A stretch of 64,000 nt of DNA from Phytophthora sp. 'mugwort' (lineage: Eukaryota; Oomycota; Peronosporomycetes; Peronosporales; Peronosporaceae), in contig JAUCEF010000007.1 of the NCBI GenBank assembly GCA_033558025.1, positions 1 to 64,000 on the forward strand. The letters are read 5' to 3'. The notes under the pieces were generated by a model. That model made no database searches. It saw only the letters and a program-made list of their open reading frames with translations, and had not been told where the DNA came from. A program made the position numbers and the translations under genes. Positions 1-64,000 of this stretch are shown here, one piece after another (within the stretch, counting starts at the first letter, position 1; the number at the start of each line of letters is the position of its first letter).

Positions 1-810
1 CCTAAACCCTAAACCCTAAACCCTAAACCCTAAACCCTAAACCCTAAACCCTAAACCCTAAACCCTAACCCTAAACCCTAAACCCTAAACCCTAAACCCT
101 AAACCCTAAACCCTAAACCCTAAACCCTAAACCCTAAACCCTAAACCCTAAACCCTAAACCCTAAACCCTAAACCCTAAACCCTAAACCCTAAACCCTAA
201 ACCCTAAACCCTAAACCCTAAACCCTAAACCCTAAACCCTAAACCCTAAACCCTAAACCCTAAACCCTAAACCCTAAACCCTAAACCCTAAACCCTAAAC
301 CCTAAACCCTAAACCCTAAACCCTAAACCCTAAACCCTAAACCCTAAACCCTAAACCCTAAACCCTAAACCCTAAACCCTAAACCCTAAACCCTAAACCC
401 TAAACCCTAAACCCTAAACCCTAAACCCTAAACCCTAAACCCTAAACCCTAAACCCTAAACCCTAAACCCTAAACCCTAAACCCTAAACCCTAAACCCTA
501 AACCCTAAACCCTAAACCCTAAACCCTAAACCCTAAACCCTAAACCCTAAACCCTAAACCCTAAACCCTAAACCCTAAACCCTAAACCCTAAACCCTAAA
601 CCCTAAACCCTAAACCCTAAACCCTAAACCCTAAACCCTAAACCCTAAACCCTAAACCCTAAACCCTAAACCCTAAACCCTAAACCCTAAACCCTAAACC
701 CTAAATAATAAACACTAAAACCCTAAACCCTAAACCCTAAACCCTAAACCCTAAACACTAAAACCCTAAACCCTAAACCCTAAACCCTAAACCCTAAACC
801 CTAAACCCTT
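1..810. repeat. Telomere, (CCCTAAA)n
   Basis: An almost perfect array of the heptamer CCCTAAA begins at base 1, so the window starts at a chromosome end and the G-rich TTTAGGG strand is the minus strand. One six-base variant (CCCTAA) lies near 65-72. Degenerate units (aaataataaacactaaaa and aaacactaaaa) lie near 703-720 and 750-765, at the inner end, as expected for older telomeric DNA. The array stops at CCCTTTGACACGG, the junction also seen at 4225-4237. This heptamer is typical of plants and oomycetes; the gene content argues for the latter. Confidence 0.97.
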
Positions 811-1250
811 TGACACGGTGGCGCGTCACAACCAGCATCCGTGATGTTGAAGATTCCCAGCGGGAAAATTCTACACGGTTAAAGATTCGCACTGCGAAGA
901 TTCCCAGCTGGATTCTCTGGGTACACAATTGGATTCTCTGGGTACACAACTGGATTTTCGGGGTACATTCACCCAACAAATCTAGTTTTAACCCACACCC
1001 ACTTCTCGAAGATTCAAGTGCACCCACGCACGCAAGTTGAAGATTCGAGAAACCAAGATGCATGAATCTTGCATGTGTAGTGAGTAGCTAGCAGTAGCAG
1101 AACAGCTTCAGCTGGACGCTCACTTCTCAATTTGCCGTCCACTGAAGAAGCCTAAGCGAAAGGACCACCGGAGAGGCCGACCTCCCGACCCTTTGGACAA
1201 CCAAATACAACTGTTTTTGTCGCGTCAAGCCTCAGTCTCAAGACACAAAC
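809..1250 (+). repeat. 5' module of the PLE, copy A (direct repeat of 4228-4670)
   Basis: This 442-bp block is nearly identical to 4228-4670; only scattered substitutions and one 1-base gap are visible. Both copies start directly after a CCCTAAACCC tract with TTTGACACGG and lose similarity after AGACACAAAC. Inside are three 21-bp tandem units (909-929, 930-950, 951-971; core GGATTCTCTGGGTACACAA, the third degenerate) and several GAAGATTC motifs. Small ORFs crossing it on both strands are not convincing. It is best read as the 5' untranslated/promoter region of the PLE, or else a subtelomeric repeat the PLE landed in. Confidence 0.75.
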
Positions 1251-1316
1251 CGATCGCCACCGCTTCGCGCTGCCTCGCGTTTGCACTCACTCCGGCTTCG
1301 CCTTCGTTTGTGTCAC

Positions 1317-1334
1317 AACCCTAAACCCTAAACC
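1317..1334. repeat. Short interstitial telomeric tract before ORF1
   Basis: AACCCTAAACCCTAAACC, about 2.5 telomeric units in the same orientation as the terminal telomere, lies 23 bp upstream of the ORF1 start codon. It separates a 66-bp stretch unique to copy A (1251-1316) from the coding part. It may mark an internal junction of two successive telomeric insertions, or be part of the element itself. Confidence 0.8.
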
Positions 1335-1357
1335 AACCAACACGAAGACAATTAAGG

Positions 1358-2296
1358 ATGGACTCGCAAGCATCGCTCGCTAGAAGCCCGCCGCAATTTA
1401 CCAAGGACCTCCTGTCGACCGCTATCGCAGAGTACAAGGCCCTCTTGAAGCAAATCGCCTCCAAGAAACGTGCCATCGACAAGCTCGAGCACGTCACGCC
1501 CAAGTCGATTCAACACAAGATCGACCTCAAGATCCCTCCGATCGTTCAAGACTCTTGTCCGACGGAGGCAACGGAGCTACAGCGACGCTTCAACACCGCC
1601 ATTGAGACCTCGCAAGCCTCAATGCGCCAAGTGATTATTGAAACTGCCAAGACCGAGCTAGAGCTGCTGCTCGAGACTCGTAGCAGGTTCAAAATCACTT
1701 GTGGGAGCAAGATCCACGATTACTTCGAGGCAGTTTTCGTGCAAGCGCGTCAATTAGTTGGTGCAGATGCCTCTCTGGCATTCGCGCCGGTGCTACCGGA
1801 CGAATCCCCGGCATTACTGCATGCAATAATCGGCGACTTGAACCTCTCAGTCGGATTCCTAAACAACACGCTTGACAGGATCGACTACGAGGACTTGTTG
1901 GCAACTACTCTTCGAGAGCAGCGCCAAGCTGAACGTCAAGCCCAACGAGCTTCGGCAGACGCTATGGAACTCGAGACTTCAAATGAAGTTCTCGTTGCTG
2001 CTCTTGTGAAACAAGAGGTTGCAAAGAAGACAAGCTCGCTCAACAAGGAGATCAACCAACTTCGTGCGGCGTTAAACGCCAGCGCCAACCGATCTGGAGC
2101 GCGGGATGGCGCGAAGCCGAAAAAAACGCTTCAAGCGACCAAGCAAACGTCGCAACAACCAGGTCGAGGCGGTGGAGAAAGAGCCCGAGGACAACGGCCC
2201 GGAAGAAACTCCAACAACTCCACCAAAAACAGCAGCGGAAAACAGCAAGGCAAGCCAAACGCGAAGCCAAGATCCCAGCGGAAGTCCGGCAATTAA
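1358..2296 (+). CDS. PLE ORF1, putative nucleic-acid-binding/coiled-coil protein
   Basis: A 312-residue ORF starting at ATG 1358, just downstream of the short telomeric tract. The N-terminal two thirds is helical and charged with likely coiled coil (residues ~20-50, ~70-110 and ~180-235, rich in E, K, Q, L). The last ~70 residues are very basic and low in complexity (R, G, K, S, N, Q), including an RGGGERARGQRPGR segment, consistent with RNA binding. I recognise no named domain. By position it is the ORF1/gag-like partner of the RT that follows. The RT frame is already open from about 2122, so ORF1 and the RT overlap in the -1 frame. A run of seven A's at 2120-2126 lies at the start of the overlap. 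Confidence 0.7.
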   Translation: MDSQASLARSPPQFTKDLLSTAIAEYKALLKQIASKKRAIDKLEHVTPKSIQHKIDLKIPPIVQDSCPTEATELQRRFNTAIETSQASMRQVIIETAKTELELLLETRSRFKITCGSKIHDYFEAVFVQARQLVGADASLAFAPVLPDESPALLHAIIGDLNLSVGFLNNTLDRIDYEDLLATTLREQRQAERQAQRASADAMELETSNEVLVAALVKQEVAKKTSSLNKEINQLRAALNASANRSGARDGAKPKKTLQATKQTSQQPGRGGGERARGQRPGRNSNNSTKNSSGKQQGKPNAKPRSQRKSGN

Positions 2297-2298
2297 GG

Positions 2299-4216
2299 AA
2301 CGAACTCCAATTCCATCCCGACCGCCCGACATTCAAGAACGCTCTTGCTATCTTCGCGCTCCGGAACGTTCAAGAAGTGGACAACGAAATCTCGAATCTC
2401 GCCTTCCACGACCTGATGTCTCCACCTGCTGATTTACCTGCCACCCTCAAGCGACTGCTAGGACTGAACCTCAATTTCTGTCCCACACCGCGCCGACTCT
2501 CGACTACCGATCTCCTTGAACGGCTACCAGACTTTGTTCGATCGCTTCGACTCCGGTACCTATTCCGGAAGAACGACAACAAAGCGTTCACGAAGAGCTC
2601 AATCTACGTGAAGAACGAAGCGTTTCAGCCACCACCATGTCCCCCTGCGATTGAAGCAACACTTCAGACCATCGAGCAACGTCTTCAAGTTACAACATTG
2701 GTCTCGAAGCGACACTTCAACATGACCAAGACCCAACGGGACTTGCTCAAGACCCTGATGTTCCGGCACGATCTCAAGGTTCTGCTGACCGACAAAAACC
2801 TCGGCCCAGCAGTCATGACATCAACCCAATACGTCGACTTCTGCCTTGATCATCTCCAAGACACTACGACGTACCGGAACATCCAAGCGCCCCCAGATGC
2901 CATCCTGAGACTGCTGAAGAGTACCGTCAGGAAGTACTACGAACGCATGTTTCAGCGATACGGCTACGATGTGGACTGGAAGGATACGGCGATCATCACC
3001 CACAAGATTGACGCAAGATCACTGAATGTGTTCTACGCACTAGCGAAGATACACAAGCCTCAGTTAGCACCGAGACCAATCGTCTCAAACGCTAATGGAG
3101 TGCTCCTCGGACTCTCCAAGTGGCTCGACTACCAACTCCAGCCATTGTTGAAAGCCTCTGCGTCATATCTCAAGAACTCGGATCAGCTCCTGACCGATCT
3201 CGCCGCCCTCCAAGTCACGCCGCAAGATCAGATCCTCACGTTCGATGTCGTTGCGCTATACACGAGTATACCGATCGACTGCGCGCTCGATACGTTTGCA
3301 AGGATCCTCAACGATCATCGATGGAAGACTGCCATCCTGGAAGGACTACACCTCATTCTGAGGTTCAACTATTTCCAGTTCGGCGAGCACGATGTGGCAC
3401 CAAATCACAGGTACCGCAATGGGTACCCCGGTTGCACCAGCTTTTGCCTCACTCTACCTTGCGCACTTTGATAGCCAGCTGACACCAGAGTTCCAAGAAT
3501 CCCTCGTGTACTTCCGTCGATACATCGATGATGGATTGATCATCTGGCGCCCAAGAACGGAAGATCCTTTTGCACTCCAAAGGTTCTTCGCCAAGTTCAC
3601 GCGTCTGTCAAGACTCAAGTTCACACACGAACAGAGTCTGACCGAAGCGCCGTTTCTCGATCTCTGGATCGCCAAGACCGAAAACGGACTTCGAACCAAG
3701 ACGCACCAAAAAGCGCTAAATCTGTACCTCTACCTTCCAGCTGCCAGCGCACATCCGCCTGGCGTGCTCAAAGGGTTGATCTACGGGCTCGTGAAGAAGT
3801 ACACAATGCAGAACCCAGACGCGAACGACTTCAAGTCGGTCGTTAATCTGCTTCTGCAACGACTGCAAAGTCGTGGCTATCGAGCCACCAAACTGCTACC
3901 AATCTTCCGAGCTGCGCTGGAGGAAACAAGAGCACCAAGGCCGCGGACATCCAAGGTCTTCTTTAAAGTTCCCTACGATCCGAATGGACCGTCCGGCGCG
4001 GAACTGAAGAGAATCCTTGACGTCCAAGCACTCGAAACCGAAACAAAGAAATTCGGGATCGACCAAGTCAGCCTGTGCTATCTGAAGCCTCCGACTCTCA
4101 AGCGCAAGCTGTGCCCAACAAGACTACCACCGACATTCTCCCCGTCTCCTGCAGACCGCCTCGCACTTCGATCAAGAAAGCGAAAGCGATCGGTCTGTAC
4201 AGAGGACGGGGGGTAA
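2299..4216 (+). pseudogene. PLE reverse transcriptase, no GIY-YIG endonuclease, one frameshift
   Basis: RT of the Penelope/telomerase-like clade, which copies its own RNA onto a DNA end. Frame 1 is open from about 2122, overlapping ORF1, to 3471. Sense coding runs to ~3390 and continues in frame 2 from 3392 (ATGTGGCACCAA...) to 4216. Motifs in order: TDKNLGPAVM (~2790), ALAKIHKP and PRPIVSNANG (~3040-3100), catalytic FDVVALYTSIP (~3240), QITGTAMGTPVAP (~3400-3440), catalytic RYIDDG (~3515), FLDLWI (~3655), and HPPGVLKGLIYG (~3750). The C-terminus ends in a basic RSRKRKRS tail with no GIY-YIG, Zn-finger or other nuclease motif. The single shift at ~3386-3392, between FQFGEH and the next motif, looks like one extra base. 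It is a decay mutation, an assembly error or, less likely, recoding. The stop codon TAA at 4214-4216 is the first three bases of the telomeric repeat. Confidence 0.85.
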
Positions 4217-4227
4217 ACCCTAAACCC
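4214..4227. repeat. Telomeric tract at the PLE 3' end
   Basis: TAAACCCTAAACCC directly follows the last RT codon (GGG) and is followed directly by copy B of the 5' module. Orientation matches the terminal telomere. This is the expected scar of an RNA 3' end in CCCTAAA annealing to an exposed G-strand overhang. Confidence 0.85.
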
Positions 4228-4670
4228 TTTGACACGGTGGCGCGTCACAACCAGCATCCGTAATGTTGAAGATTCTCAGCGGGAAAATTCTACACGGTTG
4301 AAGATTCGCACTGCGAAAATTCCCAGCTGGATTCTCTGGGTACACAATTGGATTCTCTGGGTACACAACTGGATTTTCGGGGTACATTCACCCAACAAAT
4401 CTAGTTTTAACCCACACGCACTTCTCGAAGATTCAAGTGCACCCACGCACGCAAGTTGAAGATTCGAGAAACGCAAGATGCATGAATTTTGCATGTGTAG
4501 TGAGTAGCTAGCAGTAGCAGAACAGCTTCAGCTGGACGCTCACTTCTCAATTTGCCGTCCACTGAAGAAGCCCAAGCGATAGGACCACCGGATAGGCCGA
4601 CCTCCCGACCCTTTGGACAACTAAATACAACTGTTTTTGTCGCGTCAAGCCTCAGTCTCAAGACACAAAC
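4228..4670 (+). repeat. PLE 5' module, copy B (truncated second unit)
   Basis: Direct repeat of 809-1250, with the same junction (CCCTTTGACACGG) and the same three 21-bp tandem units (4328-4390). After AGACACAAAC at 4670 it switches to unrelated GATCGG-rich sequence, so no ORF1 follows. This fits an older PLE unit whose 3' part was lost before the newer one joined distally. The alternative is a generic subtelomeric repeat. Confidence 0.75.
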
Positions 4671-6267
4671 TGACAGATCGGTATACACATTCTAACATAA
4701 ACGATCTGGGAGATCGGGCCGATCGGTGTTCGCAGATCGACAAACATGTCTGACATCCGCGACTTGGCAGATCGGGATTCGGTCAGCAATCATCCTCGGG
4801 GATGGACAAGTATGAAGACGGTACGTTTGAGTGGTTGAAGCAGGGCAAGATTCATGAGATGCAGGTGGTACGAGATAGGGTTCAAGATGGGAGGATAGGA
4901 CAAGAAAAGGATAAACAAAAATCAGACTCGAATTTGCATTGGACGCTTGGTTGGATTTCAAATACACATATCGACGGAAGATATGGCCTGTACGAAGCTT
5001 ATGGCCTATACTACTCTTGTCACATCTTCCCGGTCGTTCACTATGGAAAGTATTTAACCAATCGCAGTCGGACTACACTTTTATGCGTCGAAGTAGAGGC
5101 TTTCATCTTTCTTATATTTGGGTTCAATGTGCTAATACTGCACATGGTAAGAATTGGTGTTTATCATTGTTTTTTACTTCATGTTCTAATTCCCAATTAG
5201 CATTAAATTTGGTTCAGGTAAAAAGCTGTTTATATTTTTCATTTGAAGGCAGTACCGAACAGAATAATTGAATCAAATGAGGTTTCATAATATCCAAAAG
5301 GAACGATTTTAAATTTAGATGCGATATTACTGTGAAATAATACTAAATATTTTGAAGGTTATTTGTATTGTGTATGAGTATATGTAATGAATGACCCGAT
5401 TTAGCACCGGTACGAGTATCCGAGTATCGCCGAGATCGACTAATAAATCAGTTTGTCATAGTCTTTACAACTTCGACGAGCTATAAATAGTATATTTTTA
5501 ATTTTAAAGGAGGTCAGTTTTGATTGGCGCCTATTCGTCAAAATAACGATAATTAATAACCAATCACGATGATAGGCCATAACAAGCGTCCTTTGTAGTC
5601 TGCGCTTGCACTGAGATTTTGTATGGGATCGCGTTTCTGTCCACAGGCCACATCTTCCGTCGATATGTGTACCACATGAAGGGAACTACATTGGTCCACC
5701 AAGGTGCCAACTATCCCAGCAGGTAGATCAAGTGTCGTAGTGCGAAGATCGGATCATATCTTGGTCGATTTCCCCCCACGCGAGCGAGCTTCTGCTCAAG
5801 CGCATACCTCGATCGATCGGCATCTAGTGCAGGCCGACGATCGTTCGACTCTCAACTCGCAAAATCCCGCTAAATCAAGCGACAAGCAGCTCAAGAAAAG
5901 GGAAAGAACAACACCACACGGCAACCTCGGCCTCGGATCAAGTCCAGGCAATCGATCGAAAGTCGACTATCCCCGATCGGAACGAATAACGGCAGAAGAG
6001 CGAAGACTTCCGCGCTGCCTTACATCCCTACATCCCGCCAAGACGTTCAAGACTTTACATCGCTGCATCCCTTGGAGTTCCGAGAGAGCAGATTCAGCCC
6101 ACCGCAGTACGCAAAGCGATACCAAGTTCAGCAAAAAACAGATCCTAGGGGTACCTCCTCCGTTAGTCGGTGTCTGGTCGCATGGGAGCGGATCTGGTCC
6201 TAATCATATTTTAATTAATCCCGCTAGAAAAGAAAGACTCTCCGTGCAGGTGTCTTTTTCGCAGTGT
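4671..6267. other. No recognisable gene; GATC-rich flanks around an AT-rich core
   Basis: 4671-4800 and about 5735-5980 are dense in GATC/CGATCG-type palindromes (CAGATCGG, CGATCTGGGAGATCGG, CGATCGATCGG, CCGATCGG). The stretch between (~5000-5650) is AT-rich. ORFs here (4802-5200; a 195-codon frame at 5704-6291 without an ATG start) show no domain and read through repeats, so I do not call genes. Confidence 0.5.
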
Positions 6268-6300
6268 TTAGGGTTTAGGGTTTGGGTTTAGGGTTTAGTA
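6268..6300. repeat. Inverted interstitial telomeric tract (TTTAGGG)
   Basis: Two TTTAGGG units, a six-base TTTGGG, another TTTAGGG and TTTAG, in the opposite orientation to the terminal telomere. It ends exactly where the truncated minus-strand RT fragment (6301-6692) begins. This is a relic of a former chromosome end, an end-to-end join, or telomeric DNA used in break repair. Confidence 0.85.
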
Positions 6301-6692
6301 TACGTGTCCGAAGTTTTCACCTCGGCGTTGTAATCAGCGCTGACGCATACTTTTGCTTTGTCGATCTTGCTTTGGTCATGGTCATGGAAACAGCGCCGGC
6401 AACGGTACCGAAGATGAGGCCAAGGACGTTTTTGCGTGAGTTCCAGGACGGGAAGTTTCCTCAATGATAGCCGCGTGGACCGAGACGGTCGTCATTGCGT
6501 GCCGGAGCGACTGCTCGGCATCGGCGCAGTTAGGACCGGTGTCGCTGCAATGTTGATATGGTCGTCCACCCAATAGTAGTTGAAGAGACCGGTGGGTCTG
6601 TAATAATTCACAGCTTGTCCTTGAAGAAAAGCGATGGCGCCTCCACCCACTCCGTAGCTGGTTGGTGATCCAGACCAGCCGAAGGCAGCCGC
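6301..6692 (-). pseudogene. 3' half of an RT gene with a WVDDH active site, split by the copia element
   Basis: Read leftward from 6692, the minus strand encodes AAFGWSGSPTSYG, GGGAIAFLQ, then YYWVDDHINIA, and further on a segment with VLGLIFGTVAG. The FGWSGSP motif, a glycine-rich turn and a VDD motif are RT palm features of a family I associate with oomycete retroelements, possibly DIRS-like. The 5' half is at 10379-10610, on the far side of the copia insertion. The reading frame shifts near 6540 and is cut at 6301 by the inverted telomeric tract, so this is a dead gene. Confidence 0.6.
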
Positions 6693-6856
6693 TGTTGGAT
6701 GGGAGGTACACCGGCAGCTGCGACCGTGGGATCAGAAGTGTGTGGCTCTGGAGAGCCCGTAGATATTCTACTAGAAGCTGGTAAGATCCTCAATTCACTC
6801 TCTCTTTTGCATCGTAACCTCATAGCGCGTGGTGGTCTGCCGACCCCATTCTAACA
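6693..6856 (+). repeat. copia 5' LTR
   Basis: 164 bp, TGTTGGATGGGAGG...CCATTCTAACA. It differs from the 3' LTR by scattered substitutions and small indels visible by eye, so the insertion is not recent. Confidence 0.85.
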
Positions 6857-6860
6857 GGTT

Positions 6861-8040
6861 ATGAGCCCAATGAACGCCACAACTGACGAGACTGCTCGCG
6901 CCGATGACAACGCACCGGCACCAGCACCCGTTACCAGTCGCGAAAGGATTGGTATGGTAAGCGAAGCGAAGCTAACGAGACGGCACCAGCTGTTGCTCGA
7001 GAAAGAGGCGACGGCAACAACCCAGACGCCAAAACCATCGGTGGCTAAGACAAGGGTGTTGACAACCAGCCGGAGCTGTTGACGCTGATGCGCGGTCTTG
7101 CCGGGCGGCTAGAGCGGCTGGAGGAATCGCACACCAAGTTAGAGAAGATGCTCGAGGAGGACAAAAACAAGCGCGAGCTCAAGGTTGACCCGCTCATGAC
7201 GCCGCCCATGAACACGAGTCTCTTCGCTTCGGGACTCGGTTGTGGTGCGCCCTGCACATTGACTCATTGGCTGGATCTCCAAGAACACCGTTCACAACGA
7301 CGCCACCAAGACCGGAGGCGCACCACCAATACTTTGGTATACAGCAGCCTGGATATGGCATGCCGCTCTCTCGTCTGCAGCGGATGTACGCAGCAGCCCA
7401 GGGAGAACAACCGCATGCGCCGCCAGCTCGGCGCCAAGATGCTCACGCGCCGCCTGGCTCTGCACACCAGAACCAGCCCGGTGTACGGTAACAGAAGAAG
7501 CTGACCATTGCTCATTTGACGGCAAGAAGCTCTACGTCGGCCTGGGGTCTGGTTTCCTGGAGTGGGGAAGACGTTTCGAGAGACATGTGGCACTAGCGCA
7601 ATCCGCCTGCGGTTTCCTGTGGCCTGAAGACGTCAAGGTTGACTTGCTTGGGAACTGCCTTGCTGGCACTGCAGAGGGGTACAACAACAAGCACGTAGAA
7701 GCGTGGTGGGGGCAGATGCTGACGCTGCAGTACGTGATGGAGAGGATGTTGGAAACATTGAGACATAACATCGGCTCAGGCTATGAAGCTGTTTACGGCG
7801 CCGAAAAAAGGCAAACGGACGTGGGCCGAGCACTAGCGGACCTGCGCACGGTGTTGGTGGCCAAGGTGGATGGGACCAGAGTCGACTATCTGCAGCAGGC
7901 AGAAGAACTCGCGCACTTCACAATCGTGGGAACTGGAGGCAAAGCGCAAGGGTCTTGGAAAGGAAGTGGTTAGCGCAGTAGGTGAGCGTCACCGCTAGAC
8001 ACGACGCTGCCATGAGTATAATCAAGTCGGACATCTGCGA
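6861..8040 (+). pseudogene. copia gag, fragmented
   Basis: Starts near ATG 6861, four bases past the 5' LTR. Reading frames switch at ~7080, ~7250 and ~7500. The best gag block is 7587-7973 (FLWPEDVKVDLL, AWWGQMLTLQYVM...), typical of the copia UBN2-like gag. At ~8005-8045 a zinc knuckle reads CHEYNQVGHLRALC, where the second cysteine of the CX2CX4HX4C knuckle is replaced by tyrosine. Non-functional. Confidence 0.65.
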
Positions 8041-8045
8041 GCATT

Positions 8046-9640
8046 GTGTCCGAATCTCAAGAGCGGATAAAGGCGGACATACCTTGGCGTGAACGAAGCA
8101 ACGATAGAGCCAGGAAAGTATGGATCCTGGATTGCGGGTCCAGTCGCCATCTGGTCAACGACGCGTCGTGGCTGGACGAGGTGGAGCCGTACATCGACTC
8201 GTGCCTGCAGCCGAACGGAGACCTGCTGGACATTAGCAAGAAGGGCACGCTGACTTTTTCGGTTAAGGCGTGTGGTGTGGAACAGACGGTGAAGCTCACG
8301 GATGTGTACTATGCCAAGAATGTGGTGCACAATCTAATCTCGTACGGGACACTGAACAAGAAGGGATACGCGCTGACCCACAAGGACGGACGACGAGTCG
8401 TGGCTGCCAAGAATGGGGGCGTGTAGTGTTCGACGTGGACTTGCAGAAGAACGTGCTGGTGGTGTGCGGAAGTGTCGCGAAGAAACACAAGCCCCCGTCT
8501 AAAGTGATCATGGCAGTTTTGGAGGCGGAGGTGAACGGTGGTGATGAGATGGCCGCGGACGTCAGAAAGGAACGCTGGTCGAGTTTCATAGGCGGCTTGG
8601 GCACCTGAACTACGACGCCGTGGAACGGCTGGTTCGTGACCCGAGCTCTGGCATCGCTCTCACCGATCACAAGCACGTGAACTGTCTTACCTGCGCGGAA
8701 GGCAAGCAGTCGAAGAATCGGCAGTCGAAAAGAGACAGTGGGGATCACTCGCCCATTGACTGTATCGGCGGCGTGATCTGTTCAGACCTCAAGGGCCCTA
8801 TGACTCCAAAAGACAGACTGAACAACAGATACATGATCAATTTTGTGGATCACAAGCGCAACTATTGTCGGGTGTTTTTGGCTCGCACGAAAGATGCTGC
8901 GGCGAAGCAATTCGAGCATTTCCTGACCTTCTTTCGAGAAGAGGTTTGACTGCAAGATCCACGTGTTGCGCACAGACTCCGGAGGCGAGTACGAGAACGT
9001 AGACCTCTTCTTCAAGCGCACGGGCGTCGCCCGGCAGCGCAGCGAGGCACGTAACCAAGCGAATAACGGAAAGGCCAAGCGAATGCATCAAACCATCGTG
9101 AACATGGCGAGGTGATGATATTCGCGTGCGGATTACCACTTTGGTGCGACGCGGTCCAGTACGCCGCGTATATACTGAACAGGTCGCCGACAAACTCGAA
9201 CGCCAGTCGCGCATCGCCACTCAAGGTTCTGACGAAGCAAACTCCGCCGCTGGGCGAGATCGTTGTCTTTGGATCGCCGTGTACGGTTTACCGTGACCGG
9301 AGGAACAAGAACTTCTCGCAGCGGGCTCAGCAGGGTATGACCGTCCGCATCGGCGAGGAAACAAAAGGGTGTAGGGTGTACCTGCCCAAGGACAAGGTGG
9401 CGGTCACGACACAGCACGTGAAAAACATCGAGACGTTAGGCAAGACTCAGAACGAACAGGTGCAACGGCTTTACCTAGAAGACGAGGAGGCTGAGGCTGA
9501 AGAGGAGCCAAATAAATGCTGCGGATCTTGGAGCGGCAGGTGCAGGAGCCGCCCAAAATGCGCGTGGCGCGAGCAGCTGGACCAAGAATCACAAGGCAAC
9601 CCGGCGCACGCATGCACCGACCAGCGCGGACTGGAAGTTG
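8046..9640 (+). pseudogene. copia protease-integrase region, fragmented
   Basis: The aspartic protease reads WILDCGSSRHLV at ~8128 (family consensus D-S/T-G/A, here DCG). It is followed by a GAG-pre-integrase segment (NLISYGTLNKKGYAL). The integrase zinc-binding part has NCLTCAEGK (~8680). The core has CSDLKGP and LRTDSGGEYEN, but the third catalytic position reads NNGKAKRM where NGxxER is expected, so the catalytic Glu is Lys. Stops at ~8424 and ~8947 and a frameshift near 9110 break it. The 9112-9750 block carries the integrase C-terminal region (VVFGSPCTVYRD...). Confidence 0.75.
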
Positions 9641-10085
9641 CGAAAAGAATCCTGAGGTATTTTGGCTGTATCAAGAAGTCTGCGACTACGTTTAAACGGA
9701 AGTCGAGAGCTGAGCGAACCGCTGGGGGTAATCGGCTACAGCGAAGCTGACTTTGCGGCGAATAAGGAAGATCGAAAGTCTGTCATCAGTGGACTGGTGA
9801 CTGTCGACGGGATCGGCAAGAAACAGGGCGGAGTGTCATTGTCGACTATGGAGGCCTAATACACGGCTGCATTGGTGATCGCGCAGGAACTACTTGGTGT
9901 CCGTGAACTCCTTGGCGAGCTAAAGGTTGAATGCGTGCAGCCATCGGCGATGCGCGTTGATAACCAGGCGGCGCTGAAGCACTTTGAAGGTGAGCAGATG
10001 TCGGGCAAGGCGAATCACATCGATTGCGGATCAAGTTCGTCGGCGACTACACAGCGAAAAATCCTTCGGCCGGAGTACAGGTAGA
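9641..10085 (+). pseudogene. copia RNase H remnant
   Basis: It begins with LEVAKRILRYFG, the usual start of the copia RNase H region, then GYSEADFAANKEDRKS and VSLSTMEA followed by a stop where the family has an acidic residue (STMEAEY). DNQAALKH follows. The preceding RT domain is absent, so the copy is a deletion derivative. Confidence 0.75.
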
Positions 10086-10216
10086 CCGAGCAGATGCCAG
10101 CCGATCTGTTGGCCAAGGCGCTGAGTGCGCCGAGACTGTGCGAGCTGAGAGCACAGGCGGCGCTGCATTAAAGGCATGCAGCCATCTAGCTGGTCGACAC
10201 TACCGGCGAGGAGGAG

Positions 10217-10378
10217 TGTTGGATGGGAGGTACACTGGCAGCTGCGACCGTGGGATCAGAAATGTAGGCTTTGGAGAACCCGTAGATCTTCTACTAGAAG
10301 CTGTAAGATCCTCAATTCACTCTCTTTTTACCATCGTAACCTCATAGCGCGTGGTGGTCTGCCGACCCCATCCTAACA
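10217..10378 (+). repeat. copia 3' LTR
   Basis: 162 bp, TGTTGGATGGGAGG...CCATCCTAACA, preceded by the purine tract GAGGAGGAG. Confidence 0.85.
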
Positions 10379-10610
10379 GTCGCAGTGTCAATGACTAGCG
10401 CGTTATCGCACTCGAGGCGACCGCCGATTAGATAGGCACATTCGGTGTGAGTGCACACGTTGCGGAAGGCCGAAGCAACGTCGCCTGCTTGGAGTTTGAT
10501 TTTTCTGCTTCCAGGTAATGTTTTGTGGCGGAAGGATCTCGACGGCGACAGCGTCACAGTGCTCAAATTTCGGAGTACATATGCTAGACGCGTCGGTGTG
10601 GCCGTTAAGA
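10379..10610 (-). pseudogene. 5' half of the WVDDH-type RT gene
   Basis: The minus strand encodes KLQAGDVASAFRNV (the first palm aspartate, consensus GDVxxAFR), then YLIGGRLECDNALVIDTAT. It breaks at the copia target site and resumes at 6692 with AAFGWSGSP. The continuity across the insertion is what identifies copia as the intruder. Confidence 0.6.
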
Positions 10611-13198
10611 GAGTGACCAGCAGGAAAGGACAGGTTATTGCCTGTGATGAGTGATCGGCGCCACCCTTATTCATCACTCGAAGGGGCTAACGTCTCTGGC
10701 CAGATCTACAAGATGTCGAGATCAACGACAAGACACCGCCAGGCGTCTTGTTCTGTACGGGTGTTCTTCACCATTGGGTACGGTTGTCAGCGGACTTGCG
10801 ATTGACGGGTACGCGCGCTATAGCGGCAGCGATGTGGAAAGAGGCACACGGGCTTCTGTTGTCGCGATGTCGACAAGAGCATCGAAGTGTTGGTATCCTC
10901 GGCAGGCACGCTGTAGAACGTTCGGGAGTATTTGCTTGTTTGGACGATAGTCGTCGACTGTCTATCCGCGAATCAATTCGAAAACCGCGGTAGTAAAATG
11001 CGGGTGCGGCATGTGAACTCCGATAGCACTTGTTGAAGAGGCTTGTTAAGTGTTGGTGGTCCCACCCCAGGAGACGAGGGCGGCGTAGGTTATTTCAGTT
11101 GACCTTCCCGAGTGCTGAATTAATGTTGTATAGACGAATGCTCTCCCACAGTTCCGCGCACAGTTTGTCTTTGGACGCGAGTGACTCATTCAGCATCACG
11201 GTCGGAGCACGATGGTAACCGGCTGCTGGGCCAGTTCGAAAGCAACTGCATGATGATGGTGCCGTCCCCGCAGCGACGACGCACTACGCGACGATCGGAG
11301 GACGAGGTGGGCCCCCGGTCACCACTGGTGGACTCATTGATGATCGGGGCGCTGGGCGACGGGGCATGTGGAGCATGCTTCGTGGCATTCTAGGCTCTTG
11401 TGAAGTGCCATGGGGCGACCTGACAGAAGAGGAAGCAATATGTGTGTCTTGGTATGTTGGGGATGGAACGTGCTTGCCGTGATCGCAGCATGTGAGTCAG
11501 GCACCGCTTGATGTTCGAGCGGGGAACATTGACCTTGCTGACACATGCTGGACTTGACAGAATATTCGCTAGCATTACCAACCTCATGAACTAGCGTATT
11601 TAGATTAATAGTGCGTGCGGACCGAAGTGGTGTCGAACGGGCAGCACCTCGGCCCCCTCATTGGTACTGACGACGGCCGTGCTGGTGGCGGTCGGCGCCG
11701 TAGTTGCGGTCGATGAAATCATGGAGGTCGCGCGGGAGGCGGCCGTCTCAGCGATGAGTGCGGCGAGCATGAGCACAGCGCTCGGCGCTGCCTCTATAGC
11801 GCATACCTCCGCCGAGGAAACGCAGGCATGGCTCGCGCCCGTCGGCGTCTCTTGGAATTTGGCGACGGATGTTGTCGGGCATGACTGGTATGCGGGTCAC
11901 CGCGTGACTACCCTGCTAATGGCCGAATTGACGCCGGAGCCTGGGATCCAACAGGAGCCGGAGGGGGCAAGGTTGCCATGCGCAGAGCTAGATCGTTGAG
12001 AACTACGTGTCATCCGCTCTCTGATAATCGACGGCACACACGGCGTCAATGAAATCCTGCCACCAGTACGGTGAGTCAACCATCAAGTGCGCCAGGGCTC
12101 GGCACAGAAATTGGTTGACATGGAGGAGTGTAAGGGGTCACACCCTCTGAGGTGATGTAGTCGCGTTCAAGATTTGCCAATACGAAACGCTTTAGACGGG
12201 AAAGCAGGCGACGCACGTGTTCATACCAGCGCGTCGCTGGCCGAAACCTAGCCGTCAATAGCCGCCAGCAGATCTTCGTAGGTTGCACAGATAACCTCAG
12301 TTACAGGAAGAACCGCCCCGGCGCCGAAATCGACCGAGAAGTTAGGGTTGGTGGAGCCACGGCGGAGCTGATTCATGGGGGCGAAAGTGCATCACGGTTA
12401 GTCTTCTCGATCCAAGGCGGCCGCTATACACTGCCATCAACGCACACAGCTGGCAGGGCATTGAATTTCACGCGTCAATCTCTCGTAAGTGCAACACAAA
12501 TGACATGGGAGATAGCCACCTACCTGCTTCTGAGTTCAGGTCTCGGAACATGCGGTGCGCTGCGAGCTGTGCGCTTGTGGTGGAAAGTACCCATCCTTGA
12601 CGCGGGTCCGTGGCACGGGGAAGCTGGAACCGCGAAGTTGATTGACCTCCCGCGGCGGTATGCCCGATGCATTGCCGCTAGACGACAACGTCCAACTGGC
12701 GGGTTCAGCTGCGGTACCCACTAGGGTGGGCCTGGGTTCGCCCGTTGTGGGGTAAGGTCGGCTCTCACGGCTGTACTGGTCGCGGGGAGACTGTTTGGTA
12801 GAGCTTGCGGTGGTGAGGCCAAGTTGTAAGCATCACGGCGTAGTTCTTGTTGCAGCTCGGTGAAGAGGGCTAACATCGGTCCAGTTGGACTTCGAGTGCA
12901 GGCCGACTAGTTTGCGGAACCGGGCAGAGGAAGCCGTGACCACATCCCTTGCAGGATTGTTTCTGCGACGTGTTGAGGTCAAACACCGAGTTGGTATGCA
13001 TAACATCCACCCCGTCATTAGGTTCTGGAACCACCGGGGGTTGACAGGGTAGAGCCGCGGTGGATAACGGAGATTTGCATGGCTCCGGTTGAGGCACTTC
13101 AGGGCCGTCGTGTTCTCGTGCCACCGCAGGGCCCCAGCTTCGTGCTGCCCTGGTGCCGTGGGCGCCGTTGCACTGATTGACGTCGACGACCGCAGGGC
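10611..13198. other. Decayed repeat DNA, no gene called
   Basis: Only short ORFs on both strands with no recognisable domain. Minus-strand fragments at 12870-13202 may continue the gag-like frame to the right. No tRNA, rRNA or clear LTR pair is seen. It may be the degraded spacer between the gag-like ORF at 13199-13836 and the RT at 10379-10610. Confidence 0.45.
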
Positions 13199-13836
13199 TC
13201 ATGGGCTCGATGGCTGAACCGGAACACTCGCCGCAGTGGAGTGAACTGCTTTTCGCTTCTTCTTGCGGGCTTCAGCGAGTTCCGCCCCGGTCACAGGACC
13301 AGCACGTTTTACCTTCCGGGACGCCGCGCGCTTAGCTCGGAAGCGTGCATTCACTCGGCCTGGCGACAGAGCCTCCGACAGAAAGGTGTCGATAGTATCG
13401 ATAGCCAAGCGACTTCGCCTTCCTGGACTTCACCAGCTCGGCTCGGAGTTGACAGCTGGTTTAAAGCCGGGAGTATTGTAGTCGATGTCGGCTCCTGTTG
13501 GCTTGCCAACACGGCGTGCCCGTCATAGGAGGGGGGGGGGCTTGCGGCGGGTTCCGTTATCCTGCGATGATCCGTTGCAAACGATGAAGGAACGGGATGG
13601 GCGGGGGTCGCCGGGGCTTGAGCAGGAGCTGCCGGAGGCGCGGACGACTCGTCGAAGTTGGCTGAGCGCGAAGGAGACTGCGTGGTCATTCTTGTAGGCT
13701 TGGACGGATGGAGATAGTTCTTGTTGAGCTGCAGGGGGGAATCTTGAGAACTGAGTTTCACGAGAGCAGTGTCATTCACTGGAGCTTCTCTGCCGTATCC
13801 GAACTGTAACCCAAAGTGCTCTCCTTGCTGCCGCAA
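13199..13836 (-). pseudogene. Gag-like or DNA-binding ORF remnant
   Basis: Two overlapping minus-strand frames (13351-13836, 13199-13408) join by a frameshift near 13400. The first is Pro/Ala/Ser-rich and disordered. The second is strongly basic (RAKRAASRKVKR, RKKKRKAV). I do not recognise the family. Position and strand suit a gag-like ORF of the same element as the RT fragment at 10379-10610. A run of 10 G at 13531-13540 lies within it. Confidence 0.35.
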
Positions 13837-14758
13837 TCCGAATTGCTTTCCCGCCTATTGGTTCTTCCTCTGACTCCTTCCTCGAAGAAACTACTATTCT
13901 CGTTTGTATACTGTATACCCGCCGAGAAACTCAATTTCGACAGTTAATGCATTTGCTTAGAGCACCAGTACCGGGCTGCCGGGGTCCAATTCAGCAAGCA
14001 AGTTTAGCTGCATGCAGGGTGCTTTCAGAATTCTATCTGGCGGATGCACGTTGGTCTTCCGGTCGTTGTTAATAACAGATCTTGTTGTGATGAAACACGA
14101 ACGCTTAACAACGATTGAACTTTTCCATACCGTGACGGTTCCGACATCCCAACTCTTTCCGACAGTTGGGACAGCCGTAAAAGAAGGTGCAATAAAAGCG
14201 GTAATGGCCAAATGAAAAACAGTTTATTGAGGTTAGGCTTTCTTTCGATTGGCCTGCGCTTCAGCTTTCATGGGGCGCTTGCAGGTGCGAGGAAATAGCC
14301 ACTAGAGACCTCTGGGTCGGAGAAAATGGACCTTATTAATATGTGTTGGTTTTGAGATCTGGAGCAATGCGCACCTGGGGCGACAAATTCATTAATGAGG
14401 TTCGCACCCGTGCAGGGGGGGGGGGGGAGGCACAGTTTGAAGCAGTCTCGCGACAGCGAAGTCTTAGTGAAGTCGTTTATAGGTTGATTTATTAACGAAT
14501 CAGAGGTATGAAAGCCTCTCATTGTAAGCTTTACAATCCAATGGGAACTGGATACCTGGCTCTGGCAGAGACACGCGCGAAGTTCGTGGCTGCCAGACAC
14601 TGCGAAGACTGAGCCGTCGCCGATACAGGCTTTGAGCTCTCACTCTCCCTTTTTTCAAGTCTACTGCTCAAGTCTCCGGCTCAAGACCCGTCCGAGGCCG
14701 TACAGCCGTAAGCGGAACGGGTGCCTGACCGCCTCCGACCGCTACCCCCCCCCCCTCC
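13837..14758. other. Intergenic/decayed, with G and C homopolymers
   Basis: No gene recognised. Contains G13 at 14415-14427 and C11 at 14745-14755. Confidence 0.5.
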
Positions 14759-14828
14759 AACACTGTGCTCAACGGATAGAGCGCAAGGCTTCAGCCCTGA
14801 GATGTTGGTTCGAATCGAACCAGTGCTA
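14759..14828 (+). repeat. tRNA-like sequence, probable SINE head
   Basis: Cloverleaf-like: acceptor AACACTG with CAGTGCT (6 of 7 pairs), D arm CTC...GAG with an A-box-like GCTCAACGGATAGAGC, and T loop with B box GGTTCGAATC (T stem with one G-G mismatch). The anticodon stem pairs only in its inner three positions and the loop CTTCAGC would give anticodon UCA. Too degenerate for a working tRNA. It suits the 5' head of a tRNA-derived SINE, known in Phytophthora, or a tRNA pseudogene. Confidence 0.6.
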
Positions 14829-14852
14829 TCGATCAAGACATAGCGGTTAGGA

Positions 14853-15120
14853 TTGCGTGGTGGTGCTGGTACTGCGTGTGAACGGATACGTCTGGTGCGT
14901 GTGGCGTGTGTGCGTCCAGGCTGCTGCGTGTGTGATGCTGTTGTGCTGTGTGTGCATGTTGCGTGCAGGCTGCGGTTGTGGTGTGTGCTGCAATTATGTT
15001 GTGTGTGCAGCTGCGTGTGCGCTGCTGTGGTGCTGGTGGGTTGTGTGTGCTTGGACGCTGCTTATTGTTTGTACTTGTGCTATTGCATGTTGCTGGTTAA
15101 CTCGATATGTATTACGAACT
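14853..15120. repeat. GT-rich low-complexity tract
   Basis: About 270 bp dominated by TGTG, TGCTG and GTGCGTG on the plus strand. It produces artificial Cys/Val/Leu-rich ORFs (14853-15161, 14857-15138). It follows the tRNA-like sequence by 25 bp and could be a SINE body or a decayed minisatellite. Confidence 0.6.
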
Positions 15121-15179
15121 TGTCTGTGCGGCCACTAACTCGTTTAGACGTGACCTGCTAGGGAGAGAATGTTTTGGCT

Positions 15180-17480
15180 GTCTGTAGGAGCCGAGTCCCG
15201 GATGCGGTCGATGGCAAGCAGGCGCTTGTACGCGACGATGTGTTCATCTTAGGTGCCGGGCTTGTGAAGCGAGCGCAGTACACTGCCGGCTCCATTCGCA
15301 TTGATCTGTCGCGACTTCAAGATCTGGAGCACGGCTTCCTCCGCGCGCGTGCCGACAGCGAGGACTTCGTCCTTGTAGCTCTCCGACTCGTCGTCAAGGA
15401 TGAAGCCATCGGCCATGAAGATCTTCATGAAGGCGACGACGCACCGGAACTCTGACTTCTTCTGCCTGTCGGCGCAGTTCCACACGCGAGGTACGCGCGT
15501 GTACCACTCGAACCAAGCTGCAGACAGGTACGTTACCTGCTTCATCCTGCGTTTGGGCTTGGGCTCTTAGTCTGACGTTGTTTCCCCTTGTTCTTCTTCA
15601 GTGCTTGTTGCCTTGTTTGTAGATTTTAGTTGGGCGGCCTCGACGATAGTCAGTGGAGCCGCGAAGGCCTTGTTGGTGGCGATAATCTCTTGAATGACAG
15701 CGAGAAGGTGATCCGGTTGTTGGCAATGGCACTGGTGTTTGTTTGGGTCTTGTCCTGGCGCTTGAGCATGCGAAGCGACCGTGTCGTGCAGCGCGACCGA
15801 CCATGCAAGCAAATCTGCGTGCGGTATGTCAGCAGCAACCAAGCATTCATCCGCGATCGGGCTCGTAGGCGCGAGCTCCTTCAACTGCGGGTAGTACCGA
15901 ACGAGGTAAGCCGTGGGAACGGTGAGGACTTCGCTGCTAACGTTGAGCAGTTTCTTTTTGAGTCCTGTGCAAGTGTTCAACAGGAAGCCATGCATGTAAC
16001 GGGACGAGGTTAGCCGTTATTTAGCTTACACTATTAGCTCTAGGAAGCGTGCTAATAAACTCGTAAATTCAACTCTGTTTTATTTTTAAGCCCGAGGCAA
16101 AATGGCCCGGCCTTCTGTAAGCCACTCAATGTGGATCAACTCCTGATTGGCTGTAATGGGTCTGGCTCCTCACTTATCCGCCAATCCGGAGGATGTCTGC
16201 CTACTTATGTAGTATCTAATAACCTGCTTAGTTATGTAACAGGATGGCCCGTTACAATGCAAGCGTGCCAGCCGCTGTGCGTCCCATAATCCAGCGCAGC
16301 GACGTCAAGAAACGACAGGAGCAGCATCGGCTTCCCAGCCGCTCAGCACTCGCTCAACCTTCCTGTCCTCGCGTGGTGTGTTGTGCACGTATGCAAAGCC
16401 TTTGTTTAGCTTGTTCATGTCCCACGCGCCACGGACGAAGATCCACTGCGGGGCAAGCGATCGTCGCCGTTGGCATGCTGTGCACCTCCGCGGCGGGAGG
16501 AATGAGAGGTTAAGTCCGTCGTGGCTCCAGCGGGCTTCGCCACGCGCTTGAGCAGTCAGTTGACGTACGCTTGTACGCCATCTGCGCCACGTAGCTTCTC
16601 TCCGGGGTGAGACTTCGACGGGGTTGTTGCACAACTCACTTGTTCTTGTGCTTTAGTACGCGGCGAGCTTGGTGGAGCCAGGACCGCGGACTGGGGGTGG
16701 CTGCGGATGCAACTGGCGGAGGAGCCGCCAATGCGGCGCTCAGCGAAGCAGACTCAGCGGTCAACAAGTCGTGGAGCGGCTCCTCACTTGCAGGTGCCAG
16801 CCCCGGGAGATGGCTGAGGATGGCCGCGCAGGGCGACGTCTGCATGACAAGCGCCACAGCGAGCGAGTGCAGCGGGCAGGTAGCGAAGTCTCCCTTTTCA
16901 AGTACGAGCGTGAGTCCTTTCTCTTCTGCCGTTTTCACCTTAACCTGCCGTAGGTAGAAGACTCCGTCCGCTGACACTAAGACATGCTGTTTGCGTAGGA
17001 AGCCTAGGTCGGACGAACGCCCAAAGCAGTGCCACATGAGGCACGCCAACGCAGCATTTTGTTAGTCACTGGCGGCGCGAGCCGTGCTGTAGACATAGCG
17101 AGTTAGCGAACTTAAGTCCTCTTTAGTACAAGGCGGAGCCTTATTTACGAGGCCACCCTAAGCTCATCTCCGTTGGCAAACGAAGATGGGGGAACTCGCC
17201 AAACAGCCACAGCTTTATGTTCCGATAGTAGGACGTCGCAGTATTGCGAGCTAGCTTACCTTTCTTACCGTCATTAGTGGCGAGTAGTATCCAAAGCGGT
17301 TCATTGTGGCGGCCAGACGTTTGCCGGAGGGGTCTGTGAGGATGCTAGCACGGAACAACTCTATGCTAACACCCTCGTCCTCTAGCATTCGACCGAACGC
17401 GCTAATGACTGTCATGCGGGCCTTCTGCATGTTCGCAGGAACGAACGCGGAGAGGCTCATGCGGACTGTCTCTTCTGCTT
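15180..17480 (-). mobile_element. Crypton-like tyrosine recombinase element T1 (decayed)
   Basis: Minus-strand gene in pieces. N-terminal part 17251-17460 (AFVPANMQKARMTVISAFG). Core 16636-17049 (WHCFGRSSDLGFLRKQH, then CPLHSLAVALVM). Catalytic part 16305-16634 (TSHSSRRGGAQHAN with the first catalytic Arg, then WIFVRGAWDM and FAYVHNTPREDRKV with the likely nucleophile Tyr). C-terminal parts 15567-15994 and 15249-15545 (WFEWYTRVPRVW, AFMKIFM...). Frameshifts separate the blocks and a solo LTR splits it. The family is the oomycete Crypton-like YR, though a DIRS-type YR is possible. Confidence 0.65.
15995..16256. mobile_element. Solo LTR with perfect 5-bp target-site duplication
   Basis: 262 bp, TGTAACGGG...CCCGTTACA (perfect 9-bp terminal inverted repeats, TG...CA), flanked by ATGCA at 15990-15994 and 16257-16261. 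The termini match those of the gypsy LTRs at 19538 and 24040. It interrupts the C-terminal part of tyrosine recombinase T1, so it inserted there and then lost its body by LTR-LTR recombination. Confidence 0.85.
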
Positions 17481-17899
17481 TTTGTCAGATGAGGACGAGT
17501 GGCTGACAGCTAGTTCCCACAACCTAGACTACAGGTAGAAGTGGTGCCCAGTTGTCGGAACCGCGAAGATATTTGAAAATTACATTTTTGGCTAAATTTT
17601 TGTATTTTGATATCCAGTATATTTTTACCTCACATTCCGACAAATATTTGTCGAAATGTGTCGGAATGTAAAAGCTTAACCGAATGTACACTAAATTGAC
17701 TAAAATTGGCAAAGCCGAGTGCTCTGATTGGATAATAAAGGTATTTCAGTACCCAGCCACAATCTCTCAGCTCTATCTGTCTGAAAGACGTGTATATTCA
17801 TCCATATCATGAAGACTCCGACCGTCGCCACATATCCGACTAGCATCTGACCATGTCGAAGAATTTTATATCGCACCAAGTTGTGGAGCCACCACCACC
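17481..17899. other. AT-rich spacer between recombinase copies
   Basis: No gene recognised. 17560-17720 is AT-rich with direct repeats of the kind CGACAAATATTTGTCGAAATGTGTCGGAATG. Confidence 0.4.
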
Positions 17900-17963
17900 A
17901 CCGAGGTAGCTCAATGGATGAGCTCCGAAAGGGAAGGAGGTGGTTCGATTCCACCCACCGGTA
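17900..17963 (+). repeat. Second tRNA-like sequence, probable SINE head or tRNA pseudogene
   Basis: GGTAGCTCAATGGATGAGC (D arm and A box) and a perfect T arm GGTGG-TTCGATT-CCACC with a B box. The acceptor arm ACCGAGG with CACCGGT pairs 5 of 7. Between the D and T arms there are only 15 nt, so no complete anticodon arm exists. Not a functional tRNA. Confidence 0.6.
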
Positions 17964-18049
17964 ATTTCTTCATACTCTATTGACTGTGACAGACCTCCAA
18001 GCGAGCTACATCTACGGAAGCACCGACCACAAGGATACGGGTAATATTG

Positions 18050-19537
18050 CGTTGTGTATTATAGAAGCGGCCTGAGCGCGCCTTGGTGATGGAGTGGCGC
18101 GAGGTCTACCACTCTACCGATTGCAATACGTTGGTGGTAGGGGCTGATGAAGTCATTGAGGCTTCCACGATGCAGCCGACGAAGCTCCTTGAGCGCAGCG
18201 TTAGATTCCGTTGGCGGTACGTTTCGCGCTCGGAGGTACGACACGACTTTGTTTGACGTTAGCTCTCCAAGCTGGCGGACGTTATCCTTGTAGCTCGGTG
18301 ACGACTCGTCGAGCGCGTATCCGTCTTCAATGAAGAGCTTCATGAAGGCCATGAGCAGCTTGGCGTCCGACTTCTTGTGCTTGTTAGTACTCAGCCATCC
18401 AGCGGAGCTGTCGTGTACCACGCAAACCAGATCTCGACGAGAGGTATCGTCTTCGATCGACGTCGGCCTTCACTGGTACGTTTTCATCTTCATCTCTTGC
18501 TCGCTTTGCTTGTTCACCGCGGTGTGCTGATGTGCTCTCTCTAGTGTTGATGCTTGTAGCTTCTAGCAAGTTGACTCGAGCCTCGAGGTGACTGTTGACC
18601 TCGATTAACCTTTCTATTAATGCAGTCTGATGATCGAACGCAACTTTGGCTTTCATGTTTCCTTCTGTCAGGTCGTCCGCGGTGTTGTGAGCGGAAGCAG
18701 CGGACCTCGTGAGTTGCTGTGACCAAGCAAGCAGGTTCGACATGATCACACCAGAGGCCTAGGCGCAGCGCTGGATCGTCGTCATCTCTGGCCCGTGCGC
18801 GTTGGTCTTCATCAGCGACGGGTAGTGGAGGATGGTTGCTGTCACCATGTCTCTCACAGCAGCTCAAACGTTGAAAGCCTTGTTACTCAGCGCATGACTC
18901 GCTTTTAAGAGCTTGTGGCTAACTTCCTTAATCTGGTCTTGCGTTGCCGAGTCAAAGACTTCCAGCGATGGAAGAACAGAGGCTTGCTTTGGCGCTATTC
19001 CGCTCAGTACGTTTGCGACTTGATGGTCTTCTTTCGGAATATTGAAGTCGTAAGCGAAGGCTTTGTTCGTCGTGTCAAGTTCCAAGCTCTGTGATCGAAG
19101 ATCCACTGTGCCGTCAGCTCCGAGCACGCGTTGGCATGCTGGGCACCGCCCCGTCGAAACGACTGAGAGGTTAGCGGCTCTTCGACTCCAGTGGGTCCAA
19201 CACGATCGAGCTAGCGGTTGACAAGAACGTGGATATAACCGTCGGCGTCGCGTAGATTGTGCTGATTCTCGCCGACGCCTGAGAAGAGCCCAGGTGCCGG
19301 TGTCCTCAAGCAGGTCCAGCGACGGGATGGAGTCTGTCAGCTCAACAGGGACGTCCTTCGACTGCACTGGCAAGTGGTTGAGAAACGCTGCGCACGGCGA
19401 CTCCTGGGTGATCAAAGCCAGCGCAAGCACCAGTAGTGAGCAAGTCGCGAAGTCAGCATCGAGGAGAGCGACAGTGCCTGCTCGTCGGACGTCTTCATGC
19501 GGATGAAGCGGATGAAGAACACGCCGCTAGCACTTAT
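18050..19537 (-). mobile_element. Crypton-like tyrosine recombinase element T2 (truncated)
   Basis: A second, diverged copy of T1 on the same strand. From 19537 leftward: ISASGVFFIRFIRMKTSDEQ, then ALALITQESPCAAFLNHLP, then a catalytic-region remnant with TTNKAFAYDFNIPKEDHQV, then LLAWSQQLTRSAASAH, and AFMKLFIEDGYALDES at the C-terminus (18059-18421). The N-terminal ~200 residues are missing because a gypsy LTR starts exactly at 19538, in the middle of the core. Confidence 0.65.
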
Positions 19538-19884
19538 TGTGACGGGGCACACAACACATTGCGCACAGGAAGCGTCACTTCGGAGAGTATACAAACTCTC
19601 AGTGAGCAGCAGCTCACTAGTCCCTGGCCTGTGGGACTGTTACCAAAATTAGGTAGAATTAAGACTGAATATATTTTTTTATAGGTGACCCCTTTTAATG
19701 CGTCTACATACTATTAGTCACTTATAAAGTTCCCTAGATGTTATCCTATTGAGTGGCTCTGATGTCTTTGTACCATATATCTGGTACCGTCGACGTCATA
19801 GTGATGTTTAGCTACAAAACTTAGTGTACTTGGGTACACCTGCTCTGGAGAGTGACTTGGCACTCTTCATGTAACCCCGTTACA
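19538..19884 (-). repeat. gypsy I 3' LTR
   Basis: 347 bp, TGTGACGGGG...CCCCGTTACA. It shares most of its length with 39285-39634, including ATGTTATCCTATTG, GTCGACGTCATAG and GTGTACTTGG. Confidence 0.85.
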
Positions 19885-20065
19885 TCCTCCCCCACTTAGG
19901 TTCGGTTTACCGACCATCCAGGGCGAGTGAAAGGAAATCGCCGCCTTTCATTCTCCAAGTCGAATTACATCGACTTCGCTGCGGTTGATTTCCGCAGCCA
20001 GCTCATTTCCCTTTGAGCCCTAGCACTTCCGCGTGCTCTTCTTCTTCTTCGGCTTCCACGTCAGC

Positions 20066-22048
20066 CTCAAGCATGACCAAGACTCGGTCTGGCAGCGGTG
20101 CGAAAGCGCCTGCCAAGCCTGTTGCTTCCAAGCAGCAGGCTAAGAGCTAAGCCGTCCGGCAAAGCCTCTGCCGCTAAGCGATCCACCAAGGTGGCATCCA
20201 AGGTGACCCCCAAGGCACCTAAACCGCCTGAGGAGGACCTTGAGCTCCTCGTGGACTATGAGGAGGACTCGGACAAGTCTCCCATGTCCTGAGGCGATAA
20301 CGAAATCCCGCTCGTCAAGGGGTCTGACGGCGACCCGAGTTAGTCGGACTCGCTTGGGTCCCGTACCCCGCTGTCTAGCCATAACGGCGACGATGGCACG
20401 CGTCGAAGATGGTCGAGCGTCAGGGGGACCCATACTCATCCAAGGAGGACGAAGATAATCCTCGTTCTCCGGTCAAGAACTTGACGCTCGCTGAGGCAAC
20501 TGCCCGTGTCAAGGCTGCGAAGGCTACAGCAGCCTCGGAAGTAAGCCGTAAGCGGCGGGCTGCTTTCAGTTCTCCGATCCGTGAAGGGTATGGAACCCTC
20601 ATGCTCACGAACAAGGAACTCTCCGATTTCTCTTCCGATGAGGAGGAAGAGGGCCAAGTCGGCCGAGAAATCTCCAACGATCTCGACGGGCAGCAGTCTT
20701 AGTATCAGGCTGTTCGTCATAAGGGAGCGCGGTCCCCGACGACCCGAAGTACTTTTCACCTGTACATGGGGATCCGCCTTACGCTCGCGGGTACTTCCCT
20801 CCTGAGGAGTCCCACGAAGCCGACGTCTACATGGGTCAGCTCCAGCCGCCTCGCGTGCTTCTTGGCGGGCGCTCTTCTCGAGGCGCTTATGAGCGCCACC
20901 TGGTGGCCAAGCAGCCCCTGTTCCAAAACGTGAGCATTGCTCGGTGCGTGCTCCTGGCACCGCACAACAACTTCCCGCTCAAGGAGTTCACGAGCCGGCG
21001 ACAGAAGCCTGAGCTCCGGTCGGGACTCCGACCTGTGTGGGGCTATCCAGCCATGATGCCCCCACACTGTGGCTCTTTCCAAGAATCCGAGCCGTCTTTT
21101 GGAAGTGGGCAGCTACGCGCTGCTGACAAGGGCAACTCGACGTTCTCCGGCAGGATCTCACCCTGGAGGCCATCTCTGACCTCCGAGACCTGCGTATTGA
21201 GTTTGCTTATGTGGTAGGCAAACGGCAGCTCTCTCGAGAACTACAGAAGCATCCCGCTTCTAGCGCTCACGATGAGCGCAGGTATGGTCTCGGTTCTACG
21301 ACCACACCCCGTTCGGGCAAGAAAGCCCGAACTACTTACGAAGCCGCCGCCGATTCCGTTCCCAGATCGCGACAGCCTTCGGGCAACCAGCCTGGAGCCG
21401 TTCGTACGGCTCCCAGGATCACTCAGCTTCCGAGTACCCCCTCCACTTCACGCGGAGCTGGCGCTTCCCGTGGACGCGCCGCTCCTAGAGCACACGCTCC
21501 ACGTGGTAGTGGGTCTCCCCATTACGATCGAGGAGAGGGGGTGGTGCCCTCGAACGAGTGCGCGTATGAGGCGCCACCCCTCCGGTCCAACTCAGGACCT
21601 GGTGTACCGCCTTCGGCTCCACCTCGTGTCGTTGAAGACACCGCTCTCCGTCGTCGAGTCCTCGCGCTTGAGATTGCGCTTGGACTTGTGTGAGGGCGGG
21701 GCTGCTGCTGCCCAGGCCGGGAGCGCTGGGGTCCTTGGGCCGATTCGTGACGACGTGAATCGTCTGGCCGATGACTTGTCGGCCCTTGAAGGACGGGTCG
21801 ATCGTCGTACGAATAACATGAACGAGCTTTTCCAACGTCTGGATGCCTTTTGGGCGTCGATAGTCCGAGTCCAACGGGGGTTGTTTCTTGTTTGGGACCT
21901 CCTGCGTACTCCCCGCCGTATCACTATGACTCATACTCGGCGTATGCAGCCGGGGTTCCTTCGTATGGAGCCCCTTCCGCGGCCCCACAAGGGACCTGGG
22001 ATTCTGGCTCTGGGTGCGCTCAGAAAGCGTCGCAGCCTCGCTTTGTAG
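20066..22048 (+). pseudogene. Antisense ORF of gypsy I (function unknown)
   Basis: Plus-strand coding region starting near ATG 20066 and facing the integrase. It is broken by several frameshifts (near 20140, 20300, 20700, 21200, 21690). Segments: Lys/Ala-rich N-terminus with an acidic patch (EEDLELLVDYEEDSD), a basic stretch (VSRKRRAAF) beside SDEEEEGQV, a Pro/Ser/Arg-rich middle (RGRAAPRAHAPRGSG), a coiled-coil-like part (GPIRDDVNRLADDLSALEG...) and a Tyr/Gly/Pro-rich end (PSYGAPSAAPQGTW). The C-terminal third reappears in element III at 33562-33919. It overlaps the end of pol tail-to-tail by about 100 bp. No known domain. Extra antisense ORFs between integrase and the 3' LTR are known in some plant Ty3/gypsy lineages. 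Confidence 0.6.
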
Positions 22049-22798
22049 AGCTGGGGTCTGTGAGCCCTGCGGATCATGGTACCATGGTACCGCTTCAGAC
22101 GGCCCACGTAGAACGTCGAGTGGGTCGTCATCGACTTAGTCAGGGCAATGGTATATGCCGCACCATGCCTGGCCAGGACCGCAAAGGGTCCAATGAAGCG
22201 GTGCTTCAGCTTGTTGCTCCCAACGGAACTTACCGTGGCGAGTGACAAGTTCCTAATGTCTAGCAGGACTAAATCCCCCACACTAAACACGTTTAAGTTT
22301 CCTCTTCCTTTCTTGTCAGAGTACTCCTTCTGTTTGTCCTGTGCCGCTGCCATGGCATCACGGGCACGGCTGATTACGTTCCGCCTGGTGTCTATAAAAG
22401 ACTCCACTTGTTTCCGCAAGGAAACCGATCTCATGTCCAAGACCTGGGAGGAAAGCGCTTTCCGAGCCTCTCTCCCACCTAGAACTGAAGACGGGGTGCT
22501 GCCTCGCAAAGTGAGCGGTACCCGTGGATGGCGTAAGCTATTCAGATAGAACGGGGTATACCCGGTCGATGCGTGAACCGCATTGTCGTGTGCACAACTA
22601 ATGGTAGTCATCCTGACCAAGTTGAGGAGACTCCTCACAGATGCTGCGTAGAGTGTCCTCAAGCACTCGGTTTACACACTCCGTCTGCTCAACCGTTTTA
22701 CGATGATCGGCAGTGGACATGTGCAGCGTCGTACCAAGTAGTTGGAACAGCGCTCGCCCAAACACAGCCGTAAACCGCGGGGTCACGATCCAAGACAA
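21931..22798 (-). pseudogene. gypsy I integrase C-terminal part
   Basis: TPRFTAVF, TADHRKTVEQTECVNRVLED (consensus HPQTDGQTERVNRVLED, here with a frame wobble), NAVHASTGYTPFYLN, then a basic KQKEYSDKKGRGN region and VFSVGDLVLLDIRNL, YVGRLKRYH. Integrase core end plus the C-terminal GPF/GPY-type module. A frameshift near 22600 breaks it. Confidence 0.8.
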
Positions 22799-22950
22799 TC
22801 ATCTCCGACAGACCATATGGCGAAAAGCGCCATGAACTCGTTAAGGACACAGATACCTCCCGTTCCAGCAGCATACGCGCCGGTTCCCCTCCGTGATGGA
22901 GGCGACCAGTCCAGCCCGCACGCAGCGAGGCAGGCGGATGAGTGACACAA

Positions 22951-23989
22951 CAAGGGCACGCAGGCGAGGCACCGTAGATGAGCCTGCAAGGTTTGCTCTA
23001 CACTACGCATAGGTGCGCAGCGAGCATCTACAACCACATATTATGCAACGACTGCGACAATGTCGGTCCGATGTTACTGTGCATGAGCGAAAGGCTCAAC
23101 GTCGCGGCGCGGCCATGACGTGCTGGGATATCTGGCACAAGGAGTGGGTAATTGGTACTTTGATCCTGTGGAGAACGCGAAGCCGATCAGGATGCGACGC
23201 AAAGCTGACGGGACTATACCGGGTACGCAAACGACACCTAGCACGCCGGCTCTACGCAAGAGACGCCGAACAAACACCTAGGAGCAAAATCCATCTAATG
23301 CTGCCACTAACGTGAATATATGCAGTATATGTTGGATAGTGTCGAGTTCGTCGTGTTAGGTTCCGTCGAACTACACCGCGCTTGTCATGCTTCATGCGCA
23401 CTCATTATCAACTGTATCCCGATCGACCCGTCTTGACGCGGTGCGTTGCATTTACTTTGTTGACCTCACCAGCTTCTCCATATGCTCCCCACTTCTCTTG
23501 GATCTAATTTTACACGTCGAGGCTGCATTGACGCATCCTCTGCTCGCGTTACCGACGCCGGATCCATAGAGGCGACACCCCTCTTTTGCATGTAGGATTT
23601 TGTATGGGAAGTTACGATTTCTGAAATTTCGAAATTCGGGCCGCAGGAGCTCCAGTTTCCGTACCTGATGTGTCGCGTCCATCTCTGCGTTAGAGTGCAG
23701 TATGCAGTCTACACCTACCGATTAGCATACCAAAAGTATACAACCCCCAGGTCTAATTATATTGCATATGTGGTTTTGCTGTTCCCGATCTGGATGGGGA
23801 TAAGTACTCTAGTGTGATGAATCAAATACTCTAGTGCAAGAGTTTGGGTCGTGCATAGCCGCTTGTGGTGTAAATGTATAGAACTCATTATCTATCACAG
23901 TAGCGCCTAACCTAACGCATTAATATTGGCTGTAAAGTCACCTACGGAGATCTCGTTAGCTATCTCGTACTGAGTACGGTTATAAGAGA
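22951..23989. other. Repeat-derived spacer, probably part of the gypsy II 3' LTR on its right side
   Basis: No gene recognised. Only the right end of an LTR (CCCCGTTACA at 24031-24040) can be fixed; its left boundary is not clear to me. Confidence 0.4.
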
Positions 23990-24069
23990 AGTTGGGACGC
24001 ATGTCCCACATAATCTCCAGGTGAAAGTAACCCCGTTACACCCTCCCCCGTCAGACTGAGGGCACCGCG

Positions 24070-25710
24070 TGTCCTCACTCGCCATTGTCTCAACTGAGGT
24101 GTCGTTCAGCTGAACGTGCATGTCGCCTAGTCACTAAGCATCCCAAGACCTCGATTGAGACCTTTGCAAGTTCAAGGAGCTGGCCTGTCGCGATCTCGTG
24201 CATGGCTTTATGCCGTAAATCGTTTGCGACAATCCCGAAGCCAGTTCGCTTCACGCGCGTGCCTCTCTCACTGTGGAGGAGTATCACTCCGAATACCGTC
24301 GTCGGCACGAACCCCGCGTAATGTCAGACAAGACAAGGGGTGACGGAACGTCTGGACGAAACCCATCTGGCTTCTCAGACGTTCCCTCTGCGATTCTCGT
24401 TGAGGAGATAAAGCTGGTCTACGAGTCCAACACGAGCCTTCCGCGCTCTTCAGAGCCGGAGCCCCGCGTGCTTCGCACACCAAGTCCGTTTCCCGAATGC
24501 CGGACGCCGCAGACTCTGTCTGTACTGCGTGCATTGTCGGAATTGGTATGGGTGTGATGACCAATAATTTCGATGAGGCTCAGCACCAACAGCTCGAAGC
24601 GTGAGTACTACGGCGTTCCCAACGCTCTGTGGCGCGCCCGATCGTTAGCCCTCGTCGAGAGTATATCTTCAAAGCCCGCGATGCTTATGATATCGTTCCG
24701 GCAAGCTGTCGCAGGGCCTTGAACACTTGTGTCGCCGGGCTCGAGGCCTCTGCCTCTGCTGACATAGCAGCAGGTGTGGCTCTCGCGAGGGGTTCCTAAC
24801 CGACCACGTGGTTACTCATCGTGAGTATCGTGACCGCCTTAACGGTCAAGCGCGGTGCCCGCAAGGCGGACAATCCACATCGCCTAGCTGCCTAGGGAGA
24901 CCTTCCAAGAGGACGACGGCCAGCTTGCCCTTTGGGCGGAAGGAGCACGACATCTCCCTTCAATTGCTGCCCTACGAATCAATTTCGCGGAATTCGATGT
25001 GCGCATGGAGCGCAAGCTTCGATTCAACTTCGCGAAGCTCAAGACGAAGCGCGAACCGCCTCGTGGGTTTCGCTTCGGCCTCACGGTCTCGCCCACCATG
25101 CACCTGAGAGCGCTGCAGACCTCCACAACGTGGTTCATGGTGGCATCAACCCTGGAACCCTGCTTAAGCTCAGCGACTGATCCGTTAGCTCCCCGATTAT
25201 TGTCGAGAAGCGCGAGGCGACAGACGCTGCGGCAGCGGGCTCAACTAGTGCGTCCGATCGTGATGTTTAAAAGTGTCGACAACGTCAGGTTATTCTCGCT
25301 GGAGGGGAACCCATAACTCCCAATGGTTTGCCGAGTGAGGATACCCACGTCAAAAAAAAAAAAAATCAGATACTGGTTATGACCTGGACAACGACGTCGC
25401 TTCAAACACTCTCCACGTGGTCTCCCTGCTCCGAGCAACGCCGACGGTGGTCGGGCTGACGCCGGATGAGGACGTTATACGTCGAGAGGAGTTCGCAGAA
25501 ATTCGGGACCCTGTGAGTCGATAGCGCGGTGAGGTGGAGCGGCTCCTCCGGTTACTTGGGGCAGCCAAGCAGGCCTATGAACAGTTTTGGACTGTGGTTG
25601 GTGAACTTCGTCACCGTGACGTGGGATGTGAACATGGCGTCGAGTACGCCGCAAAGGCGGAACTTCGAGCATAGTCAGGTGGGACTGGAGGGGCAGCTCG
25701 ACATGCCCTA
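24070..25710 (+). pseudogene. Plus-strand (antisense) ORF region of gypsy II
   Basis: Fragmented plus-strand frames at the place occupied by the antisense ORF in element I. Pieces include EEIKLVYESNTSLPRSSEPEP (24273-24557) and INFAEFDVRMERKLRFNFAK (~24980-25180), followed by a charged, coiled-coil-like end RGEVERLLRLLGAAKQAYEQF (~25520-25675). No known domain. An A14 run at 25352-25365 interrupts it. Homology to the element I ORF is suggested by position, not by clear similarity. Confidence 0.4.
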
Positions 25711-25779
25711 ACTGAGCGCAGTGGCTCCGCCACCTGCGCCTGCTCATCGTTCATCGGCTCTAGGTCCCGATATGGCTTG

Positions 25780-26670
25780 AGCAAGCCCACGTAAAATACG
25801 TGATGAGTTTACATCTTTTTAAAAGATTGAGCGTATACTCTAGACCCTTCTTGGTCACGACCGTGAACGGCCCGACGAAACGCGGACACAACTTCGCCTT
25901 GAAGACCGCAGAAACTGCATGTGTACGTAGGTTTTAACATTAAGTAAAACTTGGTCGCCGACCTCGAAGCTTTTCATATTGCCTCCGCCCATGGTATGCG
26001 CCTGTTCCTTTTGTTCGCCTTTGCTCCCAGTCATAGCGCCACGCACATGTCGTAGGGCATTTAGAGGTGTTGATCAAAAAGCTGCTCGGCTATCCCCCCC
26101 CCACGAAGCCCCGAACCACGTAGTGGTAGCACCAGCTGGACGCGCGGGTGTATGAGGCCGTTCACGTAGAACGGGGTGTAGCCCGTAGAGGCGTGCACAG
26201 CAGTATTTAATGCAAACCAACGAGCGGAAATACTGCGCTCCAACGCTTCGGTGTTTTAACGCAAATGCTACAGAGTATATCCGCTACAACGCGATTTGAG
26301 CGTTCAGTTTGACCGTCGGTCTGCGGATGATCGGCCGTGGACATGTCCAGCTTAGTTCCAAGCACCGTGAGGACTGATGCTCAAAACTGCTCAGTGAAGC
26401 CGGGATCTCGATCCGGGATAATCGATGCTGGCAGATCATGTTGGCTAAAGAACCGATCGAGAAACAGCTTTGAGGTACCTTCACCATCTATGACATCCGG
26501 CACCACCGCTAGACGAGCCATCTTGCTTAATCGGTCAACAAAGACCAGGATGTCCGTGTTGCTATTCGAGTCCTCCGGAAGGCAAACACAAAGACAAAAC
26601 CAATGGACTCCTAACACCCAACGAGGACAGGCAAACTTGCCAGCGACTCGGACGCATTTGGTTTGGTGAG
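25780..26670 (-). pseudogene. gypsy II integrase
   Basis: VFVDRLSKMARLA and IIPDRDPGFTEQF (the conserved DRDPRFT region), then NTAVHASTGYTPFYVNGLIHPR, KSFEVGDQVLLNVK. C9 at 26094-26102 falls in the coding part. Frames change at least three times. Confidence 0.75.
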
Positions 26671-27024
26671 GGTTTCACCCGCTGACACGTTTCACACGTG
26701 CGCACGAAGGCTCGTCCGTTTGTACGGTTTGGGTCACAAAACGTACGTGCTCAAAGACCTGTAGGTCTTTCACGACCCATGTGACCACTAAGCGGCGTAT
26801 CATTGCACCTCATAGAGGATGAGATACTTCAAATCCTCATCCTGAGGGACCGGGACACGCACGGTGTCTGCAGCAATCGTGCTGTAAAACAGCACACCAT
26901 CATATGAAAAGCGATGTAGCCTTTCGATCTATCGCGCCGACACGTCATTGTCCGAGTCTTAAAACACCTCGCTCCCACGAGCACGTTGTAGAGCTACAAC
27001 ATGTGTTTCATCTCGCGCAAACGT

Positions 27025-27107
27025 GGAGAAAGTAGGATTTGAACCTACGTAGAAAATATTTCAACAAGTTTACAGTCTGCCGCTTTTAACCATTCAGCCA
27101 TTTCCCC
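27025..27107 (-). tRNA. trnY: Mitochondrial tRNA-Tyr(GUA), in a nuclear insertion
   Basis: Read on the minus strand: acceptor GGGGAAA with TTTCTCC (one G-U pair), D arm TGGCTGAATGG, anticodon loop ACTGTAAAC with anticodon GTA, long variable arm (class II, as in bacterial/organellar tRNA-Tyr) and T arm GTAGG-TTCAAAT-CCTAC. Intact as a cloverleaf but a displaced mitochondrial copy, so probably not expressed. Confidence 0.88.
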
Positions 27108-27125
27108 TAAAGATGTTCTAAATAT

Positions 27126-27171
27126 GTAATTAATGGGATTTGAACCCATAATATTTACTTGGAAGATAAAG
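27126..27171 (-). pseudogene. trnG: Truncated mitochondrial tRNA-Gly(UCC)
   Basis: Minus strand: anticodon arm TTTAT-CTTCCAA-GTAAA (anticodon TCC), T arm ATGGG-TTCAAAT-CCCAT and the 3' acceptor strand TAATTAC. The 5' acceptor and D arm are missing, replaced by gypsy sequence at ~27171. Confidence 0.8.
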
Positions 27172-28758
27172 GGTGCGGATCATGATTCGTCACGAACGAG
27201 GTCACAGTCGTGACATATGAAAGGTCATAGTCCGGTGGACGTGACAACGCGTCTGCGAGACCATTCCGCCTGCCATACTTGTACTTCACCTCGAAGTTAT
27301 ACTCCGAGAAGAAGGATAGCCAGGGAGTCACCCTTGCGGGATATGAGCGACAAGTCGTAGTGTTTAGCGCCGCGTGATCAGTGAAAATCACAAACGGCTT
27401 AGAGCAGAGCCGGTGAAACCGGAACTTGAAAAGGCATACTTCATTGCAAATAGCTCCTTGTCAGAACTGGATAGTTCTTCTTTGCAGCCTTAAGCTGGCG
27501 AGATCTAAACGCAATCACGCGGTCACGTCCGTCGGCTTGTAGCAGTACACTACCTACAACGAAGCCGGATACGTCACAGACGACACTGAACAGACATTTG
27601 AAATATGACAAAGCCAAGATCGGTGCATGAAGGAGACCCTCCGTGACCACCACAAGGCATCTTGATGCTAGGTATCCCTGTACCGGTCCGCATCCTTTAT
27701 TTAGGAGATTGGACAATGGCCGAGCCATATCAGCGTAGTTATCACAATACTTGTGGCGAGGCCACCGCGTCCTTCGGGTTCTTAGGGACCGGCCAATCCA
27801 CGATGACCTTAGCTGGATTCCACGCTTTTCAATGAAGCATTCTAAGAAATGAATCTCTTCAGCACCGAAGATGCACTTCGCCGCGATAGAGTACGGCTTG
27901 TTAGTGTACCTGCACTCGAGCACCGCTAGTAGATGGTCGATGTGTACGGCTTGTTAGTGGCACTAGAGCACCGCTAGTAGATGGTCGATTGTGGTTCTTC
28001 ACATCCGACCTCCCGTGTTCTACACGAGTGAGGACGAAGTCGTCGAAGTATGTATGTACGTAGGCCCGATGGGGCCTGAAGAGCTGCGTCACTAGACGGC
28101 CGAACGTCGCAGGAGCGTTCGATAGCCCTTGGGACATCGCAAGCCACTCCAGAGCATACCCATCGGAATGCTGACCGCTGTTAGCAATGTCACTCGCACG
28201 CATGAGCAACTGGAAATAATCGTCGACTAAGTCAAGCGCACTGTACGTTCTACATCCAACGATGTTGTTCTGCAGAACAGCCTTCCTAGGAAATCGGTGT
28301 CTGTGCCGGAATGGCGGCAGCGTTGAGCTTGTTAAAAACATGAACAATGCGCCACTTGTGGTTAGGCTTTCTGACAGAGAACGTCGACATGGAGTGTGGA
28401 GCCTTGCTCTCTCGAACCGTACCCGTCGCGTAATTGGCATTGTAGAGCGCGTCGCTGACGCCGCACTGCTCCTTTGACAAGGGCAATTGCCTGGTAACAC
28501 ACTGGGAACCGGGTCAATCTCGTGACGCATACCTCGATCCGAAGGTAGACCAGAAGGCGGGTCATTGGAAACCACATTTTGGTACTCCTCGACTAAGGGG
28601 TAGTATGGGTCTGACGGATCGTTTAGGATTGCCGACCCACTACGTTTACGTAGTGTCTGCATAGTGTCCTCGAGGGCCGCTTCATCCATAAGCGATGAGG
28701 AGTTCGACTGCATTTCAGGTCGTATGATGACCACTTCGGCTAACTTGCCCGCCATCAA
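27155..28758 (-). pseudogene. gypsy II RT-RNase H
   Basis: RT: SKAPHSMSTFSVRKPN, AFNKLN-type motif, IPAQTPIS, MSQGLSNAPATF and the catalytic YFDDF (intact). RNase H: SVVCDVSGFVVGSVLLQ, RSRQLKAAKKNYPV, FTDHAALN, LADALSRPPDY. A ~50-bp tandem duplication at 27892-27993 and other frameshifts separate the two. Non-functional. Confidence 0.8.
27892..27993. repeat. Tandem duplication of ~50 bp inside gypsy II
   Basis: TACGGCTTGTTAGTG...GAGCACCGCTAGTAGATGGTCGAT occurs at 27892-27940 and again at 27945-27990, breaking the RT frame. Confidence 0.8.
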
Positions 28759-29488
28759 GGCATCTCAGAACTCAGCAATAGATATCTCGTCCAGTTCTAA
28801 CAGAGCGACTACTGCGGGTACAGATTCTACGCTCGTATTCCCATTGGATTCGTCGACCGCTCCCGTTACGTGTGCATAGCAACTCGCTACCGTCATCCAC
28901 TCAAGACATATCGTGTGTCAGGACACGCTTTGCGCCTCGCAGTCGCTATGCGGCGTCGCTGTCGCCTCTTGGTGGAAACCAGACACCTCGCACAGTCCAA
29001 CCAGTTTGCGCTATTTGTGTCGCCAGGTGTCTCCACCTGTTGTTGCTCCAAAGGATCCTTCATGTCAGTATCAACTATCCGACGAAGAACTGCATGACCC
29101 GCAGTCTTCACCCATTGGGGTATGTGCCACTTCGCACGCATCGTCATGAGCTAGCCCGTGTGCTTCGGCAAGCAGCCCCCCCCCGAGCACGCCATTACCG
29201 ACGCGCAGCAGGTCATTGCCGTCCTGGCGCTCACCGCTCATCGGATTACGTGCCGCACACACGCATCGTCAGGGCTACGCCCAAGATACCTCGACATGTT
29301 GTCGACCACGTCATTATTGGCACGCAGCGATGACTCGTTACCGTGGCGAGCATTGCTCAGCGGATTACGTGCCATTCCATGTGCATCATCAGGGCTAAGC
29401 CCGCGACGCCTCGGCACACGGCCGACCGTGCCTTCGCCATACAGTGATGACTCGTTTACGGTGCGAGAGCCGCTCAGCGGTTGACGTG

Positions 29489-30232
29489 TCACTCCACGTT
29501 CAGATCACGATCAGCGCTCGGGACACGCGTCAACGCAACCAGTGTCCATAACTTAGATACTCCCAAGTCCAGCACATTGACCGACTGGGTCCAATGCTCG
29601 CGCCAATAGCTTTTTTGCCTCCTAGCAGAGCCGGGTTCATGACTCGCCGAAGCTCCACTAAAAGGCAAGCACGTAGCGCCTAAGGTCTTAGACCTCCAAT
29701 CCATCGGTGGCTCGTGGCGTTTGAGCCATGCCATACGCAGGATGAGATCATATCTGGAATCCAGGTCAAGGATCATACAACGAGGTCCAGAAACGTCACA
29801 AATAGGTTCACTGGAACATGGGGCACCGTGACACGGGTCCCCGCCGCAAGCCGGACAGTGATGATGCCACGCGCACGTGCTCACTTCCTTCCAACTTGGA
29901 GCGCCGAGCGTAATTGCCCGACGTGCCAGAATAGAAAAACAAATCGTCCAGGGTTTGTTAAAGCCCTTGATGGTCGCCTCAACGACCAGCAAGCCCGACT
30001 TACATACATGTCCCGTGTTAAGGGCACGGTGCTCCCCGGGTCTAGTCCCTGTTGACCTCGTCCCTGAGGCTCTACAGAACTTAGTTCTTCCCCAGTAGGC
30101 CACCCCGCGCCAACTGGATTTTGAATTTTTCACACTTCCACTCAAAAGAAAGCTTCGGCTCGGAGGAGCCGGACACTGTTTACGCAGGGACACCCTAGAC
30201 GCAGATGTCGAGTGCTTACGCGCATGTAGCAT
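29489..30232 (-). pseudogene. gypsy II protease region
   Basis: The recognisable part is SRYDLILRMAWLKRH and PMDWRSKTLG (consensus YDLILGMPWL.RH...IDWRSK). The upstream protease active site is scrambled. The frame may continue from gag with shifts. Confidence 0.55.
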
Positions 30233-30389
30233 CGACGGAAGCCAATACGCTGCTCAGCAGCCAGAGCTCGGCTTCCTCGTTTTCAGTATGGCTGAGGTCC
30301 ATCAGCTCGGGGCCATTGAACGAGCCGGGGGCTCCTGCCGAGCTGTCTGGGGAAGCGCTCCAACAAAGCCGCGCAGCCTTAACGTTGGA

Positions 30390-31073
30390 CTAGACGTTCA
30401 ACGCCACGTTTACGGCCTCTTCAAAAGAAGTAGGGTGAACGCGAAAGACATTTTCTGTCTTTGCAACGCCAGTGCGAAGACCTTCCATGAAGATGATAAC
30501 GGTGACCGCCTCATGGAGGGGATCTCCCACGATACCAGCGATGAGAGTTCGCAACTCCAGGATAAAGTCCACCAATTCCTTCTTACCCTGGCGGGTAGAG
30601 CGAACGCTTATCCTCACGCGACATGCCTGGTAAGGCGGAGAGAACACTCGCGAGAGCTGGAGTTTCAGCTGCTCCAAGAAGGGAACGCGGCGTCCGCGGA
30701 CGTCACGTCAGTGTCCACCCTCGCGCTCAGACACCGAGTTTAGAGATAGTTTGGAGATAGATAGCGCCACGCGCTGTTGCTCGGTCTTGTACATGCAGGA
30801 TGTCATAGTCATTTCGATTTGTCTGACTCGGAGCAGGAAATTCTCTCTTTCTTTGCCTTCAAAGTCTTGACGGTCACCATGAGCGGCTATCTCTGGGAGT
30901 TCCATCCGATGACGGCCTGGGCTCCTCAGACGCCGCGGCCTCCGTCTTCTTCTGTTGGATGTGCTCCAACAGAGCATTCTCGTAGTTAGACTAGTTAGAG
31001 AACGCCTCCAAACGTGGATACACCCATATCGGGGCCTTGCGAAGCAAGATGAGCCACACCTTCCGGATGCCAA
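30390..31073 (-). pseudogene. gypsy II gag
   Basis: N-terminal ELPEIAAHGDRQDFEGKER and NFLLRVRQIEM (31073-30708), then LKLQLSRVFSPPYQACRVR, GKKELVDFILELRTLIA and FMEGLRTGVAKTEN (30677-30390). Matches the capsid-like gag of gypsy III (PYEGKEGENLHFWVREVDLA...). One frameshift between the two pieces. Confidence 0.65.
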
Positions 31074-31330
31074 CCAAGGACATCAGCTTTTTAAGCTCGT
31101 CCAGTTGGTTCGGGGGTAAGCGGGCGAATAGCTCCATCCTCACTGAGGGCACTCGTTAGCTGTAGGATTGACTACAAGTGCTACCAAAGGCAGCGGGGCT
31201 GCAGTAGCTTCCACATCAGAGAAAGACACAGATTCAGAGTCTCTTATTTATGATGGGTAATCTTAGGTTCTATCAAGAACCAATACGATCACGTAAGCTA
31301 ACTACTTACGGACTCCAAGAATAAACTGTA

Positions 31331-32555
31331 CCTTAAACAAGGCAAATGAGCGCCGTGGTGTCCGAAAAAGGTAGATTGCGCATGTGCGCTCAAAGCGCTC
31401 CCAGTTCAAGAAGCGTCCAAAGGTTCCCGCAGGAACCGCACGACAGTGTAGCCCAGTGGTCAGATCGACGGCGCGAGTTTGGACACAGTTCGCGCTAACG
31501 GTATCCCCACACATTGCAAAATCTCGTGAGCGTGAATCTTCTTGTGAACGTTTCTCGTTTGGCATAATTGGCTCCATCGACAGCCGTTATCTCCACGTTG
31601 TGCGTGAAATCTTGCATCCATCCAACTCGCCAACGCTTGCTTGTAGTATCGGTTTTTCTGACGTTCCACTCTGAAGTTGCATAGTAAAACGAATAGAAAG
31701 CGATCGAGGGAAGACTCCGCATAGGCAAGCACAACCTGCCATGGCCATATTCATCGGCGCAAACTGCAGGAAAAGCCTCATTGGCAGAACATCTGGCAGG
31801 TCTACAAGCAGTATTATTAAGTATAGGTCAGTACTTGGAATGCTCGATATACCCCCATAGCTCCAAGCATACCTGTTTCCCGGCCGTCCACTACCTTTCA
31901 TCATGGCGCTATCGTTCATCGTCAACTTGATTAGGTGGTCCCCCTCAATAGCACGCCATTTGTCGGTGACATCTTTCAATCTCTATCGCTCTCTCTTCAT
32001 TTCAGCATCTGACCTATGGTCAGCGGACGATCGGGCGCGTGACCTTGTCGTCGATCGAACGATCCGTCTGGCATTCGATTTGGCTTGAGGTTGCTACTCA
32101 GGACTTGCAGCTTGTGGCTCCACAAAGGATTTTTCAGCGCTCCCGCCACTAGGTTCACTTCTTCCTCGCTAAATGATTTAGTATTATCTTCTCGCTCAAG
32201 CATACCCATCTCTTCGTACCACTGGACGAAGACAGCGTCAGATCCTTCATAGCTCTAATTTAATGCGTCATCGTCTTCTGCACCGGTAATCCGGCAATGG
32301 GTGGGGGAAATCACAGTTACATATGGAAACGTTGTCATATCAAGTGACCTTGTAGAACATAGTGGATATACATCATGTGGTTAAAAATCTCATCATTGAC
32401 TACCACATGCTTCCTTATCAAGCCTTGGTACGGGGATGGGGGGGGGGGGTAAGGGCGTGCAAATACCTTGGAGAAGGCAGCAGAACCAGATGGAGACGTG
32501 GTTGTCTCGCAAGTACCACCGCGGTGCGCTGATGTCGAGTTGCTCTCTCTCATCT
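31331..32555. other. Unassigned decayed sequence
   Basis: Minus-strand ORFs (31587-31979, 31997-32209) read plausibly as one interrupted protein (EREDNTKSFSEEEVNLV..., DVTDKWRAIEGDHLIK...) but I recognise no family. Contains G12 at 32438-32449. Confidence 0.35.
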
Positions 32556-33545
32556 ACGTCACTGTATTGCTTCTACAGAGCTCTATATCCACATCTGCCG
32601 CTAGCAATCCACAGACTGGCGGGTGAAGTGCGTTCGCGTCAAACTCTTGCTTGTTCACCATACTGTACAGCATGAACGCCCACTTGATCGTGGCCTTATC
32701 CTCAGTCGCCGCTGAATCCAACGTCCATAGCGCAGTCGTAGCGTAACGAGGAATCTTGGGTTGCAGGCCTTCGTCGGAAGCAGAGGGTCCTTCAAGGCTT
32801 TGCCTAAATATTCATCGTACTTGTCTTATTTTAATACTCCTGGTAGCTTCGGGTGACGGACACATCAAGTGGTTGCAGGATGTTGATCATGTTTGGTCGT
32901 ACGACCAGAACGAAAACGTTGCACGCTTGGAGTCAGCAAGCTTTTTTTACGCGGCAGCCGTAGGAGTGGATGATGTACAGCACCGGTTCACGATAGCGCT
33001 GCGTCGCCTCCCTGGTGCAGACAATGTGCCGCGCATGCTCTAGGAGAATGCCAGCGTTTCACCTACAAGTGGGATTGACGTCGACCATGACGGCTGGGGC
33101 ACGTCGGGTTGTTCTTCAGTTTGGAGAAGAACAGATAGGGGTTGAGAACCTTGTCCTCCGCCGTGATAGTGAACGTCGCGGTGAAGCGTTGATGGCTTGA
33201 TCCTTTCCGCAACAGCACCACATGGGAGCCACGCGAAGTGATGGTTGACTTTTTGGTCTATATCGAAGTAGCGCGGTACCTGGTCCATATTGACGATGTT
33301 TCGGGGTTTGATGCCGTGCGACATAATGAGGTGCTGGGATTGCTGGATGAAATCACGGCGGATTTGAGATGCGTCATGGGGAAGTGTCTGTTATGCTGTC
33401 TGGCGCCGTGAAACGAGGTTCCTCCGACGCTCAAATCTAGCTAGCCAGTCCGAAGCGATCTCACATCCTATTGCGTCGCCACTATGCGTTTCACGATACA
33501 TGTTCTTGGCCTGTAGACGGATGTAAGTGTCCCGAACGCGGTCTT
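32556..33545 (-). pseudogene. pogo/Tigger-type (DDE_1) transposase relic
   Basis: Minus-strand fragments in order: AKNMYRETHSGDAIGCE, WLARFERRRNLVSRRQ (the Tc5/CENP-B-type DNA-binding region), HGIKPRNIVNMDQVPRYFD (first catalytic Asp of the DDE core, consensus NMDQTP), then HIVCTREA, and INILQPLDVSV (consensus LQPLDV near the third acidic residue), ending near CGLLAADVDIE. Many stops and shifts. It abuts the gypsy III antisense fragment at 33562. Confidence 0.65.
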
Positions 33546-33561
33546 TAGTACTAGAACTGAG

Positions 33562-33919
33562 CGACGCCCAGGCCGGGAGCGCTAGGGTTCTTGGTCCGAT
33601 TCGTGACGACCTGAATCGTCTGGCCGATAACTTGTCGGCCCTTGACAGATGGGTCAACCGTCGTAGGAATGACGCGGACGAGATCTTCCAACGTCTGGAT
33701 GACGTTTGGGCGTCCATGGACAGAGTCCAACGGGAGTGGTCTCTCATTCGGGACCTCCTGTGGCCTGTGATCCAGGCGGGAGCGCCTCCTGCGTACTCCG
33801 AGCCGTATCACTATGGATCAAACTCGGCGTATGCAGCCGGGGTTCCTTCGTATGGAGCCCCTTCGGTGGCCCCGCAAGGGACCTGGGCTTCTGCATCTGG
33901 GCGCGTTCAGAGAGAATAG
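33562..33919 (+). pseudogene. Antisense ORF of gypsy III, C-terminal third
   Basis: AQAGSARVLGPIRDDLNRLA, then ALDRWVNRRRNDADEIFQRL, ending PSYGAPSVAPQGTW...RVQRE. Clearly homologous to 21710-22010 of element I. Open for about 120 codons, ending at a stop at 33919, and overlapping the end of the minus-strand pol frame (33818). Confidence 0.65.
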
Positions 33920-35357
33920 CGCAGCCTCGTTTTGTGGAGCTGGGGCCTGTGAGCCTTGCGGATCATGGTACCGCTTCAGACGGCCCACGTAGAACGTCGG
34001 GTGGGTCGTCATCGACTTAGGCAGGTCAATGGAATACGCCGCATCATGCCTGGCCAGAACCGCGAAAGGTCCAATAAAGCGGTTCTTCAACTTGTTGTTC
34101 CCAACGGAACTTACCGTGGCGAGTGGTAGGTTCCTAGTGTCTAGTAGGATTAAATCCCCCACATTAAACACGCTTAAGTTTCCGCTTCCATGTTTGTCTG
34201 AGCCCTCCTTTTGTTTGTCCTGTTTAGCTGCCATTACATCACGGACACGGCTAATTACGTTCGGTCTGGTGTTATAAAAGACTCCACTTGTTTCCGCAAG
34301 GAAACCGGTCTCATACCAGAGACCTGGGCGGAAAGCGCTTTCCGATCCTCCCCCCCCCCCCCCCCCCCCACCACCACTTAGAATTGAAGTCAGGTGCTTC
34401 CTCGCAAAGTGAGCGGCAACTATGGATGGCATAAGCCATTTAGATAGAACGGGGTATACCCGGTCGATGCGTGAACCGCATTGTTGAGTGCAAACTCAAC
34501 TACTGGCAGGCGTTCTGACCAAGTGCGAGGAGTCTCCGCACAAACACTGCGTACAGTGTCCTCAAGCACGCGGTTGACACGCTCTGTCTGCCCATCAGTC
34601 TGAGGATGGTCAGAGGTGACAGGTGCAACCTCGTTCCAACTGGTTGGAAAGCGTTCGCCAGAACGCAGCGGTAATCCGCGGGTCACGATCCGAGTTTGTC
34701 TCCCAATAGGAATTTACAGCTTTAAACCTGTTTGTACTGGTTGTTCAATACTTGCTCTAGGCATAATACCGGGAGCTTTATCTTCAACTCTACTTTCTAA
34801 TTTTACTGTTAATTTGACCTTTACTATCAATTGGCTGTCCTAAAGCATAAACCACTCGGGCAGACCATGATAGCGGAAAACGCCATCCAGGAACAGCTTC
34901 GCAGCCTGTTCCTGGGCACTGTGGCTTTGACCGGAGCAAGACGCACCATCTTGCTCAGACGGCACACGAACACAAAGATCCGGTGTTTCCGTGGCCGTCG
35001 GCTAGAAGTCCGAAGACGAAATCCAGACTCATTGGCTTCCAGCAGTCCGCTGGAACAAGCAGGCTCTGCAAAGGAACCAAGTCGTGCCCGGCGGGTTTCA
35101 TCCGCTGACATGTTTCACGTACTGTGCGACCCACTTGTACATGTGGGCCCATCAAAAGTACTGAGAGACCGATTGGAAGGTCTTTTCGCGGCCCAAGTCG
35201 ACGGCGCATCATGCACCTCCTGTAGGATGTCAAACTTGAGTTCCTCGTCGCTTGGAACAACTACCCGAGGGGGTTCACGGGGCTCCACTCGATAGTAGAG
35301 CAGGCCATCGGCCCACTCGTATCGATGAGCCGGGCTCTCTGACGTGGCGTGAGCCAC
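33818..35357 (-). pseudogene. gypsy III integrase
   Basis: From right to left: ADGLLYYRV and LQEVHDAP (35357-35115), VFVCRLSKMVRLAPVKA (~34950), HPQTDGQTERVNRVLEDT and NNAVHASTGYTPFYLNGL (34686-34420), then NVISRVRDVMAAKQDKQKEG, FNVGDLILLDTRNL, FYVGRLKRYHD. Split by NUMT 2 (34700-34855) and by C20 at 34350-34369. Confidence 0.78.
34700..34855 (-). other. atp1: Mitochondrial DNA insertion (NUMT 2): atp1 fragment
   Basis: The minus strand encodes YALGQPIDSKGQI, then after one base shift RVEDKAPGIMPRASIEQPVQ and TGLKAV: the F1 ATP synthase alpha segment around ALGxPIDGKG and the KAPGI...QTGLKAVD motif. The AT-rich third positions contrast with the GC-rich gypsy flanks. It lies where the gypsy integrase should continue (CGATCCGAG left, GGGCAGACCATGATAGCGG right). 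Short deletions mark it as old. Confidence 0.8.
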
Positions 35358-35698
35358 TCGGCTTTGGTTTCCTTGCCAGTGCCCAGGAAACGCATCAGAG
35401 GTGCCAGGGCTTCATCGCCCCGATACGCCATGCGTATCTGATCATATAGATCGGTCGTGGCGCGACTTAAGCTCGCCAGCAGATAGTCTGGCCGCATGGC
35501 AACGCATCGGCAAGTTCGTTGAGCTTGCCAGGCTTGTACTCGACGCGGAAGTTATATTCCGTGAAGCGGCATAGTCACCTCGCCATCCTTTGGGACAGAT
35601 GGGGCGAATTCGTCGCCGTCCGTAAGGATGTGTGATCTCTGTAGATCACAAGGGGCTGTGAGCCCAGGGGCTGCACCCGGAACTTGATAAGGGCGTAT

Positions 35699-36972
35699 TC
35701 ATGGCAAGCGGCTCCTTGTCATGAACGGGTAGTTCCGTTCAGCAGCCTTCAGCTGCCTGGACTGAAATGAGATCACTCGTTCACGTCCTGCTGCATCGTG
35801 CTGCAGCAATGTACACCCGGTTGCATTATCAGATGCATCACAGACGACGCTGAACGGCTTCATCTCGTCCGGCAGTGCCAGGCCAGGCGCGTCCTGAAGG
35901 CTTGCCTTGACATTGTCAAAGGCTTCCTGGTGCTCACGCCCCCAGTGCCAGTCGGTATCCTTCTTTAGAAGATCCAAAAAGGGTCTAGCCAGGCCGGTGT
36001 ATCCTTCGCTGTACTTATGGAGGTAGTTACCTAAGCCCAGCCACTTCCTCAGGTCCGTCTGGGACCTTGGCGTCGGCCAAGCCGAAATGGCCTTGACCTT
36101 CTCCGGGTCGGCTCGAACACCGACGGTGCTAACGAAGCAACCGAGAACTTTGATCTCTTGCGCCGCGAAGACACACTTGTCGATGTTGGCATAGGGCTTG
36201 TTCACTCTCATGACCTCCGACACTCGCCGGAGGTGCTCCAAATGCACCTTCATAGCCGTCTTGCGTCCCTCGGCACTGCTATGCACGAAGATGAGGTCGA
36301 AGTATGACTGTGCGTACGCACGCAGTGGCCTAAACATCTGCGTGACCAGGCGATTGAACGTCGCCGAGGCATTAGACAGGCCCTGTGGCATCACCAGCCA
36401 CTCCCATAGCATACCGCTCGGGGTGCTCACTGCGGTGAGCGAAATGTCGCTCTCGCGCATCAGGATGTGGTAGATCCATTCACCGGATCCAAGGCGCTGT
36501 ATAACTCGCACCCGGCCATGTTGTTTAGCAACACATCTTTTCGCGGGATGGGTGTCTGGGCCGGCATCGTTGCGCTGTTCAGCTTATTAAAAGCAAGAAC
36601 TAGACGCCACTTCCCATTCGGCTTCCGAACGCAGAAGGTTGGCTTCGAGTGCGACGATTTCGATTCCAGGACCATGCCTGCCTGGGCCTTTGCGGCGAAG
36701 AAGGCATCAACGACCTCGCACTGCTCACGAGGCAATAACCATTGTCTGGTGCCAGAGTACTTAGTGCCCGAAATGAGATCAATCTTGTGCGTGATCCCAC
36801 GATCCGGTGGGGGTTGAGACGGTGGACCCTTGGACGCCACGTCCTCGAACTCCTTCATCAACGGATACACTGGATCCTTTGGGTCCTTGAGAATCCCAGA
36901 ACCCAAACGCGAGGCACGCTGGGGGAAGAATGCCTCCAGGACGCCCTCGTCCATAACTGAGGAGGAATTCAA
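35699..36972 (-). pseudogene. gypsy III RT-RNase H
   Basis: RT: SKSSHSKPTFCVRKPNGKWR, AFNKLNSATMPAQTPIPRKD, TPSGMLWEWLVMPQGLSNAS. The catalytic box reads YFDLIFVHS instead of YFDDIFVHS, so the second Asp is Leu. RNase H: FSVVCDASDNATGCTLLQ and RQLKAAERNYPF. A frameshift at ~36470-36510 separates the halves. Inactive. Confidence 0.85.
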
Positions 36973-37788
36973 TTCCTCTGGAGTGGACTCTTGTTCAAGA
37001 GTACTACCTCCGCGATTTCTCCTGCCTTCAGGTCGACCAGGAAATCTGTCGGCGTCAACTCTCCGAGGTCCAGGAGCTCTGACACCTCTGACAGCAGCTC
37101 TTCCTGGATGCCGCCTGCCTTAACCCGATGGCCGGTCTCGCTGTCGAGGATGTGATAACACTCTTCGACTGGCCGCGTCGGAAGAACCCGGACCGTGGGT
37201 TCCGAGTCGCTTGAAACGACTCCAGTCTGAAATGACTTCAGACTCGACTTGCGGTGTCGTTTATGTCGTCGATGGCGACCGTGACGTGGTACTTCGTTAC
37301 CCACGTCTCTGGACGACTCATTGACGACATCCAAAGCCTCTAGGACTTCGTGTGGAACATGGTTACCCACACAAGAAGTCATTCCGCCACTTCTTTTTCA
37401 TTTATGGTTTGGGCGACCTGGTGTGGAACAAGATTACCCACATAGATAGCGCCTCGCGCCTCTTTCTCGCCAGTTTCAGTCTGGGTGACTTGTGTGGACC
37501 TAGGTTACCTACCTGGTCGGTGCCATCCGGCACCGCAACTCTTGAAGCCTTGGCCGCTGGTCTAGATTCCGGCGGTGGTCGAGGGCTATCCAGTACGGAC
37601 CGCCACCACACTCGACCAGGTGCAGCTTCTACAGAGTCGCTCAATACGTCGGCGGCTCCCAAAAAATTACTGGATGCTCCTGCATCCCTTTCGGACGCCC
37701 CAGTTCCTGGTAGAGGTGGGAACATGACTCACCAATGCTCTGCCGCTAACTGCGGGCCGGCTGGCCTCGATGGCTTTGTTTCGCCAAT

Positions 37789-38478
37789 CTATCCATGTCT
37801 CGTGTGTCTCAGCCAGGGCATGCCCAGAATCAAGTCATACTTGTTCATCTCTAGGACAGTAAACTGCTCCATGATGTCGAAGTCCTCGAACGTCACAGCT
37901 AGATCCACATGGATCTTGGAAACGGTGATCACCGTTCCATCGACCAGTTGTAGCGACACTGTCCCGTTGTCATTTTTTTCTCGTATAGCATCGGCCAACG
38001 TGTGGCTGTTCTCCGCAATAGTCTGGCGGCGTGTGAAGTTCTTCGATGCCCCGGATTCTAACAATACTGGGAAGGGATGGGTATATCCCCGTACACTTAC
38101 GTGTATTACTAGCAGCCCAACGCTGCCCTTCTTCGATTCGAGAGTGCAAAGACTCTCAGGGGCTAAGTCTCCATGGTGCGTGCCGCCCGCGCACCGCTCA
38201 CGAGGAGTTAGATCTTCCCTGTAGGGCACCCCGCCCCTACTGGTGTCCTGCGTTTCCCTGCCCGTGGGATCGCGGCCTTTGCCAGCGACCCTTGAGCGCA
38301 ATGGGCATTGGAAGGAAGCGCTTTCGTTGTCCCCCCCCCCTGCCGCAGGACAGGCACGTGCCATGTGCCCTAGCTCACCACAGCTGTAGCAGCGAATATC
38401 ATGCTGCTCGACGAGCCCAAGTTCCATGGGAACTGGCCCGCTTGGGCCCCGCGACTTGGTGTCGCAGCCTCTGGCCAC
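37789..38478 (-). pseudogene. gypsy III zinc knuckle and aspartic protease
   Basis: CYSCGELGHMARAC is an intact CX2CX4HX4C knuckle. The protease active site reads FPVLLESGASKNF where LLDSGAS is expected, so the catalytic Asp is Glu. The C-terminal YDLILGMPWLRH is intact. C10 at 38331-38340 sits in frame just after the knuckle. Confidence 0.8.
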
Positions 38479-39170
38479 ATTGCCGCTGGCGTGCGCGCCT
38501 GGCGGTGACTGTACTCCTCTTGGAGGGCGACTTGGATAGCCACTTCCAGAGTATTCGCCTGCATCCGAAACAGCTGGGTGCGGGCCGGGCCTACTCTTAG
38601 GCCGTCCATTAACACCGTCACCTTGATCTGCTCATGGAGTAGGTTTCCCACGAGGGATGCGGTGAGCTCCCGCATCTCCTGGATGCACTCGTGCAGCTCA
38701 CGTCTTCCTTGTTTACATGACAGGAAGAGTGAGCGCTAGAGGTACTCATAGTTCGCCGGGAGGAACGCGGCTTTAAGCTGTTCACACAGCAGAGCCCAGG
38801 ATGCGAAGCATCCAGGCGTTGTCGCTTCCCGCGTATACGCCCAAGTCTTAGCTTGCCCGCTAAGGTTGGAGATGGCGAAAGACACTCGGAGGTGCTCCGA
38901 AGAGATAAGAGCAGCATATATTGCGAGATCTACTTCTCGCACCCAGAAGTGAAGGTTTTCACCTTCCTTTCCTTCATACGGGTTTACCTTCAGCCTCAGC
39001 GGCTTCGGGTAGACCGGTTTCGGCTCTGCGGCCGGAATCTGCAGGTTGCTCCGAGCATGTTCGATGAGCCCCCGCTCATACATGTCGAACGCGGCCACGC
39101 GTTCAACCTGCTCATCTTGCGTTGACGACACCAAGCTGCGCAAGGCATCCATACCAAAGATGCCAGTCAT
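38370..39170 (-). pseudogene. gypsy III gag
   Basis: MTGIFGMDALRSLVSSTQ start, LRLKVNPYEGKEGENLHFWV, LRVSFAISNLSGQAKTWAY, then a TAG stop after NYEYL (~38736), continuing ELHECIQEMRELTASLVGNL and VLMDGLRVGPART. The retrotransposon gag capsid-like domain, interrupted by one stop and one frame change. Confidence 0.78.
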
Positions 39171-39284
39171 CTTACGAACGGACTCGAACTGTGAGTCGTT
39201 AGATGAGGAAACTCATTCCGGTCCATGTTGCTAGGACCCAGAGGTTTCAGGTAGTTTCCCGCGTAGGCGTGGATTGACTACAAG

Positions 39285-39634
39285 TGTGACGGGTTACACA
39301 ACACCTTGCGCACAGGAAGTGTAGCTTCGGAGAGTATACGAACTCTCAGTGAACGACAGTGCACTAGTCCCTGGCCTGTGGGACTGTTACCAAAATTAGG
39401 TGGATTTAAGAAAGAATATATTTATAGGCGACCCCTTTTAAATTAAAAGTTTTAATGTGTCTACATAGTAACTATTAGTCACCTAAAAGTACCCTAGATG
39501 TTATCCTATTGGGTGGCTCTGAGGCCTTTGTACCATATCTGTGGTACTATCGGTGACGTCATTACCGTCGACGTCATAGCGATATTTGCTACATCACTTA
39601 GTGTACTTGGTACACCTGCTCTGAAGAGTGACTT
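39285..39634 (-). repeat. gypsy III 5' LTR (nearly complete)
   Basis: TGTGACGGGTTACACAACACC at its start on the plus strand; it follows the element I LTR to GAGTGACTT at 39634, where similarity ends, leaving out the terminal ~20 bp with CCCCGTTACA. Confidence 0.8.
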
Positions 39635-41926
39635 AAAGGGGTTAGGGGAAAACATGGTCACGACTCGCTCTTCACACTGAGTCTAAGTTGGGTGCAGCAC
39701 TCATTCTCATCTACACGTAGTTTTGCTATCCCTTAGAGTAGGATGGCATTTGAACTTCAAATGCCATGCAGCAACATGAGGATGAGCAACCTTTAGTGTT
39801 TGCCTCAGCGAAAAGATACTGTAGGTGCAGCAGTGTCGACTTTTCTAACGACAGTTACATCTGGCACTATCTGACAGATATTGCCAGATGTAACCATCTG
39901 TCGCTGGTCGTCGCACTGCGATTCGCAGCTCTTCGTCTTGAGGAGGGAGGAGACGACGGTTTCAGAGTAAGGGCAGTGCTTACAAAGCGTAGCTTTGATG
40001 CTTGGGATAACGCTACATGGGGCGTTGACGTCAACGGGAGCTCACGCTTAGCTAGGCTAGGAGCCTCCATTTCAGTCTGGTTTCCTTGTCTTTCATCTAC
40101 TGTACTTGTTGACTTCTTTATTTTCTGCTTAAATATCGGAACATTTTAACTGCAACAACTTGGGTACAAGGCTTGTAACAAGCCGGAGGTGTGCTTTCTG
40201 ATGTGCTGCTTGAAAAATCGTGTCCTTGCGATGGCAATCATACCCTGCAGATATCCCGTGCGAGTTGTTCGCATGCAGCGTCGCTGGGGTATGGAATTCT
40301 AGGCGATTTCGCCACCAGCAAGTAGGCGATCCTAGTACTGTAGATCCTAGGATACATGGATACCTGAGCTGGGCGTAGCGGTTGGAGAAAATCGACCATC
40401 CGATGCGGTGTCAACTGAGCACCACCCATCTGCAGATATACTTTGGCTGTTAGAATGGCCGAATTGGGAGTCGGATCTCAAGTACGTGTTCGCTGACGAA
40501 CACAACCACGTTGTCAGTGGCAACACGGCAACTCTGCGCTGATTACCTGTTTGATAGGGGAGTCTGTGTTCATAACTGCGCTATTGTCGCTTAAACGTGG
40601 AGGCTCCATGATGGAGCTCGTCAGATGCGAGCTTTGTGGCGTGCTGGTGACCGCCCGTAGCACCGGCAAGGATACAGTAGCAGGTCGAGAGAGCCTTCTC
40701 AGCGAGGCTTTTGCAACCCCTACCACTGGTAGGCTATCAGCCACATGTATAAGAGTCCCGCCACGCGCAACTCCGGGTAAAACGCCCCAGCGTAAGGTGG
40801 CGACAATCGCAAAAGTGATTTCCGGGGTTGTTTAGACGTTCCCCCTCGCCAACTTAGTAGCTGTGCAAGCTAATAATTGATTAAACCTAATACGTTGGGG
40901 TACCCACCGACTTCCTACCCATAGTTGTTTGTATGGACAGTCTCCGCTCTGATAGTTAATAAGTTGTTGTACAGAATACGAATAACTTCCACCGAAGGTA
41001 TTAAATTGGCGAGGGGATCTGTAGTTTGGCCTGGCCTCGCGCGTTGTGTCTTCGTCAGCATAAACTGCACTCACACAAATCCGCACTCTTGAATCAAGAG
41101 TCTTGATTCAAGACACGAGCGCGGTAGACGTGGCCCACACTGGCCCAGAGGCACATTCGCCGAGAACTCGTCGTTAGAGCCCGGCCCTGGTTCAACATTT
41201 GTCTCGTTGCCAACGAGTCGTTGGTGGCAATGCAGTGCAGCACAATGTGAACAAATAATGGCGACGTGATTAGTTGGGCTACAGCCTGAGAGACTAAGCT
41301 GCCGGGCTGGGCTACGACTCGTAGTACGAGGCCCTCATTCAATGAGTTATTGTGGGGTGGAGGCGCTCGCTGCAAGATTTCGGCGGGCGTTGCTAATTTA
41401 AACGCCGTGGTACCACGTGAAACCTAAAGTCCATCTCCATGAGGAATTTCTAGGTTGAACCTATGGAATAGACACGCATATAAAAGACTTCATCTGCTGC
41501 ATACGCATGGCAATCGAAAGGATACAAGATTTCAAAGTCGACAGAATAAAGTATTGTATTTTCCCGCCAAATTTGATAATACAACAATTACGGGTACAAA
41601 TTATTTAAGAAAGCGCCAAAGAAATTGATTTTCGGTCCGTATTTACGGAAGTCAGCAGGTCATAAACTCGCGATCAGGGGTACTGAACAGTGCCTGTAGT
41701 TCGTATAGGCCGTTCATTATCGTATCGGCGGCTCCGAGTGGAACGACTCAAGCAAAGTCAAGTCGGCGCCCCGCCACACCACCAAGTTCAAGTTGTACGC
41801 CGCCGGCTGAACCCGCTCGACGTCGCCGTCTCTGCCTCTTTTCACTTCTGTTTTCCCCGCGCGGAGACGGATACATCGCAGGGTATTTTGAGGTAAACAG
41901 ACACACAAACAGAACTGGCAGCGACC
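39635..41926. other. Transition zone between repeats and genes, no gene called
   Basis: Contains ORFs 39766-40149 (+, 127 aa) and 40551-40835 (+, 94 aa) without recognisable domains, and a perfect 12-bp inverted repeat (TTACATCTGGCA, 39855-39866 and 39882-39893) with a 15-nt loop. Another 11-bp inverted repeat is at 41087-41113. No LTR, transposase or conserved exon seen. Confidence 0.5.
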
Positions 41927-43096
41927 ATGGTCATGCAGAACGTCCTGACCACAACGCCGCCGAGCGTGCTCCACACTACCATCGCGCACGTCTCCAAGCC
42001 ATCTGTCTCTGGGGCGCACACGTATACGCAGTACCTCGTGAGCGTATCGGACGAGCGCTCGCCCAACCTCAACTGGACGGTCTATCGTCGCTACTCCGAG
42101 TTCCGCAACTTTAAGCTCGCACTCGAGGAGGCCATCACACGCGGCGATATGTGCGCACACTGCGCCATCATGTCCAAGCGCACATGCTTCATGATTTTCC
42201 CCCACCGCCGACTCTTCGGCAATTTGCGCGAGAAGACGCTCGAGGGGCGCCGCATCGGACTCAACTCCTTCCTCGACGCCGTCGCCAAGCACGCACGCAC
42301 ATGTCGAGAAAGCATGACGTGTCAGACGCGGCCGCTGATGGACAAGTTCCTCATGGTCAATGACATGCGCTACACGTACTTGAACGTCGACATGAGTGAG
42401 GCCAGCTGCGTGGACCGAAGCAGCAAGGCCACCGCGGCCGAAAAGCACGTCTCGATGAATGGTCTCTCACACCGTTCTTCATCAATGGTGAGCCGTTCTG
42501 ACCGACTGAGTGACTACTCGGACTACCACGAAGATGCCGTACGGAGCTGCACCGAGGAGTGGACAAACACCGGCAGTGATGAGTTGCCTAAACAAATGAC
42601 TGATCCGAAGGCAGATCAGCCCCAGGAGGAGGCGTCTACGACGAAAAACACTACGCAGGAAGACAACCAGCTGCAGCAAGATGAGAGCGGGCTAGCAGTG
42701 AAACGCAAAACAATGCTGAACTTGTTGGCCTATTCAAACGACCGGCGCTCTCGCACAAATTCGTGGAACGACAATAACCCGCTGCCCTCCGCTCGCCAGA
42801 GTCTTAACTCGGAGTGGGAACGCTCCTTCTACAAGCAACCGCCGTCGAGCACGTCCACGTCCCGTCACTCGGACCCTGGGCTAGCTCGCAACGAATTGCT
42901 TAACTTCACCCGCGGAAGCTTTTCGGGGGGCGGGCGCCCGCACCGCGCCGAGGGCCGGCCGCGCTCACGAAAGGTTCACTTGTCGTCGGCCGCCAAGCGC
43001 GTAAAGAAGCTCGAGGAAGAGGAAGCACGTTTCTCTTTACTTTCGCAGACCCGAAAGCCAAAGTGTCTTCCGCGGTTGGCGCCTATCGCCGAGTAG
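41927..43096 (+). CDS. PX (phox homology) domain protein
   Basis: Single-exon gene of 389 residues, ATG at 41927. Residues ~15-145 form a PX domain, which binds phosphoinositides, usually PI3P on endosomes. Visible features: TVYRRYSEFRNFK (the RRYSEF motif whose Arg contacts the 3-phosphate), MIFPHRRLFGNL and EGRRIGLNSFLDAV. A CxxC (CAHC) interrupts the middle. Residues ~150-389 are Ser/Asn/Gln/acid-rich and disordered, with a basic segment (RAEGRPRSRKVHLSSAAKR) near the end. No BAR or other second domain, so a specific sorting-nexin identity cannot be given. It is the first conserved gene inward from the telomere. Confidence 0.85.
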   Translation: MVMQNVLTTTPPSVLHTTIAHVSKPSVSGAHTYTQYLVSVSDERSPNLNWTVYRRYSEFRNFKLALEEAITRGDMCAHCAIMSKRTCFMIFPHRRLFGNLREKTLEGRRIGLNSFLDAVAKHARTCRESMTCQTRPLMDKFLMVNDMRYTYLNVDMSEASCVDRSSKATAAEKHVSMNGLSHRSSSMVSRSDRLSDYSDYHEDAVRSCTEEWTNTGSDELPKQMTDPKADQPQEEASTTKNTTQEDNQLQQDESGLAVKRKTMLNLLAYSNDRRSRTNSWNDNNPLPSARQSLNSEWERSFYKQPPSSTSTSRHSDPGLARNELLNFTRGSFSGGGRPHRAEGRPRSRKVHLSSAAKRVKKLEEEEARFSLLSQTRKPKCLPRLAPIAE

Positions 43097-43647
43097 AGCA
43101 ACGCTTCATGGGCTCCCGTTAGACCTCCACTCAGCCAAGTCTGCCGGCATTGAAGACGGCGCTTGCCATGTACAGTGCTTATCTATCGCAACAATAACTT
43201 ACAAACAAAGAGAACATCATGAGCTTGTACTCTCTCTTGCAGTCGTGATATGGTGTCTCTTCGTCGGGGAAGCGGTGCAGAACATTACTACGTAGTAGTT
43301 CGTTGGCGACATACACTGCGACTCGAGGAGCCGTTAAATTGCATGTTGTTCCCGGCGTTATGCTGCGTCGCTGCTGGGTTCGCGCTGGACTCGCCGTAAG
43401 ATCGCATTAGACGTATCGCCACAGGCGATTCGGCTGTTGGTAGCGTACCCCGTAGCGGCGTAACAACGCCGAGGTGTCCGTGCGTCATGTCGCCGTGAAC
43501 GTCTTGGTTGACACTCAAACCGGACGCAAGGAAGTTCCTAGACGATCTCGCATCTATAAAAAACGTCATTTTGAATGTTGTAGGTCAGTAATCCAGGTTG
43601 AAGTGTAACTTTCTGTGACCGCCTATCTACAGCCGACGAGCTATTTT
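43097..43647. other. Convergent intergenic region
   Basis: Separates the 3' ends of the PX gene (+) and the permease gene (-). Only short ORFs without domains; nothing else seen. Confidence 0.6.
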
Positions 43648-45758
43648 TTATCCGGTAATCACCCGGACGCCGCCTAGTGACGCGATGGTATGCGCGAAAT
43701 CGTAGTTTGGCTGCTTGATGAACATGAGGTTCTTGGGCTGACTGTACTTGCGCGAGACCCACTCGACCATGGCGGGCCCGAACGGGCCCTCGACGCTAAG
43801 GAAGTTGAGCTTGATCTTTAGGTACACGTGGTCGAACATGGACACCGTCTCCTTGAAGCCCTCCGGCACAGCCGTACCCCGCTGGTGGCAATGCACGATG
43901 AACAGCGTGTGGGTCTGCTCGTTGGTGCGCACATACAGAATGGCCTTATTGATTACGTTCAGGTTCGGCGTCTTACAGAAGAAGAAGACGGCCGGCTCAT
44001 TGATCTCGCGAATGAATCGCGCAATCGTCTGGCCGCCGCGGGCTCCCGTGCGCAGAGAGTGGGTCTCGACCTCGTCGTCGCTGCGTTGAGACGGGCATAA
44101 CTGCCGCATGCAGTAGAGACACATCCGTAGCAGGAAGGTGCGCTCAAACATGATGTACACCAATGACAGCACCGCGATGAAGTAGAGTGAGAAATATGTC
44201 AGAATCGTTGGGTCCCCTAACAAGTTTCCCATGAACGTGGTCATCACCAACGACACACCCAGGATGCAGCTCCACCAGGGCGCGATTACCGTGCGCGGGA
44301 TCTCAGCGCGCTTAAACTTGAGTAACATGCAGCCGGTGCCGAACAGCGTCATGAGGCCCAGGAAGGCGTACGTATACACGCCCGAAAGAGTCTCCGTGTC
44401 ACCGTGCAAGATTAGCACCAGACTCGTAGCCACGAGAAAGTAGCCGATGATGATAAAATGGTTCGTTCCACGCGCCTTGTTCACGTGAAGCAGGAACTCC
44501 GGCACCACGCGATCGCTTGCCAGTCGACGCACGAGACCAACAATACCGACATACGCAGTAAGTACAGCACCCGACAGCACAACGAACGCGTCCAACGCCA
44601 CGATGAGCTGCATCTTCTCGCCCGCAACCTTCAGACCCATCTCAGCTAAAACGGTGTTCTTCTTGTCCACGATGCCGCCAGGGCCATCCAGTGGTAGCAC
44701 ACCGAGCGACAGGAGAGAAATCATCGGATTGAAGATAGCAACACCCCACCACATGTTCTAATTGACGTCCAAAGCACACAGAAAGAGTCAAAGTTAGTCA
44801 CAGACAAACTCACGTCAAGCCCGCGGCATTCAAATTAACGTACCCGAAGAGTTTTGGGGAAGACACCTTCAGCCTGCTCCTCCACAAACTGCGACGACGT
44901 CTCAAAGCCAGAGATACCCAGCATAGCAGTCGATGTGCCGAAGAAGATTGCTGTCAGGAAGTTGCCCGAAATAATGTCTCCCGCCAGGTTAATGTCCGGG
45001 AAGCCTGTATCAAAGTTCGCCTGCAACGTCTGGAAGTCATCTTTCAGGACATAGATCGCAGACAGCACACAAAGCACCGTCAGCGTTGTAGCGTGAGTGA
45101 TAAAAATCACAAGTGCTACGACAGCGCTTTCTGTGATGCCGATGAGACTCAGGATCGCAAAGACGAACAGCAGGCCGATCGTAGCCGGCACGATCTCGAG
45201 CGATGGCACGTGAGAGGCCAAGTAATTGCAAGCTGACGTTCCAGAGACCACGCCTGTGGCAATGTATGATAAGATCGCGAGCGATGCAGCCATGGCAGCC
45301 AAGCGCTTGGACGTGGTGTTGAGCAGGACGTTATACGAACCTCCGTTAAGTGGCACGGCGTTAAGCACCTCTCCGTAGATGAAACGGTACAGGTACAAGA
45401 TGCCGGCCACGACGGCAAGAGCCACCGGTGCAAGCTTACCGGCCTTGGACGCAACAAGCCCCGACACGTACAGGCAGCTGGACAAGATATCATTCCCACA
45501 GATGGCCGTCGCCAGCCACTCTGAGAGCTTGGGGTGGTCCATGGACAGGTGCGCCTGGATTTCGTTCAGCTCACTGTCGCTTGCCACCGTCGACGAGTTG
45601 TCCCCCCAGCCGGGGAACTCCCAGCCCTTGAGCGCATTCGAGTCCTTGTTCACGTGCAGCATCAGCGGACTCAGTGGTGGCGTGCTAGCGCCGATGCCCA
45701 ATCGTGCGTGGCTCGGGATGGCCCCATAACCGGTGGGAAGCTGTTCCTTGTCAGCCAT
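43648..45758 (-). CDS. APC-superfamily amino acid permease
   Basis: Two exons: 44844-45758 and 43648-44757; intron 44758-44843 (86 nt, GTACGT...TTAG) joins ...PKTLR to NMWWG in phase. Total 674 residues. After a ~95-residue cytosolic N-terminus come about 12 hydrophobic helices (for example LAPVALAVVAGILYLYRFIY, TIGLLFVFAILSLIG, LTVLCVLSAIYVL), with GNDILSSCLYVSG at helix 1 and a conserved SGFETSSQFVEEQ segment typical of cationic amino-acid/APC transporters. The last ~150 residues are cytosolic and resemble the soluble tail of bacterial-type APC permeases. It probably takes up amino acids at the plasma membrane; the substrate cannot be told from sequence. Confidence 0.85.
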
Positions 45759-46246
45759 AATCTGAGTTGGATTGGTGGCACGGCAACAACTCAGAACCGG
45801 AGACGTGAGCGGCTCTTGGCGAGTTTGGTTGTGTGCCCAACAGTCAGCACAAGATCTACACCAACCACCGATCTAATACCGGTACACGTAGGTGGCCCGA
45901 TTGAAGGCAAGATGCAGCGATTCAAGTGCACGGGAGGGGAATCTTGTGGGAAGTTATTGTCCTCGAAACCCCGCTGGCAGGTGACCATGTAACGCTTCAG
46001 CTGCACCGCGCTGCGGTCCGCAGGTGTCGCGATTAATCGCCAGAAACTCCAATGATATCCAGTTATCATCGCTGCGACTGGTCGTGGGGACTTTGCAGCG
46101 CAATGACATTCCAACAGTGAAAATATGCGAGGTAGGAGCGGAACAGCAATACATTAAGCGTTTATTCAGCGCAATGTGTTCGTCTGTTTGCAAACTTTCT
46201 CGTGAGAGGCGCACATACATCTTTGCACATCTCGGTTGGGCTGCAC
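45759..46246. other. Intergenic region between permease and thioredoxin genes
   Basis: 488 bp holding the permease 5' flank and the thioredoxin 3' flank (both minus). Short ORFs only. Confidence 0.6.
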
Positions 46247-46948
46247 CTACAGTTCATTCAGCTGCTTTACGTTGCTGCGCAGAAGTTCCTCATCGGCACC
46301 GGAAAACTTTCAACCAAGCAGATGTCCAGAGTCAATCAGGTGAACTTGGTACTTCAACGCGACATATTTCGTACCGAGAGCGACTGCTGGAACTTGCCGT
46401 CCTTGAAGTAGAAGAATGTGGGCATCGACTAACAACGAAACACAAATGACGAAAATTAACGGAAAGTGCCGACCTCAGTCGTTGGAAGCAGTGTCCGCAC
46501 TTACATGGACGCCAGCCTTGGATGTGGTGTCGTTCAGCTCATCGACATCCAGCTTGGCAAAGTCGATGCCATCGTACTTGGCGCTGCGCCACAGCATTAA
46601 GATAGCCCTAATGAGTCACTAGTTCACTACCAATCTACCACAAATGACCGCAGCCCTCCCACCTTAGCTCGTCGTAGATGGGGCCAATCATTTTGCAGGG
46701 CGGGCACCACTTGGCCGTAAAGTACACGATCGCTTTGCGACCCGTTCCCTCCTGAACATAATGACATCTCCTGGTCACGATCTACTCAACGCCAAGCAGC
46801 AATCAGCGACCGCACGTACCGTGGCAATTTGCGTGTACGCCTCGTCCGATCCAATGATCTTCACGCGACTGCGCGCACCCGTGGACAAAGCACGGCTGCC
46901 GTGCAGCACGAGTGCACTCGCCCGGGACGTGAACACCTTCCGCATCAT
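46247..46948 (-). CDS. Mitochondrial thioredoxin, WCPPC active site
   Basis: Five exons, all phases consistent: 46820-46948, 46663-46751, 46505-46583, 46375-46428, 46247-46306; introns of 68, 79, 76 and 68 nt. Product of about 136 residues. The basic, Ser/Ala-rich start (MMRKVFTSRASALVLHGSRA) looks like a mitochondrial targeting peptide. The thioredoxin fold follows: AIVYFTAKWCPPCK (Cys59 and Cys62), PIYDELSAKYDGIDFAKLDV, SMPTFFYFKDGK (with the cis-Pro), FSGADEELL. Thioredoxins reduce protein disulfides. The usual WCGPC is WCPPC here, which is expected to alter redox potential. The start is the first of two ATGs (46948 or 46945). It shares a ~155-bp divergent promoter with the lipase gene. 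Confidence 0.9.
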
Positions 46949-47089
46949 CTTGGCTCTTTTGCTCTCCAAAAATTAGGTGCGGCTGACATTTCGCTGCGTG
47001 TAACTTCGAGTCAATATGGTGATACCGCCAGCATACCGGTTTGATCTTGAACCCACATTTCCAGTGGACGAGCTCCTAACGTTATTGTA

Positions 47090-47099
47090 TCATTCTCGC
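47090..47099 (+). promoter_or_regulatory. Initiator-like element of the lipase gene
   Basis: TCATTCTCGC, close to the oomycete initiator core (TCATTYYNCA). The same ten bases precede the La gene at 62138-62147. It lies 6 bp upstream of ATG 47105, so translation may start at the second ATG (47138). Confidence 0.4.
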
Positions 47100-47104
47100 C
47101 TCAG

Positions 47105-49794
47105 ATGGAGTGCCCTGAAGAGAGTCGCGACGACCGCATGACCACGCAGGCGGAGCGACGCGCCGAGCTACAGAAGCTGTCGAGCGAGGAGGGCGAGTGG
47201 GCGCTGTACCGTACGCTGTGCCAGTTCCGGCTAGGCTACTTTTCGTTCCTGGTGCTCATGTGCATCCTCATGTTCAGCGTTACGTTCCTCATGGAGATCT
47301 TCTTTGCCATCTTCCTGCCCAGCGCACGCATGGACCCGTACTTCACGGTGCGAGCCATTGTACTTCTTGCTATCCTGCCCTTCGCGCTGATCTTTCTGTC
47401 CTACTGCTTCGAGGAGTCCAGTCGCCTGTTCCTGGACGCCATCGACACGAGGGAGGGCAGTCTGGCCAATTTTCGTCTCTCGCTCTGTGTCTGCATTCAC
47501 TACTTGCGGCATTGGCGTGAGATGCCCGACGACCGACTGGAAAGAGAAAGGTTCGATGCGTTCCGACGTGATGACGAGGACCAGGAAGCTTGGGCCCGAT
47601 TTGTGAGTTGGGTCACTGCTGGGCCGAGGTTTCTGCTGAGCACCATCTACACGGACGACCCTTTTAACGACAAAGACAAAGCGTCCGAAGATGAGAAGAG
47701 ATACGAACTGGAGTTGCTGTTTCAGAGACAACAGAGCGTGGAATTGGGCCACAAGAACAGCAACCGCTTCCTGCGTCACAGAGGTAGCAGTCACAGCAGC
47801 AGCAGTAGTAGCAGTGACGACAACTCGCCTTCGGATCGGTGGAAACGAGCGTTTCAAGCTGCAAGCACGACTGTCAAGTTCAATACTACGCACTTTGATG
47901 GACCTCAACTGGACTTCTCCACTCTCGTCATCACGGATGTACTATGCCCGTTTGTTTTCGAGCTGATCACGATGTGGACATTCATGGTCTCGCTACTCGC
48001 AAACATGTCTCCTCTGGCGGCATTTCTAGACTATATTCAACGTGGCTTCTACATGCTGGCGATCTACTTGGGCGTCTGGATGATCTGCCACTTTTGCAGT
48101 GCTCGAAATCGTAAGATGAGAGAGTTTGTGAGCAACTATCGACGCCGATACCGTGATATGCAACGAGAGCTACTCGAGATGGAGAATGAAAAGCGAGCTG
48201 AGCACCTTTGGTTGGTGAGTATCGGTTTTCGTGCTGTGGAGCAATTCCAAACCAATTTCTTCACGTTTGTGGAGGCTATCTTTGAGTTTGGTGGGCGTCT
48301 CCGCGAGATATGCAGCCTTTGGCGATCGACAGCAGAAAATGAAATGAAAGCAATGAACGAAGAGAAACAACCTCTGCAGTCTGGTAATGAGGCAGAATAC
48401 AAGCAGCCAGAAGAGAAATCGGAATTGATCGCTGAAGGCACATGCGACCCTGTTAAGGACGCCAACGAGACACAAGAGGCGCTGGAAGGCAAGCAGCGCA
48501 TACACAAAATTGGTGAGCGTATCAACGATTTGAACCTTTGGTCAAAGTTTTCTTACGACCGTCGGCTTCGAATCTTGTGTCCAATCGTCATCTTGAGTGC
48601 GATGATCTCATTCTACGCATTCTACGTCGGTTGGGGCATCATGGGCGTCTGTCTCATTCTACTTGGCGATACTATTCAGGCCAAATTTCCGCAGGTGCGC
48701 CGTTCACTGCTATTTTAAATTTTGAAGTTGCGCAATCGCTCACCCTTTTTTGATTTTGCTCGTCTCCGCAGATTTTTGGCCTTACGTTTAAGTCCTTCAT
48801 CACTTTCTTCGTAATTTTATCATTTGTGTTCTTTTCGTCGACATGGGCAATCGGAACCTTCGTTCAAGGTGGCGATTTCTTCGTATACCCACCCACGACG
48901 GAGTCTCTCGCTGCCTCGGCTACTCCATTCACGTTAAAGTCAACTAAGTCGCCCGTGCACTGGACACAGGTCGCAGAATATCCCGTATGCGCACTAGACT
49001 TGGAGTCGCTGGATATTGTGGATTTTGCCCTCATCTCTGATGCCGTCTACGGTTGGAACACGGCGGTTCAAATGAAATCGTTCACCCAACGTTTCAATGG
49101 TACTGAACTCGGGGATTGGGAGTACGTATCGCGCAACAACGAAGCTGGAGACCATCAAGTGTGGGCTGAACTCTACTTTCCCACGATCAACATGACCGTT
49201 ATAGCTGTTCGAGGGACAGCTACGGCTACTGACGCTCTTGAAGATCTTCACTATTGGTTTGGAGTGTCTGTGATGCAGGCCGCAAATATCTTCATCCCTT
49301 TCTTGAAGCAGCTTCCCAGCCAGTTTGTCGTGGAGATGCTGTCCATGAAATTTTTCCGATCAATCATGCCGCCCCCAGTATACTCAGAGCTGCTAGACCA
49401 CGTGACTGCTGTTCGCAAACGCGTTGGTGGAGACCGTCTTGTTCTTACTGGTCATAGTCTCGGCGGAGCGATGGCAGCCATGATCGGTGCTAAGACGCAC
49501 ACGCCGGCCGTGTCGTTCTCTGGACCTGGACTGCTATACTCCCGTGGGCGCTTCGATGTAGATGACGAATCTATCCGCGACTACGTGATGACCGTCAAGC
49601 CTCGGCGAGATATCGTGCCACAAGTGGACGAATTGGGCGGCATGGTCCAAGAGATCGAGTGCCGACGCGACAACCCGCTCGCCTGTCATAGCACGATCAC
49701 GCACATGTGCGAGCTCTACGCTGCATGCGGCGACAAACGCAAACGCGACTGGTCTCATGCCACGCAGTGCCAACAGTACTTCCACGGCAACTAA
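47105..49794 (+). CDS. Membrane-anchored class 3 lipase (lipase_3)
   Basis: Two exons: 47105-48694 and 48772-49794; intron 48695-48771 (77 nt, GTGCGC...CGCAG) joins ...QAKFPQ to IFGLTF in phase. About 870 residues. The N-terminal ~560 residues contain several hydrophobic segments (FSFLVLMCILMFSVTFLMEI, ILPFALIFLSYCF, ITMWTFMVSLLANM, FYMLAIYLGVWMICHF, ILSAMISFYAFYVGW, FVILSFVFFSS) with charged and Ser-rich loops. The C-terminal ~300 residues are an alpha/beta-hydrolase with LVLTGHSLGGAMA (nucleophile Ser, about residue 759), RRDIVPQ (likely Asp) and CHSTITHM (His). It probably hydrolyses acylglycerols or phospholipids at a membrane, comparable to diacylglycerol-lipase-like proteins with multi-span N-termini. 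Start could be Met1 or Met12. Confidence 0.88.
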
Positions 49795-49859
49795 AGCACT
49801 TCAACTTGAGATATGACCGGGTCTGAGAACCCATTGGGTTTGACGGGTCATATCGTAGT

Positions 49860-49910
49860 GGGTTTCTCAGACGGGTTTCTCAGACGGGTTTCTCGTGACG
49901 GGTTTCTATC
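49860..49910. repeat. Short tandem repeat GGGTTTCTCAGAC
   Basis: Three to four copies of a 13-bp unit (GGGTTTCTCAGAC, last ones altered) between the lipase and the PP1 inhibitor genes, within the presumed promoter of the latter. Confidence 0.75.
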
Positions 49911-49932
49911 TTGTCATTCAGGTAAAAGAAAG

Positions 49933-50367
49933 ATGAGTCGCGTGGCGCGCGAGGAAGTGACGACGGAGATGACGACGACGTCCCCGTCCACTACCACAGC
50001 GCCAGTCTATCGCATAGAGCTGCAGCCGCGGCAGCATGTGACGTTCGATGAGAGCGTCGTGGACAACGAGCACCTCGGACGAAAGCGCTCGAACAGTAAG
50101 TCGATTAGCACCTTCTCGAAGACCTTTAGTGGCTGACCTTACAGTGCTATAGAATGCTGCATCTTCCACAAAAAGCGGGAGTTTGGCGAGAGCTCCAGTG
50201 AGAGCAGCGAGGACTCGGACGAGTCGGACAGCGGTGGCGAGCACCATCACCAGCACTACCCACATGACTGCAAGCACAAGGTTCAGCGACGGCGGACGAG
50301 GCCGAAGAAGCGCGCACCGTCACCGTCGTCGTCGGATGAGGAGAAGATGCCTGCGCCGTCTCAGTAG
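49933..50367 (+). CDS. Protein phosphatase 1 inhibitor-3 homologue (PPP1R11/YPI1)
   Basis: Two exons, 49933-50095 and 50153-50367; intron 50096-50152 (57 nt, GTAAGT...TATAG). Product of about 125 residues. Family core: RQHVTFDESVVDNEHLGRK (HVTF is a PP1-docking RVxF-type motif; VDNEHxGR is the family signature), then KCCIFHKKREFGESSSES (family: KCCCIYxKxxxFGESS) spanning the splice site. A His-rich stretch, CKHKVQRRRTRPKK and an acidic/Ser C-terminus follow. It binds and regulates PP1 catalytic subunits. The Lys codon of the core is split by the intron (A/AA), which supports the model. Confidence 0.9.
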
Positions 50368-50599
50368 AGAAGCCAAACAAAAATTAGATATTATTCAATA
50401 CACACGCGGCGTTGTTTCTGTCAAGAGAGGCGATGGAGAGAAGCATTTATGTATTAGGACGTAAGCTGTTATTGACTTGCCAACAATGTTCCCGTCGGGA
50501 AACACCTCCACGCTATAAGAACTGCGGACATAGATGTTAGAAGTAGTAGGGGCCGTTCGCACGAGTCTCGTGCTACTCCTGCTTCTGCCCAGCGTTAAT

Positions 50600-53002
50600 T
50601 CACTGAGTGGTGTTCGTTGCGGTTTCCTCTTGGAGCGATTCCCCTTTCGCTTGAGTCTTCCCTTTCGCCTCATTTTCCGACGCCTCCGACTCCTGCATCA
50701 ACATTAGCGCATTTTTCATCAGTCCCTGACTTTCTAGTATGTTGACAGCACATGCACCACCTCATTACCTGATTTTGGTCGACAATCAGCATGCAATCGA
50801 TTATCGCGCGCGAGTTCAGCAGCGAGTTGTCCCATAAATTTAGCAAATGGAGCAAGAAGTTGTGGCGCAATCCGTGGTCTAGGAGCCTATGTTCAGAGAA
50901 AAAAGAGGCCGTCATCGAATTACTTCGCATGAAATACACAAAAATACAGCGAGCACGCACCATTTTCCGTGTTTCCGAGCAAACATGCGGCACGAAGATG
51001 CTACCATGAAGTCCGCTAGGATTCTGCACAAAATATGAGTAGTCAGAGGCCAGTCATGATCAACACAATGCTTGCAAATTGCACGTACTTGAACTCTTTG
51101 ACGTGGCGGTTCCACTTCTTCATAAATTCCTTCTCTTCCAGTGAAACATCTTCAAACTCGTCAAGTAACTGATTCGTTAAAATTTAAAACAAATCAAACG
51201 TCAGGCACAAGCTTTGTCTTAAAAGCGACGGTCAGACAGCAGTCCATTCAGTCGCCAATATAGATACATACCCGCTCGCTCTGTTTCGTGATCCAGGTCT
51301 CATCAACATCGTCGTCGCTGTCATAGTCCTTTTCATGGTCCAATACCACAGCTCCAGTTCGAGAGTGAAAGTACTGGCGCTGAAGGAGAGGAACATAAAA
51401 CTCCTGGGGCTGTTCTTGCGAAAGCTCGTCCATTTCATCGAACTCTTGCATCAAACCTTCGACAGCTTCCACTGCTTGTGACCCGTACGGACTATACTTC
51501 TTTCCGGACATGTGGGTAAAGTGGTGCTCGAAGCGACTCGGCTCCTCATTCGGGAACATCTCAAGCTCAGACAGAGCCGAGCGACGACCGGAACTTCCTT
51601 TCCGCGGATGATGTTCTTGCATGACCATCACATAAATGTGCGGGATGTTATCGTGGCCAACCTGCAGTACAAATGCATTAAACGTTCAGTTAGTTCATCT
51701 AGTTTAAATTTGAGTGCCCTACCGCAGACTCACCGTGGCTTGAAAGCGGAAGCGGTCATGGGAAGAAACCAGGTGAGCCACGAGCCCACGCAATGATCCA
51801 GCATACATGTTGCACCACGCGCACGAGTACTCCGAGCGCTTTTCACTCATTCTGCGCAGCATTGAATGATAAAGGAAATGGAACCATACCTGCAAGACAA
51901 ACCAAAATGCAGCGTAAGCGAAAATTTTCTGTACAAGATATAAATACCCCAAGCATTCTGAGCAAAAACATACCCCTGCACACGGCTTGCTGGTGGTGGG
52001 GGTAATATCCCGCTTTGGAGCTGCTAACGTGAAGCTCTCGTCATATTGCTTGCTTTCGCTTTCAATCTTCAATTTCGCACCGCAGATGCTTGCAAGACGC
52101 TGCATCTTTTTCGTCTTTGGCAGAGGATCCCATGTGATACGGAACTCGCACTTGACGCCTGCAGCACCAGCGCAGAAACATCCCAGTAGTTAGAACCCAA
52201 CGAATACAACCACCAATTCTTTCATCACGCACTCACCACCATGCGCCGATGATGCAATAGCGGGTAGCTCAACAGTAACGTATCCCATACGACGACGCGA
52301 CACGTTGAGACGCAATAGGTTGCCGAACAGAGGCTTGCGCCCGTTGGTACATTTCAATAACAGGTCCTTCCCGCTCACAGTAGTCGCCACCGACGGCGCT
52401 GTAAACATATAGGCTGACTGAGCAGCTATCGTCTCACCAACGTCGCTTATTTCGACCACCTGGAAGACCACCGCGCATATGTCCGCGTTCAGGTGCAGGA
52501 ATTCCTTCGGCAGCGCCACATCTTTGGGGCATGGTACAGGAATTAAGCACGTGGCCAGCAGCGTGAACTGGTTGTCGTCGAACTTCTTGCCTTCGGCCGT
52601 GACGAGCGAGATCAACACTCCTGGGTGCTGCTTCTTGCTCTTGAAGCTCTCCATCGTGTCGGACATCATGCCAATCTTAAACTCCTTCATGATGGCGCCG
52701 GCCTGCGCCATCTTAACCTGCAGCTTCGGCTGGTTCTTCTCCCCTTTGAACTCTATCTTCGTCTCCTGTTTCTTTTGCTGCCAGGCTGGATCCAGACGGT
52801 AGCTCAGCGTCCGCGGTAGGAACAAGGGGCTTTGCAGGTGCTTGACCTCCAGCAGCTTGTAGAGCGCCGTTAGCCCGTGATAGGTCTCAGCAAACTCCTC
52901 TTCCATGTGCTCCTGGCGTACTTTCGTGCGGCGCTCCTTGGTCAGTGGCAGCTTGCGCTCATGGCTCTCGTCGCGCTTGCGCTTGCTGCTCATGTCCGCC
53001 AT
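50600..53002 (-). CDS. SUZ12: SUZ12 homologue, Polycomb repressive complex 2 subunit
   Basis: Eight exons in phase: 52237-53002, 51974-52158, 51734-51889, 51272-51661, 51089-51168, 50961-51023, 50769-50886, 50600-50692; introns 65-103 nt. Product of about 616 residues. Exon 3 holds a C2H2 finger (CAWC...HLVSSH, Cys340/Cys343/His356/His361) followed by DRFRFQ, as in SUZ12. The VEFS box spans exons 4-7: RQYFHSRTG, DSDDDVDETWITKQSER, LLDEFEDVSLEEKEFMKKWN, then RMFARKHGKW and LRHNFLLHLLNLWDN. The N-terminus is basic (SSKRKRDESHERKLP). SUZ12 scaffolds PRC2 and is needed for H3K27 methylation by the EZH subunit. Start taken at ATG 53002, not the in-frame GTG upstream. Converges with the PP1 inhibitor gene. 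Confidence 0.88.
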
Positions 53003-53162
53003 GGCGCCCGTCACTCTGTAACTCCCGCGAACCTGGAGGAGAAATGCGGGCAGCCAACCCCGACTACCTCGTGAATGGCATACATATGCTTTCCTATAGG
53101 TTTTGAGGATATCTTACCACCGAGGGATATGCGCTTTCGCAGGTATCTCCGAATCTGATTCC

Positions 53163-56100
53163 ATGCAACTTGAGGATCTTTTTCTTCAGTCGAAAATGAC
53201 GGTATCTAGCAGCAGCGAGGCGACGAGTAATAACGCTGCGCCAGTGGCTTCTACGCCAGTGGATGCGAGCACAGACCAGTCCTTACTGCGCACCTTCGCC
53301 GTGATCCTGTGCGGCGAGTGCCTATACCTTGAGTTCCCGGGCTGCGATGTGCACGGCGCGCTGTACACAGAGCGGATTGTCGATGCGGACGGGAAGCAGC
53401 AGGCTAAATGTCCGAGTTGCACGGCGGCCACCAACAACGCGCGGCCGTTTCGTGACGGCTGCCGTCGCTGCAAGGCGCCCACGACCGTTGTTATGTGGGC
53501 CTCTTCGCTGCAAGAGATCCAGCATGCCATGGAGGCCTTCCCCATCTCGACGGAAGAGGTCGAGCATACGGTCATCAACTGCGAGCGCTGCCTCAGCACC
53601 ATCTTCCCACGAGCTAGAGAGGTGCTGACTACACGCACAGCCATTGAACCGTTAGCCGCCGCCAGTGGCAAGCCGCTTAAAGTGGCTAACTTCCAGCTAA
53701 GTATGCCACATGTAGACGGGTGTCTGAGGAAAGGCATGCCGCTACAAGCTGTGGCAGTGCAATTGCCCAAGAGCGAGCTGAAGTTCGTGCTGGAGAGGAT
53801 CTCGAAGTGTCCACTGGCGCCGAAACTGACGGGCAAGCCGCAATATCGACCCAGAAATGTGGAGCTGGTCACGCAGCAGAATCATCTGCACCATGTAAGA
53901 CCCTAAAGGTTATTTAGAAGTGTAGAGTGAGTGGGAACTGACGAAGTATGTGTTATTTTGCTGCAGGTTGCTATTCGATTGATGTCGGCCGTTATAGGAG
54001 CTTTTGACGCGAATTCACCTGCTGCCGCTCAACCGCTTCGACAGGTTTGTTGACGAACGACTGGAGTTTCTTGAGAACGATTTGTCTGATGCAGGAATCC
54101 TTGTGTAATTAGTTTGTGGCAATGCTCGGAAGGTTGGAGCCACTCGTTTTGTTTTCCGAATGGTCACCACCTCGTCAGCTTTCCCAGCAGAAAGTGCTCC
54201 CGAAGGAAGTGATCTCAAGCTCCGCTTACGACGAGCATCACGTCGCCCCTAAGTACTTACTCTGTATAAATTTGATGCTTAATCGCAGCCACGCTGAAAC
54301 GCGCTAACATTCGTGTTAATCTTTTTACAGTATCCTTACAAGTGATTCGAGTTTTTGGAGATCAGCGAGCAAGACGGATGAAAATTTACCACTATCAGAC
54401 GAGTGGATTGTGTGTCAATTCAACTCTGCGGTCTCGCTTTCATCCGTTGAGCTAAGGTGGCAAGTAGGTTTCATCCCAGAACACTTTTCTCTAAGTATCT
54501 CGAGAGATGGAATGTCGTATGAAACGGTGGCAATTGTGATGCGGCGTACCACTGACAGTCGAATACTTGTACCGAAGGTTTGTTGAAGGTGTGGCATACT
54601 TTTTATCTAGTGATAGAATGCTCATTTGGTGTTATATCTTGGCAAACTCGACAGGGAATCCAGGTGACCTCAATTAAGATAACGATGTTTTCTTCCAGTG
54701 TGGTTGGTGAGTTATAAGGGCACATGATACTTTTTGTCGTTGATGCTGACGTGCAAATGATTACTTACGCAGGTGAAACATTTGGCCTTGAGTCAATCGC
54801 ATGCAAGGAAGCGGCTTTTAGCTCTGTACACACTTCAACTGGCATGGTACTACGAAATATTCAACAATGGCTCTTTGATGCAGCCATTTCTTCGTTGCCG
54901 GAAGTCCGAGATCTCGCGCTTGAAGCGCTGCAGAAGTTGCTGCTTGCATCAGGTTCCCTTTGTGGATTTCTGCAACTAGCAACATGTCTTGTGCTCAACA
55001 CGCGCATCGCATTCGCCAGTGCTGGTATTGATAAGCAGGCTTGGGATCGGCTAGACCAACTTTCCGACGATGCAAGACATTCTGCGCAAGTGTTTGTGAA
55101 AGAGTTGGCGACGTCCATTCAGCGTATTGTGATCGGAGACAGTTCGCTTGGTGATAACATGTCAATTCTAAACAAGCGTCTGATAGAACAAATGTTTTTG
55201 ATGCAAGAAGAAATTAACGCTGCGGGAGGTGCTTCGTCAGACAAGGTGAGGGGTGATAACTATTGAGATGGCTTTGAATTACCAGTCTGCTAAGATATCT
55301 GTTCATGGTACAGGACGCTACCGATGGTGGTGAGTCGCCAGCTTCTTTGGTAACTCTTCTAGTCGGGCGTCAAAACTTCTTAAGCTCTATTAAGCGCAGA
55401 TCACAGGTATGTTGTGTATCCAGATGAGAAATTGTCAATACCAACGAATTGTTTTTTGTATCTGTAGCTGGGGATGATTACTTTGCACATGTTGAGTGAA
55501 CTGTCGGCGTGGCAAATGAAACGAGTGCAGAAAGCTGAAGAATTCACTGGGAAACGGGAGCTCGAGCTCATGCAGCTGGAAGAACCTTTCTCGTTGGAGA
55601 TTTGTCCCGACTTCTTCGCTATTTCGCACCGACTGCTTGTCAGCGTACTGGCGCGTTGGCTGCCTGGTGTGGATCAGCCGGTTAAATGTGATTTTCGACC
55701 GGAACAGGACGAAGAAAAACAAAATGAAGCTGCAATAAACGGGAACTGCAGTGCCCAAGATATGTACGAGGCCTTAGCGTCGTCATTTGAGCATTTCTGT
55801 GCTGATGCGGAAAAGCAAGGGGGTCAGAGCAGTATCGATTCATCCCTGGAATTACCTAATGGGAGGTATTCTGGTTATTCGAAGTTCTCACCTGATGGAC
55901 TCTGCGTTGCTGTGCTTGAAATTGTGACGTTAAACCTTCGCCGCTTGGTTCTCTCCAGGATTGACCCGAATGAGATTGGAATTACACCAGCTTTTGTTCA
56001 AAGTGAGGATGATTTACTGTCGGCGGCTCCAGCCTTAAACCCCACTGTGTCATCGCTTGAGCAACTTATCTCGCTTGGCACAAAGCGGAGTGATGCTTTT

Positions 56101-56658
56101 TTTCACGTGTCACTCAAAGCTGCTGCTGCAATGGAGGTTGGAACTGAAGCTTTTTACCCGTCTGCACATCAGCGAACAAAAGTGCTGGCATCGCGAATGG
56201 GGAAGGGCGCGACGTTAGAAGTGCAAGTGCGCTGGCCTGTGCAAGAGCGCGACCAGGAAGACCCGCGCTACGAGAGGCTCATTCTAATGCTCCAGTTCGT
56301 ATGCATTAAGCTGGGCATTCGACACGCAATTCGAGGCAGTTGGTATTTCTTTATGCACTTGGTAGTGGAGGTGCCTTCAATCCGAGACACAGAAGAGGTC
56401 TTGACACAACATTTTGCGCCGTGCATTCAGCGTGCGGGCTTCTCGTCATGGCAAGTAGCTGCAGGCGCACAGGAGCTAGCGATCAATCTACAGCGACATC
56501 TCCACTGGAACCGCGTGGAGAAAATGTGCCAGGATTCAGGAGCTGGCTGGGTTCGCGTGTATCCTGCAGATGTTGCGGCATACGACGAAGTACTCGCTGA
56601 TGTTGAGGGGTTTCTTGCAGAGCACGGGAAGTTCAAGACGATGATGGCGCGTCCATAG
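53163..56658 (+). CDS. Large protein of unknown function with an F5/8 type C-like domain
   Basis: Eight exons in phase: 53163-53894, 53967-54044, 54113-54252, 54331-54577, 54655-54706, 54773-55245, 55314-55406, 55468-56658; about 1001 residues. N-terminal ~245 residues: a compact Cys-containing domain (CGECLYLEF, CPSC, CRRC, CERC: possible zinc sites). Residues ~317-400 (exon 4) look like a discoidin/F5-8C or DOC beta-sandwich: SSFWRSASKTDE, DEWIVCQFNSAVSLSSVELR, FIPEHFSLSISRDGMSYE. The remainder is helical, with Leu-rich and acidic stretches and a Trp-containing C-terminal region. I do not recognise the family; a role in ubiquitin ligation or complex assembly would be a guess. Start is the first in-frame ATG. 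Converges with the SPD-2 gene, 99 bp apart. Confidence 0.75.
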
Positions 56659-56757
56659 CGCCAGACCAAAAAAAATCCCCTCCATCAATGAAACGCAATT
56701 GCAATAGACTATGACAAAGACTGGTGGTGATGTTGCTGATTCGTTACTGCTCTGATG

Positions 56758-59700
56758 TTAGATTCCTCGAGCGACGAGTGTAACAACTGCTTTATCGGTA
56801 ACCGAGTAGGCGAATAGTGACGTGGCAACTTTGCCGACAACCTTGGGAGTGAACGTCACCATCACCTCAATAAACTTCCGAGGCTCGATGGTAGTGGAGG
56901 AGTACGCACACAAAAAAGGTTCCTGCAGATCCTGCAGAAATACTGTCATTGGTGCCTTCGACCCATTACACACGTACACTGGTACTTCGTGCGACTCGCC
57001 AACATTGCAGCATCCAAACTCAACAGCCCTGGCGTGAAAGTACAGCCCTCGCCGCTTTCCACGTTTAGTGTAATAAAAGGAATCCGTTTGTGAAGAGAGT
57101 TGGTGCCGAGTGCGAGCAATTTCGTCAAACGGTGGTAGCTTCTGGATCACTTGTCGGTCCACCACAACACTCACTTCTCGCAAGTAGGATTTGCCAACTC
57201 GAACTGTTAGCGAGCCGTACCAGTTTTCAGCTCTAGGAGACGAATTGACGCTACTTGTGTCAGTACCGGGCTGCTGAGTAAATGGCTGGGATATCGGCAG
57301 CACCGAAATGACGACTTCAGATGCTGGCTGGATCATCCCTGTCGCTGGACGTACTTTTAGATTCTCGAGGGCACGAATTCGGAACGGCAACGTCTGAACA
57401 GTGTTGTTTGACAAGCGTAGCTTGGCTTTTCTGATAATCCTTTCACCCCTTTTGCTCCGATCAAACCGAATAAATGTGGGGCTAACTTCAACTGGGTCCA
57501 CAGATGAGCTAGCTTTCATCTCTTGAACACGATTGCTGGTAGTAGTAGCCTCTTCCTGGCGTTGCTGCGTGGATCTAGTATTTCGTGGAGTTTCCAACTC
57601 CATTTGCCGCTTTACACTTGCTTCAATGACAACTTCGTACGGGTGGAACAACGACTCAATGCCAACGCCTCTAAACTGGAAGATCCCCGATACTGCGCCT
57701 GCGTGACGTGCGTTAAAGGTTACGTGAAACGCACTCGAGCTCTTGGGTCCTAGCTCCAACACCGCTGGAGACACGCTAAACTGTTGGCACCCAGTGCTAA
57801 GTGGAAGCAAAGAGACGCAAATCCTTCCAACCGAGTTGGTTCCATTCGTGAAAACGATTTGCTCCGTCATGATGTCGCCAACGGAGCAAAGAAACCTTCG
57901 ACACCGACGTGGAACCTGCATGTAAGCAGTGCACCGAAGTTAAATACCGGACGCCATTTGGTAGATAGAGTGGTGGACGAAGCTTACCTTAGCTGTTTCC
58001 ATTGCCACATGAAGTTTATTACGATCGAGCTGAAAAACATAATCATAAAAGTGAGAATACGTCTATGCACCATTGAAAAAGATAGCACAGCTTACCGTAT
58101 CAAGAAGTCTATCGGATGCGACTGGATGTTTCAGTACTGCTGTTGTTCTCGACTCGAAATCATTAATCGCACGACGACGATCATCCACCTTTTTATTTCG
58201 CGATGCACTTCGTAATTGTTGGGGATTCTCTCCATAGCGAAAGCGTATGTTATTTGGATCAGTTTCGTTCGGTTCCGAATTGTCAAATTCATCTCGTGCT
58301 GTTTCACCATTTGCGCGTACTCTATAGTGATGCCTTTCGTAGTGGTCATTATCCATAGAAGAATCGTCAATATCGTCTGCACGCCCTTTGTCACTTGCAC
58401 ACCTACAATGATCGGTCTTCGAACGAAATATTTCATCGTGGAATGGGTTCTGGGTAGCAGCTACTTTAGCTAGCGATTGATCCAGAGTAGCTGATGTAGC
58501 TCTGGATATCGGACCTTCCGACCGTTTTGAATTCAAGTCGCTGAAAGCCTTACCCGGTAAATGGTGTGCCTTCGAAAAAGTCCTCAGCATGTAATCCCCA
58601 CGTCGTTCTTGAACCGTATCATTTGCAAAGGATCCGAGATCATTTTGCGTTTGTGAACAGGCTGGTTGTGAAGACCAATTAGGAAGATCAGCTGATTGTT
58701 GGCTTCGAGACGCCGAACTGCTGTTGGACGGACATGGAACCTCCCGAATTGTGTCGAGTTCGGGCGTTTCGTGGGACCTACTTCTTCTCACACAATTAAG
58801 TGGTTGACTGGGCTCTGTACCATTTGAAAGGCGTTCCAGATCTCGACTCCGGCGACTACCATCGTCGTCAGTTTGTGAAATGGAGATATCTTCTCCCCAA
58901 CTATCAGTCGTTCTTGACAGCGGCAGCATCGATTCTAATGGACGTTCGTAGTCACGAACAAACGCACGCACATCGTCGGGAAGCTCTACACCTAGTGGAT
59001 CCTTTGTCGGAGGTGATGAGACCAGTCGGATCGAGTTGTCAATGAGGGCATCGATTTCATCCAGCGACTCCTTAACAACCCCAGGTCCTCTTTGCAGTGC
59101 CGTCACAAATTCTGGGGAGGGATCTTCCGGAATGTCCTGGTCAGAAAGCGATGGAGACCTTTTCGTCACTAATTCTGCCTCGCCAGTATGGTCTGCAACG
59201 CTGTGTTCCGTCTCAATGGGCCTGTCGCCAGCGCTTCTAAACCGACTCTTCTCCTAGAAGTGGTCATATTTCATGCATCAGCACAATCACGAGCGATATA
59301 AACTACTTCACAACGAAAATTCACAAACCTGTAGGTACTTCAACGAGTTCGGGGTGTACATGAGCTTTGCATTATCAAAGTGTACGTCGTACCCTGACGA
59401 AAAAGCTGTGCCTGATCCTGAGAGCCCTGAGCTGCGGTCAAAGCGATCGTGATGCGCCACCCCCTGTCTCGGATCAGTCGGCGACAACTGCTGCTGCTTT
59501 GGAGTACATACTTGAGATTCTTCAATTTCATCTTTATTATCGTCGTCTTGAAACTACACGAAAAAGAGAACAGCATAATCAACACCTGAACCACCTCTGA
59601 CCTCGTTAACATGTTCGTACCAACGGGTCGTCGACATTTCCCGGCGACGAAAGCTCCACGTGGTCGAGATTGCGCGATTTTCTCTCGAAAAAGTCGCTTG

Positions 59701-60222
59701 GCCGGCCGCTCGAGTTCACCTGGTCCCATTTGTCCTCCGCCCCAACATCTTCCGAGAAGCTGTCGTCTCCACCAAGCTCGTTCTTCTTCAGAAAGGCAGC
59801 TGTTCCAGCCATTTACGCAGGCACAAACCACAATTAACATTCCATCAGCTTCAGTATTAACCACCTATCTGCGTCATCAGCATTGTCAACGCACCAGCGT
59901 CTACGAACTCGTCGTCTGCCGGTAATTTCTGCTGTTCCTGTGTCTGCTGCACGAGTTTCGAGGGCGGGAAGGCGTCCATGGATGGAAGTTCGAAGCTTTC
60001 GTCGGCATCTTGTTCGCACTGGCGGCTCGCGGCCTCCGCCTGCGTATCGTAGCGGTCGTGCTGCGCGTCCTCGCGCTCGATGGCCGAGATGAAGCTGAGT
60101 TCGTCACCCACGTCGCTGCTGCGGCGCCGCTGCTCTTGTTGGCGCCGAAGACGGCTCTGTGCCTTCTGCTGCTCCCAGCGCTCGAGATACGATGCCATCT
60201 GTGTGCGCGGTAATGTCTCCAT
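56758..60222 (-). CDS. SPD-2/CEP192-like centrosomal protein
   Basis: Six exons in phase: 59865-60222, 59621-59799, 59329-59553, 58096-59253, 57988-58029 (14 codons), 56758-57915; about 1039 residues. The N-terminal ~650 residues are acidic, Ser/Thr/Asp-rich and disordered, with an Arg/Gln-rich helix near the start (LERWEQQKAQSRLRRQQEQR). The C-terminal ~385 residues consist of Ig-like beta domains of the ASPM-SPD-2-Hydin (ASH) type: ITEQIVFTNGTNSVGR pattern, SPAVLELGPKSSSAFHVTF, and a second set with VEFGCCNVGESHEVPV and EPRKFIEVMVTFTPKVVGK. SPD-2/CEP192 recruits pericentriolar material and mitotic kinases to centrosomes, in keeping with organisms that have centrioles and zoospores. The family assignment rests on the ASH repeats and layout; another ASH protein is possible. 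Confidence 0.75.
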
Positions 60223-60510
60223 GGGGACCTCACCGCGCCGCCTTCGACGTCAGTTGCTACCTTTGGCGCGCTCAAAAAACAGTTTGAGTGTATTTTTTAA
60301 TAAATCTGCACAATGTGTTTTATACAGTGCCTTTTGTGGATGACCTGTTTTTGTGATTTTGGACCCTCGCGTGTTTTTCAACTTGCATTTGGACCTATAC
60401 AAAAACCAAGTGTGAACTTGTGACGTCACACGTCACACATTCCTGTGGTGGATGGCGGCCGAGCGATCAAGCAGCGCGGCTTACGCACAAGTGAACGAGC
60501 GACGAGGAAA

Positions 60511-61865
60511 ATGGCGAGACTCATGGCATCCAAGTCCGTATCCGACGCGCCGTCTATGGTGGCAGCAGGGCCAGCAAATATCAAGACACCGCAGCCTGCA
60601 GTTGCGGCGGCCATGCAGCCGCCGGCTGCCGCCACCAGCGTGCGTGTACCCAGCGGCAACTTCACGTACCGGCATTTTGTGGGCGGCGCCGTCGGTGGCA
60701 TGACAGCGGCGCTTATCACGTCTCCGCTGGAGGTTGTTAAGACGCGACTGCAGATCCGCGGCGGAAGGTGCGTCTTGTAGCTGGAGCGAGAGAAATGTGC
60801 CAGTGGATTGATAAAGCTCTGATTTGATGCGGTGCAGCGGATCTTTCGGCACGCAGACGACGTTCGGCGTCATGCGATCTATTGGAAGAACTGGTGCGTT
60901 GTTTGCTATGTCGATAGATTGGGAGACAATGGGAGAGTGCTGCTGGTTACTGACTGTCTCCTTTCGATGTTGCAGAGTCGGTCTTTGGCCTGTGGCGAGG
61001 CATCACACCTACGATGATTGGCGTCATCCCGGCGCGAGCCATCTATTTCGGCTCGTACTCGACGTTTAAGGAGAAGTTCTCGAGTTACGGCTTGACTGGC
61101 CGTCTATACAACTTCCTGTCCGCTGCCGGGGCTGGATCCATCTCGGCGACCTTGTGCTGCCCCATTTGGGTCGTCAAGACGCGTCTACAGCTCATGCCGG
61201 CGCATTCGATGGCTGCAGCGGCTGTGTCAATGCGCCAGAATGTTGTCTCGGTAGGCTTTGCAGAGCTTGAGACAGCGGTCTCGGCGAAGGCCAGACCGCA
61301 GTTCTCCAGTGTGCGTCAGGTGGCGTTGGATATGTACCGGAAAGAAGGCCCGCGTGCATTCTTCCGTGGCTTGTCAGCCTCATACTGGGGCATATCGGAG
61401 AGCGCAATCCAGTTCGCTTTGTACGAGGAGTGCAAGGATCACATTGAAGAGCCGACCAATCTCAAGTATTTCCTGACTGCTGGAGCTTGCAAGCTCCTTG
61501 CATCGATGTGCACGTATCCCCACGAAGTGCGCCTCCTGCGAGGTATCATGCTGTCGATGTATTGTCTACTTACTATAGCGACTGTTGTGCTTGCGTAGGT
61601 CGTACGGACACGAATGCGAGATCAGCGCGCGCCGTTGAATTCGAAGGAGCTCAAGTACGTTGCGTTTGTGCTCTCCAGATTTTGTACGGACTGTTCTAAC
61701 GCGTTGTATCGCAGGTATAAATCAATGATCCAGTCAATAATCAAGATTTACAAGGAGGAAGGCCGACGCGGACTGTACTCGGGCATGCCGGCGCATTTGA
61801 TGCGTGTCGTCCCGAACGCTGCGATTTTGTTCTTGGTGGTGGAGGTGATCGCCAACAAGGAGTAA
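60511..61865 (+). CDS. Mitochondrial carrier, Rim2/SLC25A33/36 (pyrimidine nucleotide) type
   Basis: Five exons in phase: 60511-60767, 60838-60893, 60976-61526, 61599-61654, 61715-61865; about 356 residues. Three carrier repeats with signature motifs SPLEVVKTRLQ, CPIWVVKTRLQLM and YPHEVVRTRMR. The PIWVVKTR and PHEVVRTR variants are characteristic of the Rim2p/SLC25A33/A36 group, which exchanges pyrimidine nucleotides across the inner mitochondrial membrane. The repeats also show LWRGITPTMIGVIPARAIYF, FFRGLSASYWGISESAIQF and LYSGMPAHLMRVVPNAAILF. The N-terminal ~50 residues are Ala/Pro-rich. The first in-frame ATG is 60511; the upstream in-frame codons at 60445 are GTG. Divergent from the SPD-2 gene. 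Confidence 0.88.
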
Positions 61866-62189
61866 GTCAATCGCCTTTTCCCCCCTCTAGATTCCGCTTC
61901 GCCCTTCTCAATGTCGATTATTGTAGTGGATAGAAGACGGAGCGGCGGGGCTGTAGTTAGGACTCATTAGCAGCGAGTGCGTGTTGTATGCATTGATAAT
62001 CATGATGCTCTTAGTAACTCTAACATTCATAGCCAGCCAAAAAAGGCAACTTCAACTTTTGCATTTAAAAGCCCTGGATTTTGACCAATCAGCGCCCACG
62101 AAGTGATTCCACTGGTCCGTAGGCATCCGCTAGCCCTTCATTCTCGCACCAGTCCGCTCCCGAGTCAATAGTGCATTAGACAGAGAACC
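61866..62189. other. Intergenic region upstream of the La gene
   Basis: 324 bp, no ORF of note; holds the carrier 3' flank and the La promoter with an initiator-like TCATTCTCGC. Confidence 0.6.
62138..62147 (+). promoter_or_regulatory. Initiator-like element of the La gene
   Basis: TCATTCTCGC, identical to the ten bases before the lipase gene; 42 bp upstream of ATG 62190, a usual oomycete leader length. Confidence 0.4.
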
Positions 62190-63764
62190 ATGGCGTCGTT
62201 GGAGGCTCAGATCAAGAAGCAAGTGGAGTTTTACTTCTCCGACAGCAACTTCCGTCGCGACCGCTTCTTGCGTGATGAGACTAAGAAGCACGAGGGCGGT
62301 TTTGTGCCCTTCAGTGTGCTTTTTACCTTCAAGAAGCTGGCGGCGCTTACCGTGGACGGCGCCGTGCTGCAGGCTGCCATCGCCGACTCGGACGTCGTGG
62401 AGCTTAACGAGGCCAAAAATGCGCTCCGCCGCAAGAACCCGCTGCCCGAGAAGGACGACGCCCCTGAGCGCACCATCGTGCTGGCCGGTCTGGGCAAGTC
62501 CCTGCCCACTATCCACGAGATTCAAGAGGGTCTCAAGTCTCTGGACACGGAGCTGCTCTTCATTGACCGCAAGAGCTTCCGCCGCAACTTCTCCGGTGTG
62601 GTCCACGTGGAGCTTTTGAACAAGGATGCCGTGCAACGCGCCGTGGACTCGGCTGCCTCTCTGAGCATCAATGGATACATGCCCAACGTTATCTCCATGG
62701 CGGACTACCAGAAACTGTCCAACGAGGACAAGGTCGAGTTTGACAAGGCCACTAATGCCATGCTTGTGGCCAAGGACGTGCCCAACAAGCCCATGTCTTT
62801 CTTCCTGGACGAGCTCCTGCCCATCTGGAAGGACGACGCCAAGCTGCGCGCTCGTGTGCGTTACTTCGAGGACTCAAAGGAGCTCTACTTGCTTTTCTCG
62901 CAGGTGGCTTTCGCCGAGAAGGTGCAGAAGCAGCTCTCGGAGGACTCGCCTATTGTCGTGGACGAGAAGAAGCTCACATTCGAGCTGATCACCGACAAGG
63001 AGGCCATCAAGGCCCGCCCCCGTCGTCCGGACAATGAGAAAGAGGACAAGAACGCCAACAAGAAGCGCATGCGCGACGATGAGAAGGTCATTCACATTTC
63101 CAATATCGGTCCTCGCACGCGCATGGACGATATTAAGCAGCTCATTGCTACTGTCATTGATCCGTCGGCCCACTCGCCGTACGTTGAGTATGATGGCCTG
63201 GATACCGCGTCCTTTAAGGTGAACGTTGCAGAGGCCACGTCGCTGTTCGAGAAGTTTTCGGCGCTCGAGGGTCCAGAGCTTGGTGGAAAGAAGGTTTCAT
63301 TCCATTTGCTGGATGTTGATGAGGAGCTGAAGGTCGACGTTCAGTATGACGAAGGTCTGATTGTGCGTTTCGACGAGGTTGAGGCTGAGGTTTCGCGTGA
63401 TGACATTAAGGACACCATCAACGAGAAGCTTGGCGACAAGGCTGTCGACGGCGCCGGTGTTGCTTTCATCCAGTACCAAATTAATGACAAGGATGGCTAC
63501 CTCCGTGTCACTAGCGCTGAGCTTGCTAAGGAAGTCGTGGGCATGTTCGCGGACGGTGGACTCGAGGTTAACGGCGTGAAGATTCCCAAGGCTGCCGTCA
63601 TTGAGGGCGACGAAGAGAAGAAGTTTTGGGAAGACGCTCGTTCGGCTCGCTACAAACGCTTTAAGCAGTCACGCTCGAACCGGAACCAGCAGCGCGGTGG
63701 TCGTGGTGGTCGCGGTGGTCGTGGCGGCCGAGGTGGCCGAGGTGGTCGCGGTCGTCGCTATTAG
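62190..63764 (+). CDS. La protein (SSB homologue), RNA-binding
   Basis: Intronless, 524 residues. Residues ~3-95 are the La motif (IKKQVEFYFSDSNFRRDRFL, GFVPFSVLFTFKKLAAL), the winged helix that with the next RRM grips UUU-OH 3' ends of RNA polymerase III transcripts. An RRM-like segment follows (RTIVLAGLGKSLPTIHEIQE...), then further RRM-like folds (EKVIHISNIGPRTRMDDIKQ; VRFDEVEAEVSRDDIKDTI). The C-terminus is RGG-rich (six to seven GGR/RGG units, residues ~497-522), often methylated and RNA-binding. Strong third-position G/C bias suggests high expression. Longer than human La, with a second La-type C-terminal RRM. Confidence 0.93.
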   Translation: MASLEAQIKKQVEFYFSDSNFRRDRFLRDETKKHEGGFVPFSVLFTFKKLAALTVDGAVLQAAIADSDVVELNEAKNALRRKNPLPEKDDAPERTIVLAGLGKSLPTIHEIQEGLKSLDTELLFIDRKSFRRNFSGVVHVELLNKDAVQRAVDSAASLSINGYMPNVISMADYQKLSNEDKVEFDKATNAMLVAKDVPNKPMSFFLDELLPIWKDDAKLRARVRYFEDSKELYLLFSQVAFAEKVQKQLSEDSPIVVDEKKLTFELITDKEAIKARPRRPDNEKEDKNANKKRMRDDEKVIHISNIGPRTRMDDIKQLIATVIDPSAHSPYVEYDGLDTASFKVNVAEATSLFEKFSALEGPELGGKKVSFHLLDVDEELKVDVQYDEGLIVRFDEVEAEVSRDDIKDTINEKLGDKAVDGAGVAFIQYQINDKDGYLRVTSAELAKEVVGMFADGGLEVNGVKIPKAAVIEGDEEKKFWEDARSARYKRFKQSRSNRNQQRGGRGGRGGRGGRGGRGGRGRRY

Positions 63765-64000
63765 TTGGAGACAGCGAACTTTCACGCACATTCGTCTGAG
63801 CGCAGCTATTGACATGCAGCTCGACAGGTTCTGCGCGGCATTCGCTTCTCCTGATCTCTTTTGCACGCCTAAACTATGGTTTGCGTGACGTATGCTCGAG
63901 TAAAGGGGACAAACTTGGCCTCTATGATACCTTGAGACGAAAAAAATAAATATATTGTGGGACCCGCTTTCATCACCTTCAAAACCACTTGCACTATTCA
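63765..64000. other. 3' flank of the La gene
   Basis: No further ORF. AATAAATATATTG near 63945-63957 may serve as the polyadenylation signal. Confidence 0.4.

Follow-up and report, generated by a model that had tools for sequence, protein, structure and literature searches.

The window, a stretch of 64,000 nucleotides (positions 1 to 64,000 of contig JAUCEF010000007.1 of Phytophthora sp. 'mugwort'), opens with a telomere and carries a Penelope-like element (PLE) next to it; all features of the window given below lie on the forward strand. The terminal (CCCTAAA)n array fills positions 1-809 with 115.4 units (98% matching, tandem repeats finder). The element begins at 810 with its sense strand pointing inward, which agrees with the sequence-only reading that had placed it directly inside the telomere. 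It consists of a 5' pLTR core (P, 810-1253), a leader (G, 1254-1357) with an internal telomere seed, CCCTAAACCCTAAA, at 1319-1332, an open ORF1 of 312 amino acids (1358-2296, from the ORF list), a reverse transcriptase (RT) region (ORF2, 2297-4216), a telomere-repeat joint (4214-4228) that contains the RT stop codon, and a 3' pLTR (4229-4673). The 5' pLTR core is a direct repeat of 4229-4670 (97-98%), and in the window self-comparison the whole of 795-1253 is repeated at 4214-4673 with the same identity. The second pLTR is ~443 bp long, and pLTR sequence (810-1250) has 52 matches in the genome. The unit is compact (~3.4 kb, two ORFs) and includes two internal telomere seeds.

The element was earlier thought to end at 4227, with CCCTAAA as the 3' end of its RNA. 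An end at 4227 is ruled out, since all 31 RT 3' ends examined are followed by a short CCCTAAA stretch (15-24 bp) and run on into pLTR, which in the window continues to ~4673. For the same reason the CCCTAAA at 4214-4228 is internal. A telomeric 3' end is seen instead in the usual tail of other copies, which consists of the pLTR and ~81 nt ending in CCCTAAACCCTAAA, the same motif as the leader seed. Of the 42 pLTR 3' ends with no element body following them, 35 have this tail. The window copy, with its inner junction at ~4670-4673, and four other copies break off close to the inner end of P and have no telomeric tail. Two further 3' ends lie at G42-47, and additional P copies break earlier. Across copies, the 3' ends are near-constant and the 5' ends are variable.

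Two PLE families, A and B, are found in the genome. ORF1 has 44 genome matches and nine protein relatives, and no Pfam match is found for the ORF1 of the window copy. With a home-made score, an ORF1 coiled coil is weak for family A (10 of 300 shuffles are as good) and none is found for family B (84 of 300). At the ORF1/ORF2 overlap, AAAAAAC at 2121 was considered as a canonical -1 slippery site and rejected, being out of the canonical phase. The copy had been described as well preserved, which is true of ORF1 but not of the RT. The latter is split between two frames in the window copy, with six stops in the RT frame. In the genome, the RT frame is open in 14 of 20 near-full copies with a pN/pS of ~0.4, and judged by its sequences the RT is under purifying selection.

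The RT is of the PLE type, as proposed: the DKN, YIDD, and HPP motifs, which we take to mark PLE RTs, are invariant or nearly so in 50 aligned sequences. The claim that GIY-YIG is absent also stands. No GIY-YIG match is found in Pfam scans of the window copy (N- and C-terminal halves scanned separately) or of the open RT frames scanned in families A and B, and the domain is absent from the precomputed domains of the 120 relatives listed out of 552. A related RT (P0021) occurs in Pythium oligandrum. When PLEs with an endonuclease (EN) were sought in the genome with a GIY-YIG-bearing query (P0132), all 37 matches fell at already known loci. The RT tree, with 79 rows and quick support values, puts both families in a 65-row group with Pythium and Phytophthora proteins. 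A separate 12-row group holds all three PF01541-bearing rows and frog proteins, and the split from the PF01541 rows has an SH-aLRT of 95 in this quick tree, which in part tests the expected placement with Athena and Coprina and does not contradict it. PLEs and telomerase have a common ancestry. When the predicted RT structure is compared with others, the first 11 rows are all telomerase, and the modeled RT fold ranks closest to telomerase.

The pLTR has a candidate promoter at 1120-1150, found by a pattern search with random controls. Its motifs are INR (TCACTTC, 1120-1126), FPR (AATTTGC, 1129-1135), and DPEP (GAAGAAG, 1144-1150), as defined for oomycetes in PMC3599244. By sequence, the pLTR matches this published core promoter, with A1122 as the predicted transcription start. 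The promoter motif recurs at 4540 in the 3' pLTR of the window copy. Overlapping it, at 1137-1198, motif and fold analysis predicts a hammerhead-like type I fold with stem I (1137-1141/1194-1198), CUGAAGA (1142-1148), stem II (1149-1157), and GAAA (1158-1161), and a cut at 1193|1194. A minimal hammerhead motif in the pLTR is described as characteristic of PLEs in PMC6155905. The hammerhead core with matching stems is found in both families and is rare in shuffles, by thresholds chosen after the find. The three-way junction is also recovered in unconstrained folds. An Rfam search gave no ribozyme match for the pLTR fold, and the core GAAA is altered in the 3' pLTR of the window copy. Two other placements in family A, both on the 5' side, were set aside as they are weaker and need G-U pairs. 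Another core-like site, in the RT region, was likewise set aside.

Chromosome ends were surveyed on the 17 large contigs (34 ends) of an assembly with 137 further contigs. A telomere is reached at 32 of these ends, and in 31 cases PLE sequence is situated at it or close by, pointing inward. Of 40 RT matches, 38 are no more than 12 kb away from a large-contig end (37 of them also inward). Such 12-kb end zones make up 0.47% of the genome, and the terminal clustering therefore exceeds chance. Copy mapping thus bears out the expectation that copies are terminal rather than internal: almost all are at ends, inward, and adjoining telomere repeats. There are three exceptions: an outward copy at C18 right, a copy (C25) whose short contig has a masked start, and an internal copy (C2) that is one unit long and circularly permuted with a 5' inversion. 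Copies can be stacked. For example, C3 right has three tandem head-to-tail units (the innermost is incomplete in the sequence examined), and telomere repeats lie between some stacked copies.

These data very probably reflect an endonuclease-deficient, telomere-dwelling PLE that is copied via a CCCUAAA-tailed RNA onto the G-rich overhang and recapped by telomerase. Transcription would start from the oomycete core promoter within the pLTR (~A1122). The RNA would pass inward through the leader, ORF1, RT, the CCCTAAA joint, and the second pLTR, and finish in or near the CCCTAAACCCTAAA tail. At a chromosome end, this tail would pair with the TTTAGGG overhang. From the junctions we infer that reverse transcription is primed by the overhang 3'-OH, which would make an endonuclease unnecessary. 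The cDNA would become the new G-rich strand, leaving the element inward-pointing with its 5' end outermost. Telomerase would then add repeats to the new end, and successive rounds would build up stacks in which telomere repeats separate some of the copies; the element may be mobile at present. A few observations count against this scheme. At 14 of 32 ends the sequence begins precisely at P1. This point lies upstream of the start predicted for the RNA, and simple end-to-end copying of that RNA does not give it. The tail-less 3' ends, the internal C2 copy, the outward copy at C18 right, and a composite shared by C8 right and C10 right do not fit either.

This composite (P371-G81-RT1020, truncated) is relevant to another reading, in which the copies are subtelomeric repeats spread by end-to-end recombination with short telomere tracts between them, the RT being a passenger and retrotransposition a thing of the past. 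Yeast Y' elements are the model for such repeats. The composite shows exchange between ends. Recurrent breakpoints (RT1170 at C1 left and C9 left, and P314 at both C6 ends) and RT copies identical on three contigs also favor recombination. However, purifying selection on the RT and the open frames in near-full copies count against this reading. Moreover, the 3' ends are mostly at one telomeric motif while the 5' ends vary, short promoter-to-tail units occur, and an identical 3' junction is adjoined inward by differing sequences. This reading is quite unlikely. Misplacement of a single repeat at many ends by the assembler is very improbable. While repeats at contig ends are commonly misassembled and a sequencing error could account for the frameshift in the RT of the window copy, truncation points and inner flanks differ among ends, the orientation is the same throughout, and telomere repeats lie on the outside.

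It is also conceivable that PLE addition and recapping at seeds are necessary for end maintenance, the element being domesticated rather than a tolerated parasite. PLE sequence is found at 31 of the 32 assembled telomeres. Among the 32 outermost junctions, 16 coincide with an internal telomere seed: P1 in 14 cases and G64 in two. The only assembled telomere without an adjoining PLE, C18 right, begins abruptly on non-telomeric sequence. On the other hand, the genome has both canonical telomere repeats and a telomerase domain gene, and telomerase on its own may be enough. Broken copies are numerous, and a parasite that targets ends would also be universal. Domestication is unlikely. The end-primed, endonuclease-deficient PLE remains the preferred explanation.

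The element is best read as a new and unusually complete member of a known group, the telomeric EN-deficient PLEs. Such telomere-associated PLEs were reportedly found by Gladyshev and Arkhipova in 2007 with stramenopiles among the hosts, and the host group may therefore not be new. According to PMC3846280, they likewise have an RT without EN, are located at chromosome ends with the 5' end outermost under a telomere-repeat cap, and carry telomeric motifs in or close to their 3' end. What differs here is that all large-contig ends are mapped, and that the promoter, the hammerhead-like fold, and both seeds of a unit can be placed along it. Athena/Terminons of bdelloid rotifers, as described in PMC6431247, share the EN-deficient PLE RT, reverse-complement telomere repeats near a 3' end, and head-to-tail arrays of mostly 5'-truncated copies at telomeres; their hammerhead near that end has a predicted, hammerhead-like counterpart here. 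They are up to 40 kb long while the unit here, with two ORFs, is ~3.4 kb, and their telomeric repeats follow the hammerhead immediately while the tail here lies ~125 nt beyond the predicted cut. EN-containing Penelope/Poseidon elements (PMC11167929) have the pLTR-ORF-pLTR tandem and the PLE RT in common with the present element, and they carry a hammerhead motif to which the predicted fold here would correspond. They differ in having a C-terminal GIY-YIG, for which no match is found here, and in inserting at AT-rich sites, a spread not seen here. HeT-A/TART/TAHRE of Drosophila also show end addition, an outermost 5' end, and stacked arrays (PMC5537684). They use a non-LTR RT instead of a PLE RT, and Drosophila has no telomerase, in contrast to the telomerase domain gene and canonical repeats here. 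A literature search of titles and abstract starts found no report of oomycete telomeric PLEs, and no claim is made that they are unpublished. No paper combining Penelope-like elements, hammerhead, and Phytophthora was found in the literature searched.

As in HeT-A/TART/TAHRE, the promoter of an outer copy could here serve the copy inside it. A tentative and rather speculative extension is that PLE arrays belong permanently to the structure of chromosome ends. In that case, eroded ends could be recapped at the seeds, the promoter in an outer pLTR would transcribe the inner neighbor, and the hammerhead, if active as a ribozyme, may give rise to RNA that is circular or of unit length. The C2 copy would then be the trace of a circle integrated at a break.

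The telomeric EN-deficient lifestyle is known but rarely mapped. The present data suggest that a terminal retroelement is behind much of the chromosome-end variation in such genomes. EN-deficient PLEs show, in living genomes, a retroelement acting at chromosome tips much as telomerase does. This near-complete genome has a PLE at 31 of the 32 assembled telomeres of its large contigs, open RTs, a host-type promoter, and a defined tail, and would make three things directly testable: overhang priming, the recapping of ends at internal seeds, and what the hammerhead does.

In the window, the family A Penelope-like element (PLE) lies on the plus strand with its pLTR core, P, outermost next to the telomere (810-1253), followed by the leader G (1254-1357), ORF1 (1358-2296), and the reverse transcriptase (RT) in ORF2 (2297-4216). 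Inward of RT, on the same strand, come a CCCTAAA joint of 15-24 bp and a second P. In the examined sequence P follows the RT 3' end from its first base in 31 of 31 cases. ORF2 overlaps ORF1 in the -1 frame and is open upstream of its first ATG (2106-2340), alike in families A and B. It may therefore be translated by frameshifting or reinitiation; the seven-A run in the overlap (2120-2126) is not in the canonical slippery phase. Named relatives of the RT are found in Pythium oligandrum (47% over 87%) and Phytophthora kernoviae (50% over 71%). Like the CCCTAAA telomere and the oomycete-type core promoter, they point to an oomycete as the host. Most of the protein relatives P0001-P0020 and P0147-P0155 are on contigs with the longest at ~2.3-3.6 kb, close to the 3.4-kb unit, which is expected if arrays collapse in assembly.

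The 3' ends were tallied for the 65 P copies extending to at least position 430, leaving out copies with earlier breaks (e.g., P134, P144, P306, P325, P336, and P347). The element body follows P in 23 copies; of the rest, 35 stop at G74-92, five near the end of P, and two at G42-47. The commonest 3' end is the motif CCCTAAACCCTAAA, after which telomere repeats, the next copy, or varied inner sequence is found. The five stopping near the end of P are the inner copy of the window and those at C4 right, C7 right, C8 right, and C18 left; at C4 right and C18 left the copy runs a few bases into G. These stops may be RNA ends of a second type that were primed at breaks, or else subsequent losses.

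The genome comprises 86.26 Mb in 154 contigs. Seventeen large contigs (C1-C18 minus C15; 2.8-10.3 Mb each) sum to 80.6 Mb, and the window spans the initial 64 kb of C7 (10.3 Mb). Of the other 137 contigs, the analysis covered the beginnings of two, C15 (43.7 kb) and C25 (101 kb). The RT query gave 40 matches genome-wide (all 40 first-look candidates scored), a lower bound that includes fragments of single copies. Thirty-eight lie within 12 kb of a large-contig end, and 37 of these point inward, in zones that at the 34 ends make up 0.47% of the genome. The sequence-only reading had named mostly internal copies without telomeric repeats as evidence against it; 37 of 40 matches are instead both terminal and inward. 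Three matches break this pattern: one is internal on C2 (555 kb from the right end), one points outward at C18 right, and one sits on C25, a 101-kb contig with a masked start. A query bearing the GIY-YIG endonuclease domain (P0132) gave 37 matches, also a lower bound. Since every one falls at loci of RT-query matches, no endonuclease-containing PLE was detected in the genome with this query.

The C2 copy (C2:2653672-2657344; loci L050, L086, and L087), the sole internal one, holds one unit exactly once, circularly permuted and opened within ORF1, with a 195-bp inverted piece and 253 bp of other sequence alongside. By eye, its right flank (C2:2657348 onward) resembles window 4802-4967, just inside the element, and the likeness is probably due to another repeat. 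In the window, a 29-nt inverted repeat (4963-4991 and 5643-5671; 97% complementary, 651 nt between) may bound a small transposon. A pair of direct repeats (6693-6857 and 10217-10379) at a spacing of 3.52 kb surrounds ORFs that, on visual inspection, resemble an LTR retroelement, including an integrase-like stretch at about 8620-8949.

The telomere is reached at 32 of the 34 large-contig ends; C10 left is masked, and telomere repeat is absent from the first 3 kb of C13 left. At 14 ends the outermost feature is P starting at its first base; elsewhere it is P314-379 (seven ends), P100 (one), the leader telomere seed (G64; two), RT (three; positions 1170, 1315, and 1798), or family B (three). Some of these are small remnants (C5 left and C8 left). 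At C2 right the outermost feature is the very end of P, behind ~300 bp of degenerate repeat, and at C13 right ~45 bp of other sequence separates telomere from family B. At C9 left and C10 right copies are stacked with intervening telomere tracts. C18 right is the only one of the 32 with no PLE adjoining its terminal telomere, which starts abruptly on other sequence. Inside it lies the outward element (C18:4911972-4923052; loci L002, L072, and L088), bordered on its outer (5') side by a degenerate telomere tract, an arrangement that resembles a joined-on old end plus a healed break. Short interstitial TTTAGGG-type repeats in opposite orientation also occur in the window at 6266-6298, 6.3 kb from the end.

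Family B has four copies, all inward and all at right ends. Its RT is 51% identical to that of family A (583-column alignment) and its ORF1 25-27%. As in family A, the CCCTAAA joint contains the RT stop codon. A pLTR-like tail, much alike at all four ends, finishes in CAATAA followed by telomere repeats, and telomere tracts are found on the inner side at C5, C11, and C17 right.

The core promoter described for Phytophthora infestans consists of INR (YCAYTYY), after 2 nt FPR (MWTTTNC), and after a further 5-12 nt DPEP (SAASMMS) (Roy et al. 2013, PMC3599244). P carries TCACTTC-TC-AATTTGC at 1120-1135 and the DPEP GAAGAAG at 1144-1150. On both window strands INR+FPR occurs at 1120, 4540, and 6795 (random mean 0.11 per 64 kb), and the full set at 1120 and 4540 only (random mean 0.0 in 100 trials; frequency 5e-5 in random 548-nt leaders). 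With an older consensus both of these sites are recovered at one mismatch, and shuffles give no hit. Among 59 P copies with the place located, the stretch is identical in 51, variant in five, and outside the copy in three. The outermost copies at both C6 ends, which may be of common origin, have 5' ends within 2 nt of the predicted start A1122. Seven of 12 outermost family A junctions, excluding P1 and leader-seed ones, fall within P314-379. At C6, C8, C10, and C17, short units that begin at P314-371 and end at G80-81 look like reverse transcripts of short solo-pLTR RNAs.

Minimal hammerheads, usually without helix III, are reported in PLEs (PMC6155905). The family A candidate consists of CUGAAGA, AGCCUAAGC, and GAAA with stem III AGG/CCU and stem I GUCCA/UGGAC, and that of family B of CUGAUGA, AGCAAGACAGC, and GAAA with AAC/GUU and UCCUA/UAGGA. 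By eye, three stem I and two stem III pairs differ between the families on both sides with pairing kept. With thresholds fixed after the hits had been seen, the core pattern occurs in ~1.1% (A) and ~0.7% (B) of shuffles, and random flanks supply matching, properly placed stems at rates of 0.01% and 0.05%. The core pattern is also found at three further places in the window (both strands), and Rfam gave no hammerhead match. Unconstrained folding gives a three-way junction in both families, with stem III running into the core; the family A energy is unexceptional (z -1.56; matched by 13 of 200 shuffles). Of 59 P copies, 57 have CUGAAGA and two are cut at that place; GAAA is intact in 53. In the inner P copy of the window GAAA is changed, and folding is no better than in shuffles. 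The outermost copy at C4 left, a single case, starts ~1 nt or less from the predicted cut.

In the proposed mechanism, RNA would start at about A1122 in the pLTR promoter, end in the tail, and be primed by the chromosome overhang, and the new end would be recapped by telomerase. Copies starting exactly at P1 could recover the sequence that precedes the promoter via read-through RNA from an outer copy's pLTR or, alternatively, could arise by recapping at the seed preceding P1; either would suffice to explain them. Exchange between chromosome ends also happens, since C8 right and C10 right bear the same truncated composite, P371-G81-RT1020. The identical RTs on C5, C9, and C10 are compatible with retrotransposition as well as with such exchange.

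The founding 2007 abstract on telomeric endonuclease-deficient PLEs reportedly included stramenopiles. Endonuclease-deficient PLEs at chromosome ends, with priming there and telomere-repeat capping, are described in PMC3846280 and PMC6431247, so the element is of a known kind. What the present case adds is the end-by-end map, the promoter, the hammerhead-like fold, and the seed arrangement.
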